Shown here one piece after another: positions 1-64,000 of a stretch of 64,000 nt of DNA (the first letter of the stretch is position 1; the number at the start of each line of letters is the position of its first letter). This stretch comes from Eucommia ulmoides (taxonomy: Eukaryota > Streptophyta > Magnoliopsida > Garryales > Eucommiaceae): positions 1 to 64,000 of the forward strand of contig JAENRU010000485.1 in NCBI GenBank assembly GCA_016647705.1, in the 5' to 3' direction. The notes under the pieces are model-generated. The model saw nothing but the letters and a program-made list of their open reading frames with translations, made no database searches and had not been told where the DNA came from. The position numbers and the translations under genes were made by a program.

Positions 1-745
1 AATATGAGGAATTTGGGAAGATATGTTAACCTGAGACAAAAACAACACTTTTAGGCCAGTTAAATTATGTACCAGGTTCAACAAAATAGGGTTTTTGAGT
101 TAATTGGGAAGATATGGTTACCTGAGACAAAGAAAGCACTCTCAGGCCAGCCAAGTTATGAACCAGGTTCATTAGAGTTGGTCTTTCAAGTTTCAAGAGA
201 AGATCATTAGACAAGGGATCGAAATTTGCAGAAAGATCAAGGGTAACCAGCTTAGACAGCTCCGAGATTTCTTGAGGGACTTTGCCTGAGAATACAGATT
301 GGGATAGATTAAGACTATTTAGACTCGAAAAACGACCAATTGCTGATGGGATTTCTGAGTAATTCAGGTGATTATCGGCAAGATTAAGCCTCTGGAGGTG
401 AACAAGGCGGAAGAGGCTGCTACTGGAGTTGATAGATCCGTAGAGAAGGCTGCTATTGAGGTCAAGGCCAATCACATGACCAGAGTATTCATCACACTCA
501 ACGCCATCCCAGGAGCAGCAATTCGTGCTATTTCCTTTGAGCATCCATGAATCAACCTTAGGATATGCAGAAGGATCGCGAGAAGCATATTCATTAATTT
601 GAAAGCTTTGCTTGAACTGTAACAAGGCAAAACTCTCATCCTCACGGCATAGAGGCTGCACAAAAGACGAAGAAGCAACTAGGATGACGAAATGAAAATG
701 GGAGAGTAGAAGCACAAACATAGAGGGACTCGAGTATGATCTCAT
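1..745 (-). pseudogene. LRR receptor-like protein (RLP), N-terminal part, copy A, frameshifted and cut by window edge
   Basis: The frame from 745 starts with a signal peptide (residues 1-32, hydrophobic core HFHFVILVASSSFV). A plant LRR N-terminal cap follows (about 33-90), with the CREDESFALLQFK stretch and the paired-Cys CCSWDGVEC motif, then extracellular LRRs of the LxxLxLxxN type. This is the layout of Cf-9/Verticillium-type RLPs: secreted LRR ectodomains with one membrane anchor that take part in immune recognition. The frame stops at 65. Against copy B (60.4-61.4 kb), copy A has one extra T in a T-run near 90-97, and shifting frame there restores LRR sequence to base 1. So this copy is frameshifted, unless the extra T is a sequencing error. 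Residues 34-190 are otherwise intact and lack the SINE that breaks copy B at the corresponding point. The gene continues to the left of the window. Family call firm; functional state uncertain. Confidence 0.85.
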
Positions 746-909
746 AGTGCCTATACTTTCTCTGAACTCCCTATTGGGTAAGTAGTTGGAATTGCTGATC
801 TCAAAACATTCTCATTCATTTAGTTATATACTTTTTTGCTCTGTGGGTTGGGGGGTGCAGGAAATGCTAAGGAAGAGTTATTTTGCTTTGTTTTTTGCTG
901 GGATTGATA

Positions 910-1905
910 TTGATAATATAGATAAAGTCATTGCTTTGTTTTTTCCTCTCTGGCATTTTCTCCTTGTTTTGCATTTTCTCGTTTTGTCAATGACCCTCCT
1001 TTTGTCTTTTTCTTTTTGTTTGTTATGTCTTATAATTTCCTCATTGATGCAAATTTGGAGAGCCTCCTAGACATTTTAAAGTATTTGCTGCGCAACTTCG
1101 TTTAAGTTCTCAAATTTTTAATCAAGTTCGTTCTTCAACTAAGCGTGATTTATGTAAGTAACTTCGGATCGGAGGAGCAGAATAACATCTTGCAAGCTTC
1201 TTTTTCGATTAATTGTTATTAGAGGTTTTTGCACTTTGAGCTCCTGAAATTTCTTCTTAATTGTCTTGTAGTAATCGGTTTTGAAATTGAGTATAATTTG
1301 ATATTATATCTAATACTTGTAGTTTAGATTTAATAGTTGTGCAATGTGATTTCTTTGGATTGGATACAATTTAATAGGACGGATTAAGCTAAGAGATTAA
1401 TTCACCTTAAATTAGTTAGAGTAGGAATTGAATCTCGAAGGTAATCCATGCCGATTAAATGGTCAATCAATCTTTCGTAGTAATTCTAGTTTATAGCCAC
1501 GATTACTTCGTTACATGCAAAATTAGATCGAAAACACAATGGGATAACCTAAGTACCTGATCTTGAACGTGCGCCAATTTTTTTCATATTTATTTTGTTA
1601 ATTTTTTATTTTTTTTGAAATTTCTTCATTTAAAAGATTCGAAGCAATAGATAACATCAATCCAATCACTATTGATTCAACACATGTGAGAGGATTAATT
1701 TGTGACTTTGTTTTTTCTTCTGTGGCATTTTTTCCTTGTTTGGTCAATGACCCTCCTTTTTGTCTTTATATTTTGGTTTGTAATGTCTTATGTTTTCCTA
1801 ATTTATTCAAATTAGGAGAGCATCCTGGACCTTTTCAAGTATTTGCTTGCCCAACTTCATTCAATTTTTCATATGTTTAATCTAGTTTGTTCTTTATCTA
1901 AAACT
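910..1905. repeat. ~200-bp direct repeat within the RLP 5' flank (910-1140 and 1700-1905)
   Basis: The two segments share ordered blocks, such as TCAATGACCCTCCTTTT, then a TTGTCTTT/TATGTCTTAT stretch, then AAGTATTTGCT. They are about 770 bp apart. Copy B of the flank has the first repeat intact (61,540-61,745) and only the beginning of the second (62,265-62,340). The duplication therefore predates the split of the two flanks, and part of it was later lost in copy B. Confidence 0.65.
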
Positions 1906-2000
1906 GATTTCCCTTTGTTTTTTCTACGAGTCAAATAATATCATGTGAGCTGCTTCTTTTATGAAGTGTTATTATTATTGTTATATTTTCTGAGGTTTTG

Positions 2001-2498
2001 ACACTTTGTATTCTGGAAGTTTGACCAAAATCTCACTTTGGTCCCCATGGTTTCAGTTTGAACATATGACACCTTAAAGTTTCTTAATCATCCCACTACA
2101 GTCCAAGTCATTATTCCCATTACAATTTTAGACGGAAAACGTTCACGTGCCATGAATCTGAATGTTTTAAGAGTTGTTTATAGGCATTTCCAGTCTTCCC
2201 TCTCATTCTCCTTAATACCCAAATAATCAGAAATATACATATGACATTATATATATGTGTGTGCGCGCGCGCGTGTTTTTTGTAGAAAAAAATTAAGCAA
2301 GAAATGAAGAGATTGGAAATGTCCATAAAATATCCTTAAAAATAATTGGGTGTACGATAATTGACTGTTTATTGTTTAAAATATTAATGGAGTGATTGAC
2401 TTATACTGAAGTTGGATGATTATGAAACTTTAGGGTGTCATCAAATTACAACCATGGGGACCAAAGTGAAAAATGGTCAAACTTCAGGGGTGCAAAGT
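2001..2498. mobile_element. Foldback MITE-like element with ~85-bp terminal inverted repeats
   Basis: The left arm (2001-2090) and right arm (2410-2498) are inverted copies. Both contain GAAGTTTGACC, CACTTTGGTCCCCATGGTT, a TGACACCNTAAAGTTTC block and TNATCATCC, in mirrored order. No coding capacity is visible between them. A (TG)n(CG)n tract with Z-DNA-like alternation lies at about 2255-2276. In copy B of the flank only the left arm remains (from about 62,441), and the right part is replaced by unrelated AT-rich sequence. The superfamily cannot be assigned because a target-site duplication is not clear. Confidence 0.75.
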
Positions 2499-4136
2499 TC
2501 TCATTACTTGTTCTAAACTTTTCCCTTCTAATATAATGTCTTGTGACTTTGTTTTGCATCATTGCTTTTCTGAATGTTTGCAGTAATATTAATAATTATA
2601 AGTTCAGTGTTCATCAGTTTGTGAGCCAAGTTTATCTGCTGGGTTTTCTTCCTTTTAACCGTTGGCCATTTATGAAAAGAAAAAAAAATGTTTTTATAAT
2701 ACTGGTTAGTATCTCCCTAAATTAATATAGAAATCCTAATATAAAGAGGAACTAAACTACCTTTGGCCCTCAAGCTTGAACACATATATCATATACTCTA
2801 AGCTTGTTACAAATATATTTTATCCGAAAATTTCAAGTGGTTTACAAATAATATGCTAACTGATTGGTAAAATTAATGTGTCTGTGTATAGATCAATTTA
2901 TGCAGTAATTTCTTTCAAATAAAATGATAATCAATCTCAATGTGCTTTGTTCGCTTATGAAAGACTAGATTCGATGCTATATGGGTTGCTACCTAAGTCA
3001 GTTCTCAGTGGAATTTCATCATTTTGACCGTTAGGCATTTGTCAATCGTATCTTTCTATGATCAATTGTTTCAAGTCTCTTTTAAGATACGATAAATTTC
3101 ACCAAAATAGTTTAAATTTAAATTATTTCTCCTTCCTCGGCAATATATATATAAAATAATATTCATTTTTAGCCAAATATTATTGGTTGTTTGGTCATGC
3201 ACTGGCTCTTAGTTGTTACTTTTCTCTTTGTATTTTGTTTCGGGAGCACAGATAGGTCTCAACAATAATAGTCGAAGTTATCGAATCTGGGGACAAATCC
3301 AGTGATGTCTGATTGGATATGTTGAAACGGTCATGATCAACAATTAACTTGTGACCTACGTTCTCTTGTTTTTTATTTTAATTTCATTGTTTTGGGAGTG
3401 TTGAATTTGACTATTTATAAAAATTGTTGTTGTAAAAATTGTTGTTTTGGATATTTTAAACATGTTTGGTTGTAAGCCTCCTAAGGGTAACAAAGTGACT
3501 TATTGTTGCAGATTATGAATCTCTTGTTACTTGCCCTTTTGGTTCAAAAGAAAGGGTCTTTATGTCTTTTTCCGTGAGATTTGATGGCAGCAAACTGAAT
3601 GAAATATTTAATCATGGAAATATCATGTCAGGTGCACTTATCAGAATCGGTGTCCCTTGTTAGAACACACTTAGTGCGTGTTGGTCAAACACTTGGTCCA
3701 TGTCGGAAGGAATCCACGACTGTTGAGCTCAACTTGATTGTTGAAATTGGAGTTTCAGGAGAAAGAAAAGGGGAAGAAGCGACGTAGAGGAATTGACTGA
3801 CTCATCCTAAATTGTTGTTCAGAGCTGTGAAGGAACCCTGGACTTGGGGACTATCTCTTGAGGTCTTTGCCCTTTGACTACAAAAAAATGGAGGAAACTG
3901 AAACTGTACTAACACTAGCGTTCTTAACGCATAAAAGCATATATACTTATATATCTTAATTGAAATATGGAATTTTCCCTTTCAAGTGCTTATATCACAT
4001 AAACATCAAAGTCCAAGTAAATATATCTATCATTTTCATTTTATATAAATAATTTTAAAGTATTTCCTATTTTTAACCTAATTAGAAACTTATTTTTTTT
4101 TAAAAAGATTATGGACAGAAAATCATATTAATAATT

Positions 4137-4256
4137 GGTAATTTGTTAGGGATTGAGGTGTTGGCCTAGTGGTAGGTTTACATCCCCTCACAGTTGGTGT
4201 GGGGTTCGAATCCCACCGGGTGCATGTAAAGAAAAAAAAAAGTTGGAAATTCGTTA
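4137..4256 (+). mobile_element. tRNA-derived SINE with target-site duplication
   Basis: The 96-bp insert at 4149-4244 has RNA polymerase III promoter boxes. Box A is TGGCCTAGTGG, box B is GGTTCGAATCC (a perfect consensus), and an A-rich tail follows. It is flanked by 12-bp direct repeats (4137-4148 and 4245-4256, two mismatches). The paralogous flank at about 63,510-63,525 runs straight through the target without the insert, so it is an empty site. I read it as a short tRNA-derived SINE. It is not a tRNA gene: the acceptor ends do not pair and it has a poly(A)-like 3' end. Confidence 0.85.
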
Positions 4257-4592
4257 AATTACTCATTTTTAAATTAATGAGATTTTCTTAATAAAAAACA
4301 AATAGATTTGATGGAGATTGGGTATTTTGTTAAAATTAATTGTTAATTACTTTTTTACCCCCTCTAGTTTGATCTTGTTTTATTTTGGCCCCTCTACTTT
4401 AAAAGCACACACTTTATACCCTACTTCAAATAAATTTAAGAAAAAACTTTTTTTTTTTTTGAACTTAACTAAATTGTTAAAAATTAGGAAAATAAAATTT
4501 TCTAATAGACAAAACAATCATTTATTTTAATTTTAATTTTAATTTGATTTTATTAAAAAATAGAAATAAATAGAGAATTAGGGAAAAAATGA

Positions 4593-6299
4593 TTTTCTAA
4601 ACGATTTTCAGATTTTTAAGTTCAAAATGATTTTCTAACAATCCTATACTAAGCAATCAAGATAAATAAAAGTTTAAAGCGAATTAATAAAGTTTTGATT
4701 GATCTCGCCAGGAAAATAACGAAGATAATGATGATATTTCAATTAGAACACAAGTTGGTGATGCCAAGCAGTAAACACTTTAGATCAAGAACTTGAATAT
4801 AATCTCTTGTAAAAAATCTCAGTAATAATATCACTCTTATAAAAGTTCAAAGTTGATGTTCTTGATGTATTTTATTCAATTCCTGCAGGTCTTTATTAAT
4901 AAACAACAACTAGCTCTCCAACGTTTAGTTTTTCAAAGATATACCATAAAATGACACTCTAAGATCCCATACATATCATAATCTTTCATTTAAGGTATAT
5001 TCTATTTAAAAATTTCTTTCAAATATCTCATTTAAGTTCATAAAACTATTTTCAATTTAAAACCATAGAAATAAGAAGTATTAAATCATTTAAATTAAAA
5101 AAATCTCAAAATATATGGACCATATCAATAGGGATTACTAAATAGGTTGTTTAAACTTAAAATACATTCAAATCCCTCAAATCATCTCTTGAAATCATAA
5201 AAACGAATAATTTTTTACCAAGACACCAAATCAGTTGAAGTTGTAACTGAAGTAGTTAGTTGACCAACCAGCCCCATTCAGTTGACCGACTGTGCCAGAC
5301 TTTCACTTTAGCCATTGGCATAGCTCCAGTCGGTTGACCGACCCTGCCCAATCGACTGATCGATTGGATTCGTGTTTCTAATTTCCACCATTTCATCTAC
5401 TGATTCAAATAGTTGACCAAACCTCTTCAGTTTGTTGACTGGTTAGATCAGTATGCTCATTTCCTTACTCATTTCAGCTACTATTTCAAACGATTGACTG
5501 ATTACTTTTCTCGGTTGACTAACTAGATCAGTAGCACTTCGTTTTAACTCCAAAAACTCATTGTTCTATTCAGTTGACCGATAGCTTTTCTCGGTTGAAC
5601 GAATTGACCAGAAAACATAATTTTTTATACTTTAAAACACATTTTTCAATTAGGTCAATTATCAAAATCATTTCACATAAGGAGCACATACAATATCTCA
5701 TTTTAGGATCTTAAATTATCACTTATTATCATGACACATATTAACTCATTTTAAGTGTCTTGTATGATCCTAATTCGGGTTGCATTAAGAGTATATAAGT
5801 AAATAGCTGTTTTCACCAATTTTTCTTCAACGTCTTCAAAACTCTCCATATCTTCTTCATGTCCATCTTGCACCCTTTTATGTTTTCTTTATTAAATCTT
5901 CTTCTTAATCAAATGCATGAAACTCTAAATCTGAAACACTGGATAAAATCATTAGTTCCGCAAAAAACATCAATATTTAATTGTTCATCAAAACCTTAAG
6001 TTCAACAGGTGGGTTCTTGAGAATGTGACGTTTGACCATTTTTTTGAACATCTGTTTTTTTTTTTTTTTTTCCACTAAAAAATAATCAATATGGATATCA
6101 AAATGAAGAAGATGAAATTTTACTAAAAAAAAACTTTTTTAATTGATGAAATTATTACTCTTATTTATGTTTTATTATTATGAAATAATATTTAATTTTT
6201 CTTATTTAATGATATTTTATTTTTTTATTTACAAAATATACTATACTCAAATTCTTTATTTTATAATATTTAAATTTTAATTTCCAATATGTAAGATAT
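4593..6299. other. AT-rich intergenic DNA with a degenerate GTTGACCGAC motif cluster
   Basis: No reading frame or RNA gene is convincing. From 5225 to 5620 short motifs related to GTTGACCGAC and TCGGTTGACCGACC recur irregularly in both senses, with a more GC-rich composition than the surroundings. This looks like a decayed repeat, perhaps part of an old LTR retrotransposon, but no ends are recognisable. The rest is poly(A)/poly(T)-rich sequence. Confidence 0.5.
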
Positions 6300-9200
6300 T
6301 TTTATTTATAAAATTATATATTAATCATAGGTTAATACAAGCAAATATTTATTTTATATGCATCATGTTTTTTTATATTTGGTTAATATTAGGAATAAAT
6401 AAATAAATATAATATATATTTATTTTATTAATTTAATAATCTTTTGGTATTTTTGCACAAATGTTTACCAAATGCTCATTGGCTACTTTTCTTTTTCAAC
6501 AACTATTTTTTAAAGATTTAACAAATAGTTTACCACTCTTTTTCTACAACTCCTTTTGAAACGACATAGGGCCACATAGGACAAATTAAACCTTAATGCT
6601 AAATTGATCAAGTAATTTATTTTTAATTTTTTAATCTCATTAAGTTTATATTTTAAATATATATTTTACTTTTTAAAGTTTCCATACAACTTGACCTCTA
6701 AAAAAATTATCTTTCTTCAATTTTATTTAATTTTTTCAATAATACTTTTTTTCCCCTCTCATTTTTTTTTTTTTTTTTTTTTATATATTTCTAATTGTTA
6801 TGGTTTAATTTAGTGATACTATTATTTTAGTGATAAACCAAGTGTACATCATGTAAAAGTTAAACTCATTTTTAAGTGATATTTAATCAATATTTAAATA
6901 TTTTTTATTAAACACATTAAGAACTTAATACATTCACTTTTAAAATTATTTTCTCATATAATTGAACTAAAATCTAACTTAAAGTTTAACTAATTTAATC
7001 TTAATTCATTCAAACAAATAATATACAAATTTTATTAAACCATGTGTAAATGAAAAATATATACAAATCAGTTTATGAAAAATAAAATGATTCATAAAAT
7101 ATTAAAAATAATTTTGGTCCCTAAAATATAAGGTGCGTGTCTGTGAATCCTGAGATTTACATTTGTTTCAATTCCTCAAAATTAAAAACACTGTTAATGA
7201 CTTTGGATGAAAAATGAATTGTGCTCAACATGTGATTTTTTAATAAAGATATTTTTGTCTAATTGACGCGAGCACAGAGAAACCCCAAATCTATAACCTC
7301 TGGCCATTCTAGATCGACGAAGACCTCCGATGAATGGTCCTGTTTTCCATCGCCATTGTCCTATTTAGGATCTCTTTCTCTAGTATGTCTTCCATAGTTT
7401 AGATCGGGAAAAGTTTGTTGTTCAGGTTTACGTTTATTTTTGGATCTGAATGTTCATGTTCATTTCAGATCTAAATGTTCCTCCATTTTGGAAATTGAAT
7501 GTTTTGAAATCATTTTCTAGGAGTTTTAGATTTGAATACTCCATTTCGGAAATTGAATTTTCCGAAATCGTTCGTTTAAGATCTAAATGTTCCTCCATTT
7601 TGGAAATTGAATTTTCAGATTCGAATGTTTATTTTTCAATGTATGATTTTAGTGGATGTTCATTTTGCGAGTTGGTGAATATTCTTAATGGTTTGTTTTG
7701 GCTTATTTTTCGTTGATCTCTAGGATTTTTTTGAGGGAAATTTTCAATGTGTTTTTTTTTTTTGGTTTTTTTTTTTGTGAATGTTCTCACATGGTTAGAT
7801 TTGTTTTAATTTTGTTGATTTTTTGGAGTTTCTTGTTATTCATGTGAATGTTTTTGTTTTTTTTTAGGTTTCTTTCAATGTTTTTGATTTGTTGTTAATG
7901 AATGTTCGCACAGGTTTCAAACCTATTTTTACTAGCGAATGTGTCATTTTGTGATTGATGAATGTTCATATGAGCTTTGTTTTTGTTGGTCATAGGGTTT
8001 TTTCAATGTCTTGATTTTTTGTTCTCGGGTGGTTTTGGGTGAATCTTCATATGGTTTGATAAAAATGTTCTAATTGCGTTTAGTTTTCGTTGATCTTAGG
8101 TTGGGATTGGGTAAGGGATTTGGGGGAGGAATTTTATTTGGGTAAGGGATTTCAAAATTATTTTTTAATAAATACTTTTATTTGGGTATTGAGTAGAAAG
8201 AATTTGTAAAATACTTTCACGTGTCAAATAGTAGTGAAAGAGAGGATTTGGAAATCATTTTGAAATATTTGTAATTTCACAAACTTCCCCAAGAAGAATT
8301 CATCAATCTTCCTTCTCCTTCGCAATCGCATCTTCGCTTCTGTTTATCAATCTTCACCTCGGTCTTAGGCCATATTCGTCGCCATCTTTGTCGATCTTCG
8401 ACTCCGTCTTCGTCCATATTCATCGCCGTTGTCCATCGTCTTCTTCTTCTTCGTCGCTGCTCTGTTGTCACCGTCGTCCATCGTTCTTCTTCGTTGTCGT
8501 CACTATCTTCTTCGCTCCTGACTTCCGACTGTCGTGCTTGTCTCCATCTTCGCAGTCGTCTTCATCGATCTTTGTCGTCGCCTTCTTCGTTATTCAGGTT
8601 CGCCTTCTTTTTCGTTATTCAAGTTCGACCAACCCTAATCGTCAATTGCTGCTACTGCCTTGAAGGTAGGAAGTAGCTTATTAGGGTTTGTCGATGTTCC
8701 AAATTCTGATGTTTGATTTCAATTTGTGTATTTTTTGTGGATTTCGTCGCCCATTTCTTATTGTTCGTCGTCGTTTCTTGCTGTTCATCGTCGTTGATGG
8801 GCGATTTCTCGTCGTTCGTCGCCATCGATGGGGGATTTCTTTCCGTTCGTCGCTTTATTCTTGTCGTTTATCCCCTTGATGGGCAATTTCCTTCCATGCA
8901 CGATTTCGTTGAGGGCTATTTCTTCATTTTTAGAGATGAAGATGGCCGATTTCGCCATTTGTTGATGGGCGATTTCTTCATTTTTGGAGATGAATATTTT
9001 CGATTTTGCCGTTCGTTGATAGGCGATTGTAAATTATCTATCCAAATACTTTGTCTCTCCAAACAAGGGAATTGTAAATTATAAGATCAAATACTTCAAT
9101 TCAAATAGTTATCCAAATACGGGATTTATCAAATAATGGAATTTTAAAATCCTAAATTTTGAAATCCCATCATTTCACAAATCTCTTGAATTTGTCAAAT

Positions 9201-10175
9201 CATTTATCCAAACACAACCTTAGTTTTTTTTATCAAATTTTGATTCGGTTTGGATTCCCGTGATGAATTATCATACTGGAACATAGTAAAAATATATTTT
9301 TGTTACCATAAAGAACAAATGAACATTGACAATAGTCAATCAGTGTTAAAATGTATTAAAATATTTAAAAATAGTAAATAAAACGTGAATATTCACTTAA
9401 TGATAATGTACATAAACAATGCAGAAAAAAAAAATGGTTAAAGAACATAGGATTATTTTCTAAAAATCTTCGGGGACTAAAAATTTTGTTATGGTAGGTG
9501 GGAGGTCTATTTTCTTATTTATATATCTCTTAAGAGTTATATAATAATTTTTTTTTTATTAATCACAGGTTAATACAGGCAAATATTTATTTTATATGTA
9601 TCTTTTTTTTTATTTTATATATATATATATATATATATATTTGATTAATATTAGGAATAAATATAATATATGTCTATTTTAGTAATTTAATAGTCTTTTA
9701 ATATTTTTGCACGAATATTTACCAAACGCTTATTACTTATTTCTTCTTTTTGACATTTATTTTTTTGGCAAATTTACTAAACAGTTCACAAATTTTTTGA
9801 CAACTATTTTTCATGAGGCTCTTTTGAAAAACCACTTTTGAAAAACCACTGGGGAGCCAACTAAGCCATATTGCTAACTTGATTAAGTAATTTATTTTTA
9901 ATTTTTTTAATCTCAATAAGATTATGTTTTATATTTTTTTATTTTTAAAAATTCTCTTACAACTTTATCTCTAAAAAAAATTATCTTCCTTCAATTTTCT
10001 CTAATTTTTCCAACAATGCTTTTTCCCCCATATAATTTTATTTTTTTATATATTTCTAATGATTATAGTATAATTTAGTGATACTTGTATTAATATTATT
10101 ATTTTAGTGACAAACCAAGTACCCGTCATGTAATTTTTTAATTCATTTTAAGTGATATTTAATTAATATTTTTCT
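6300..10175. repeat. ~600-bp direct repeat pair (6300-6905 and 9556-10175)
   Basis: The segments share many blocks in the same order: AGGTTAATACANGCAAATATTTATTTTATATG, TTAATATTAGGAATAAAT, AGTAATTTATTTTTAATTTTTT and TTTAGTGATACT. They are offset by about 3.26 kb. They could be diverged LTRs of an old element or a local duplication. No TG...CA ends, primer-binding site or polypurine tract is recognisable, and the interior has no retroelement protein. The first block is written here only as a landmark; exact repeat ends are blurred by AT-rich sequence. Confidence 0.6.
7117..9491. mobile_element. Possible decayed DNA element between the direct repeats, holding low-complexity gene-like sequence
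   Basis: The left end (about 7117) carries TTTTGGTCCCTAAAAT. The right end, read in reverse, carries TTTTTAGTCCCCGAAG. The first ~150 bp resemble the foldback element at 40,642. Inside is a 5'-UTR-like stretch (7270-7400) and a ~110-bp tandem duplication at 7466-7625. A pyrimidine-rich block (8270-8680) and a minisatellite of GATGGGCGATTTC-type units (8760-9030) follow. A second TIR-like pair, AGGTTGNGNTTGGNTAA at about 8098 and 9222, may mark a nested element. Frames of 60-123 codons here are low-complexity and I do not call them genes. Confidence 0.35.
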
Positions 10176-10599
10176 TTTTTCTTTTTAATTAAACTCACCA
10201 TTTAGTTTTAAGTGCCGAAATATTTGTCAAACATAACCTTAATTTAAATGTTATTAATTTAGGGCCGTGCATGCGTGAATTTAGAAAAAAATTAAAAAAT
10301 TAAATACATATATATTCTATGATTATTTTAGTAACAGTATCTGAGAACAAAAACATAAATTTTAATAAATAGTAATGTTTTATAAATATAAAAAATAAAT
10401 ATATTATTAAAAATTACATAAATAATTTTAAGAATAAAATAATATTTCTACAAATTAACTTTTATTAATATATGTTTATTTTAGTGGCTTAATTTAAATG
10501 TTACTAGTTTAGGCCCCAAAAGTGAGAACAGAAACGCTATAAAAACATCACCTAAGCTAAATCATCAAGAAGTTATAATCACAAACACAAGTTACATGG
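10176..10599. other. AT-rich spacer
   Basis: I see no gene, RNA or recognisable element in this stretch. A short block (TTAATTTAAATGTTA, then TTTAGG) occurs twice, near 10,241 and 10,490. The spacer leads directly into the ~180-bp tandem array. Confidence 0.5.
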
Positions 10600-11340
10600 A
10601 TCTGTTTAAGGAAAACCCAATTTATATTTCAAGAACTTGAACCAAACTAATCCAACTAGAAGTACAAAGAGAAAATTCAAACAAAAAAAAAAGTTGATTT
10701 CAACAAGAAAATTAGACCCCTTTCCTTAAACCTAAAACCCAAATTTTGTGAAATGGATTGAGCTAATCTACAACAACATTAAAATCAACATTTTTCAAGG
10801 AAAAAAAAGAAGATAATCAATAAACTTATCCAACTAGAGGAACAAAATCTAGAGAAATTTCATTAAAAAAAAAGTTGAATTCAACAAGAAAATTAGTTTA
10901 AAAAATAATCGAATTTATGAAACGGATTGAGCTAATAGATAACCACATAAACATCAACATTTTTCAAGTAGTTCTTCAACAAAAAAACATGATCAATAAA
11001 TTTATCCAACTAGAAGTAAAAAATCAAGAAAAAAATCATTAAAAAAAAAGTTGAATTCAACAAGAAAATCAGTTAAAAAAAATTTGAATTTATGAAATGG
11101 ATTGAACCAATCCATAACCACATAAATATCAGCATTTTGAAGTAGTTTTAGAAAACAGAAAAAGAAGATCAATAAACTTATCCAACTAGAAGTACAAACT
11201 CAAGAAAATTTTCATAGAACAAACGAAAAAGTTGAATTCAAGAAGAATATCAGTAGTAAAAAAAACTTGAATTTATGAAATGGATTGAGCTAGTCCAAAA
11301 CCACCTCAAAATAAAAAAAAAATCAACTTTATTTTTTTTA
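10600..11340. repeat. Tandem array of four ~180-bp units beside the 3' end of the glycosyltransferase gene
   Basis: The landmark GTTGANTTCAACAAG occurs at 10,693, 10,874, 11,050 and 11,231, a spacing of 181, 176 and 181 bp. Each unit also holds AAATGGATTGAGCTA, an AACCACATAA block, a CAACATTTTTCAAG block and a CTTATCCAACTAGAAG block. The array ends about 35 bp from the glycosyltransferase stop codon, so part of it may be transcribed as 3'-UTR. The period is close to a nucleosome or satellite monomer length. Confidence 0.85.
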
Positions 11341-11372
11341 TTCATAAAAGTAAAATCACATCATGAGCTAAT

Positions 11373-12739
11373 CTATGTACTCACAGAAGAATTGCAGAAC
11401 AAACAGCAATCCCAAAACAAGCTCTCAATTATACTCCCTTCTGCAACCTCAAGCTTCTTACTCTCCTTATTCCATAGATGAACACCAAAGCTTTCACTCC
11501 TTATTTGCTTCAATTTACCAATCAACCATTTCGAATCATCAGAATCACTCTTCGAATTTTCAGAATCGCTTCTACGCCCTCGAAAAAGACGCCCAATTCG
11601 ACTCCAATCAACCGGATAAAACGCCATTGGAGACAACACATTGAATCTAAATCCAGGCCTTCCTTGGATTCTTGAAACAACCCGAGAAACCAAATAAGGC
11701 CCGTTATGGCCCCATTTGTTCCCGTCGAATGTGAGCGCGAATTCTTGGTTGAATTTGTAGAGCAGTGGATGCCCCTTGTCGAATATCATCACTGCATTGT
11801 TCAATCGAGTCCAATTTTTGGATTTGCGATCGATTGTTTGGGCTGCAATTGAGTTTCTGAGATTTGAAAAACTCTTCAAGATTATCATATCCGTGTCAAT
11901 GTAAATCCCACCAAATTTGTATAATAATCCGAGTCTGAGCAAATTCGAGAGGATTTGGCCTAAAGGAACCTCGCCCGGATTGATTTTTCCACTGATTAAT
12001 CGATCAAACCACGATTGAGCAACTGTGTTCTTGAACAAATAACTAAAATCAGGCAAAATCGAAGTAACCCGGAATCCTTTTTCGATGAATGGCTTTAAAA
12101 TTTGAATTCCTCGGCTTGAATCCATGGAATTCGATATGATTATGAGGCATCCATTTGGGTGTGATTTGAAGAGAGACTCTATTGTGAAGAAATCTCTGTT
12201 TGTAAATGATTCCAATGGAGAAATCCAATTCATGAAGAATCGAAACTTACAGGAGTGATTTGATGAATGGAAGAACTGCTTTACTCTCGTCGAGAACTGC
12301 TTGTTCTGAGCCTCCGGTTGCAGAAACTTGAACGCCGGCGAGCTTTTAGGGTTCCCCTCCGGCGGGGTTTCAGCAGAAGAAATTTTCGTGTTAGGCATCA
12401 AACTGTGTGATTTAAAGGGGAAGGGACAAATGGGTTTTTGAAATTAAAGGTGGGTTCTCTTCATTCAACTCGGACATCGCAGAGGAAGATAGCTTTCTAA
12501 AAGAAGAAGAATATACGGATTTTTAACGACTCTCCGGCGATATTTTCCGGCGAGAAATTGGTCGGGTTTTGAGGGATTTTAGCCGGAAAAGAGAGATGAA
12601 GACAGAACATAGATGCGCTGTGATAAACCAGGAGGAGAAGCAAGAGTAGAGAGAGAAGAGTGAAGAGAGATCTCCTGGTTCTCGGCAAACGGAGAATCTG
12701 CCATGGACATGGAGGACTGTAATTGCTGCTGTTTCCCAT
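11373..12739 (-). CDS. GT32 alpha-1,4-glycosyltransferase-like protein (A4GALT/Gb3-synthase family)
   Basis: The main exon (11,373-12,402) encodes an A4GALT-like GT32 catalytic domain. The sugar-binding DXD motif is in GGIYIDTDMIIL (about residues 164-175 of this part), followed by NNAVMIFDKGHPLL, WGHNGPYLVSRV and a C-terminal HLWNKESKKLEV block typical of the Gb3_synth domain. Family members are type II Golgi membrane enzymes that transfer hexose from UDP-sugar; the plant substrate is unknown. The membrane anchor is in another frame upstream: ATG at 12,739, basic RRTRRS-like residues, then a Leu-rich helix (about residues 24-43). A 128-bp intron (12,403-12,530; GT donor, pyrimidine-rich tract, CACAG acceptor) would join the frames into about 412 residues. 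The donor is weak, so a frameshift is the alternative. Many relatives lack introns. A foldback element starts 198 bp upstream of the ATG. Confidence 0.8.
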
Positions 12740-12936
12740 GGGTAAATCTTGAAGCAAATTTGATTTGTGGTGGGTTTCATGGCCGTGGGTTCTTGTTCTT
12801 GGTTCTCTCTGTAAGAAAGGAAGAGAGATGGAGAGAAGGTCGGAGCATTTTTCATCAGTGGCGGTGGCGGCAAAAAGGATATTTAAAAAAATTGAAAAAG
12901 AGTAAAGTATGGAGCTTTGTGAAGGGAATAAATTGG

Positions 12937-12954
12937 AGTTGTTTTCGAAAATAT

Positions 12955-12994
<40 letters not shown>

Positions 12995-15259
12995 TTTTGA
13001 GAACAGACCCTTTTGAACTTATTTACTAAAATAAAGTTACATGGGATTGTGTTCCCTGGGTATTAAACCCGGGGTTCACAATCCCGGGTACAATTTTTTT
13101 TTGTTTTTTTGGTCAGGAATAAACCTGGGGGTATTGTACCCCGGGTACTATTCCAAAAAAAAAAAAAACCAAAAAAATTTGAAGGAGATTTTAATTTACT
13201 CAATATTTTTCAGCAAATTTGAATTAATTATCGGTAGTCTATCGGTATTTTAAATAAATCCAATTTTTTGTGTACATAAATTAAGTTCAAAACACTTCAT
13301 AATGCTTTTTATAATACTAAAAACGGATAAGTGAATGATTTTTAAAAAATTACCAAAGTTGGCCAGATGAGCTGTTTTGATGATGGCGTAATTTTTTTGT
13401 CAATTTAGAGTTAATTAAAGATGGCCTATCCGTAACAGAAATTAGCAGAATTTTTTTTTGTATACAAACTATATTCATAACACTACATAATAAAACTTAG
13501 AACACTAAAAACGGATTAATGAATAATTTTTAAAAAATCGTCAAAGTTTGTCGGATGAATTGTTTCGATGACAATGCAGTTTTTTTGGAAACTTTGAGTT
13601 AATAAAATATGACATATCCATGACAGAAACAAACCTGTTTTTTTTGTATACAAACTACGTTCATACATTAAATAATAAAATCGAGAACACCAAAAACGGA
13701 TTATTGAATAATTTTTAAATAATAGTCAAATTTAGTCGAATGAAGCATAATATTTAAGAAATAATTAACCAACAAAAATCTCTTAAATAATCAGTTTGCC
13801 CGTCAATGCTAATTTAAAAGTTGGGTTTGACTTGAGTCATCACTTTAACTTTCAAAGATTTCAATTTTACCAACGGGACAAAACGCATGTTCGCGACAAG
13901 GATTATAAATTTACTCACCCAACACTTCAAATCCAAAATTGAAGGTGAAAATGGGCTTTATTTGAAAAAATACTTGACCAAACCGCCTGAGTTAGTTTGC
14001 CATGCCTAGATCTCGAAAAAAATACCCAAAATGAAAAACAAATCGCTCCCAACAGACCACCGAGGACAAAGTTATGCCTATCCAAATTTTGAAGGGCAAT
14101 ATAACATTTTTGAAATTTTGAAGAATAATAAAATGTTTTGGAATTTAAGGCCCAAAACAAAATAGATATTTCAAAATAATAGAGATGGTTCAATTGTCAA
14201 GGTGAACCACAAGAGATGCCCATTTTCCTCTTAAAAATGAAGAGTAATGATAGAAATGACAATACGAAAATTGGACACATGATTAAAGGAGTAAACCACA
14301 CTGGATTTTTTGGAATTTTGCAACCCATGATTTGAAATTAAAAAAAAAGAAAAAGAACTGACCTAATACTAAAAAAAAGAAAGTGACCTGAGGACCAGGA
14401 GAAGACATGACATAATTTGTATAAAAAATTATGTCATGTATACAACTCATTCGATTAAGTTTGATGATTATTTAAAAATTATTCACTAGTCCGTTTTTGG
14501 TGTTTTCGATTATATTAGTTAGTGTTATGAACGTAATTTGTATATAAAAAAAATAAAAAATAGGTTCATTTATGTTACGGATATACCATATTTTATTAAC
14601 TCAAAGTTTTCAAAAAAACAACATCATCATCCAAACAACTCATCCGACCAATTTTGACGATTATTTAAAAATTATTCATTTATCCGTTTTTAGCGTTCTA
14701 AGCTTTATTATGTAGTGTAATAATGAATATAATTTGTATACAAAAAAATTAAGTTCATTTCTGTTACGGATAGACCATTTTTTGTTAACTCTAAATTGAC
14801 GAAAAAATTACGCCGTCATCGAAACAGCTCATCTGGCCAACTTTGACGATTTTTTAAAAATTATTCACTTGTCCGTTTTTAGTGTTGTAAAAAATATTAT
14901 GAAATATTTTCATTTAATTTATGCATAAAAAAATTGGATTTATTTAAAATACCGATAGACCGCCAATAATTAATTCAAAGTTGCCGAAAATATTAATTAA
15001 TTCACATCTCTCCTTCAATTTTTTTTTTTTTTAAAATAGTAACCGGGGTACAGTACCCCGATACTGTTTAGAACCTAGGGTACAGTATCCCGAGTTTATT
15101 CCTGACCTAAAGAAAAAAAAAATTGTACCCGGGGTTGCGAACCCCGGGTTTAATACCCGGGAAACACATCCCTAGGTAACTTTATTTTGGTAAATAAGTT
15201 CAAAAGGATCTGTTCTCAGTAATTTTTTTTAAAAAAATAAAATATTTTCGAAAACAACT
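12937..15259. mobile_element. 2.3-kb foldback DNA element with ~820-bp inverted arms, upstream of the glycosyltransferase
   Basis: The ends are AGTTGTTTTCGAAAATATT (12,937) and its reverse complement ending at 15,259. The arms (about 12,937-13,760 and 14,440-15,259) are inverted copies. The outer ~230 bp of each carries CCCGGG-centred palindromes (ACCCGGGGTT, GGTACCCCGG). The inner part has three tandem units of ~187 bp, marked by AAAACGGAT at 13,321, 13,508 and 13,693 and mirrored at 14,491, 14,683 and 14,872. The ~690-bp centre holds no convincing gene. The layout (long TIR with palindromes, then subterminal repeats) resembles the MULE at 27.6-39.0 kb, so a non-autonomous Mutator-like element is my inference. 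No clear target-site duplication was seen. Confidence 0.8.
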
Positions 15260-15265
15260 CGTGTT

Positions 15266-15613
15266 ATTTGCCTTTTATCCCCTTTATTTTTATTTTTTAT
15301 CTTATTTCATTTTGTGTGCCTCTATTTTAAAAAACTACAATTTACACCCTTCTAATTGGGGTTGGTCATGGGCCTGGAGGCCACCTAGCCCGATATCTTT
15401 TTTTTAGGGCTTGGTCTTAAGTTTTGAACCCATGTGTATGGTAAGGGCCTTAAGTTTTTTAGGTTTTACTCTCCTCTCAATCTTTTGATATATTTTTTTT
15501 GTGTACGAAAATGTGAGTTTCAAAGAGTTGAAGGGGGTGATGTGCAGTTTTTTTAGAGTTGAAGGGTTAAAAGTGAAACAAGATCAAAGTAAGAGAGGGT
15601 AAAAGGCAATTAT
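15266..15613. mobile_element. Foldback MITE, ~348 bp
   Basis: Both ends read ATTGCCTTTTANCC inward, and the inverted arms extend about 95 bp (blocks like TTGATCTTGTTTCA, then AAAAACTNCANNTNACACCC). It lies 6 bp beyond the foldback element. Related one-armed sequence (TTTTACCCCCTCTAGTTTGATC) occurs in both RLP flanks at about 4,350 and 63,640, so this is a small repeat family in the region. No coding sequence is present. Confidence 0.7.
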
Positions 15614-16783
15614 TATTTTTTTAACTTTTTTAAAATAGGTTGCCTTGGATCCTATCATGATAAGATTGAGAGAGGTGATTTTTATCATTATCTCCACCTC
15701 AATTTTTTTATTCATTCTTTTTTAGGATGTCGGCACTTAAATTATCAAAAAAATTGTATTTTATGTGTTGTTTTTGTAATCAATTATGTCCGCGTAGTTT
15801 AAATTGAAGTGCAAGTGTTGAAATTTTTGTTAAAGTTAATGATCAAACTTTAAAAAATAAAAATTATCCATCAATCTTTATATTGATTAAGGTAGAGTTT
15901 GATAATATCTGTTTGCATTTTCGATCCAGGATATAAAAGATAATTGATAATTTTATTATTAATTGTTAATTACAACAAAGTGATGTAGTGTCTACTTTTT
16001 TGTTTTTGATGAAGACAAAAATTAGTGGAGTTCATAATTAATTGGAATTGATGGATAATTTTATTAACAATTGTTAATTATTAAAATTAGTGTTAAGACT
16101 TTTTGGCTATAATAATTGTTAATTTATTAAATTTTTTTTTTGGTAGGGCGTTAATTAATTAATTGTTGATTAATAAAGTTAGTGTTTATTAGTCTTTATT
16201 AATTAATTAAACGCTAATTTTATTCTGTTGGTGGAAATGTTAATTAATTTTATTTTGGATTAGATTGATATTTATTGTTCTGTGTTTTCATTTTGCAAGA
16301 ACCTGATATGCGGAGATATAGCCAATAAATATAATTTAAATAGAGGTAATTATTCAGCCTTTTTTTTTTGGTTTGTTGTTGATAATATTTAAATGTTAAT
16401 TATTGTTGAATTACTAATCGATAAACAACCAATCGATAAACACGAAGTTTTTCGAACAAAAATTCTCAAATTTCTGTTTTTGTTGTCTGTTGCCAGAATT
16501 TTGTTTTATGTTGCCAGATTTCTATTCCGCTCAAGCCTGGAACTACCGTGTACACATATGAACTCCATGAAAAAAAAAAATCTTATATTTTTTGTTGGTG
16601 TTGTTTGCTTAGTGTTACAATTCCAATCAATTTTAGGGGGAGCGCTTTTAATTGCCAAATGAAACCTAATTAGAATTTCAAAAACTAAGAACAAAATTGA
16701 ATAGATGGTGTTTCTTTAGTGCTTTCGTTCCAAGCCAAGTTTTTGTTCTGTTCTGTTCTTGATTTTTTTTTTATTCCAATTTT
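15614..16783. other. AT-rich spacer
   Basis: This is mostly TAATTGTTAATTA-type sequence with poly(T) runs. I see no gene. A short plus-strand ORF at 16,393-16,662 has no recognisable features and composition like the spacer. Confidence 0.5.
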
Positions 16784-17305
16784 TTGCTATGTTTGTCTTG
16801 CGATCTCTCTATGAAATCCACACGCTCGGCGATGGCGATGGGCTTAGACGATGTTCGGCGGTTGTTGAATCTTCGATCTACCGCAGTAATCTACGCTATG
16901 TATGGACGACCACCGGCGATTGTTGAATCTTCGACCTGCTGCCGTAATTTCCGCTATCGCCATTGATTCATCTAGGATCCATAGGATCTAAGCGAGTAAG
17001 GTCCTAGCTTTGAACGATCGGCGGTGATGTTGTTCGTTTTGGTGGTGTTGTTTGCTTTGATGGTGTTGTTCGGCAGTGTATTGTTTGGTTTGGCGGTGTT
17101 GAGTGGCTGGCGATGACAATTTACGCTCCCTTGAGCAGATCTGAGCCATGGTGTTGTTGTTTGGTGGTGTATTGTTTGGTTCGACGGTGTTGAGTGGCTG
17201 GCGATGATGATTCATGCTCCTTTGATCAGATCTGAGCTATGGTGGTGTTGTTCGGCGGTGTATTATTTGGTTTGAAGATGTTGAGTCACTAGTGATGATG
17301 ATTCA
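16784..17305. repeat. GC-richer gene-like tract with a 91-bp tandem repeat, target of a solo LTR
   Basis: From about 17,040 a 91-bp unit repeats. The landmark GAGTGGCTGGCGATGA occurs at 17,101 and 17,192, with a diverged version at 17,283. Other blocks are GTTGTTTGGTGGTGTATTG and CAGATCTGAG. The third unit is interrupted by solo LTR A at 17,306. Related GGTGTTGTTCGG... sequence recurs at 20,462-20,510, 49,715-49,860 and 50,150-50,310, so it is a dispersed repeat and not unique gene sequence. The 60-75-codon frames here run through the repeat and are not supported as genes. Confidence 0.6.
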
Positions 17306-18954
17306 TGTCACAACCCGTCCCGAACACCTGTCATCCTGAGACTGGCGTGACTACAACATGACATCACAAAAAAAAAAACCCAAATAACTAATGAATGACA
17401 ATATACACACACTTAATAATACAAACATTTATTATGGGGGACACACCCGTCCCGAAATTTTTCCTAACTAAAAATATTTATCCATGAACCTTTTATAGGT
17501 TCGCCTTTGATAGCTTCTCTCAATCGCCCATATGACTCCATCACATAACTCTATCTAATGCCAGTAGGGGATCGACTCCTAACTGTTTCACTTGCGAGTG
17601 TACTGCCTTCTTAGTAAAAACTATTTTCTACATAATAACAATAATACCTTCTAAATAATACAACATTTAAATGGATCAAGCGTAAATATATAAACACCAT
17701 ACAGCTGGAAAAATCTCCAGTATATAAGCAGTGAAAATAAAACGATATAAATAAGTTACATTCAGTATAAAATAAGACAATCACCATATATATAATAAAT
17801 CACCAAATACTAAATTAAAACACCACATCACTACACCACCGGCTAGCCATAGTGATCGTTTAACCTCACGATCGAGAGTTGCAACGGTACCGTAACTATC
17901 TGTAGGATATGCCTTCCTAGCGGACCTAACTGCGCAGATCACTGTCTACCGGACGTCTCCGGAGGCCAATAATATAAATCACCACATAATGTCAATCACC
18001 ATAATAAATATCCATCTGCCGGACCACCCTCCGGACAGACCATAATATGAATCACCACCTGTCGGACCACCCTCCGGACATAACATCATAAACTATGGTA
18101 TAGTCAACTCAATAATATCATCACTAAATCACAAATAAATATCCATCTGCCGGACCACCCTCCGGACATACCATAATATAAATCACCACCGCATTAATAT
18201 CGTAAAAAATCACCAACGTCCACCTCTTTTTCGCAAAACCAACTTTTAAATTTGAAAAATCATATTTTTTACTTTTGATTGAAAACCGTCTAATTTTAAC
18301 AGAACCCTTTTCCCCCTCTCTATTTTTATGAAAACCAAATATTTTCTATCCTCTTTTAAAATCACCATATTTTAATGAAAATCCATTTCCGCCAACTCAC
18401 CCAAAATCCAACAGAAATTTATTAAATATCCTTTTTTTTCTGAAACCAATACAATTCCCCAAAAATTTGTTTCACTAACTCATTCCAAAAACCTGCTTGA
18501 TCCATTATTATTTTGAAATCATACAGTGGAAGTAAACACAGATTTCATCATATGTGTATATAAAAATAGTTTGGCAAGAAGACAGTACACTTACCTGATA
18601 TTTTGCTTTTCAAAAGCTCCTCCGACTAACCGCTATTGAACTCCTGATAATTTTGAACCTATTTGTGACAGAAATTAAATTAATATTTTATGTAGAAATA
18701 TCCTAACCATGCCATGAAATCCTAATTTCCGAAATTTTCCTGTTTCCCGTATTTTCTTTAGGAATATTTTCCTTTAGTTAGCATCGTTCCGTTACGTTTT
18801 ACTATATATAAACTTTGTTCCTATAAACGATCTCATTATTTGTTTTTCGTCATTTCGACAACTTCGACTCTAGTAATTAAATTGAAAAATCATGTAATTT
18901 TAACGAGAAACGTTACCCGCTCCCAATCGATTGTCGACCTCAACACGAATTCCT

Positions 18955-19140
18955 TGATTTTTGCTTACTGCTGTCTACCGCCTAAGTGGACGATCCACCG
19001 CCTAGGCGAACGAGTTCCTTTACAGTTCTGAGTTACACACTGACGACCCACCGCCTAGGCGAGAAACTTCTGCCTAGGCGAACTTTCTCTCATTCTGCAC
19101 ACTGATCTACCACCGTCTAGGCGAACTTTCCACCGCTTAA
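18955..19140. repeat. Cluster of CGCCTAGGCG palindromes in LTR A
   Basis: The decamer CGCCTAGGCG, or versions with one or two changes, recurs at least six times in about 180 bp, usually as CCACCGCCTAGGCGAAC. The sibling LTR has a matching cluster at about 24,965-25,110. The inverted LTR C lacks an evident cluster, so the motif varies within the family. Confidence 0.7.
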
Positions 19141-19739
19141 GCGGACGCTCCTCCTCCTTTCTGCTCTGTTTTGTCAATTTTCCAGCCGACCACTCTCTCT
19201 CTCCTCACTAACTTCGGCAGTCACCACCACCAATTGCAACGATCACCCACACATACACACAAAAACACACATACACATACAGCAGCTCACGCACGCACCA
19301 AGAACAACCGATTCGGAACACACACACGTTCGATCAAATACAGACATACACCGACGGCAGCACCAACCCGAACCAGAAAACACACACACACACACACCTT
19401 CACGGCCAAACAAATGAAGAAATACACTCACACACATGCACGCAGCACACACATATACACAACAGCACCCTTGACGGACGGATGGTGACGACCCGCTGCA
19501 GGCAAAACAGAGCATATACACACAACACACACTGCAGAAAAATGGAACAACACACACACACACACGGCACATATCTCATCCTCCCAACAGAAATAGACAC
19601 ACACAACAGCAGCACCCCCTATCGGCGAACTAAACTGCTGACCCAACCTATCTTTCTCTTCCCTTCTCTTCGGTTCTCCTTTCTCTTCCCCGTTCCTTCT
19701 CTTTCTCTTCTTCGCGATCTTCTTCAATCCTTCTCCCGA

Positions 19740-19740
<1 letters not shown>

Positions 19741-19776
<36 letters not shown>

Positions 19777-19777
19777 G
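19741..19777 (+). promoter_or_regulatory. Candidate LTR promoter: CT-rich patch followed by TATA run
   Basis: A run of CT dinucleotides (19,741-19,762) is followed directly by alternating TA (19,763-19,775), about 335 bp before the LTR end. Plant core promoters often combine a TATA box with a pyrimidine patch, and in an LTR this would be the U3/R boundary. The sibling LTR has a similar TATA run at about 25,670-25,682, also near its 3' end. Position and composition are the only evidence. Confidence 0.35.
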
Positions 19778-20009
19778 AGCTCACTGGCCGGACAAAGCCC
19801 ATGCCACCCCCTTAACACTTCACCAACTCCCCTTCTCTCTCTCTATAAAATGAAGATATTTTTTTGTAATATTACACAAACCTCCCCTTATATTATGTTG
19901 GGCAGCAATTAAACCCAAACTATATTTTAATGTTTATACAAAATTTCAATACAACCCCCTAAAATTTCAATTCACAAAATAAATATCGAAATCTACCCCG
20001 GTATATTTT

Positions 20010-20051
<42 letters not shown>

Positions 20052-20114
20052 TTTTGAAATATTAAAATGCGACTTGAATTTTATGTAGGTCAAAAGTCGG
20101 GGTTTTACAATTCA

Positions 20115-20785
20115 TCTGCGAATTGAAGGTTTTGTGCAACTACTTACGATTAGTGTTTCTGTTATGTTCTATTCTGTTATGATGAGCAGACCTTCTAGGT
20201 GAACTCATATTTTAATTCTTATCTGTTGAATGCATCGTTGTTACAAGTTGAATTGAAATTGAGAATTCAGTTTGTTCTTGAGGTTTATTTCTCTGTTTCA
20301 TCATTTGGTATCTTCAATGTAGATCTCTACTTGAGTTCTCAATTTCAGTTTTTGTTTCATCATTTGGTTTTTTCATTGTTGATGATTACCCACAATTTCA
20401 ATTTTCTCAATTTCAGTTTGCACTTGAATATTCAAATGATTTCTTCTCAAATTCTTAATTTGTGATGTTCGTTTTGGTGGTGTTGTTCACTTTGATAGTG
20501 GCGTTTGGCAGTAGATATTACTATTCCTATATTTCTTATTTGCTTTAGTGCTCTGAAATTTGGTTTCATTTATTTAGGATGAAGGTAATATTTTTTAGCA
20601 ATTTTTTTTCCCTTGTCGAGACCTTGACTTACAATGCCTTACCATATCTATTTGATTGTTCAAATCAAATATACCTGATGAGGTTTTAATTGTTGTTAAT
20701 CAGGTTGCTGATTTATCCCATTGAATCTTATCACTTCAACCAGGTTCTCTTCAATTTCTGTTGAATTTTTTATTTGTTGTTGATT
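20115..20785. other. Spacer between LTR A and the nested LTR pair
   Basis: This holds T-rich, weakly gene-like sequence and a short copy of the GTTTTGGTGGTGTTGTTC repeat (about 20,470). A block beginning GATTTATCCCATTGAATC at about 20,713 recurs right after the LTR pair at 25,882. I see no supported gene; an 88-codon plus-strand frame (20,199-20,465) shows no features. Confidence 0.45.
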
Positions 20786-23700
20786 TGTCACAACCCATCT
20801 CGGACACCCGTCTTCCCGGGGCCGGCGTAACGACAACACATCAACTGAATGCCAAACCAACACACAGAACGACAATATACATACAACTATATAGCACCAA
20901 AATATAAGTATCCATATACAAATTATCTACTATGGGGACATACCCATCCCCAAATATAGGAACAACTATAATAAATACCGTGAACCTCTCACCGATTCAC
21001 CCCAGACAACTTATCTTAAAAAACTACACTCGACTCCATCGTAGATGTAAGACCTCAATCGTAGCATGTACGTCATTTCAGTGATATTTTAGAGTAATTG
21101 TGAAAATTCGGGGTGAAACTAGGACAATTAAAAATTCAAATAGAAAGTCTAGGGGTCAAATTGAAAATATAGAAACAGTAAATCCCAATTTAGGGAGGTA
21201 AATTGATATTTAACTTTTAAATGAAACTTTCAGAGGGTGAAATTGAAAATCTTAGAAACTTTTAAAACTTGAAAAGGATTAAAAGTAAGGTTTAAAGGAA
21301 GTTGAGGGAGGAAAGAGAAATTAAGTTAAAAAAAAAATTATCATATATATATATATACACATAAATCGGCGGTCGGAGGAGCAACTAGCCGGTAGGGAGT
21401 TGGAGAGAAAAACGACGTGGCACGCTTGGATTAAATCAACCCACTAAAATCATGCATGTGAAAGGATCAAGGAACTCATGATCGAGGGTCGGGAATCCAT
21501 TCTGAAAATGAGAGGAAAATCTAGAGAGAGAGAGGGTTCGGTTGGTGCTCCGATTGTCGCCGGAAGGGGTGTCGCTGTTCGGGCCGGTGGTGTGTGTTGC
21601 TGCTGTAGTGGGTATGTGAGAATTCTTTAGTGTGTATATGATCGGATGGGTGTGTGTGTCTCACGTGGGTATGCCGTTCTGATCGCCGACGATCGTGTGT
21701 ATGTATGGGATGTCCGTTCGTCGGGCGTGCATGTGCTTTGTCTGTCGTTCAGCCCGTCGTTCAGCCGGAGTATGCATGTGTGTTCTGTTCATCGGTAGTG
21801 CGTCATTCATCCGTCGTGGGTACTCTGTTATGTTCGGCCGGCAATCGCATGCCTGTGTGTATGTCGCTGCTCGTTTGGTGGCGTGAGGGTATTGCCGGCG
21901 TATGTGGGTTGTTGATCGTCGGTATTGTCGGAAGTGTGTGAGTACTGGCAGTAAACCCAGAACCAGGAGCAGAGGAGAGAGAGAGAGAGAGAGAGAGAGG
22001 TCTACGTGAAGGGGCGTTCGTTGGTTTTGTTCGGTCGGTGGATGTGTGGGTGGGCGGCCATCGGCCGTCTGTGACGGTGTGCGTAGGTGGGTTCTGCCTT
22101 GCCGACGTGTGGTGCGTGGCCGGTCAATGGACACCCAAAACAACAAACAGAAACGGGAAGTAGAAATGGGAAACGGGGAAGAAGAGAAAAAAAAAGGGGG
22201 GGGGGGGAAATTTGCAGAAACCACCCCGGGAAAATCTAAAACCGATCACGTGATGGCCAAACGACTTGGAAACAGGTGAAATTTCAATCGATGAATAATT
22301 TTCATGAAATTAAATTTTCTCTAGCGTTACAAATCCTAAAATTTTAATAATTTCGTAACGATTAATTACTTTTAATTACGTGGGGCATAAAATAGTAACG
22401 ATTCGAAATATAGAGTCTGCATTGCACGATTAGGATGTTTTAGAGAAGATATTAATTTAGGCTCTGTTACTATTAGATTCGCAGGCACTAGTGTCCTGAT
22501 AGATTATGGTCAGGGAAGGTTTGGGAGAGCGGATAACGAGGTGAGTGTACTGTCTTCTTGCAAAATTATTTTTGTATATGTATGATGAAATGTTGGTTTA
22601 CTTAAACCGTATGATTTTATAAATTATATGGATCAAGCAGGAGGTGGGTGAGTTGGTAAACTGGATTTCCGGAAGATTTAAGTGGTTTTCGAAATGAAGT
22701 TGAAAAAGAATTTTTGTTGGAGTTGGTAAAATCAGACGGTGTTTTTAAAAGAGAATAGAAAAATCTATTTCCTAGAAATGCCTGGTTTTCTAAAAATAAA
22801 GGGTGAAAAAGTGATTTTAATAAAATCAGATGTTTTCTTTAAAAGAAAGTGTGATATATGATTTCTGGATTTAAAAGTTGATTTTGAGAAAAAGCGATAG
22901 ACATGGTAATTTGACGATGTTGAGCAGACGATAGTTTATTGAGTTGTGATTCGATGATGCTGTATTTGATTTGACGATACCATAGTATTTATCTATTTCG
23001 GTAGGGTGATATTATCTACTTCGGCGGAGTGATGTTTATCTGCTTCGGCAGAGTGATGTTAGACGTTTATACTGCGAAGTGATTATTTGCTTCGGCGGAG
23101 TGATGGGTGTTCGTAGGAAGGCATATCCTACGGATGGTACGGTACCGTTGCAAACTCCCGATCGTGAGGTTAAAACGATCACTAGGGCTGGCCAGCGTGT
23201 GTGTGTTTGAGAAGATATTTTGAGATGTGGTAATTTACTTATACTGAGTGATTTATTATTTACTATGGTGATTGGCATGATTCTTATACTAAATGATTTT
23301 GCATGGAACTTATATGTAGTGCTTTATTCTCACTGCTAATATTATGAAAACCTTTGCAAGCTACGTAATATTTACATATTTAAGCTTGATCCATTTAGAT
23401 GTTGTAGAATAAACTATTATTACTATAAAAATGTTTTACTAAGAAGGCAGTACACTTGCAGGTACAACGGCTAGGAGTCGGTCCCCTACTGGCACTAGGT
23501 AGAGCTACATGAGGGAGTCATATAGGCGTTTGAGAGAAGCTGTCAAAGGCGAACCTATAAAAGGTTCATGGATAAACACTTTTTGTTAATATAAATTTGG
23601 GACGGGTGTGTCTTCCATAATAGATGTTTGTATTATACGGTGGGTGTATATTGTCATTCATTTGGTAATTTGGGTATTGGTGATGTCATGTTGTAGTCAC

Positions 23701-25881
23701 GCCAGCCTCGGGATGACGGGTGTCCGGGACGGGCTGTGACAGTAGAACTCTATCTAGCGCCAGTAGGGGACCGACTCCTAGCTGTTCCACCTGCGAGTGT
23801 ACTGCCTTTTTAGTAAAAACCATTTTTAACATCATAATAATACATTATAAATAATACAACATTTAAATGGATCAAGCGTAAATATATAAACACCACACAG
23901 TTGGTAAAATCTCCAGTATATAAGCAGTGAAAGTAAAGCGGTATAAATAAATTCCATTCAAATCCATCTAGTATCAAATAAGATCAATCACCATAATCAA
24001 TAATAAATCACCCAATATATATAAAACACCACAACTCAAACACACATCTCAATCCCATACCCACCGGCTAAGCCATAGTGATCGTTTAACCTCAAGAGTT
24101 GCAACGGTACCTTAACCATCCGTAAGATATGCCTTCCTAGCGGACCTAACTGCGCAGATCACCGCCTACCGGACGTCTCCGGAGGCCAATAATATAAATC
24201 ACCACATAATAAATATCCATCTGCCGGACCACCCTCCGGACAGACCATAATATAAATCACCACCTGTTGGACCACCCTCCGGACAAGACATCATAAACTA
24301 TGGCATAGTCAACTCAATAATATCATCACCGAATCACAAATAATTATCCATCTGCTGGACCACCCTCCGGATAGAACATAATATAAATCACCCCGATAAT
24401 TATTAAATATCATTCTTTTTAGAAACCAATACAATTCCCCAAAAATTCGTTTCACCAACTCACTCCAAAAAACCCGTTTGATCCATTATCATTTTGAAAT
24501 CATACAGTGGAAGTAAACACATATTTCATCATATGTATATATAAAAATAGTTTGGTAAGAAGACAGTACACTCACTTGATAATCCGCTCTCAGAAGCTCC
24601 ACCGACTACCCGCTACTGAACTTCCGGTAATTGTGAACCTATTTGTGACAGAACCTAAATTAATATTATAGAGATAAATCACATATTTATGTAATACGAA
24701 TCCTACGACCATTAATTCTCTACTCTCCACGTTTGTTATGCGAACATATAATTTAGCAAGTTTTAATATCGTTAATATTATTTTGTAGTGTTGTTACTAT
24801 TTATCTTATTAACTCGATTCGTATAAACGATCCCCTTATTCTTTTGTTAAAAATTCTAAAACTAAACAAACTAAATTTAGAAGTCACAAATGTAATTTAG
24901 AGTGTTACCCATTCCGAACCAATTGTCAATCTCTTCCAAAATTCAGTTCTTATTGTCTCAATGTCCACCGCCTCGACGCCAAACCCACCGCCGCGGCGAA
25001 CCAACTTCTCCCTTTTTTCAAATTTCACACTGCAATTTCACCGCCTAGGCAAACTTCTCACCGCCTAGGCGATGGATCACCCTTCTGCACACTGACCACA
25101 CACCGCCTAGGCGAACACTCCTCTGTCTTTCTACCCTGTTTGCACCCCACTGATTGTCTTCTCTTTCTTCTCTCCCCCAACTCCGGCAACCACCACCACC
25201 TATGGCTTACATAAAAATAACACACACAAAACATACCCACGAACCCCACAATCATCACCACGACTACAACACACACACACACAAGCAAACTTGACCGACC
25301 ACGCCGACGCCCCACCACCATCCACCGTCGGTCCCTTTACTATTACCCAAAACCAACAACATACACTTACACACAAACATTTCGACACATACACAAGACT
25401 AATTTCATCTCCAATTCATAACAGGAAACAGAGGGGGGTGGGGGGGAAACACACCTTTATCGGTGATGGAGCACACTGACACTCGTCGGACTTCCCTCTC
25501 TCTCTTCGTCTTTCTGTTTCCGTCAAATGTCAGCCGACCAGTGGCGACTTACAAACCGCCACCGGCTGCCTTCTCTTCCTCTTCTCCGGTTCTCCTCTCT
25601 CTTCCTCTTTCGTCTTCTCTGATTCTATTTCTATTTCTGTTTCGTTTCTTCCTTCTCTGATTTGCTGTCTATATATATATAATTGCACTTAAACCCCCTT
25701 CATTTAGTTAAGTTTATAAATTAAAACAAGTTTCATTTTAATGTTTTTTTTTTGAAAATTTACAATTTGGTCCCCTAAACTTTTAAAACACATCTTTGAT
25801 TTCAAAATCCTCTCTGCTATTTTCGAAATATTATAAAAATGCAACTAAAACTATTTGTGTCTAAGAAATCGGGGTCTTACA
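20786..25881 (+). mobile_element. Solo LTR B, split into 20,786-21,045 and 23,747-25,881 by insertion of LTR C
   Basis: The left piece starts TGTCACAACCCATCTCGG, like LTR A, and stops after the sequence aligning to the first ~260 bp of LTR A. The right piece resumes at the following LTR position (ACTCTATCTAGCGCCAG) and ends GGGGTCTTACA at 25,881. Joined, they give about 2.4 kb of one LTR, shorter than A because of internal deletions. It contains the same CGGACCACCCTCCGGA blocks and CGCCTAGGCG cluster as LTR A. A 5-bp target-site duplication of the outer LTR is not evident (TGATT against TTTAT). No internal retrotransposon region is present. Confidence 0.85.
21041..23746 (-). mobile_element. 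Solo LTR C, 2696 bp, inserted into LTR B in opposite orientation, GTAGA target-site duplication
   Basis: On the plus strand the LTR runs 21,046-23,741, from TGTAAGACCTC to GGGACGGGCTGTGACA, the reverse complement of the LTR A termini. It is flanked by the exact 5-bp repeat GTAGA (21,041-21,045 and 23,742-23,746). Its reverse complement aligns with LTR A over the diagnostic blocks, such as the first ~250 bp and the cluster of CGGNGGAGTGATG units at 22,995-23,105. Long ORFs at 21,654-22,279 run through GT/GA-rich low-complexity DNA and are not genes. It is younger than LTR B, which it interrupts. Confidence 0.92.
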
Positions 25882-27634
25882 TTTATCCCATTGAATCTTA
25901 TCACTCTAAAATTTCTATTAAAAAATTTGGTTATCATATATTGATCTGTTCCAGATATTTATCTTATTTATGTTGATTTGAAAATTTGGACAGGTTTGAA
26001 AGTAATTATTATACCCTCTCCCCATCATGAAAATAAAAAAAAAACAATACCGAAATGCAATTCGAATTTGATATCTAGGGGTGAGAACAAGTCCAAAAGA
26101 CAAACTCATTGAGATTTTAGTGGGGTTGGTTTGATTGTGTTGGGAAGGTCTTTTTCATTAATTTTGTTGTCCATCTCTAATATTACTATTACAGCCGCCG
26201 AAAGGGGTGTTCTTGGCATTGCCCAATGTCATCTATTGTCTCCCATTCAAACCATGGTATATTGTGGCATCTCTTTATTTTGTAGTTTTTAAATAATAGC
26301 ATTCTTTAACTAAAAGTATTTGGCCGTGAGAGGTGGCATGTGGGAGGTGGCGTGGGTGTTGGGTGGTGGTGGGTGGCGGCGAGGGTGGTGGGTGGTGACA
26401 GATTCTTGAACAAATTGCAGAACTATACTGTAGAAGTATGCTGTCGGTGATTAAGGTAAGTTTCAGTAGTCCAGAGTGGTGGACTTATTAATACTAAGTT
26501 TATAATGTATATAATTAACTAGGGTACGATTAATACTAAGAGGATTATGTCCATATTTTAAATGCAGGGGATTATGTCCATATTTTAAATTTCCTATTAG
26601 TCGTGTGTGTTCATGCCATGTTATAAAAGAGGAGTTGATAGTTTGGTAATGTTATTAAATTAAAACCCATGTCTTAAGGTACGAGTTATACGTTACACGT
26701 TTTCAAATATGAATTTTTTAAAGGTATGAGATGTTTTTTTTTTTTTTTTTTGTGTGTGTTTTTCTTTTCTTTTTTTGTTTTATACCCGTGCTTGAAGCCG
26801 AATATTTGTGTTGTATATCCCATGCTACTTTGTTTGTTGATGATTGTTAATAATTGTTGATATTTTAATAAAAGCGGTGTAGAATGTCATACAAACAAAA
26901 AATTATTTCAGTTTTTTATTTAGGTTTAATTTTTTTTACGCTCGTGCCTTCAAGCATGGGTTATACCCTAATAAATATATATATCCTAATATCGAATTAT
27001 TGATATATTCATTTTATTTGGTATGGATGGATGTATTTTTTTATTTTTTTATTGTGGAATGTGGATGAATGTATTTTATAATTTTTATTTGTATTTTAGT
27101 GCTCATATTTTAAATTATATAAAAAATAAAAATTTATAGGATCGGGCCGGCTTTAGGGCTACACTTGGACTTAAATATTTTTGGTAGGGCCGGAGTTGGG
27201 CTAAATATTATGGCCTGACCATAGAGTCGGCCGGGTTAAAGCCTAACATTTTTTCGTAATACCCTATCCATACCCAACTCGAGCCCGGCCCGGTCCGGCC
27301 CATGACCACCCGTACTTCTACTTATAATAAATTAAAAAATTAATCAGTTTTTTATTTTTATTACAAAAATAGAAGAAGAGAGAGAATTAGAGAGAGAATA
27401 TTTTAATATTTTTCTCTTGTTATCTTTAGATATTAAAAAACAACCAAAAAAACTTTAAATGTTACATTTAAATTAAAAATAATGATAATAAAATTATTTT
27501 ATATTTTTTTAAAATAAAATATGAATTTCTCAGGAGGTAATGTATAGAATTTTAAAGTAAAAAAATTAAAATAAAATAAAATTAAAGTATAAGGAGGTAA
27601 AAAACAATTAACCTAAAATTGAATATTGATTGGG
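25882..27634. other. AT-rich spacer with a GGTGG minisatellite and a GGGCCGG-type repeat
   Basis: At 26,334-26,400 there is a G-rich run of GGTGG/GGTGTTGGGTGG units. At 27,130-27,315 a GC-rich block with GGGCCGG at the left and CCGGCCC at the right may be a small dispersed foldback repeat. The phrase around CCGGCCCATGACCACCC recurs in diverged form, inverted, at about 15,363. Otherwise the stretch is AT-rich with no supported gene. Confidence 0.5.
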
Positions 27635-27642
27635 AAAGGCCT

Positions 27643-28045
27643 CGAGTTCTTTACCTAATAAATATATTTTAAAAAAAAAAAAATTATTGATAACATTAGT
27701 TTTTGGCAACTCGAGCATCCCGGTGTAGTGAACACCTGGACTGGGACTAAGATCCCGGTGTTCGCAACACCGGGATCAAAGGAATATATATATTTTTTTA
27801 ATCCAATGGTCCCGGTGTTGTGAACACAAGGACCAAATGAATTTATTTTTTCTTCGTCGAGTGATTCACTCAACTGCACTTCGCCTTTTTAGAAACGGTG
27901 ATGTGCCGTTTGGTTTGGCGGTCAAACAGTACAACATACCGTTTGACTGGCTGAAGGCTGCCTGCTTTTTGCAGGCAGCCTTTTGCAGTTATGTTTTTTA
28001 CTAGCCTTGGTTTTTGGTCCCGGTTTTCACAACACCGGGACCAAA
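27643..28045. repeat. MULE left terminal inverted repeat with CCCGGTGTT...AACACCGGG palindromes
   Basis: This ~400-bp stretch matches 38,588-38,997 in inverted orientation. It contains four imperfect palindromes of the form CCCGGTGTTNNNAACACCGGG at about 27,718, 27,752-27,776 (perfect arms), 27,808 and 28,015. A strong small hairpin, GGCTGCCTGC with loop TTTTT and its complement, lies at about 27,956-27,980. The right TIR has five matching modules. Confidence 0.88.
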
Positions 28046-28599
28046 AGCCTATTTTACCACCCCCTCTCTTATTTTTTCTTCTTACTCATTCAGACTTCTC
28101 CTCTATTAGGCCTCATTTTTTGCTCTTCCTCCTCCATTCACAGACTGTTTCTCCTCCCTCAAAATTTCAGAGTTCTTGTTCCTTTAATTTTTTTTCTTGG
28201 AGTCTCAGAGTGTTCATATTTATTTGGCCGATTTTCTTCATCAAAATTTAACAAATATTACAACTTCACAATTCCTTCCTCCTACTACAAAGGTAATTTT
28301 TTTTTTTTAATTTATTTATTAGTTTGATTAGTATATTTTTCACTTGTTATTTGTTAGTTTGATTAATTTACTTATTTGTTAGTTTGATTGATTATTTGCT
28401 TCTTACACATTATAATATATTGTTTTAAAAAATAATTAGTTAGTTAATTAATTAGTTTAGTTATTAATTTAGTTTTTAAAAACATCAAAAAAAAAAAAAT
28501 ATTAGAGGATAGTTTAATTTAATTTATTAGTTAATTTGTTTGTTTTGTTAGTTAGTTTACTTGTTTAATTTGTTGGTTAGTTAGTTAATTTAATTTATT

Positions 28600-29560
28600 G
28601 ATTTAGTTGTTTAATTTCTTAATTTAGTTATTAAATTAAATATTACACTTTCGCCTCTTTCACATGTGTAGGAAAATATAAATTAATATATTATTTAAAA
28701 AAAATGTTAGTTAGTTAGTTTAATTTTTGAATTTAGCTATTTAATTAAAAAAATATGCACTTTGACCCCTGAAAGTTTGATAATTAGAAAAATATAAATT
28801 TTTAATATATTGATTTAAAATAAATTGTTAGTTAGTTTAATTTTTGAATTTAGTTATTTAATTAAAAAATATTTGTTTAATTTGTTAATTTAGTTGTTAA
28901 ATTAAAAATTATACTTTGGCCCCTTTCACATGTGTAGGAAAATATAAATTAATATATTATTTAAAAAAATTGTTAGTTAGTTAGTTTAATTTTTTAATTT
29001 AGTTATTTAATTAAAAAATATGCTCTTTGGCCCCCTGAAAGTTTGACAATTAGAAAAATATAAATTCTTAATATATTGTTTTAAAATAAATTGTTAGTTA
29101 GTTTAATTTTTGAATTTAGTTAAAATTGCTAATTAGTTAGTTTAATTTATGAATTTTGTTATTTAATTAAAAAACATGTTTCTATAATTTGTTAATTTAG
29201 TTGTTAAATTAAAAATCATACTTTGGCCCCTTTCACATGTGTAGGAAAATATAAATTAATATATTATTTAAAAAAATTTGTTAGTTAGTTAGTTTAATTT
29301 TTTTAATTTAGTTATTTAATTAAAAATATGCACTTTGAGCCCTGAAAGTTTGATAATTAGAAAAATATAATTTTTTAATATATTGTTTTAAAAATAAATT
29401 GTTAGTTAGTTTAAGTTTTGAATTTAGTGAAAATTATTAATTAGTTAGTTTAATTTATGAATTTTGTTATTTAATTAAAAAACATGTTTCTATAATTTGT
29501 TAATTTAGTTGTTAAATTAAAAATTACACTTTGGGGGCTTTCACATGTGTAGAAAAACAA
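28600..29560. repeat. MULE subterminal tandem repeat, ~308-bp unit, left side
   Basis: The landmark CACATGTGTAG occurs at 28,661, 28,927, 29,234 and 29,542 (spacing 266, 307, 308). Each unit alternates a CTTTGGCCCCTTTCACATG block with a CTTTGNNCCCTGAAAGTTTG block inside very AT-rich DNA. The inverted counterpart lies at 37,640-38,460. Weak transposase-binding or promoter roles are possible for subterminal repeats, but nothing here proves it. Confidence 0.8.
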
Positions 29561-30013
29561 CTAAATTAAAAAAATTAAACTCAAATTAACTAACAATTCA
29601 TTTTAAAACAATATCAAAATATAAATTTAATTTGTCAAGTATATATAACGAGTTTAATTTGTTACAAATACCTTTTTCAACTTCATCAATAATCGAATTT
29701 AATTTATCAAAATCAAGTTTGGAAATATCTTTTTTTTCATCTACAACAATATATTAATTGTTACAGATAAGAAAGAAGATATTTTTAAACCTGATTCTGA
29801 TAAGTTAAATTGATTATTTTTTAAATAAACTCAAATTAACTAACAATTCATTTTAAAACAATATATTAAAATTTATTTTTTAATGTTTGATGGAGTTGAA
29901 AAACATGCATCAACTACGTTTTTGTAACAAATTGAACTCGTTTTATTTGTGGAAAAATAAAAATTAATATATTGTTTTAAAAAAACTTGTCAATTATATA
30001 TAACGAATTTAAT

Positions 30014-30124
30014 TTGTTACAAATAAGTAGCCGATGCAGGTTTTTGACTTCATCAATAATCGACTTTAACTGTCGATTATTGATGAAGTTGAAAAACCTG
30101 CATCGGTTATGTATTTGTAACAAA
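30014..30124. repeat. ~50-bp-arm hairpin upstream of the MULE transposase
   Basis: The arms 30,014-30,063 and 30,071-30,124 pair almost fully (blocks CCGATGCAGGTTTTT and CTTCATCAATAATCGA and their complements) around a 7-base loop. It lies about 380 bp before the transposase start. Related single-arm sequence occurs at 29,640-29,780 and 29,890-29,930. Confidence 0.85.
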
Positions 30125-30502
30125 ACTTTGGCCCATCAAGGTATGACAATTAGAGAAATATAAATTTTAATATATTGTTTTAAAATAAATTGTTAATTCA
30201 ATTTTTTAATTTACTTGTTTAATTACAAAATGTGTAATTACAAATTGTGCACTTTCATCCCTCAAATTAATTGAATCTATTCAGTTGATATTAACTTAAC
30301 GTGAAATTTATATTCGATTTAGAGTTAAAGTTAAAATAATTATTGAATAAATTAAAAATAAGTAAAATATTAAGGATTGAAAATAAATTACTCAAACCCA
30401 TAAAAAAGAACACTATAAACCAACATACATTTGTGATTGAGTTTTAATTGACGGTATTATTTTCTTATTTTGTTTTGTCTTGTGAAATGATAGCCGCTTG
30501 AA

Positions 30503-33285
30503 ATGGATTACGTTTGGTTGTTATTGTATTGAGGTGGTAGAATATTGAAAGGTACTAAGTTCGGGGTTTGTTACAGTACATCAGCTGTAAAATCTTTGGT
30601 TGTCCGTAAGGGAACAACCTTCAATGAATTAATTGAGATGCTAAAAGCATGTATTCTTGAAGATGGGGTTACTGGAAATCTGAAACTAAAGTGTAGGATG
30701 TCGATGGCTCTTTTCGGGTCGAATTATAAATATACCTTGTTTTCTATTGAGGATGACTCAACAATAAACCAAGTGGTTGAATTACCTCTTTACATACCCT
30801 CGCTTTTTGCTGTTGAGGTGTATGTAGAGGTAGACGAGCATTTGATGATAGTCCAAATTTTTTCCCCCAAAGTGGTCATTTTACCAACTTAATGACCTAG
30901 AGTTTTAATCCGTACAATACCCAATCTGACGGACAATTTTTTGGCACCGTCCCCCAAACAGTCCAGTCTAATTACATCGGCCCACCCACTTACATTCCAG
31001 AACAATATCATTCTCATCGTACTCCCATGCCACGTCCTCAATTACTTGAGTCTAGTTACACCGTCCCACCCCCTATATTCCAGAGCAAGATCATTTTCTT
31101 AGTATGATTGACCGTGATCATGGTACCAGCTTTGCTCTTTCACATCACCATTATTCGTCGAGTAGTCCACCACAAGACAACACAAGTAATTATGGTGGTG
31201 ACTTTGATACAATTGATAGTCGCCACGATATGTCAGAAGAAGAGTTAGATGCGGATGTTGCGTTTGAGCCTGACGAAGATCTAGATGCTGGGCCTAGCGG
31301 GCAAAGGAGTCAAAATCAACAATTAGAGTTGGACAGAGTTATTCCATTTTTCAATAACTTGGACTGGGGTGACGACGATGACATGGCAAAATACGAGCTA
31401 AAGTTGCGAAAGAATTTCTGGACACCGGAGATAGACGAATTTCGTACTGGTATGGTCTTTAAGGACAAGGAACATGTCCAGCATGCCATCAAATATTACC
31501 ATGTGAAGAAGAACAAAGAGTTTTATGTGTCGAAAATGAACAAGAAAGTCTGGTCGATTTATTGTTCGCATAGATGCGGTTGGAGGTTGCGGGCGGGTAG
31601 GAAAAAAAGTCACGGTATATTTCAGATTATGTAGTATGAGGGTCAGCACACATGTTTCTATAATTATACTGTTGTAGATCATAAAAATTTAGATTCTGGA
31701 CTGCTTTCGAACCTAATACTTGGACAAGTCGAACAGGATCCAGAATTGAATATTGGCGTTATTGTGGCTTACGTCAAGGAGTCTCAGGGATTCACCATCT
31801 CTTACCGAAAAACTTGGTTGGCTAGATTTAAAGTTATCGAGACCTTGTTTGGAGATTGGGACGAATCATATCAAAAGTTGCCGAAGTTTATGGTCGTGTT
31901 GCAGCACTACAATCCGGATACGATTGTCGAGTGGAGCATTGTGTCGACTGATATGCCTGGCTACAGGACATTTGACATGCTATTTTAGGCATTCAAAGCT
32001 TTAGTCGACGAATGGCGTTATTGTCGGCCCGTGATCACGATTGACGGGACACACTTGTATGGTAAATATGAGGGAAAGATCTTAATCGCCATTGGAATAA
32101 TGCCGTCCAATAAGTGCTAACCTTTGGATTTCGTCGTCGTGCCAACTGAGGACTACCGCTGCTGGCAATGGTTCATCTACATGCTTAAGTGTCATATTAT
32201 CGATGATTGTCCTGAGGTGACATTAATATTTGACGGACACGCCGACATTATTAGTGAAGTTGACAGTCTCTGACTAAATGAACAGAACGAGCCACCCCGA
32301 TATCACCGATTTTGTTTGCGACACCTTTGCAGCAATTTCAACAAGATTGCTAAAAATCAATATCTCAAAGATCTTGCTTGGAATGCGGGTGCTACGACAC
32401 AAATTCGAAAATGCGATGCTATCATGGAGGAGATCAAAGAAATTGATGTTCGGGCACATGCATGGTTGAACAATATTCTAGCTTATAAATGGACAAAGGC
32501 ACACGACGATGATAAGCATTGAGGAGTGATGATGACCAATATTTAACAACTTTCTAAAGGGTGCAAGAAATGTACCAATTACTGCATCCGTGAAGATTAC
32601 GTTCTACAGGATGGTTAAATACTTTGATATTGGTCGACAAGAAACTCTGAAGGACTCAGTCGACGGTTACTAATACGCTAAACTCGTCGTTCAAAAAATA
32701 CAGAAATCTCAAACCAAGTCTAAAACATACGAGATTCAAATATTCAATCTGTAAGTTAGTATTTTTTTTTTTCACGTTACATTTAATTGTTTCCATAGAT
32801 ATCTTAGTTAAATATGATATTTTTTTAGAGAGAATGCGATCTACCACGTGAAAACTGAAAAGACTCTCACTGGGGGCCTAATTGCTCACCAAGTCATATT
32901 GGGGGATAACGCGGATTGCACATGTGTGAAGTATAAAATTTGGCGATATTCGTGCTCCTATATGCTTGCGGCCACCGAGTATAGTGGAGTTGATGCATTC
33001 TAGTATATAGCAACTGAGTACACGATGACAAATCAATTGATGACGTGTGAGTCATCGTTCTGGCCGATTATTCACGACGACTACCGGCCACAGACCAATT
33101 TTTCGAACTTGATTCCAGACCATAATAGACTTCAAGTTGTGCATCGTGGTCGATCAAATTCCACTCGTATTCAAAACGAGATGGATCAATTGCGAAGAAT
33201 AATGACAAATCGTTGCGATTTATGTTCCTAGACTGGACATGATAGGCAAAGGTGTCCATCCCGACCCTGCCATACACCCAATTAA
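30503..33285 (+). pseudogene. MuDR/MULE transposase, decayed
   Basis: Several adjoining frames read as one MULE transposase. An N-terminal MuDR domain is at 30,503-30,892 (VWLLLY, stop, GGRIL...KGTTFNELIEML), followed by an acidic linker. The MuDR DNA-binding domain is at about 31,440-31,630 (GMVFKDKEHVQHAIKYY...CGWRLRA). The catalytic core is at 32,030-32,270, with first Asp in TIDGTHLYGKY and second in LIFDGHAD. A SWIM zinc finger is at about 32,915-32,970 (CTCVKYKIW...CSYM). The end is a CX2CX4HX4C zinc knuckle (about 33,218-33,260). A 78-bp intron (32,751-32,828, GTAAGT...TTTTAG) keeps frame between IFNL and ENAIYHV. At least eight in-frame stops and one or two frameshifts break it. The SWIM His is Tyr. 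Several stops fit C-to-T change. MULE transposases bind the TIRs and cut and paste the element. Confidence 0.92.
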
Positions 33286-33483
33286 TCTTGTTGGTTCATT
33301 ATAATGGAATATTTATGGTACTTTATTTGTTTGTTATGTCAATTTTTATGTATTATAAATTTCATGCACTTGTCACACACATTTCTTTGTAATGAATGTT
33401 ATATTTTGTTTATAAATATGATTAAATTTTAATTTCGTACTAACAAATTTGCCACAAGTGTTGCGGGAAAAAAAATTCAGCTA

Positions 33484-35749
33484 TGTCAATCCCTCGGCCC
33501 AAGGATACTTCAATTCTACACCTGTAGGCGGAGCTCAGGTTCGAACTAGTTTGGACAACATAGGTAAATATTTAGGCTATTACATTAATTTTTTTATTTT
33601 AGTTTTTTAAAATTATAATGCTATTTATTGTGTCTTGTTTAATGTTTCAGGATATTAGTTCGCTTGACTGTGCTGGAATTGGTGTAGGGGAATTGAGAGA
33701 AAATGTCCCTCTTCGAGTTATAGAGTTGGTAGAATCAGTCGGTTTGTATGGCCAATTCAGGTTGTGGTCGAAACGATTTGATAGGGCCCTCATAACCGCG
33801 TTGGTAGAGAGATGGCGTCCGGAGACGCATACTTTCCATCTACCTATCGGGGAGATGACCATCACACTACAAGACGCGACCGTCTTGTTGGGGTTACCCG
33901 TGCATGGGGAGCCGGTTATTACCATGAGGACTCGTGATTGGTACACGGATGGCAGAAACTTTGCCTCGAACTCCTGGGAGTGGAACCGCCAGTAGAGAAG
34001 ATTAAGAATGGGTGTTTGAAGCTGAAGTGGTTACGGAATACCTTTGCTCAAGTTCCTGACGAGGCCGACGAAGAGGTCATGCATTGCTACGCACGCCCGT
34101 ATTACTTGATTATGCTTGGCTAGATGTTGTTGCTTGATAAATCGCAGAACATGGTCAAGCTAGCCTACCTCGCACTGCTTTGTGACTTGACACCTATCGT
34201 CAAGTATAGCTGGGACAGTGCGACACTAACGGTCCTCTACCGCGAGCTATGTAAGGCGTCAAAGCCTGACACGAAAAACATAGTTAGTTGCCTATTTTTG
34301 TTGGAGTATTGGGCCTGGGAGCCGTTGCTGATGCTTCAGCCTGAAGTTGTCCCTCTCCCCAATTATGATATATCATTTGGAGAGCTGGACTTCAGTGAGA
34401 GTTTGACGTTCCCAGCTGCTCCGAGGGATGCATGGTAAGTAATTAGTATTTTCTTTTTGATTTTATTTATCATGTAATGAATATTTATTTATGGATATTA
34501 AACTTATGGTTTATATTTTTGATGTATAGGTGGACCCTTGAGTTCAATTTGAAAAACTTGCCGATGTATGTTTTGGTGGTGTATCGCGATCAGTTAGATT
34601 GCTTGCAGAATAACGAGGTTAATTATTTATTTACATTGAAATTTTTATTTTTTTATTTGTTTATTTATATTTTAGTTTACAGGTCATTTGGATGCCCTAT
34701 GACTTGTCAACTATGCCTCCATATGCTAGAGATGGAGAAGATATGTGGATTGTATCGCTGCCCCTAATTTGCTACGAGATCGTCGAGTACACGTATCCCT
34801 TGCGCGTGCTACGACAGTTTGGTTATTGTCAAAGGGTTCTTCGGCCGGTAATTATGGACAAGAACTTGCACAAAATTACTCGATGAGGACACTTCGGTGT
34901 GAACTGGACTGAGAAGCACCATGCAAATATAGTTGCGTGGAATAGGCGACTAGCACTAGATGTGTGCAACTTCAAATAAGGAATAGGGGTTGACCAAAAA
35001 TACATAGACTGGTATTGGAGAATCACACGAATGTGCTTGGTCAACTCGGAGTACCGACCTTTGTTTGGGTATCTAGCAACAAGAGGACGAGCGGTGTTAG
35101 AGGTATGATCATATTGAGTATACCACCTGTTTAATTATATGAGTTTGATTATTTTCTTATTATTCATGTATTAACTTAACGATTATATGTGTATTAACTT
35201 AACGATTTTATGTGTTTTGTATTAACTTAACGATATACCGTCGGGTACCGTGCCATGTGGCAGCTGACGTTCCTCCATCTCCTCAAGCTGCTCCTTAGCC
35301 ATGGACTTCTGATGCCTACCGTCCAGGTAGTATGGGTGATATTGGACCTTCGACATCGTATAGCATAGATGCTTATGCCAAACCATCTAGCACGTACGGC
35401 ATGGGTGATGATATTGGGTTGTCCGATGTGTACCAGATGCATGCCCCTTATTCTCATTATGCATCGCAGCTTTGTACACAGGCATTATCGTCATTCGTTA
35501 TTCCGCCGATGGACGAAATTGGATCAACTTCAGGCGTGATTCCTCCGATGCCATTTGTCCAACCCACAAGATTGGAAAGACAAATGTCACCGGTGTCGTG
35601 GTTCGGGGACGACGTAGAAGGTTTGAGGAAGATACAACAGTCGTTCATGGACTATGGACAAGTTACACAGGTTCATGAGGAGACTGAGGAACCTCCTATT
35701 GCTCAACGTTGAGGGCGGAGGAACATTAGACGTAGGGGTTGCAGTACAT
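33484..35749 (+). pseudogene. Plant mobile domain (PMD, aminotransferase-like) gene inside the MULE, decayed
   Basis: Start ATG at 33,484 (short exon, SIPRPKDTSILHL), then an intron to the TTTCAG at about 33,650. The next exon holds the PMD signature: RVIELVESVGLYGQFRL, ALITALVERWRPETHTFHLP, GEMTITLQDATVLLGLPV. A frameshift near 33,940 moves reading to LCLELLGVEPP and the PMD C-terminal half (SCLFLLEYWAWE, LPMYVLVVYRDQLD, PPYARDGEDMW, YCQRVLRPVI). Introns fit at 34,435-34,529 and 34,618-34,682, both keeping frame. A Ser/Pro-rich tail follows (35,332-35,712). PMD proteins of plants (MAIN/MAIL) act in the nucleus and are linked to silencing; transposon versions have unknown function. Stops at Gln- or Arg-like positions make this copy inactive. 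It lies 200 bp after the transposase in the same orientation. Confidence 0.9.
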
Positions 35750-35825
35750 AGTTATATAGTTGATAGTTTAGTTATGAGAATGTAAATACATTTTTTTGTA
35801 ACGTTTGTATATTTAGAAAATTGTT

Positions 35826-36075
35826 GATCTGCCGTATATATTGTTTGACAAATGGATACAGAATTTGACTGTGAGATCGAGCAAGGTGTCTAAGATTCTA
35901 GAAATATTCTTAAAAAGGCATACGGTGTGGAAACTGGTTGAGTCTATATATATATACTCAACCACTTTCCACTCCGTATGCCTTTTTAAGAATCTTTCTT
36001 GAATCTTAGACACCTTGCTCGATCTCGCAGTTAAATTCTGTATCCATTTACGAAGCAATTTATATGGTAGATCAC
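35826..36075. repeat. Long hairpin (two ~120-bp arms) between the convergent MULE genes
   Basis: The arms 35,826-35,946 and 35,953-36,075 are inverted copies with few mismatches (blocks GAGATCGAGCAAGGTGTC, AAAAAGGCATACGG, GGATACAGAATTTGA and complements), joined by a short TATATA loop. It starts about 75 bp after the PMD end and lies about 230 bp before the 3' end of the minus-strand ORF. A transcript from either side would fold into near-perfect double-stranded RNA. Confidence 0.92.
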
Positions 36076-36304
36076 CTAATATATTATAGAGCACATTGAA
36101 AGAGTATAATATTAAAGGCGAAACAACTTAAAATAATCATAAACATCATATTAAAAAAAAATATTACATAAATTAGAAACATGTTTAACGGTGTTTGTTA
36201 CAAAACTCATAACAAAGACAATACATAAGAAATACAGTACATAATATCACGAAAATATTGACAATAAAAATACTTAAAAAGAAAATACCAGAGCCAAAAA
36301 TTAT

Positions 36305-36811
36305 TTATTCTTCATTGGACATGTACCCCTCAGACAAATATTCATTGTTATTTATCACATTATGGTATTCGTTTGGAGAGAGTGCTCTGTTGCTTGCGGC
36401 AACCATTTCATTAGCTAGTTGTAGTAGATAATATCTATTCTTGCACAACAACATTCGATTATTCTCCAAAAGAATTTGTGTAATAACATCTTCAATCTCG
36501 GTTGTGTCATCAATTATACATCGTCTAGGCATTTGAAGACTTCAACGATGCGGAATTGGTGTATTAAGATTTCTCAAATAAGATACAAGGTTGTTCGACT
36601 CATTCACCCTGTATTACCATTCTTGGCGTAGATCGATGCGATACTCTATCGGATTGATGTCTTGATCAGTCCTGTAGTCATCATAATATGGTTGTAGAAC
36701 TCAATATCTTTGGTGATCTCACGGTCCAGGCCAACCCCAAACACCATATGAATTCTCCTCACTTGAAAAACCAAATGATCTTTCTTCACTTGAATTAATA
36801 TATGAAGACAT
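36305..36811 (-). pseudogene. Small MULE ORF of unknown function, copy 1 (decayed)
   Basis: From an ATG at 36,811 (MSSYINSSEERS) the reading passes a frameshift near 36,720. It continues as YRTDQDINPIEYRIDLRQEW, a stop, YRVNESNNLVSYLRNLN, a stop, and then an open 75-codon end (MPRRCIIDDTTEIEDVITQ to EGYMSNEE). The order and several residues match copy 2 (37,170-37,505). In particular, YRVN(E/Q)S is followed by a leucine-rich stretch and by an acidic TTEIEDVITQ-like helix. I do not recognise the family. The position, convergent to the transposase, is that of mudrB in maize MuDR, but I see no similarity I could claim. Confidence 0.55.
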
Positions 36812-37169
36812 CACGAAAATTATGGGTTGAACAGTTTTTTTATAAATATTATACTGCACATTACAAGTTTACCAAAAAAATTAGTTTTTTTAAAACATAA
36901 TTACTGAAAAATGATATTGTAGAACTTATGTACACGAGGCTTAACTAAACCATGAACCCTAACCCAACACCACATATCAATTGAAAGGGAGAGAGTCAAC
37001 CGTTTGATAGAAGTAGATTTATTATAATTTAATGTAAAAACGATACATTAGATTTCAAATGAAATACATAGTTAAACTGCAATTCACCAATGTGAAAACA
37101 TTAAACATTACTTTCATCATCAGATATTTCAATATCTAACTGATATTGAGGATTCTTTGTGCATCTCAT

Positions 37170-37505
37170 TTAAGTACGCGCTTTCGCAAACAAACCATGT
37201 TCGAGACACTCACGCACCGTCGTTTCAAGCTCGTGTTGAAAAATTCGAATTTGCATTCAGTTATTTTCTTCGCGGTAGCAATGCAACGCCATTTGAAGGT
37301 TATACGGCGTGTCTATTAGCATTGTTCTAGCCAATTGACGCACTATTGGAATATTATATTGTCTGCATCCGTCCACCAAAACCTCTGACTGGTTGACACG
37401 ATAACTGTATTCCTCATGCATCCTTACAACCCACCGTGAAGAGTAACGAACTCTTAGATCTAAAGAGTATGCGAATCCATCTTCCAAAAACCAATGATGT
37501 CCCAT
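37170..37505 (-). pseudogene. Small MULE ORF of unknown function, copy 2 (one in-frame stop)
   Basis: ATG at 37,505 (MGHHWFLEDGFAYSLDLR) gives an open frame of 82 codons to a TGA at 37,257. The same frame reopens with MQIRIFQHELETTVREC and ends at 37,170. The part from SYRVNQSEVLV to the end parallels copy 1, so the TGA is probably a mutated sense codon. No membrane segment, signal peptide or known motif is visible. It lies inside the right part of the MULE, before the subterminal repeats. Confidence 0.55.
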
Positions 37506-37639
37506 TGAACGATATAAATCTCTCACGTAAATATTTTTCAATCATTTTCATTTCATTTGTTTTTAATTTAGTCAATAATTTAATTAACTTTAACTTTCAA
37601 TGGAATATAATTTTTTTCAAACACATTAAAAAAATAAAC

Positions 37640-38460
37640 TAATTAAGTAACTAACAATTTTTTTAAAAAAACAATCTATTATAATTTCTATTTCATTTTA
37701 TATTTTTCCACGTGTAATTTATGAAACTTTGAAGGACCAAAGTGCATATTTTTTAATTAAATAACTAAATTAACAAATTAAACTCAAATTAAATAACTAA
37801 CTAACTAATAATATTTTTAAAAATAATATATTATAATTTATATTTCAATTTATAATTTCTCATACATGTATAATTTACTCAAATTTTGAAGGGCCAAAAT
37901 GCATAGTTTTCAATTAAACAATTAAATTAACAAATTAAACTAACAAACTAACTAAGAATTTAAACAACAAAACTAACAAATTAAATAAGTAAACTAACAA
38001 ACAGATTAAGTAAATAATTAAACAAGTAAAAAATATAGTAATTAAACTAACAAATAAATTAAACAAAAATAATTAAATTAAACTTACTTTTATTTTAATA
38101 TTTTCTCACATGCATAATTAATTAAACTTTCAGGGGCAAAAGTGTATATTTTTAATTAAATATTTTTTAATTGAGTAACTAAATTAAATTTTTTAACTAA
38201 TTAACTAAATACTAATTTTTTTAAAAACAATATATTATAATTTATATTTTCTTAAACATGTACAATTTACTCAAACTTTGAGGGACCAAAGTGCATAATT
38301 TTTAATTAAACAATTAAATCAACAAATTAAATTAACAAACTTAAAAATTAAACTTAACTAAACTAACAAATTAATTTTACGAACTAATTAATAAATTTAG
38401 TAAATTAACTAACAGATTAACTAAATAATTAAATAAGTAATCAAACTAACAAATGAATTA
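37640..38460. repeat. MULE subterminal repeats, right side (inverted)
   Basis: Blocks such as AAACTTTGAAGGACCAAAGTG and TTTTTAATTAAA recur at about 37,725, 37,870, 38,130 and 38,270. They are the reverse complement of the left-side units. The spacing is less regular than on the left. I see no gene in it. Confidence 0.75.
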
Positions 38461-38587
38461 TACTTACCTTTTGTAATAGGAGAAAGATGTTGTGATATTG
38501 TTCATAAATAGACACTAGTAACAAGAAGTATGGAGGATGGAGACAAATGTAAATTAAATATGAAAAGAGAACGAACGTATTTATACA

Positions 38588-38997
38588 GATTTGGTTCCGG
38601 TGTTCATAACACCGGGACAAAAAACGCAGCTGCAAAAGGTTGCCTGCAAAAAGTAGGCAGCCTTCAGCTGGTCAAACGGTACAATGTACCGTTTGACCGG
38701 CCAAACCAAACGACACGTCGTTGTTTCCAAAACGACGATGTGCCATTGAGTAATCCCGGTGTTTCCAACACCGTGATCACTCGATGAAGAAAAAAAAAAT
38801 CATTTGGTCTCACTGTTCACAACACCGGGACCATTGGATTTAAAAAAAAAAATATTCATTTCTTCCCGGTGTTGCGAATACCGGGATCTTAGTCCTAGTG
38901 TTCACAACACCGGGATGCTCGGGTTGTGTATATAAGTTCAAAAACTTATGTTATCAATATTTTAAAAAAAATATATATTTATTAGGGAAAAAACTCG
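38588..38997. repeat. MULE right terminal inverted repeat
   Basis: This is the inverted counterpart of 27,643-28,045. CCCGGTGTT...AACACCGGG-type palindromes lie at about 38,592, 38,752, 38,805, 38,862 and 38,894. The GGCTGCC hairpin is diverged (about 38,638-38,663). The outer end reads into TATTAGGGAAAAAACTCG at 38,997. Confidence 0.88.
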
Positions 38998-39005
38998 AAA
39001 GGCCT

Positions 39006-40641
39006 TGCCTCGGCTCGGCTTAGAATAATTAATTGGCGCCACCTAACTTTTATAGTAATATCACTAACAACCCCTTCTTTTATGAAATATCATATGGACC
39101 CCTTATATTGTGGGAAGAAAACTGGTAAAGGGAACACTTTTTTTTTTTTAAATTTACGAAAACAAAAATAAGTAATACGTTTTATTGCAACATGTGCTTT
39201 TTTTTTTCTCAAACCTCAGATTCATACTAGAACCAGAATGATGCAATCAAAATCCTAAGATATGTGTGCCTTCTTCGCAACCTCTTGTCCTCAAGTTTCA
39301 CCCACAGGGGCTTTCTATAATGAGTCAATGACTTTATCCCGCTTTGTCTCCCTAACTTGACGGTATTGAGGCTTATATTCACATTCATTTTACGTTAAAA
39401 AACGTCTACCCAAGAACTCTGAAGAAGACGATTCTATTATGAATTTTAGGTTCAAAAGAGGCTCACTTTACCACCATCTGAAATGTGCGAAACTTCGATT
39501 GGTGGTATTGACTGAAGGGCGGTAGTGACGGTCAGGGGTGGTAGTAACTGTCACATATTTATCAATATAAAATTCAGAGGGTAAAAAATATAATTTATCT
39601 CAATTTATCTCTACTGACTCGAGAGTAGATATATTTAATATTTGGACAAAAAATGAACCTAAAAAATTTGTAAAACAATCTTACCTATTTATTTCATCAA
39701 AATTAAACTATACTGATTTTTTAATTTGTAAATGTAAAAAATGATAAAAAATAAATAAATATGAATATGATATTTAAATGATCCAAAATATAATTTAATT
39801 TAACCAAGTGATACAAAATTTTTAAGTGAATTTTCCCTTGAAATCTCATTCATCCATTCCCTTCAAATCAATCCCATTTTAAAAAAATAAAAACATAATT
39901 TATAATATAAATATATTTACACATTGCTTGACTAAAATATAGACTTAAACCAATATATAAAAAAATTATATATTGTCAAAACGAACAATTATATTTGGTG
40001 AAATGAGAACAACCAGACAGTGGTGTTTGGTTAGTGGTTCTGCTTTCTGTTCTACTTCCAAAAACCTGAGATGAAAATTTTGTTTACGTATTCCAGAAAT
40101 AGAAACATGTTTGGTACTAACCATTGTCCTGAAATTGCTGTTTTTAATTTCTGAGGACAAACAAAAACACACGTTTGGTTGCAAATATTTATTCTTTTTT
40201 TCCTTTGGTGGTAGGAATAGTTTTGCCCAAGTAAATAAGAATATTTTTTTGTTTCTTAGATTCTTAAGGAATTAGGGAAATACTCCCAAAATTTTGAGAA
40301 CAAAAACATTTTTACCAAACGCGTTTCTATACATTAATCCGCAAATTTTGAGAAGGGGAACAAAAATCAAGGAATGGAAACAGTAACCAAAGGGGACCTA
40401 AATATTTATACCTAGTGTCAACCATTTCCTTCTCCATATCATCGCAATCATACTAAAATCACGAGCACAATTTGCACTCAACAAATCCGTAAGAACAAAT
40501 AAAACACCAATCACACAACCAAGATTTTTCTTAAAAAACTTACAGGCGTTTGTTAGTTTGCTTCACCTTTCTCCTCTTCATTCTGTTCCACCCAAAAAAA
40601 AAAAAAAAAAAAAACTAAAACAATCACCAACTTATCAACAA
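39006..40641. other. AT-rich spacer with an ACCAAACG-type repeat
   Basis: No gene is supported. At about 40,010-40,400 the text resembles the common plant MITE-like sequence with GTTTGGTTAGTGGTTCTG at one side and TACCAAACGCG, then ACCAAAGGGGACC, at the other. The ends are not clean. The rest is AT-rich with poly(A)/poly(T) runs. Confidence 0.45.
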
Positions 40642-41291
40642 GGGTAAATTATATTTCCGGTCCCTAAAGTGGATGGGTAAAATTATATTTCCGGTCCCTA
40701 AAGTGGATGGGTGTCCATGTGGACCATGAGGTTTGCCAGATTGCACATTTGATTCCTCAAATTCCACGTTAGTTTCAATATTTTGGGTGAAAAATGATTG
40801 TTCTCAACGTGTGATCTAATGGGAATATTCTCATCATTTCATCACTTCACATAACGATTCAAATTTCTCTCTTTCATTTTTTAGAAGAATCGGTGTTAGA
40901 AAAACGTCTTAAGTTTAGTGGAGTGATAAAATGACGAAAATAATCCCATTAAAATGTCACATGCTAAGAACAACTCATTTTTTGTCCAAAATTATTGAAC
41001 CGGAGACAATTTTTTTCCTAACAATCCAAACTTCTTCTCTCTCATTCTTTAGAAGAATCGGTATTAGAAAAAAACGTCTTAAATTTAGCGGAGTGATGAA
41101 ATGACGAAAATATTCCCATTAGACGGCCACGTACTGAGAGAACAACTCATTTTTTGTCCAAAATCATTAACAACGTTTTCAATTTTGCGAGATTGAAATA
41201 AATGTGAAACTTGAGAAATCTAATGTGTAATTTGACAAACCTCAAGGTACATCCACCCCATAGTTTAGGGATCAAAACTATAATTTTACCC
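40642..41291. mobile_element. Foldback MITE, ~650 bp, downstream of the RTF1 gene
   Basis: The left end GGGTAAATTATATTTCCGG and the right end, read in reverse, GGGTAAAATTATAG begin inverted arms of over 250 bp (blocks GGTCCCTAAAG/TGATCCCTAAACT and GAGGTTTGNCA). The first 34-36 bp of the left arm are tandemly duplicated (40,642 and 40,676). Flanks ATCAACAAG and ATCAATAAC match at 7 of 9 positions, suggesting a 9-bp target-site duplication as in Mutator-like elements. The left arm resembles 7117-7260. Confidence 0.75.
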
Positions 41292-41304
41292 ATCAATAAC
41301 AATA

Positions 41305-41870
41305 AGGTAGTGTTTGGTAGAGTGGAATTGGGGTCTTGGAATTTAAAATTAGAAACGAACCCATTTAAATTTCAAAACTTTCACACGTGTTCATTTCTAA
41401 GGTAATGTTTCGATGTAAGGAATTGGAGCTACGGAATTGGAATTTAAAAATCAACCATCGGTTACAAGGTAAGTTAACCCGATTCCATCTGAATCCAACC
41501 ATAGGAGTGCCCTCCAAGTCATGACTCATCACCTTGCATTAAATGTAAAGTGACACCCAAGGACTATATGCAATGAACCCTGGATGTATTTATGACGACC
41601 AAACTGAATTGTGGATCTAACCGGTATTTAGCCACTAAATCAAACCGGATCCATCATATCAAATCATAAATGCACCCACGTGCAAGGATTTTGATTGGAG
41701 GAGAGCAAATGATGCATGGGTTCATTTTAAATTCCAGTTCCGGTCCGAGACTTCAATTCCGTGTAATGTAACCAAACACTACCGAATTCTAATTTCTAAT
41801 TCTAATTTCTAATTCCAATTTGGAGGCTCCAATTCCATACATGATACAACCAAACAGAATTAAAAATTAT
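41305..41870. repeat. Foldback repeat with GTAGTGTTTGGT ends next to the RTF1 3' end
   Basis: GGTAGTGTTTGGTAGAG at about 41,306 faces ACCAAACACTACCG near 41,771, and GGAATTGGAGCTACGGAATTGG near 41,424 faces CCAATTTGGAGGCTCCAATTCC near 41,816. These suggest two overlapping or nested small MITEs. A TTCTAATTTCTAA microsatellite lies at 41,784-41,810. It may overlap the RTF1 3'-UTR. Confidence 0.5.
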
Positions 41871-41890
41871 CATTTAAAAAAAAAATTACC

Positions 41891-43837
41891 TTAGAGCAGC
41901 CCTCTCCTCCTCTTGTAGTCGCTGACCGTGAGGGTCAAAGCATGTCGCCTCCCGTCATTCTCCGGGACCCGGCATCCTATTGTTGCCTCTATCCTCTGTT
42001 TCCGTGCCATGAATCCCGCCTGGGCCCCGTGGGGTCCACCAAACTTCTGAAGCACAGCCAACGATATTGGGAGTTCGAAATTATGAAGCACGTTTGACTC
42101 TGTTCCTTGATCCACTGGGGCGCTCGTATCCACCAGTTTCCCGGCATCAGCCGCTGCCTCCAAGGCGGCGGCAGTGGCTTCTGCCCCACCGACCACTCCA
42201 TTACCATTTGGAATCTCCGGCATGGCGGTTGCAGCGGCGGCTTCATCCTTCACCTCCGCGGGTTTCGGAACATAGTAATTCCTTGACCGGGTCCACCGCC
42301 TCGAAAACGGGTCATACCCATCTTCCCCTGCTTTCAGACTCGTGTTTACCCGTTTCACCTCCGACGCATTTTTGAAATTCTCCGCCCGGTTCCTCTTGTT
42401 CATCTCCGCCAGCCTAATAGCCTTCAAATCTTTCCGTTGGGCTTCCCGAGCAGCCTCCAATTCAAGCAATCTCGCCTTGATCCTCTCCACCTCGGTCTCA
42501 TCATGCTTCATTTGGGCAACCTCCATCTCTCTTCTCAGCCTATCTTTTTCGGCAGCAATGTTCAGCGGCCGCCAGGTGGCAGACTTCTTCTCCTGTAGCA
42601 TCTGCTTGACAGTTGCCGCTGAGTACACAAATGTATTGGTTTTCCGTATGGCTTCAGCTTTTTCCGCCACATCGTGTTTGCTCGGCATACGGCCACCATT
42701 CCGCTCCACCTCCCTCACCCACTGGTCAAACTCTGCTTTGACTGGAGGTGAATCCGAAATCATGGTCATTTGCCACCTGGCAGCAGTCGATTCGTTGCCC
42801 CAAACGACATTCAGATACTTACAGGTGGTTTTGTTGTCCAGCTTGTATTGCCGATCGGGGTCCGAGCAGTCGACGTTCCGGACTGTGCAGAGACGGTAAA
42901 TCGGGCCGGACCTTGATTTTCCAATCCCGACCCTAACGAAACAACTGACGATCAACTCGTCGAAGAACGGCTCCATGAACCATTTGGACAGCTTAGATCT
43001 CCGGATCGTGATTTCCTTAATATCCTCAAAATTTGGGATCAACGATTCACGCGATGCCTTCTCTTCGTCACTGTCGGCCAATCCGCCGTCTCCGGTCGAC
43101 TCCTCGTCGGAATCGCTGTCAGAATCACTCTCACTCTCGCTCGAGCTGCTCGCTCTCGCTGCTGCAGATGCTGTGGAAAAGGGTCTCCGCTTGCTCGGAG
43201 AAAAACCTCGGCTTCTTGAACCTTCCCTGCCCGAATCTCGAGATTTCGTGTCTAGCTGCCTGCGCCGTTTTGCTCGTAACTCATTTAACGCGTCATCTTT
43301 TGCGGCTACCCGATCGGCAGATCGGGTCGATGACCGCATTCCGCGGGAAATGGTGGGAGGAGGGCTCTCTTTTCCCATTTGCTTCCCCTTGTTACTATTA
43401 CTATTATTTTTATTATCCTTCGCTCCCTTATCTATAATTCTCTTGTCGCTTCTCTTTGAAGAACGGGTTGCCAAGATCATCTCTCTGTCGAGTTCGGTCA
43501 TCTGTGCGAGCTCCTGACGATCCTCTTCATTCTTGTAGAGGTCACTCCCAATTGATTCATCGTCACTGTCTCTATCCTGGTTAGAATCGTTCTCACCTTC
43601 TTCTGGAGAATCGTCTCGCTCAGACGTGTCGACCCGTTTTTTCAAGGGGAATTTGTTGCCAGAGGGTTGTTTCCGGTTTCTACGGCTGTCGTCGGAATCA
43701 TCGTCCCTCGAGTCGGATCCATCGTCGGAATACGAATCCTTTCGCCTTTTTTTGGATGTCGGCGGTGACTGGCGGCGATTCCGGTTCGAACTGCTTCTTC
43801 CGGCCACCTCTAATAGCATCTTTTCTAAGTCCGCCAT
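41891..43837 (-). CDS. VIP5: RTF1/VIP5-like subunit of the Paf1 transcription complex
   Basis: A single open frame of 648 residues, close to the length of Arabidopsis VIP5. In order: MADLEKMLLEVAGR at the start, as in plant RTF1 proteins; Ser/Asp/Arg-rich charged segments (25-100, 225-262); the histone-modification-domain core QMTELDREMILATR (112-125); the Plus3 domain (about 264-380, LIPNFEDIKEITIRRSKL, FVRVGIG, YRLCTVRNV, LNVVWG); a charged coiled coil (about 425-490, EKDRLRREMEVAQMK); and a C-terminal RKQRIEATIGC...YKRRRGLL tail. In the nucleus RTF1 links Spt5 and RNA polymerase II through Plus3. Its HMD promotes H2B ubiquitination; in Arabidopsis the complex keeps FLC-type genes on. No stop or frameshift is seen. 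A 5'-UTR intron is possible (see 43,859). Confidence 0.95.
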   Translation of the reverse strand: MADLEKMLLEVAGRSSSNRNRRQSPPTSKKRRKDSYSDDGSDSRDDDSDDSRRNRKQPSGNKFPLKKRVDTSERDDSPEEGENDSNQDRDSDDESIGSDLYKNEEDRQELAQMTELDREMILATRSSKRSDKRIIDKGAKDNKNNSNSNKGKQMGKESPPPTISRGMRSSTRSADRVAAKDDALNELRAKRRRQLDTKSRDSGREGSRSRGFSPSKRRPFSTASAAARASSSSESESDSDSDSDEESTGDGGLADSDEEKASRESLIPNFEDIKEITIRRSKLSKWFMEPFFDELIVSCFVRVGIGKSRSGPIYRLCTVRNVDCSDPDRQYKLDNKTTCKYLNVVWGNESTAARWQMTMISDSPPVKAEFDQWVREVERNGGRMPSKHDVAEKAEAIRKTNTFVYSAATVKQMLQEKKSATWRPLNIAAEKDRLRREMEVAQMKHDETEVERIKARLLELEAAREAQRKDLKAIRLAEMNKRNRAENFKNASEVKRVNTSLKAGEDGYDPFSRRWTRSRNYYVPKPAEVKDEAAAATAMPEIPNGNGVVGGAEATAAALEAAADAGKLVDTSAPVDQGTESNVLHNFELPISLAVLQKFGGPHGAQAGFMARKQRIEATIGCRVPENDGRRHALTLTVSDYKRRRGLL

Positions 43838-43889
43838 GGTTGATTTTTCGAAGCTCTACTGCACAAAGCATCAAGAAGTGTTGGTCATA

Positions 43890-44536
43890 TAATATATATG
43901 TATATATATGTATGTTCTTCAATTGTTCATGTAATTTATATATACACAAACATAAACCGTAAACGTGTGTGTGTTCTTCAGATGTTCATATAATGTCTCT
44001 GTGTGGTTGTATGTATATAAAAGCTCAATTTCAACACTGGTCTTCAAGTTACGACAAAACTGAAACACATTATAGATGGATGGTTTTAATTGAGCTAGAT
44101 TTCAACATTAGTATTCTTCAAGTGCTCATAGAATATGTGCTTGTGCTTGTGCTTGTATATGTTGTTCTTCAAATGTTCATATAAATTTTATATATATACA
44201 CATGCCTGCGTATGAATATTTCTTTTCTTCAAATGTTCATAATATATATATATATATATATATATATGTCCGTGTATGTGCATGTGTGAAAGCTCGATTT
44301 CATCATTGTTCTTCAAGTTCAGACTATAATGGAATATATTCTAGATGGTTTTAATTGAGCTAGATTTCAACATTCTTATTATTCTTCAATTGTTCATATA
44401 ATATACATGCGTATATTTGTGCGTGTGCGTGTGCGTGTATATGTTGTTCTTCAAATGTTCATGTAACACACGCACACAAATATATATACATGTGTGTATG
44501 AATATGTATGTCCTTCAAATGTTCATAATATACATG

Positions 44537-44567
<31 letters not shown>

Positions 44568-44830
44568 ATCTGCGTGTTGTGTATGTAAAAGCTCGATTTC
44601 AACACCGTTCTTCAAGTTCAAATTATAATGGAACACATTCTTGACGGTTTTAGTTGAGCGAGATTTCAACATTATTCTTCAGATGTTCTATTAAAGTTCT
44701 TCAAATGTTCATTTTTTATGTGTGTGTGTGTAATAGCTTAATTTCAACACTATTCTTCCAGTTCGGACTATAGTGAAACACACCCAAGATTGTTTTAGCT
44801 AGATTTCAACATTATTCTCCAGATGTTTGT
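43890..44830. repeat. Irregular minisatellite with embedded GT/TA microsatellites upstream of RTF1
   Basis: Blocks AAGCTCNATTTCAACA, TTCTTCAAATGTTCATA and TTTTAATTGAGCTAGATTTC recur in the same order. The AAGCTC landmark falls near 44,021, 44,290, 44,590 and 44,734 (spacing about 269, 299 and 144 bp). Between the blocks are (TA)n, (GT)n and (GTGC)n runs, such as (TG)11 near 44,547-44,569. It lies inside the proposed 5'-UTR intron. Confidence 0.8.
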
Positions 44831-46425
44831 TAAATACATATATATTAACAAATCAGGACATATTTTTTCAAAATGTCTTTTGATCAATGACCTGAATTTA
44901 TTTGGGATGAATGGATGACTGGGATGAGGAGATGAAACTTTTTAAAGGAAAAATTCCCACCTAAAAATTTCACTCCTACTTACAAAGCGGTTGAATTAAT
45001 TACATTTTATATCCTTTAAGTAATACACACACACACACACACTCTTTATTAGCCATTTTTATTATTTACTATTTTTTAACACTTCCAAATTTGAAAATCA
45101 ATATAGTGCATTTAGGGATGAGCAATCCCTAGTATATATATGTGTGTGCGCGCATGTAAAAAGATCACCAAATTGTAGCAACCAAAAAGGTTAAAAATAT
45201 GCAGCAGACAAATCCATATTGGCCCGAGCTACAGGTTGTGTTCAAAGGTCCAAATGGAGATTTATGCCCATGATAACAAATATTCCTGTGATCTTGGAGA
45301 ATGATGGAAGAGGAAGAAGAAGAAGAAGAAGAAATAGAAAGAAGGATATTGAATTTGAAACCTCCTTAAAAACTTTTCCCGTCCCTCAAATCATTGGTGT
45401 CTTCGTGAATGTTTAGTTCCTTTTCATTTCATATCTAGCGAATATAGGCAATAACAGCATGTTCGGTATGCGATAATGGAATCACATTCTGATGTAATAA
45501 AATCAATTTTTATATGGGCATCCATTCAGATTTGGATTCCATTACCGCCTACCAAACATGCCCTGAGAGTTGATTTCTAAAGACGTACAAGGAACTATTT
45601 TTATCCATTCCAAAATCTTTGTTGCCCCAACAATCCAAAAGATATATATGTGTGTGTGCACGCGCAATTATGCATGTAAAGGACACATAAGAAGCAAAAA
45701 TAACAGTCGAGAATGAAAAAACACTAGAAAGGACCTATTCGACAGCAAGTGAAGTAGTGTAGGCAAATCAATCAGATTGAGAAAACTTCGCAAATATGAT
45801 TTATAATTGTTCAAATCACTTCACACATGTCTCATTCACAGGGGTTCACATTCAAGTTTGTTTTTCAAGTTCGTGAACTATGTTCAATTGTTGTCATTTT
45901 ATCAATAGTAATTTTATAATAAATTCATCAGTTAGCATAATCCCATTGGTTTGTAAATAGTTCATATCCAATCAAAACTGTTTTAGGTCTCCAGATTAAT
46001 GGAGATAGGTTCACAAAAATAACATTTGTAGTTAGATTAGAGGAAACCACTTTGAGCAAACAGAAATTTCAAAATTGAGCTCAATTGATGAAACTTGAAC
46101 CAAAAAACGCGAATTAAGAAAACGATTTACAGATTCAAACCCCAAGCAGGCAAGAGAAAGAGTAGAATTATTCAGCTAAACATAACATAAATTATTAGCA
46201 GACATGAAAAATTTCCACCTAAAAAGTAATAACAAGAAGAAATTGCAGCATAAAACTGATGATTAAATAAACAGATATACAAATTCAACCTCTTAGGGCC
46301 GGCAAGAACAATCTTAGGTCTAAACAACAATTCAAACCGATTCTCTTGTACGGTAAAATCATGAGATATTTAGATAGAAATTGCAACTATGAAAAGATAA
46401 TATTAAGAATTAGGTCTAAACTCAC
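44831..46425. other. Spacer (proposed intron interior) with a ~110-bp MITE at 45,457-45,567
   Basis: The MITE has ends GCATGTTCGGTATGCG and, inverted, GGCATGTTTGGTAGGCGG, with TAATGGAATC next to each. The flanks hold (AC)n at 45,027-45,042, a GAAGAAGAAG run at about 45,312-45,335 and AT-rich DNA. A 65-codon frame at 45,219-45,416 crosses the GAA run and is not supported as a gene. Confidence 0.6.
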
Positions 46426-46650
46426 CGGAATTCCTCAAATTTCTCGAGAATAGAGCTTCAAGAAAGCCCTAATCGCTCGAGCAATCACTTGAAACCTTCA
46501 ATCAGCAGCCGATTCTCCTCCGCCGCCGCCGTCGATGGTATGTAATTCTCGCACCTCCGCCGTCTCAGTCAATCTCTCACTCTCTACAATGAAATCCTCT
46601 CTCCCCCGATCCTCTCACTCCCAATCTCTCGGCAAATCTGAGGAACCAAA

Positions 46651-48860
46651 ATCCCCATTAACGGTGTAGCACTGTGTCACGCTTTATGAAGTGGTCCAGG
46701 GCTGGGCCCGTTGATTATTTTGGTGCCAATCAATGAGTTCGGGCTTGGGCTTCCGGGCGGGTAAAATTGGATATTTGATGATTCAACTTTCACGTTCATT
46801 TCAAGCCCGTAAAATGTGAAACGTAATAATTTTGGACAAAAAATAATTCTTTATCATTTAAATTTAAACATGTATTTAAGCACAAACTATTATAGTATAG
46901 TGCACTTGAATAAAATAATTCAAGAGAAAATTCACTTTGAAAAATAATTTTACATTTTTTTTTAAATTCATTGTTTGGGTGTTGCTAAAAAGGATTTGTA
47001 AAATTCATTGAATTTGTAAAATAAGATTTTAAATGGGAAAATGGAATTTCTAAATCTCATCGAAACAAGTGTTATTTCTAAATTCTTCCAAATATGAATT
47101 TCACTTCTCCTAATAAGTATAATTAAAAGGGACAGTTGGTAGAAGGTCGTAATAATGACAACAAATTAATAAAAAATCTTAAAGTAAATAATAACTTTCG
47201 TTTTAATCTTATCTATTATAAAAACACTAATGATGAGGGTGTTTTGGGGTGTCACCAAGTTAGCACCAGGGCTCCCGCCATGAGTTTACCATCGTCGTGA
47301 CATGATCACCTTCAGGAATTCAAAGTGTCACGCAGGAGCATATGCCGACCAACATTTCTCCCTGGAATCTCATTTTCATCTAGGGAGGACTAGTGTGCCT
47401 CTCAGAGACGCTGTCACCTAGAACTCTATGTTGTGTCTCTAGACGACCAACTTTAGAGACTTAGTCATTTGTCTCGACCAACACACTTCTTGAGTATGTT
47501 TCTCCCCCATAACTCCATGGATCCTCGAGCTCTTCGACCAACTCACCTCCATAGGCCTGACAAAGGTTCATGGGCTTCTCCAAACAGACTCGAAAGCCCA
47601 AACACAGTGATTATCTCCTAAGCGCCCCGAATTATCAGTTAAACACATAGTTTCGCCTAATTAACCGTATTTAGGCCTGATTAAGTAAAACTAGTCATTT
47701 TCAATGCCTATCAATAGTAGAGGCTATGCAAGCCCGAGGTAACGCTCAATCGCTATTTACATATATACTTGACGTGTTTCTATACTTCGTCGAGACAAAT
47801 TCCGACTCAGCAGGAGGATCTACTTGTCACATAACTGGACTATACTCGAGGTGTTGACCACTTTGGGACACCAACAACTAATTTTTCAATTAGGGTTGCA
47901 TCACCAACCGCCGCCCGCCATCAGATTTCAACCATCGCCGATCTCCAAAACTTCAGTTATCGTTCGCCAAAATTATCTTTACTTACAATCAACAACTTTT
48001 TAGTAACGTTTTTAATATACATTTTAGTTATAATTTTTTAGTCACATTCAATTAATTTTTCGGTCGACGATCACTAGAAAATTACGTGAATGTAACTAAA
48101 AATATACTAAAATGTAACAAGAAATACACTTAAAAATATAACTAAAAATTACATTAAACAAAATAGTTACATGTAATTGAAAAAATATACTAATAAAATT
48201 GTTACATGTAACTAAAAAAATCCCAAGGCGGTGGTCGGACTTTGGGGACCAAAGTCTTGAGGTATAGCGGTAGGAGACAACAAGTGGTAATAGAGGATGG
48301 TGTCGTCTGTAGACAATGCAATTTTAATTGGAAGCATTTGATTGAAGATACAATAGAGAATTGACCACATGTCTAAAATACAAGTTAAAAGACTTAAAAC
48401 ATAATTAAGAAATTTATATTCAAGTTAAAATTAAAATAAGATAAATTATTAATTAAATTCTCCATTTGGAATTATTAACCAAATATCCCTAATTAAAATG
48501 GTATTTATATAATTAAATTATTAAAAATTTTAATAAATATTTTAAAGAGTTTTTTATTATATAATCCTCCATAGAGAGACCATTAAGAAAAAAATTATTT
48601 TCATAAGTTTGGTTAGGATTCAGATTAAACAGTACAATCAATTAAGTTTTTGGCCTTTAGATGGGACAAAATAAGACATGAAAAGACATATATACCCCTC
48701 TCTCATTTGCGTTAACCATTTATGTTAAAGGAGATCTCTATCTCCCTCTAAACCTAACATAATGGAAATTACTCTTTCACTCTTAACCTAACATGACATT
48801 CTCTCTCTCTCTCTCTGTAAAATCAGTGGTCGTCTCTCTAGATATGAGGACTCGGGCGGT
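46651..48860. other. Intergenic DNA, including a GC-balanced tract at 47,220-47,890
   Basis: 46,651-47,220 is AT-rich with MITE-like TTGTTTGGGTG...AAATTC sequence. 47,220-47,890 has a balanced composition and no frame; its style (GGACTATACTCGAGGTGTTGACC near its end) suggests a retrotransposon LTR fragment, but no ends are visible. 47,890-48,770 is AT-rich. A CT microsatellite lies at 48,798-48,818. I see no supported gene. Confidence 0.45.
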
Positions 48861-48864
48861 CCAA

Positions 48865-49085
48865 ACCCTAGCAACGGCGACAGCTGCTTTGCCCGTGAGG
48901 TAGACAGAGACGACGACGGAGGTCGGCGAACCGCTGGGCATCGTCGTTTTCGGGGTTCTCTCTCGCTCTCTCTCTCTAAACCCTAGCGATGGCTTGGCCT
49001 GTGAGATCGACGGAGACGATCCGGCGATGGCTTGGCCCGTGAGGTCGACGGAGACAGAGACGGAGGTCGGCGAACCGCCGGTGAT
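48865..49085. repeat. GC-rich tandem duplication (~105-bp unit) with AAACCCTAGC starts
   Basis: Two copies begin AAACCCTAGC at about 48,864 and 48,977. Each contains CCCGTGAGGT(A/C)GAC..GAGAC and ends GACGGAGGTCGGCGAACCGC. The second copy has an extra internal GATGGCTTGGCC duplication. The composition resembles a coding 5' end, but no long frame is kept. Confidence 0.75.
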
Positions 49086-49630
49086 ATGATTTGTTTTGCT
49101 TTGTTTTTGTGGATTTGAGTTTTGGATTTTCTTGTGTTCAAATTTTCTGCCGAGGAGCTGAGTCTCATCACGAACTCTAAGAGGGAGGCCGAGCAGGAAC
49201 TACCGCTCGTTTTCTCTGCTGAGCTCAAGATCGGATCCTCTTCCGTTATCGTCTCTGGCCTCTCTTATCCGAAAACCCAGATCTGCGCCCTATCTTCTCT
49301 CTCTCTCTTGATTTGCTTTGATTCTCATTCAATTATTTAATAATTAGTGTTTGTGTGTTTAATTGATGTGGGTTTGATTTTAGCGAAGGTATCCCAGTGG
49401 ATTTGGCAGGAGATATGGGTTTGCATTTGGTTCTGGCAGTGGGTCTGGAAGTGGATTCCGATTTCACGATCTATAGGGTTCCAGATTTCACGTTTTTGTT
49501 TTGGATTTGTGGGTATTTTGATTTTGGGGGTTTCTTGTATATTTTTGAAGTGGTTGTTTTCACGATTTTCACTCTGCGTTTTGAATTTGTGGGTGTTTTT
49601 GTATATTTTTTGAAGTGGTGGCGGTAGTGG
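49086..49630 (+). pseudogene. Unidentified gene-fragment-like segment
   Basis: A plus-strand frame from about 49,122 reads MDFLVFKFSAEELSLITNS, then KREAEQELPLVFSAELKIG, then SSSVIVSGLSYPK. Amphipathic spacing and codon-like composition look like a real exon. It then runs into a CT-rich tract (49,295-49,315), with T-rich intron-like sequence beyond. I do not recognise the family. Neighbouring GC-rich duplications and dispersed repeats suggest a captured or decayed gene piece and not an active gene. Confidence 0.35.
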
Positions 49631-50310
49631 CAGGTATTTTTTTTTTCTCTCTCTCTATATATATTTCTCTCTCTATATATACATATATTTCTGTCTAATC
49701 TTTGGTAGTGATAGATGTTGTTCGTTTTAGTGGTGTTCTTCGATGGTGTTGATATTCGATTCGACGGGTGTTGTTGGCGGTGTTGATGTTCGTTTCGGAC
49801 AACCATCAGCTACCACTAGCTAGATCCGGCAACCACCGTCGGTCACCAATCAAATTTTATCCAGACAACGTAAATGCATTAACGTTAACACAAGAGACCC
49901 TAAAAAAATGTGTATTAATGTTAACGCTAAAACCAATAAAACGTGTATTTATATTAACGTAAATATTTCAAACAAAATATGTTAACACACAACTCCTAAA
50001 AAATAAAATACATTAACGTTAACGCAATTATTTAATGGATTGGGTTGTAATTGCGTTAATGTTAATGCAACTAAGTTTGTCTATAAACAAAAAAGATTTG
50101 GACTTCAAAAAGCTTGCCTATATAAAACGTTAATGTTAACGCATTTAACGTCAGTGGCTGGGTTTGTTCACGTTTGTGGTGTTTTTTGGCGTGTTGATGT
50201 TCGATTCGGCGGTGTTGTTCGACAGTGGTGGTGTTCAATTTCGATTCGGACAATCATCGGCCATCACTAGCCAGATTCGGCAACTGCCGTCGACCACCAG
50301 CTAGATTTAA
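49631..50310. repeat. CT/TA microsatellites and two copies of a ~150-bp GGTGTT repeat
   Basis: (CT)n and (TA)n runs lie at 49,648-49,688. The segments 49,715-49,860 and 50,150-50,310 share GGTGTTGATGTTCG, TCGGACAANCATC, CACTAGC(T/C)AGAT(C/T)C and CCGTCG(G/A). They belong to the same dispersed family as 17,000-17,300. The first GTTAAC motifs already appear between them. Confidence 0.7.
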
Positions 50311-51500
50311 AGTTAAAGTTAACACCGGTGTTGATATTCAATTCGGCGGTGGATTGAAAATGTTCATTAACGTTAAAACACACCATTTTTCATTTTGTAC
50401 AAGTGTTTTTCTAGACAAATTTAAATGTGGTAATGGCTGGATTGTAATTTGTATTGAACATTAACACAACTAAGTTTAATGTGCTAGATTGGTGTGCGTT
50501 AACGTAAACGCAACTAAGTAAAATGTGGCATTGGTGTGCGTTAACGTTAACGCAACTAAGTTAAATGTATTGGATTGTAATTACGTTAACGTTAATGCAA
50601 TAAGTTAAATGTACTGGATTGAAATTGCGTTAACGTTAACACAATTAAATAAATGTGTTGGAGTTGTAAGTGTGTTAATGTTAATGTAATTAAGTTTGTC
50701 TGTGTTGTGAGTGATTTTTATTTCACACATTTTTTTGGACAACTTTAAGTGCATTAACGTTTAATACAGAGAGGTAACAAAATGTGCATTGACGTTAACG
50801 CAAACTATTAACGTTAACAAACACACAAATGAACAAGATGCATTAATGTAAATACACACAAAATATGCTAAATATTCAAGAAAAAAAACACACAACATGT
50901 CTGGTGGTAAAATGAGTTAACGTTAATGTAATACAAAAAAAGAAGAAGGTAATGGCTGGGTTGTAATTGTGTTGAGCGTTAACACAACTAAATATATTGG
51001 GGTTGTATTTGCGTTAACGTTAACGCAATTAAGTTAAGTGTGTTAGATTGTAATTGTATTAACGTTAACGCAATAAAATTAAATGTGTTGGGTTGTAATC
51101 GTGTTAACGTTAACGCAATTAAGTTAATGTGTTGAGTTGTATTTGCGTTAACATTAATGCAACTAACGTTAACATTAATGCACACAAAATAAATAATGAA
51201 AGAGACGATAATATGAAACACAAAAAATAAAATAAAATACATTAACGTTAACGTACACACAAACGAATAAGATGCATTATGTAAACACACAAAATATGAT
51301 AAATATTCAAGAGAAAAAATATATAATTCGTCTGGTGATAAAATGAGTTAACGTTAACGTAATGCACAAACAGACAGATTGGGAGATGATGCGTTAACAA
51401 AAAAAAATAAAATGGATTCAACAACGTTAACGTCAATCCCAATGTAATATTATAATATAGGTAAGTGGTATTTACTTGAATAGGTTACGTTAATGTTAAC
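49870..51500. repeat. Minisatellite built on the palindrome GTTAACGTTAAC
   Basis: The dodecamer GTTAACGTTAAC or a version with one or two changes occurs about 25-30 times in 1.6 kb, usually as GCGTTAACGTTAACGCAA. In two tight stretches (about 50,480-50,690 and 50,990-51,180) it sits in a ~45-bp unit. The rest of that unit is AACTAAGTTAAATGTGTTGG followed by a TTGTAATT block. Elsewhere the spacing is irregular. The palindrome has an ACGT core and keeps a CpG in very AT-rich DNA. Frames of 60-100 codons crossing it are repeat-derived and not called as genes. Confidence 0.9.
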
Positions 51501-52302
51501 ATCCTTTGTTGTCCAAATTTGTCTTATTCCATAATGACAAAATGACAGACTTGTAAATAAATGTTAATATGGAGGGTCATAATGAAGGATTTTTTTCTAA
51601 AAATTTGGTGGAGTCTGAAAATTTAATTGTTCATGTTAGGTTTTTTTTTTTTTTTTATTGGGTTTATATAGAGAAGTAAAAAATTAATTACCCTATTTTA
51701 AAATGGTGGAAAATTACAAAATTACCCCGTTACAATCATTGAGCAGCACATTTCCATCGAAATCAAAGGGCTGAAGCTTCAAATAGCTGAGATCGGAAGT
51801 GAGTCATCATCAGCAGCGGTGTTCCTTCATATTTTCCGGCGATATGGTTCTCCTGGCGGCACCATTGCCATTTTCAGAGCGGGGGTTCAGGGCGATTGCA
51901 CTCGACTCTCAGAGGTTACGGACTGTCTGACCCGCCACCGGAGCCCGAGGAGATCAATTACTCCGACTCGACGTCGACTTCACCGGCGTCCTCGACGCCC
52001 TTGACGTTTCCAAGGCGATTCCGTTTAATCGGATTTGAGTTTGGCTGATGCGAAAATGCTGAGAAAATAGAAGGTATATATATTTAGTTAGTTTGACTGT
52101 GTGTTGATGTCTTTGTTTTGAAAGCAATGATGAGGAGAAAATATTCGTTATCCATATGCTTTTAGGGCTATGTAAGTGATGCTGTGGTGTGATTATTGCA
52201 GTGAATTTACTCAATAAGTTCACCAAATTTATACTGTTCATTACATTATAAAATTTAGTGGTTGGATTAGGTGACCGTAATTTTATTTATTTTTTCAATT
52301 TG
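51501..52302. other. Spacer with a GC-rich gene-like tract at 51,740-52,050
   Basis: The tract at 51,740-52,050 has leader-like and exon-like composition. One frame reads VDFTGVLDALDVSKAIPF near 51,970-52,020, but other frames and stops interrupt it within 60 codons. I do not recognise it; a short gene fragment is possible. The rest (51,501-51,740 and 52,050-52,302) is AT-rich with nothing supported. Confidence 0.4.
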
Positions 52303-52634
52303 TGTTGTCTAGGTTGCGACCATACCAGCTATAATTCGCCAGATCCCATCAGAAGTCCGCAATTAAGCGTGCTTAGGTATGAGTGGTATTAGGGTAAGTG
52401 ATCTCCTGGGAAGTTCTCATGTTGCAACCCAATTGAATTTAGGAAGAGATCTTGGCGCAACGATAGAAGTTGTCGCTGGTGTGACCTGGAGGTCAAGGGT
52501 TCGAGTCGTGGAAACAACTCCTTGCAATGCAAGGTAAGTTTGCGTACAATAGACCCAAGTGGTATGATCCTTCTCCGGACTCCGCGCATGACAGGAGTTT
52601 TGTAGCACCAAACTGACCTTTTATGTTGTCTAGG
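52303..52634 (+). mobile_element. Composite retroposon: 5S rRNA sequence fused to an Au-type SINE within one target-site duplication
   Basis: The repeat TGTTGTCTAGG (11 bp, exact) lies at 52,303-52,313 and 52,624-52,634. Between them are a full-length 5S rRNA-like segment (52,312-52,430) and, 15-20 bp on, an Au SINE (about 52,448-52,620). Au landmarks: GAAGTTGTCGCTGGTGTGAC, CTGGAGGTCAAGGGTTCGAG (box B), GCGTACAATAGACCC, CTCCGGACTCCGCGCATGAC and a short T-rich end. One direct repeat around both parts shows that they were inserted together as a single unit. Both parts are derived from RNA polymerase III genes. Confidence 0.9.
52312..52430 (+). pseudogene. 5S rRNA-derived sequence (119 bp)
   Basis: The length equals that of plant 5S rRNA. 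Conserved stretches include GATCCCATCAGAA, TTAAGCGTGCTT, the intermediate element region (GAGTGGTATTAGGGTAAGTG) and CTCCTGGGAAG, and the ends GGTTGCGACC and GTTGCAACCC can pair as helix I. Several substitutions mark it as a derived copy. It stands alone, has no terminator T-run directly after its end, and is joined to an SINE, so it is not an rDNA array unit. Confidence 0.9.
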
Positions 52635-53489
52635 GTAATTTTGACTTGGAATTATTGAGTTTTGGTTGTGTTTGGTTGGATGGAGAATGAATGATGTGGA
52701 TATTTTAACTTCTATTTCTATAATTTGGTTGGAGGAAGTGTATTTCCTCCTTCGAAAAACAAACTCATGGCACTACATTTGCACTTACATGGTTTTGCAT
52801 TTACGTGAATGAGATCTAATAGGAATGAAGTTGTATTTTGAATGGGTGCCCATTCAAATTTTGGGGGCTTGGGGTTGTTGGTTGGGAATTGGGATCCAAT
52901 TTTGTGGTTGTTATATTGGGAGAAATTGTGTCTTACCTCAAATTTATAGTTATTGTACTCAAATAGTTTTTGGATTTATTGGTTTATCTATTGTGACCTT
53001 GAGGTTCCGGATTCAAATTTTGGAAATAGTCTCTCTGTATGGAGGGGCAACACTGTATACATCTAATCTTCCACAGACCCTGCAATGGAAGGAGTCTTTG
53101 TGCATTGGGTTTTCATTTTTTGATACCTCTTTACTAATTAAAAATTTAGATAATTTTCATTATTTTAATGATCTAGTCAAAACCAGTAATGATGCTATAA
53201 AATTTGATGAAAGCACCAAGTGGTTTTGAGTATTACAGTTAAACTATTAGCCATGGTGCTTGTATAAAATTCTTCAGCACTCTAGGTGCCTGCTTAGATT
53301 GACTTCTAAAAGGAGAAGAAAGTTTTATCCCCATAAGTAGTCTTGTTTTGTTCGTCAAAAATCTATTTTGATATCGAATCCAAACAAACTGTAGTAAGCC
53401 AATGGGCCTAACTCACTCTCGAAAGACTCCTTGAAAAAGGAAGATTATCTCAGACTTTATATAGCTCAGGATCAGGTAACACAAGCAAT
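52635..53489. other. Spacer with a second, diverged Au-like SINE fragment (about 52,980-53,115)
   Basis: The fragment reads TTGTGACCTTGAGGTTCCGG, then ATTCAAATTTTGGAAATAGT, and near its end CACAGACCCTGCAATGGAAGG, in the order of the Au consensus but with many changes. A 134-codon plus-strand frame (52,825-53,229) runs straight through it and is therefore not a gene. A TTGTGTTTGGTTGGATGG-type MITE-like piece precedes it (52,665-52,760). No target-site duplication is clear. Confidence 0.6.
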
Positions 53490-54523
53490 GTGGGATTCAA
53501 CATGTCCCCTCATGCCTTGAAATATGTCATTGATCTCCTTCAGGACACTGGGATGCTTGGATGTAGACCTGCTTCAAGTCCTATGGACCCAAATCTTAAG
53601 TTAACAACAAATTCAGGAGAATTATTACCAGAACTATCGATATATCAGCGACTTGTGGGTCGCCTTATCTATCTTACTAATACAAGGCCAGATCTTATGT
53701 ATGCTATCAGTGTTGTGAGCCATTTTATGCACTTACCTGGTACACCACACTTGGATGCAATCTACTATATCCTTCGTTACCTCAAAACCTGTCCTAGTCT
53801 TGGTCTCTTTTATATAACAGGGGCACATGAGGTACTCTCCTGCTTTACAGATGCCGACTATGCAAGATCGAAGAACAATAGACTTTTGACCTCTAGTCTA
53901 TGCACCTTTCGTGGAAGACACCTAATTTCGTGGAAGATTAAGAAGCAATCCATTGTCTCTCAATCTTCTGCTGAAGCTGAGTATCACGTCATAGCTCAGG
54001 GAACGTGTGAACTCTTTTGGCTTCGTTCTGTTCTGACCGAGCTGGGACTTTCCATGAAAAACTCATCTAAACTGCTTTGAGACAATAAGTCCGCCATAAT
54101 GCTATCATCGGACTCAATTCTTCATGAAAGGGCGAAATACATCGATGTGGATATCCATTTTATCTGTGAGAAAGTCCGATCAGGAATCATCACACCTACC
54201 TTCATCTCATCTTCTGAATAGGCTGCTGATATATTCACCAAGTCTACAAGACTATCTCTTCTTCAATCAGCTATTGGCAACCTAGGGCTCATCAACATTT
54301 TCGCCCCAGTTTGAGGAAAAGTGTTGAAATACAACATGTATGCATTTATTTTTTGCCCTGATATCGTTATTGTAAGACTTTATTAGCTCATTTATTCGGG
54401 TGATATCCTTGCTAATTTAGTTTGTTCGCTCCTGTGGCTATATAATTAGGAGTATAGAATCCATTTTGTATATAAGAAAATACTAAAATATACTTTTCTC
54501 TTTTCCTATATCCTTTTGATACA
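53490..54523 (+). mobile_element. Ty1/copia retrotransposon 3' remnant: RNase H, polypurine tract and 3' LTR
   Basis: The frame at 53,490-54,080 holds the end of reverse transcriptase and RNase H of copia elements: TGMLGCRPASSPMDPN, YQRLVGRLIYLTNTRPDL, FTDADYARSKNNR (catalytic Asp), SWKIKKQSIVSQSSAEAEYH (catalytic Glu). A TGA interrupts before DNKSAIMLS. The same frame then gives HERAKYIDVDIHFI and, after a TAG, AADIFTKS, the usual C-terminal end of Pol. The polypurine tract TTGAGGAAAAG (54,310) is followed by an LTR-like TGTTGAAATACAACATG at 54,322, ending near GATACA (54,523). Gag, integrase, most of reverse transcriptase and the 5' LTR are missing. Confidence 0.9.
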
Positions 54524-56714
54524 AATATGAACTTATTGGTAATAAATAGACACTCTAGAACATATTAAAATATAGATTTTGTTGATAAATGGGTTTCAAA
54601 TCGGGAACAATCATGTATCGAGTGGGTTGGATGAACAGTGGGTTGCAAAATTTAGGGTGCATGGCAAAAGACACTACTTTAATCTAGGTTGTTCTTTGGC
54701 TAAATTATTGCATTTTTTTTTCTCAACAGGGAATATGTTTCAGCTATATGCAGCGTGATTGGGGCAAGTATCGTCAGACCAGAGGGTTGAATAACAACTT
54801 GCAAGCTTCTTCTGCTTTGAGTAAAAGTGTTATGATTGTTGGTTCTTTTCCTTTCGGAAGATAATTATTATAGTTTTTTTTATTACTTGTTAAATGTAAG
54901 AATCACTACTGCGTGTTTTTTATTTCACTCCAAGGAGCTTTTTAAAATTATTTTAATTTTTTTTTTTTTTTTATTAAATAGAAGAAGAAGATACAAACAC
55001 TAGCAACATATCTAAATCTAGAATTGAGTTCGACTTCAATTATATGTAAAATTGTTTCAAGTTCATTTTGAAATTCGAGAAAATTTCAATTCATAAAAAA
55101 AAAATGCAATAATTAAATAAAATTATGCGTTCTTGTTTAGTGTTTTTGTTCCCAGATTTTTGTTTTTGTTCCAAAAAAATTATCAGCTAACAATTATGTT
55201 TGGCTTCTCTTAAATTGGTTCTCTAAAAACTAACTCATGAGATATAACTTTCCCTCATACTTATAACTTGACTACCAGTTCCTTCCATATCTAATGTGGG
55301 ACAAACCCAACGATCTCCCACTTACACATCGAGCTCTTAGTCGGCTAACCCTCGACCAATCTCTCTTCCTTTGTAGTTATTGAGTCAGAGATGTTGTAAT
55401 TTGGGCTTTGATATCAGTGTAAAGTGGTCTTGGATCTCTTTCAATTCTAAAAATAACTCATAAAGCGAGCTTTTCCCTTACTTATAATCTGACCATTAGT
55501 CCCTTCAACATTCAATGTGGGATAAACCCAATAGAAAAAACCCTTTTTTCCCCTTGTTTCTATTCCGAGATTATTGGGAATAGCAGAAATTTGGGAACAA
55601 CAAACATTAACCGAACGGGGCCTTAGCAAGTGAAGTTCAATAACTTCTACCATATCTATTCCTGCATTGATGGTGGATAAAACACAGGCTCGGTAGTTTG
55701 AACCATAAGGATCCGACAGTCTATCATGGTAGCCATATATTTTGTGATGGCAGGTTTAAATACACTCTTCAACTATGATCTCAACTCAGTCTTGCACTCT
55801 CCTAATTTCAATTGTTTTAATTTGATCTTTACTTTTGAGAAACCTAAAACCTTGCCGATAAAGAGAGAAGGATGACCAGGGTTGCACTACGTACACGACA
55901 CTAATAAGGACTATAGAACTATCGGTGACGGTAACTTGAAACAGAGAGAGAGATGATTAAATGTGTGTGAAAAGGAAAAGAGGTATCTGACATGTGGTAA
56001 ATGATAACGGAATGTATGACCCATGGCGTAGAAGGGAAAGGGTGAAAGGAAAGACATGCAATAGAGGTATCTCGCTGGGTTAGGAAAGAAATGGGGAGAT
56101 AGGTACGTTTGGATGCCTTAAACTAAAAGAAGTGAGCATCTCATCAGATATTTTACTGGTAACTGGAGACTCACAAGTGGAGCAGGATCGATTTGATCTG
56201 ATCAAAAGTCACTATGTAAGAAAATATTGGAGGGCATCCAACCAAGTCCCTACAAATCTCTGCAGTATGGTTGTCCTTGCCACCGAAAGAGCATTGCCCA
56301 TGTTAGCCGCGACCACGGACATCCCAAGAACTACCATTGTAGCCACAACAAAAGTTACCACAATGACTACAACTAGAGTGATAACCTTATCTTGCTAAGG
56401 AGGATGTGTAACATGATCCAAAGGAGGGAGACTGGAGGACTGAGAAGTGTCTCAAGTGATGACATGTTTAACACAAGAATACGTCTCCACACCAGAATGT
56501 CTTCACCAAAAAAATAAAAAAAGGTTTTAGTAAACAAAAATGAAATAAAATTATACAATAAATAACAAAACGATGCCTTAAAAACATACCAGCACTTCGC
56601 CGTAGAAGAACTTAGTTACTTTCTTAACTAAAATATATAGATTACAGATAATGATGAACAATATACAAAAGTTATAGTTTGCAGAATCAAACACAGTGCC
56701 TTGGCTAACAAACT
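54524..56714. other. Intergenic DNA with a short tandem duplication at 55,220-55,530
   Basis: Segments at about 55,220-55,320 and 55,440-55,525 share AACTCATNA, CTTACTTATAANNTGAC and CAATGTGGGA(C/T)AAACCCAA. A TTTGATATCAGTGTAAAGTGG phrase between them resembles LTR-derived repeats. Near 54,780-54,850 a block with AATAACAACTTGCAAGCTTC resembles pieces of the RLP 5' flanks (about 1,187 and 61,798). The plus-strand frame at 56,132-56,398 has no recognisable feature. No gene is supported. Confidence 0.45.
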
Positions 56715-58591
56715 TCATTCCTTTCGCCTCACCATTCTCCCTCTTCGTTTATGATTCCTTAGGACAAACGTCTTCAAAAACCATGCGTGCTTACTTGTGG
56801 TGAAAAGATTCCCCATTATCCACCGAACTACTAGCCCGCTTGCACATCCCATGCATATGAAAATCCAATCAATCTTATCCGGGAACCCGGAATATTCATT
56901 TTCATCGGTCAAAGATCGTGGTGGAGAACTTCCATATTTCTTTGACAAAGGATCTCCAAACAACCTTGAATTCCAACCATATGAACTATTATCGAATGTA
57001 TTGAATTGCTTCCCTCCTGGTATAGGCCTACTTAGATGGTTGTGAGATACATCAAAGAATGCGAGGAATGTGAGTTCTGTGAGCTGCTGGGAATCTGTCT
57101 TGAGAGCTCATTATTGGAGAGGTCCAAGGCTTCAAGCTCTCTCAAGTTCCCCACGGACAAAGGGATTGGACCTATTAGATCATTATTGGAGAGGTTGAGC
57201 AGCTGAACTCCTTTGAGATTGCCAATAGATTCTCGGATGGTCCCTTCAAATTTGTTGCTTGATAGATCAATAGATGTGAAGACAGTTTGTACCCCACTAT
57301 ATTGCATGTTTGTACCTTTGTTTCTGAATGTTATAAAGAAAGTAAAATTTGCGGCAAACACAGACGGAAGATTGATAACTTGTTCTGTTTTGTACGTATG
57401 TGGGATGATCCATGCCTTGAGCATTTGTGCCATTCCAATTTTGGAAGAGTCTGGATGGAAGCTCACCCATAAAGATGTTGTTGGGGAGATCAATGATTCA
57501 GAGCTTGGGGAAATCGAAATTTGAGAGAGAATTCTTAATAACACCACAAAATTGATTGGATCTCAAGAGAAGAATCTTTAACTTTGGAAGTTTTCGCAGC
57601 CAAATGGGGAAAGTGTCAGTGATGTGATTGTGTCCAAGGTTAAGATTCTCCAACATTGTGCAATTTGCCAAGGATCTAAATAAAGGACCGTTGAAATGAT
57701 TTTGATTGAGGTCAATCGTTTGCAATTTGCATATTTCATTGTACAGTTGAGGAATGGTGCCATGGGAGTTGTTGTTTCCTAAATTCAATAACAATGGAGA
57801 ATTGCTGAAGTTGCTCAAACATTTGGTAATTATGCCACTCAAGCTGTTATTTGACAAGTCGATTACATCTAGCAAGCCAGAATTGCAAATCGACTCTAGA
57901 ATCCCTCATGTTAGTAAATTGTTGGCGACACGATAAATGATGGTGGCTAATGGAGGAATGGGATGTGATCTTTGTAGGAAGTTAGAATCAAGTTTTAAGC
58001 TTTGCAGCCTCTCCCAAGGAAGAACTGAAGGAAGTTGTTCAAATCCAGTTAGAGAGTTAAAAGATGCGCCCGAAAAAAGCAAAGACCTCTTACCAACATC
58101 GAATATCTATTTGGGTATTTGGCCATTAATATTATTGACCGAAATCTCTGGCCACTCCAATTCATCTTGATATTTTAAAAACTCAGGGAATGAATTTAGG
58201 TTGCAAGCGCCAAGTCCAAATGTCTTAAGCTTTGGAACAGTAGAATTGGTAGTGGTTTGATATAGCAAAGACAATCGATTTGCTGACAAATGTAGTTTCT
58301 TTAGATCTTTGAGCTAGAGAAACAAGTTTGCATCTAATGTGCCACTCAAGATGTTAAATTGTAAACCAAGTGTATTGAGATTCATGAGTTTGAAAATTGA
58401 TTCCGGGATCGGGCCACGGAGTTCATTATGACCGATTTCTACCTAAGTTAATTGGGTTGAGTTTCCTAGACAAGATGGAATCCCACCGGTCAACTGATTA
58501 ATATAAAGCTGTAAGAAAGTTAGTTGAGTGAGGTTGCACATAGTAGACGGGATTTCTCCATGAAAATTGTTGGAGCCAAGAGTTAGGTAAT

Positions 58592-59130
58592 TTAAGGCCC
58601 GTTTGGTAACCGTTTCTGCTCCCATCCCACGCAGTGGGATGAGAATTTTGTTTCCTTCTTGGGAGCAGAATCGCATTTGGTAACGATAATTTTATTTTTT
58701 TTTGTTTTGGGAACAGAATCGCGTTTGGTAACGATTTTATCCTAAAAATCAAGATTTTTTTTGTTGGGGCATGCACCATTTAGTCCCAAAATACAAAAGA
58801 AATTACCAATTACTCTCATCACTTTTTTTTTGCACCAATAACTCATTTTGTCTTTTTCTGACCAAAATACCTCTCATATGGATGTTGAATGTAACATTCA
58901 ACAACTGTGGGTGTTGAATGTAACATCAACTATTTATTTATTTTTTATATTTATTTTTTACTGATGTTATATTTTTCTAACCAATATACCCCTCATGTAG
59001 ATGTTGAATGTAACATCAATTTTTTTATTTTATTATGCTATCTTTTTCTGACCAAAATACCCCTCATGTGGATGTTGAATGTAACACTCAAAACCTGTGG
59101 GTGTTAAATGTAACATCAAATTTATTTATT

Positions 59131-59179
<49 letters not shown>

Positions 59180-59973
59180 TTTTCTGACCAATATATCCTT
59201 CATGTGGATATTGAATGTAACATCAATTTTTTTTTTTATAATATTATCTTTTTCTGACCAAAATACAACTCATGTGGATGTTGAATGTAACATTCAACTC
59301 CTGTGGATGTTAAATGTAACATCTATTGTTCTCTTATTTTTATATGCAGAGTAAAATTCATATGATATTACATTAAACACCTGTGGATGTTACATTCAAC
59401 ACCTGTAAATGTTGAATATAACATCAATTGTTCTCTTATTTTACGTCACGTTTGGTAACGATTTTAGGATTTATCCTAAAATCAAGATTTTTTTTTTTGG
59501 GAACATATAGAAAGTGACAAAAAGTAATAAAGTTTGGGGTAAAAATTGTAATTTATGGCGGCGGCGGCTGCTGGCGGCGATACACCAGTTTGACGACCTT
59601 CCTTATCGATGTGAACCTCACAGGAGGGCATTTCAGTAAACTCATTTCTCACCATTTTTGAAAACGGGACTAATAGGTGTAAGAAAAAGATGTTGATGGG
59701 ACTAATCGGTACAAAGAAAAGTCGATGAGAGTAGGTGGTAAATAATTTCTTTTTTTGGGATTAATAGGTAATTTTTCCTTTTTTTTTTGTTTGTTTTGGC
59801 TGGCGGCAACGACGGTGGTGGCCCTTTTAAATTTTTGGGAATGGGATGAGAATTTTTAGAAATAATTTTTTTTTTGTTTCTTAAACCTTAAGAAAAAATG
59901 GGCATAATTCCCATTTTGGAATGGAATGGGAATGAAAACAAAAAAATAGGAGTGGTTACCAAACGAGGGCTTA
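58592..59973. mobile_element. 1.38-kb DNA element inside RLP copy B, with an internal minisatellite
   Basis: The ends GGCCCGTTTGGTAACC (58,596) and, inverted, GCCCTCGTTTGGTAACC (ending 59,970) form short TIRs. TTA lies at both sides (58,592-58,594 and 59,971-59,973), which fits the 3-bp TTA target of PIF/Harbinger or Tourist elements; hAT is a less likely alternative. LRR coding sequence resumes on both sides. Inside, 58,860-59,430 holds five or six units with TTTCTGACCAAAATAC, CTCATGTGGATGTTGAATG and GTAACATCAA, plus an (ATT)n run. No transposase is present, so it is non-autonomous. Confidence 0.85.
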
Positions 59974-61002
59974 GTTTTCTCTGGTTACCTATCCAGGACG
60001 CCATGTCTCCAACAAGTTGTCTGAAAGATAGAGATACACAAGTTGGGTGAGGTTGGCAAATGAAGGAGGAATCTCTCCTGTTAGATGGTTAGACGAGAGG
60101 TCTACTTCTTCCAACTCGATCAGGTCACCAATGGTGGAGGGGATTGAGCCCGTGAAATTACAAGAACTGAAATTCAACACGTTCAAGGACTTGAGATTTC
60201 CAATTGAATTTGGTATCTTACCACTAAATCTCATGCCACCAAGTCCCAATTTTTTAAGGGGACTTCCTTGACGAAACTCCGACAAATAACTTGTGAGATT
60301 TTGATTGAACCGAACGCTAAGAGTCTACAACTTTGGAAGATGGAACACACCTGTTGGGAATTCGCCGTACAACTTACATTCTCTAAGCGAGAGAGACGTC
60401 AAAGATGACAAGTTTCCCAAAATATGAGGAATTTGGGAAGATATCTTAACCTGATGCAAAGATAACACTTTCAGGCCAATTGAATTCTGCACTAGGTTTA
60501 ACAAAATAGGGCTTTGAGTTACTTGGGAAAATATGGTTACCTGAGACAAAGAAAGCACTTTCAGGCTAGTCAAGTTATGAACCAGGTTCATTGGAGTTGG
60601 TCTTTCAAGTTTCAAGAGAAGTTCATTTGACAAGGGATCGAAATTCCCAGAAAGATCAAGAGTAACCAGCTTAGACAGCTTCGAGATTTCTTGAGGGACT
60701 TCACCTGAGAATATAGATCAGGATAGATTAAGACTGTTTAGACTCGAAAAACGACCAATTGCTGATGGGATTTCTGAGTAATTCAGGTGATTATCGGTGA
60801 GATTAAGTCTCTCGAGGTGAATAAGGTGGAAAAGGCTGCTACTGGAGTCGATGGATCCATAGAGAAGACTGCTATTGAGGTCAATGCCAATCACATGACC
60901 GGAGTATTCATCACACTCAACGCCATCCCAGGAGCAACAATTCCCCTCAAGCATCCATGAATCAACCTTAGGATATACAGAAGGATCGAGAGAAGCATAT
61001 TC

Positions 61003-61232
61003 ATTAATTTCAAAGCTTTTTTTATTTTTTTTGGTTTCTTAGGATATCCCCACACCACGGTAGACAGAGACTAATCCCTCGAGATACTATCAGGCGCCAG
61101 AAGTAGGACACCTCTCCCAATAGAGCACTTTCAATTCACAACTCCCTAATGTTCGATCACTGGAGGTGTTGTTTAAAGAGTCCAAGCCCTTTCCGCTTGG
61201 ACCCACTCATGTTGGTATTAATTTGAAAGCTT
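61003..61232 (-). mobile_element. ~200-bp SINE-like retroposon in RLP copy B with 16-bp target-site duplication
   Basis: The insert 61,019-61,216 is flanked by ATTAATTT(C/G)AAAGCTT (61,003-61,018 and 61,217-61,232, one mismatch). The T-rich run at its left edge is a 3' A-rich tail read from the minus strand, so it lies in the same sense as the RLP. Copy A (about 586-610) has the uninterrupted target, giving an empty site. The body starts CCAACATGAGTGGGTCCAAG (minus strand), contains a weak box-B-like GATCGAACATT and has no coding sequence. It breaks the coding region between FQIN and EYAS. Confidence 0.88.
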
Positions 61233-61369
61233 TGCTTGAACTGTAACAAGGCAAAACTCTCATCCTCACGGCATGGAGCCCGCACAAAAGAGGAAGAAAC
61301 AACTAGGATAACAAAATGAAAATGGGAGAGTAGAGGCACAAGCATCGAGGGACTCGAGGATGATCTCAT

Positions 61370-63882
61370 AGCGGCTATACTTTCTCTGAACTCCCTATTG
61401 GGTAGGTAGTTGGAATTGCTGATCTCAAAGCATTCTCATTCATTTACTTATATACTTTTTTACTCTGTGGGTTGGGGGGTGCAGGAAATGATAAGAAAGA
61501 GTTATTTTGCTTTGTTTTTTTGCTGGGATTGATATTGATAATTTAGATCAAGTCATTGCTTTGTTTTTTCTTCTGTGGCATTTTCACCTTGTTTTGTCAA
61601 TGACCTTCCTTTTGTCTTTTTCTTTTTGTTTGTTGTCATATAATTTCCTCATCGATGCAAATTTGGAGAACCTCCTAGACATTTTAAAGTATTTGCTGCG
61701 CAACTTCGTTTAAGTTTTCAAATTTTTAGTCAAGTTCGTTCTTCAACTAAGCGTGGTTTGTGCAAGTAACTTCGGATAGGAGGAGCGGAATAAAATCTTG
61801 CAAGCTTCGTTTTTGATTAATTGTTATTAGAGGTTTTTGCACTTTGCACCCCTGAAATTTCTTCTTAATTGTCATTTAGAAATCGGTTTTGAAATTGATT
61901 ATGATTTGATATTATATCTAATACTTGTAGTTTAGATTTAATAGATTGATTCACCTTAAATTAGTTAGACTAGGAATTGAATCTCGAAAGTAATCCATGC
62001 CGATTATATGGTCAATCAATCTTTTGCAGTAATTTTAGTTTATAGCCACAATTACTTCGTTACATGCAAAATTAGATATAAAGAAGAATATTAATAATGG
62101 GATAACCTAAGTACATGATCTTGAACGCTAACCCGATTTTTTTTTCATATTTACTTTATTATTTATTTATTTATTTATTTATTTTTGCAATTTCTTTATT
62201 TGAAAGATTGGAAGCAGTAGATAACTGCAATCCAATCTCTGTGGATTTGACATGGGATTAATTTGTGACTTTGTTTTTACTTTTATGGCATTTTTTCCAT
62301 TTGTTTTTTCTTAACTAGGACTTTGTTATCTATATATGTTGCAGGATTTGCACATGTATCTTCAAATCAAAGGAGTCAAATAACATCTTGTAAGCTTCTT
62401 CTTTTATGAAGTGTTATTATTATTATATTTTCTGAGGTTTTGACACCTCGTTTTCCTAAGTTTGACCAAAATCTCACTTTGGTCCTCATGGTTTCAGTTT
62501 GGACATATGACACCTTAAAGTTTCTTAATCATCCTACTACAATCCATGTCGTTATCCCCATTTACAATTTTAGACGAAAAACGTTCACATGCCATGAATC
62601 TGACTATTTTTAAGAGTTGTTTATGGGCAATTCCAGTCTTTCAATCCCTCCGATTCTCCTTAATGCCTAAATAATCAGAAATATACATTTAACATTATAT
62701 GAATGTGTGTGCATGTGTGTTTTGTAGAAAAAAATTAAACAGGAAATGAAGAGGTTGGAAATGCCCATGAAATTTCCTTGAAAATAGTTGGGTGTACTAC
62801 AGTTGACTGTTTTGGACCCGTATATTATGCGAGTCTAGAAAAAAATATATTAATATATATTTTTAATTTGAATATTTTGATATTATAATTTTGATTCTTG
62901 ATCTATATATAACAAAAAAATAAAGCATTTTTTAAAAGATAGTTTTTTTAGGGGTTCATTTGAAATTTATATAAATTACAGGAGGAGTGTATGAAGTTTT
63001 AAAGATTGTAATTGATTTTTTCTTAAAAATAAAAGAGATAATAATGTATATTTTTTTCTTAAAAATAAGTTCGTGTTGGTAAGATGCCTGGGCCATGTCG
63101 GACGGAATCCACGACTGTTGAACTCAACTTGATTGTTGAAAGTGGAGTTTCGGGAGAAAGAGAAGGGGAAGAAGAGGGCTAGAGGAATTGGCCGACTCAT
63201 CCTAAACTGTTGTTCAGAGCTGTGAAGGAACCCTGGACGTGGGGACTCTCTTGGGGTCTTTGCCCTAAGAAAATAGATGAAAACTGAAACTGTACCAACA
63301 CTAGCTTTCTTAGCGCATAATCGTACATATTTATATATCTGAATTGAAAATGGAATTTTCCCTTTATATCACATAAACATTAAAGTCCAAGTAAATATAT
63401 TTATCGTTTTTATTTTATAAAAATAATTTTAGAGTATTTCCTATTTTTAACCTAATTAGAAACTTATTTTTAAAAAAAGATTATGAATAGAAAATCATAT
63501 TAATATACATTGGTAATTTGTTAAATTACTGTTTTTTAAATTGATGAGATTTTCTTAATAAAAAGACAAATGGATTTGATGGAGTTTTCCTAATATCTGG
63601 GTATTTTGTTAAAATTAAGTGTTAGTTGCTTTTTACCCCCCTCTAGTTTGATCTTGTTTCATTTTGCCCCCTCTACTTTAAAAGCACACACTTTAGCCCT
63701 TTCTATTTCAAATAAATTTGAAAACATTTTTTTATTTTTTATTTTTAACTTACCTAAATTGCTAAAAATTAGTAAAATTAAATTTTCAAATAGAAAAAAC
63801 AATCATTTATTTTAATTTTTATTTTATTTTGATTTTATTAAAAATAGAAATAAAGAGAGAATTAGAGAGGAAAAAAAATGAT
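61370..63882. repeat. 5' flank of RLP copy B, second copy of 746-4592
   Basis: This aligns in direct orientation with 746-4592. Only the left arm of the MITE present at 2001-2498 remains (62,441 on). The region 2500-3560 of copy A is absent, and new AT-rich sequence occurs at 62,815-63,060. The SINE of copy A (4149) is missing here. No gene is supported; a 68-codon frame at 61,507-61,713 is in T-rich flank. Confidence 0.85.
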
Positions 63883-64000
63883 AGTTAAGGTATTTCAATT
63901 TTTTTTTTTGGGGGGGAATAAAATATGTTTTAATCCCATAGATTTTTAAAATAGAAGTTTACATAGTAAAAGAAGCACGAAATCTCCCGCCATCACAGAA
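63883..64000. other. End of window, AT-rich
   Basis: Beyond the duplicated block the sequence no longer resembles copy A. It holds a poly(T)-poly(G) run at about 63,900-63,917 and nothing recognisable. Confidence 0.4.

Follow-up and report, generated by a model that had tools for sequence, protein, structure and literature searches.

We conclude that the window (G000:C61:1-64000, the whole 64,000-nt stretch of DNA that was analysed) probably carries the product of a single chimeric retroposition event, which joined a 5S rRNA copy to an Au SINE and was later duplicated together with its surroundings. The insertion is laid out as follows:

52303-52313, + strand: left target-site duplication (TSD), TGTTGTCTAGG, an exact 11-bp match to the right TSD
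52312-52430, + strand: 5S rRNA retro-copy, end to end, matched by the Rfam model
52431-52442, + strand: linker of 12 nt, AATTGAATTTAG, which reads AATTTTATTTAG in the duplicate on contig C60
52443-52623, + strand: full-length Au SINE beginning at base 1 (GAAGAGATCTTGG..), as judged from the starts of other Au copies
52619-52622, + strand: terminal T run of the Au SINE, followed by one A
52624-52634, + strand: right TSD, TGTTGTCTAGG

The 5S segment covers positions 1-120 of the 120 positions of the Rfam model (69.3 bits, E 1.5e-12; gathering score, 38), and is identical to the 5S gene of the genome's arrays at 96 of 119 positions. The GG that ends the left TSD also forms the first bases of the 5S, and the 5S and Au parts lie on the same strand with the 12-nt linker between them. 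The dispersed Au copies that we read mostly begin with GAAGGGGAGCC or a variant of it, directly 3' of their own TSD. Therefore, the Au start was placed at 52443, and the Au, which begins at its first base and ends in a short T run, is complete, like the 5S. These results agree with the first-pass annotation, which had described an exact 11-bp repeat enclosing a full-length 5S-like segment and an Au-type SINE in the same orientation. The Au part is 78-84% identical to 39 Au-only stretches of the genome (among the best 40 of 865 candidates), and the segment that begins with GAAGGGGAGCC and ends in the terminal T run is common to a dispersed family, putatively Au, the name given in the first-pass annotation. 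At another Au locus, L037 (G000:C14:58830600-58831800), three tandem Au SINEs are separated and flanked by TAGTAGAAATTTTAGGC-like TSD copies, as if insertion had occurred repeatedly at a single target.

ARAGORN in its bacterial setting called no tRNA in the window. The fold of 52312-52442 was not more stable than those of shuffled sequences (z -0.58; 51 of 200 shuffles were at least as stable). In helix I of the 5S, the window copy alone has G3>T together with C116>A, a candidate compensatory pair that was set aside because a rough estimate puts it at about chance level among 23 substitutions.

Elsewhere in the 946,670,599-base assembly (391 contigs), C60:112.88-113.19 kb contains the same insertion at the same site, with the same repeat and homologous flanks, and is therefore a duplicate and not a second insertion. 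The full-element query matched C60:112903-113190 over query positions 41-332. In the C60 copy, the TSD is 13 nt long and overlaps the 5' end of the 5S by GGGT, and the linker has TTTT two bases after the 5S. More broadly, C60:96-125 kb is patchily colinear with C61:40.8-60.4 kb, with main pieces that are 88-92% identical, which makes the C60 segment either a second haplotype or a region that was duplicated or is homoeologous. Queries with the flanks recovered only the C61 and C60 loci in the genome, plus a 46-base partial match on C7, and the search for an empty site within the genome yielded these two flank copies, each filled.

The two loci have diverged by 28.4% in the 5S (19 transitions, 10 transversions, and 17 gap columns) and by 18.5% in the Au (31 transitions and 2 transversions), compared to 8.5% (near) and 10.1% (wider) in the 5' flank and 5.1% or 8.1% in the 3' flank. 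The element (52312-52623) is about 1.8 to 5.6 times as diverged as its flanks, by part and flank, mainly through transitions; methylation-driven decay would account for this pattern. Downstream of the chimera by about 360 bp, 52989-53098 may be a decayed Au-like SINE remnant (nhmmer 9.7 bits, E 0.013, below the inclusion threshold), and the C60 copy has this stretch too. Reading frames at 53412-54221 resemble a remnant of a Ty1/copia reverse transcriptase/RNase H, as recognised by eye; this copia-like remnant, the Au, and the 5S together suggest that the genome is that of a plant. At 50457-51172, there are two tandem-repeat arrays (unit about 42-45 bp) in which GCGTTAACGTTAACGC-like sequence is abundant.

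The outer repeat was compared with chance and with the TSDs of other Au copies. When 20000 random site pairs with the same spacing were drawn from the window, only 14 (0.0007) had a repeat of at least 11 nt, with 3 nt of slack allowed. TSD scoring excluded Au matches that were partial (query start after 22 or end before 185) as well as elements that shared identical flanks, and it retained 51 distinct elements, namely the two chimera loci and 49 control Au copies; the controls are the copies most like the queries and not a random sample, and a few lie in simple repeats (e.g., L097 and L106). Relative to a null of 2352 mismatched pairs (95% quantile, 7), the controls had a median score of 15, with 41 of 49 above 7 and 8 of 49 not above it. 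The outer repeat of the chimera, scored with a left stretch cut around the already known repeat, reached 13 in the window and 14 in C60, in line with these control TSDs. The inner pair adjoining the Au scored only 4 and 5, respectively, which 0.73 and 0.45 of the mismatched pairs reached. Absence of an inner repeat is not decisive alone, because 5 of the 49 controls also scored no better than the chimera's inner pair. Nevertheless, one TSD encloses the two parts and none was found in between, the arrangement by which a chimeric small-RNA/retroposon insertion is recognised. Thus, insertion of the 5S, linker, and Au as one unit, which the first-pass annotation had put forward, is statistically supported; the outer repeat is unlikely to be due to chance by these comparisons, and an inner Au TSD that would have contradicted this conclusion was looked for at both loci and was no better than chance.

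The same scores bear on whether an Au and a 5S retro-copy could have inserted independently, in either order, at exactly the same nick. This reading is consistent with the serial Au insertions at one target in L037, with the 5 controls that likewise lack a recognisable adjacent repeat, and with the last 10 nt of the C60 linker, which match 7 of 10 outer-repeat bases (by eye and unscored). However, the inner pair scores at the level of mismatched pairs, whereas 41 of the 49 controls exceed the 95% quantile of the null, and the outer repeat is exact at both loci. Two coincident insertions are thus very unlikely.

Comparison of the two loci also indicates what the donors were like. The C60 5S is identical to the array 5S gene at 87 of 102 positions. 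At the 102 positions shared by both copies, 71 are unchanged, 16 are changed in the window only, 11 are changed in C60 only, 2 differ in both copies, and 2 (positions 64 and 68) are changed alike. Because only 2 of 102 positions are changed alike in both copies and 2 more differ in both, the donor appears to have been a nearly genic 5S RNA. In the common ancestor of the two copies, the 5S would have shared about 96-98% identity with the 5S genes of the genome, and hence would have been nearly genic at insertion, or at least at the time of locus duplication. The Au parts of the two loci have 13 common departures from the consensus of 26 copies. No single one of these copies carries more than 6 of the 13, so none of the 26 is recognisable as the source copy.

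The first-pass annotation had raised the possibility of a new SINE family, or else of a one-off template-switch product, and had proposed searching the source genome for copies with different TSDs. In that search, the best 40 of 865 candidates for the full-element query were scored and gave 41 matches: the window, C60, and 39 that start at query position 128 or later and so contain Au with at most the linker. An element query taken from the C60 copy gave 42 matches, and only the two loci had the junction among the best 40 of 757 candidates. Likewise, only these loci had the 5S junction among the best 40 of 324 candidates for a junction query; the other 38 matches were Au, and in the nine of these that begin before query base 37, all read or scanned, there was no 5S. 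The genome-wide junction pattern GTTGCANCCCN{5,34}GCRCAACGRTAR occurred at 2 sites in 947 Mb, both of them the C61/C60 insertion, compared to 0 matches for the reversed-pattern control. In addition, blastn of the 5S gene (E<1) found no match in 61 other locus records (118.5 kb), of which five repeat a place already included and one (L114) is not an Au locus.

Other searches were less sensitive. A 159-nt query of 5S plus junction (best 40 of 194 candidates) recovered the window along with 39 matches on C248, C285, and C5 that contain only 5S, and it missed the known C60 copy. A 65-nt query matched itself alone and missed the C60 copy, which implies low sensitivity, and a stricter junction pattern, which failed to match even the two known copies, says nothing about decayed ones. 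Any locus that has decayed beyond what the queries and the pattern tolerate could escape detection. A junction pattern matched 23 stretches in viral contigs, which we assume to be chance matches; the exact Au pattern had 0 matches in these contigs, and a phage collection contained no match to the element.

Within the reach of these queries and the pattern, the junction is therefore limited in the genome to one insertion event, at two duplicated loci. A dispersed, SINE3-like family of 5S-headed Au SINEs to which this locus belongs would have the right architecture in principle, with a Pol III head, a SINE body, and a tail. However, the genome searches did not find several dispersed copies with different TSDs, as in a SINE3-type family, and the second locus shares its TSD and flanks with the first. 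Moreover, no 5S match at E<1 was present in the 61 locus records, and there is no family-specific set of 5S changes, with only 2 of 102 positions changed alike. We consider membership in such a family extremely improbable and favour the one-off alternative.

A different origin of the junction is a Pol III read-through transcript, made where an Au had inserted a short distance 3' of a 5S gene or pseudogene, and retroposed once or a few times as a possible seed of a dimeric SINE. The linker would then be old genomic sequence between the 5S and the Au, and Au copies do insert after A/T-rich targets, such as C16:52595512, where the bases before the Au resemble the linker but are part of that copy's own TSD. 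By contrast, neither the pattern nor the junction query (best 40 of 324) revealed a source locus with a 5S-linker-Au junction, and the array 5S units examined run into a T-rich spacer and not into linker sequence. In addition, the TTTT in the C60 linker would tend to stop Pol III before the Au. Read-through of this kind is, on balance, unlikely.

In the single chimeric event that we favour, machinery presumably of LINE type would have copied an Au SINE RNA into cDNA by target-primed reverse transcription. Synthesis of the cDNA may have continued onto 5S rRNA, either by a template jump at the 5' end of the Au or because 5S and Au RNAs had been ligated beforehand. The target before insertion would have been one intact TGTTGTCTAGGGT, and the full-length 5S end would have been joined to it through GGGT microhomology, since the target GGGT in C60 matches the 5' end of the 5S and gives the 13-nt repeat. 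This joining would have left one TSD of 9-13 bp around the whole unit. Subsequently, the locus would have been duplicated and each copy would have decayed on its own, with transitions predominating. A simple jump from the 5' end of the Au to the 3' end of the 5S leaves the 12-nt linker unexplained; the linker may consist of untemplated bases or of the upstream flank of the Au source transcript. The insertion is laid out like the U6/LINE-1 chimeras, in which the retroposon is headed by a small RNA that is sense and full-length.

Cassandra elements carry the 5S inside an LTR and have a short TSD of 5 bp. A Cassandra LTR is ruled out at this locus by its layout, in which the 5S starts within the TSD and the linker and Au come next. 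Cassandra TRIMs are, as here, plant retroelements with a 5S, as described in PMC10853983 and PMC10886601, but here the 5S abuts the TSD without LTR sequence around it. In PMC13174262 (Cell Genomics 2026), the mammalian U6/LINE-1 chimeric insertions (Buzdin et al. 2003, as cited therein) are sense and full-length and are attributed to RNA ligation or template switching, and the 27 5S/LINE-1 cases are typically antisense and truncated. As far as these descriptions go, both types resemble our locus in having the small RNA 5' of the retroposon, a TSD around both, and an origin in independent single events. In contrast to them, the host here is a plant, the partner is a SINE instead of LINE-1, and there is a 12-nt linker; in its sense, full-length 5S, the insertion resembles the U6 type and not the human 5S/L1 cases. 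SINE3 elements also have the 5S at their 5' end, and the families named in the relevant part of PMC10886601 and the 5S-headed SINEs listed in that of PMC3747384 are animal; here, no dispersed family was found and the body is itself a complete Au SINE. Compared to the Au SINE described by Yasui et al. (as cited in PMC3747384) and in a wheat survey (PMC5787218), the unit has a complete Au copy as its 3' part and differs by the 5S segment that precedes this copy. "Chimeric", where it occurs in the wheat survey excerpts, refers to Au/flank transcripts of genes and not to 5S.

A limited literature search found no plant 5S/SINE chimera, and to that extent this locus would be the first such insertion described. 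It offers a clean example in which a plant retroposon and a cellular Pol III RNA became fused in apparently one insertion, a step that has been proposed for the birth of composite SINEs. As a single event, it shows that this fusion is possible and does not show a mobile family. It is doubtful that plants make sense, full-length 5S/SINE chimeric insertions recurrently; if they do, 5S capture by SINE templates would be a working route by which new 5S-headed SINEs, and perhaps the 5S of Cassandra, could arise.
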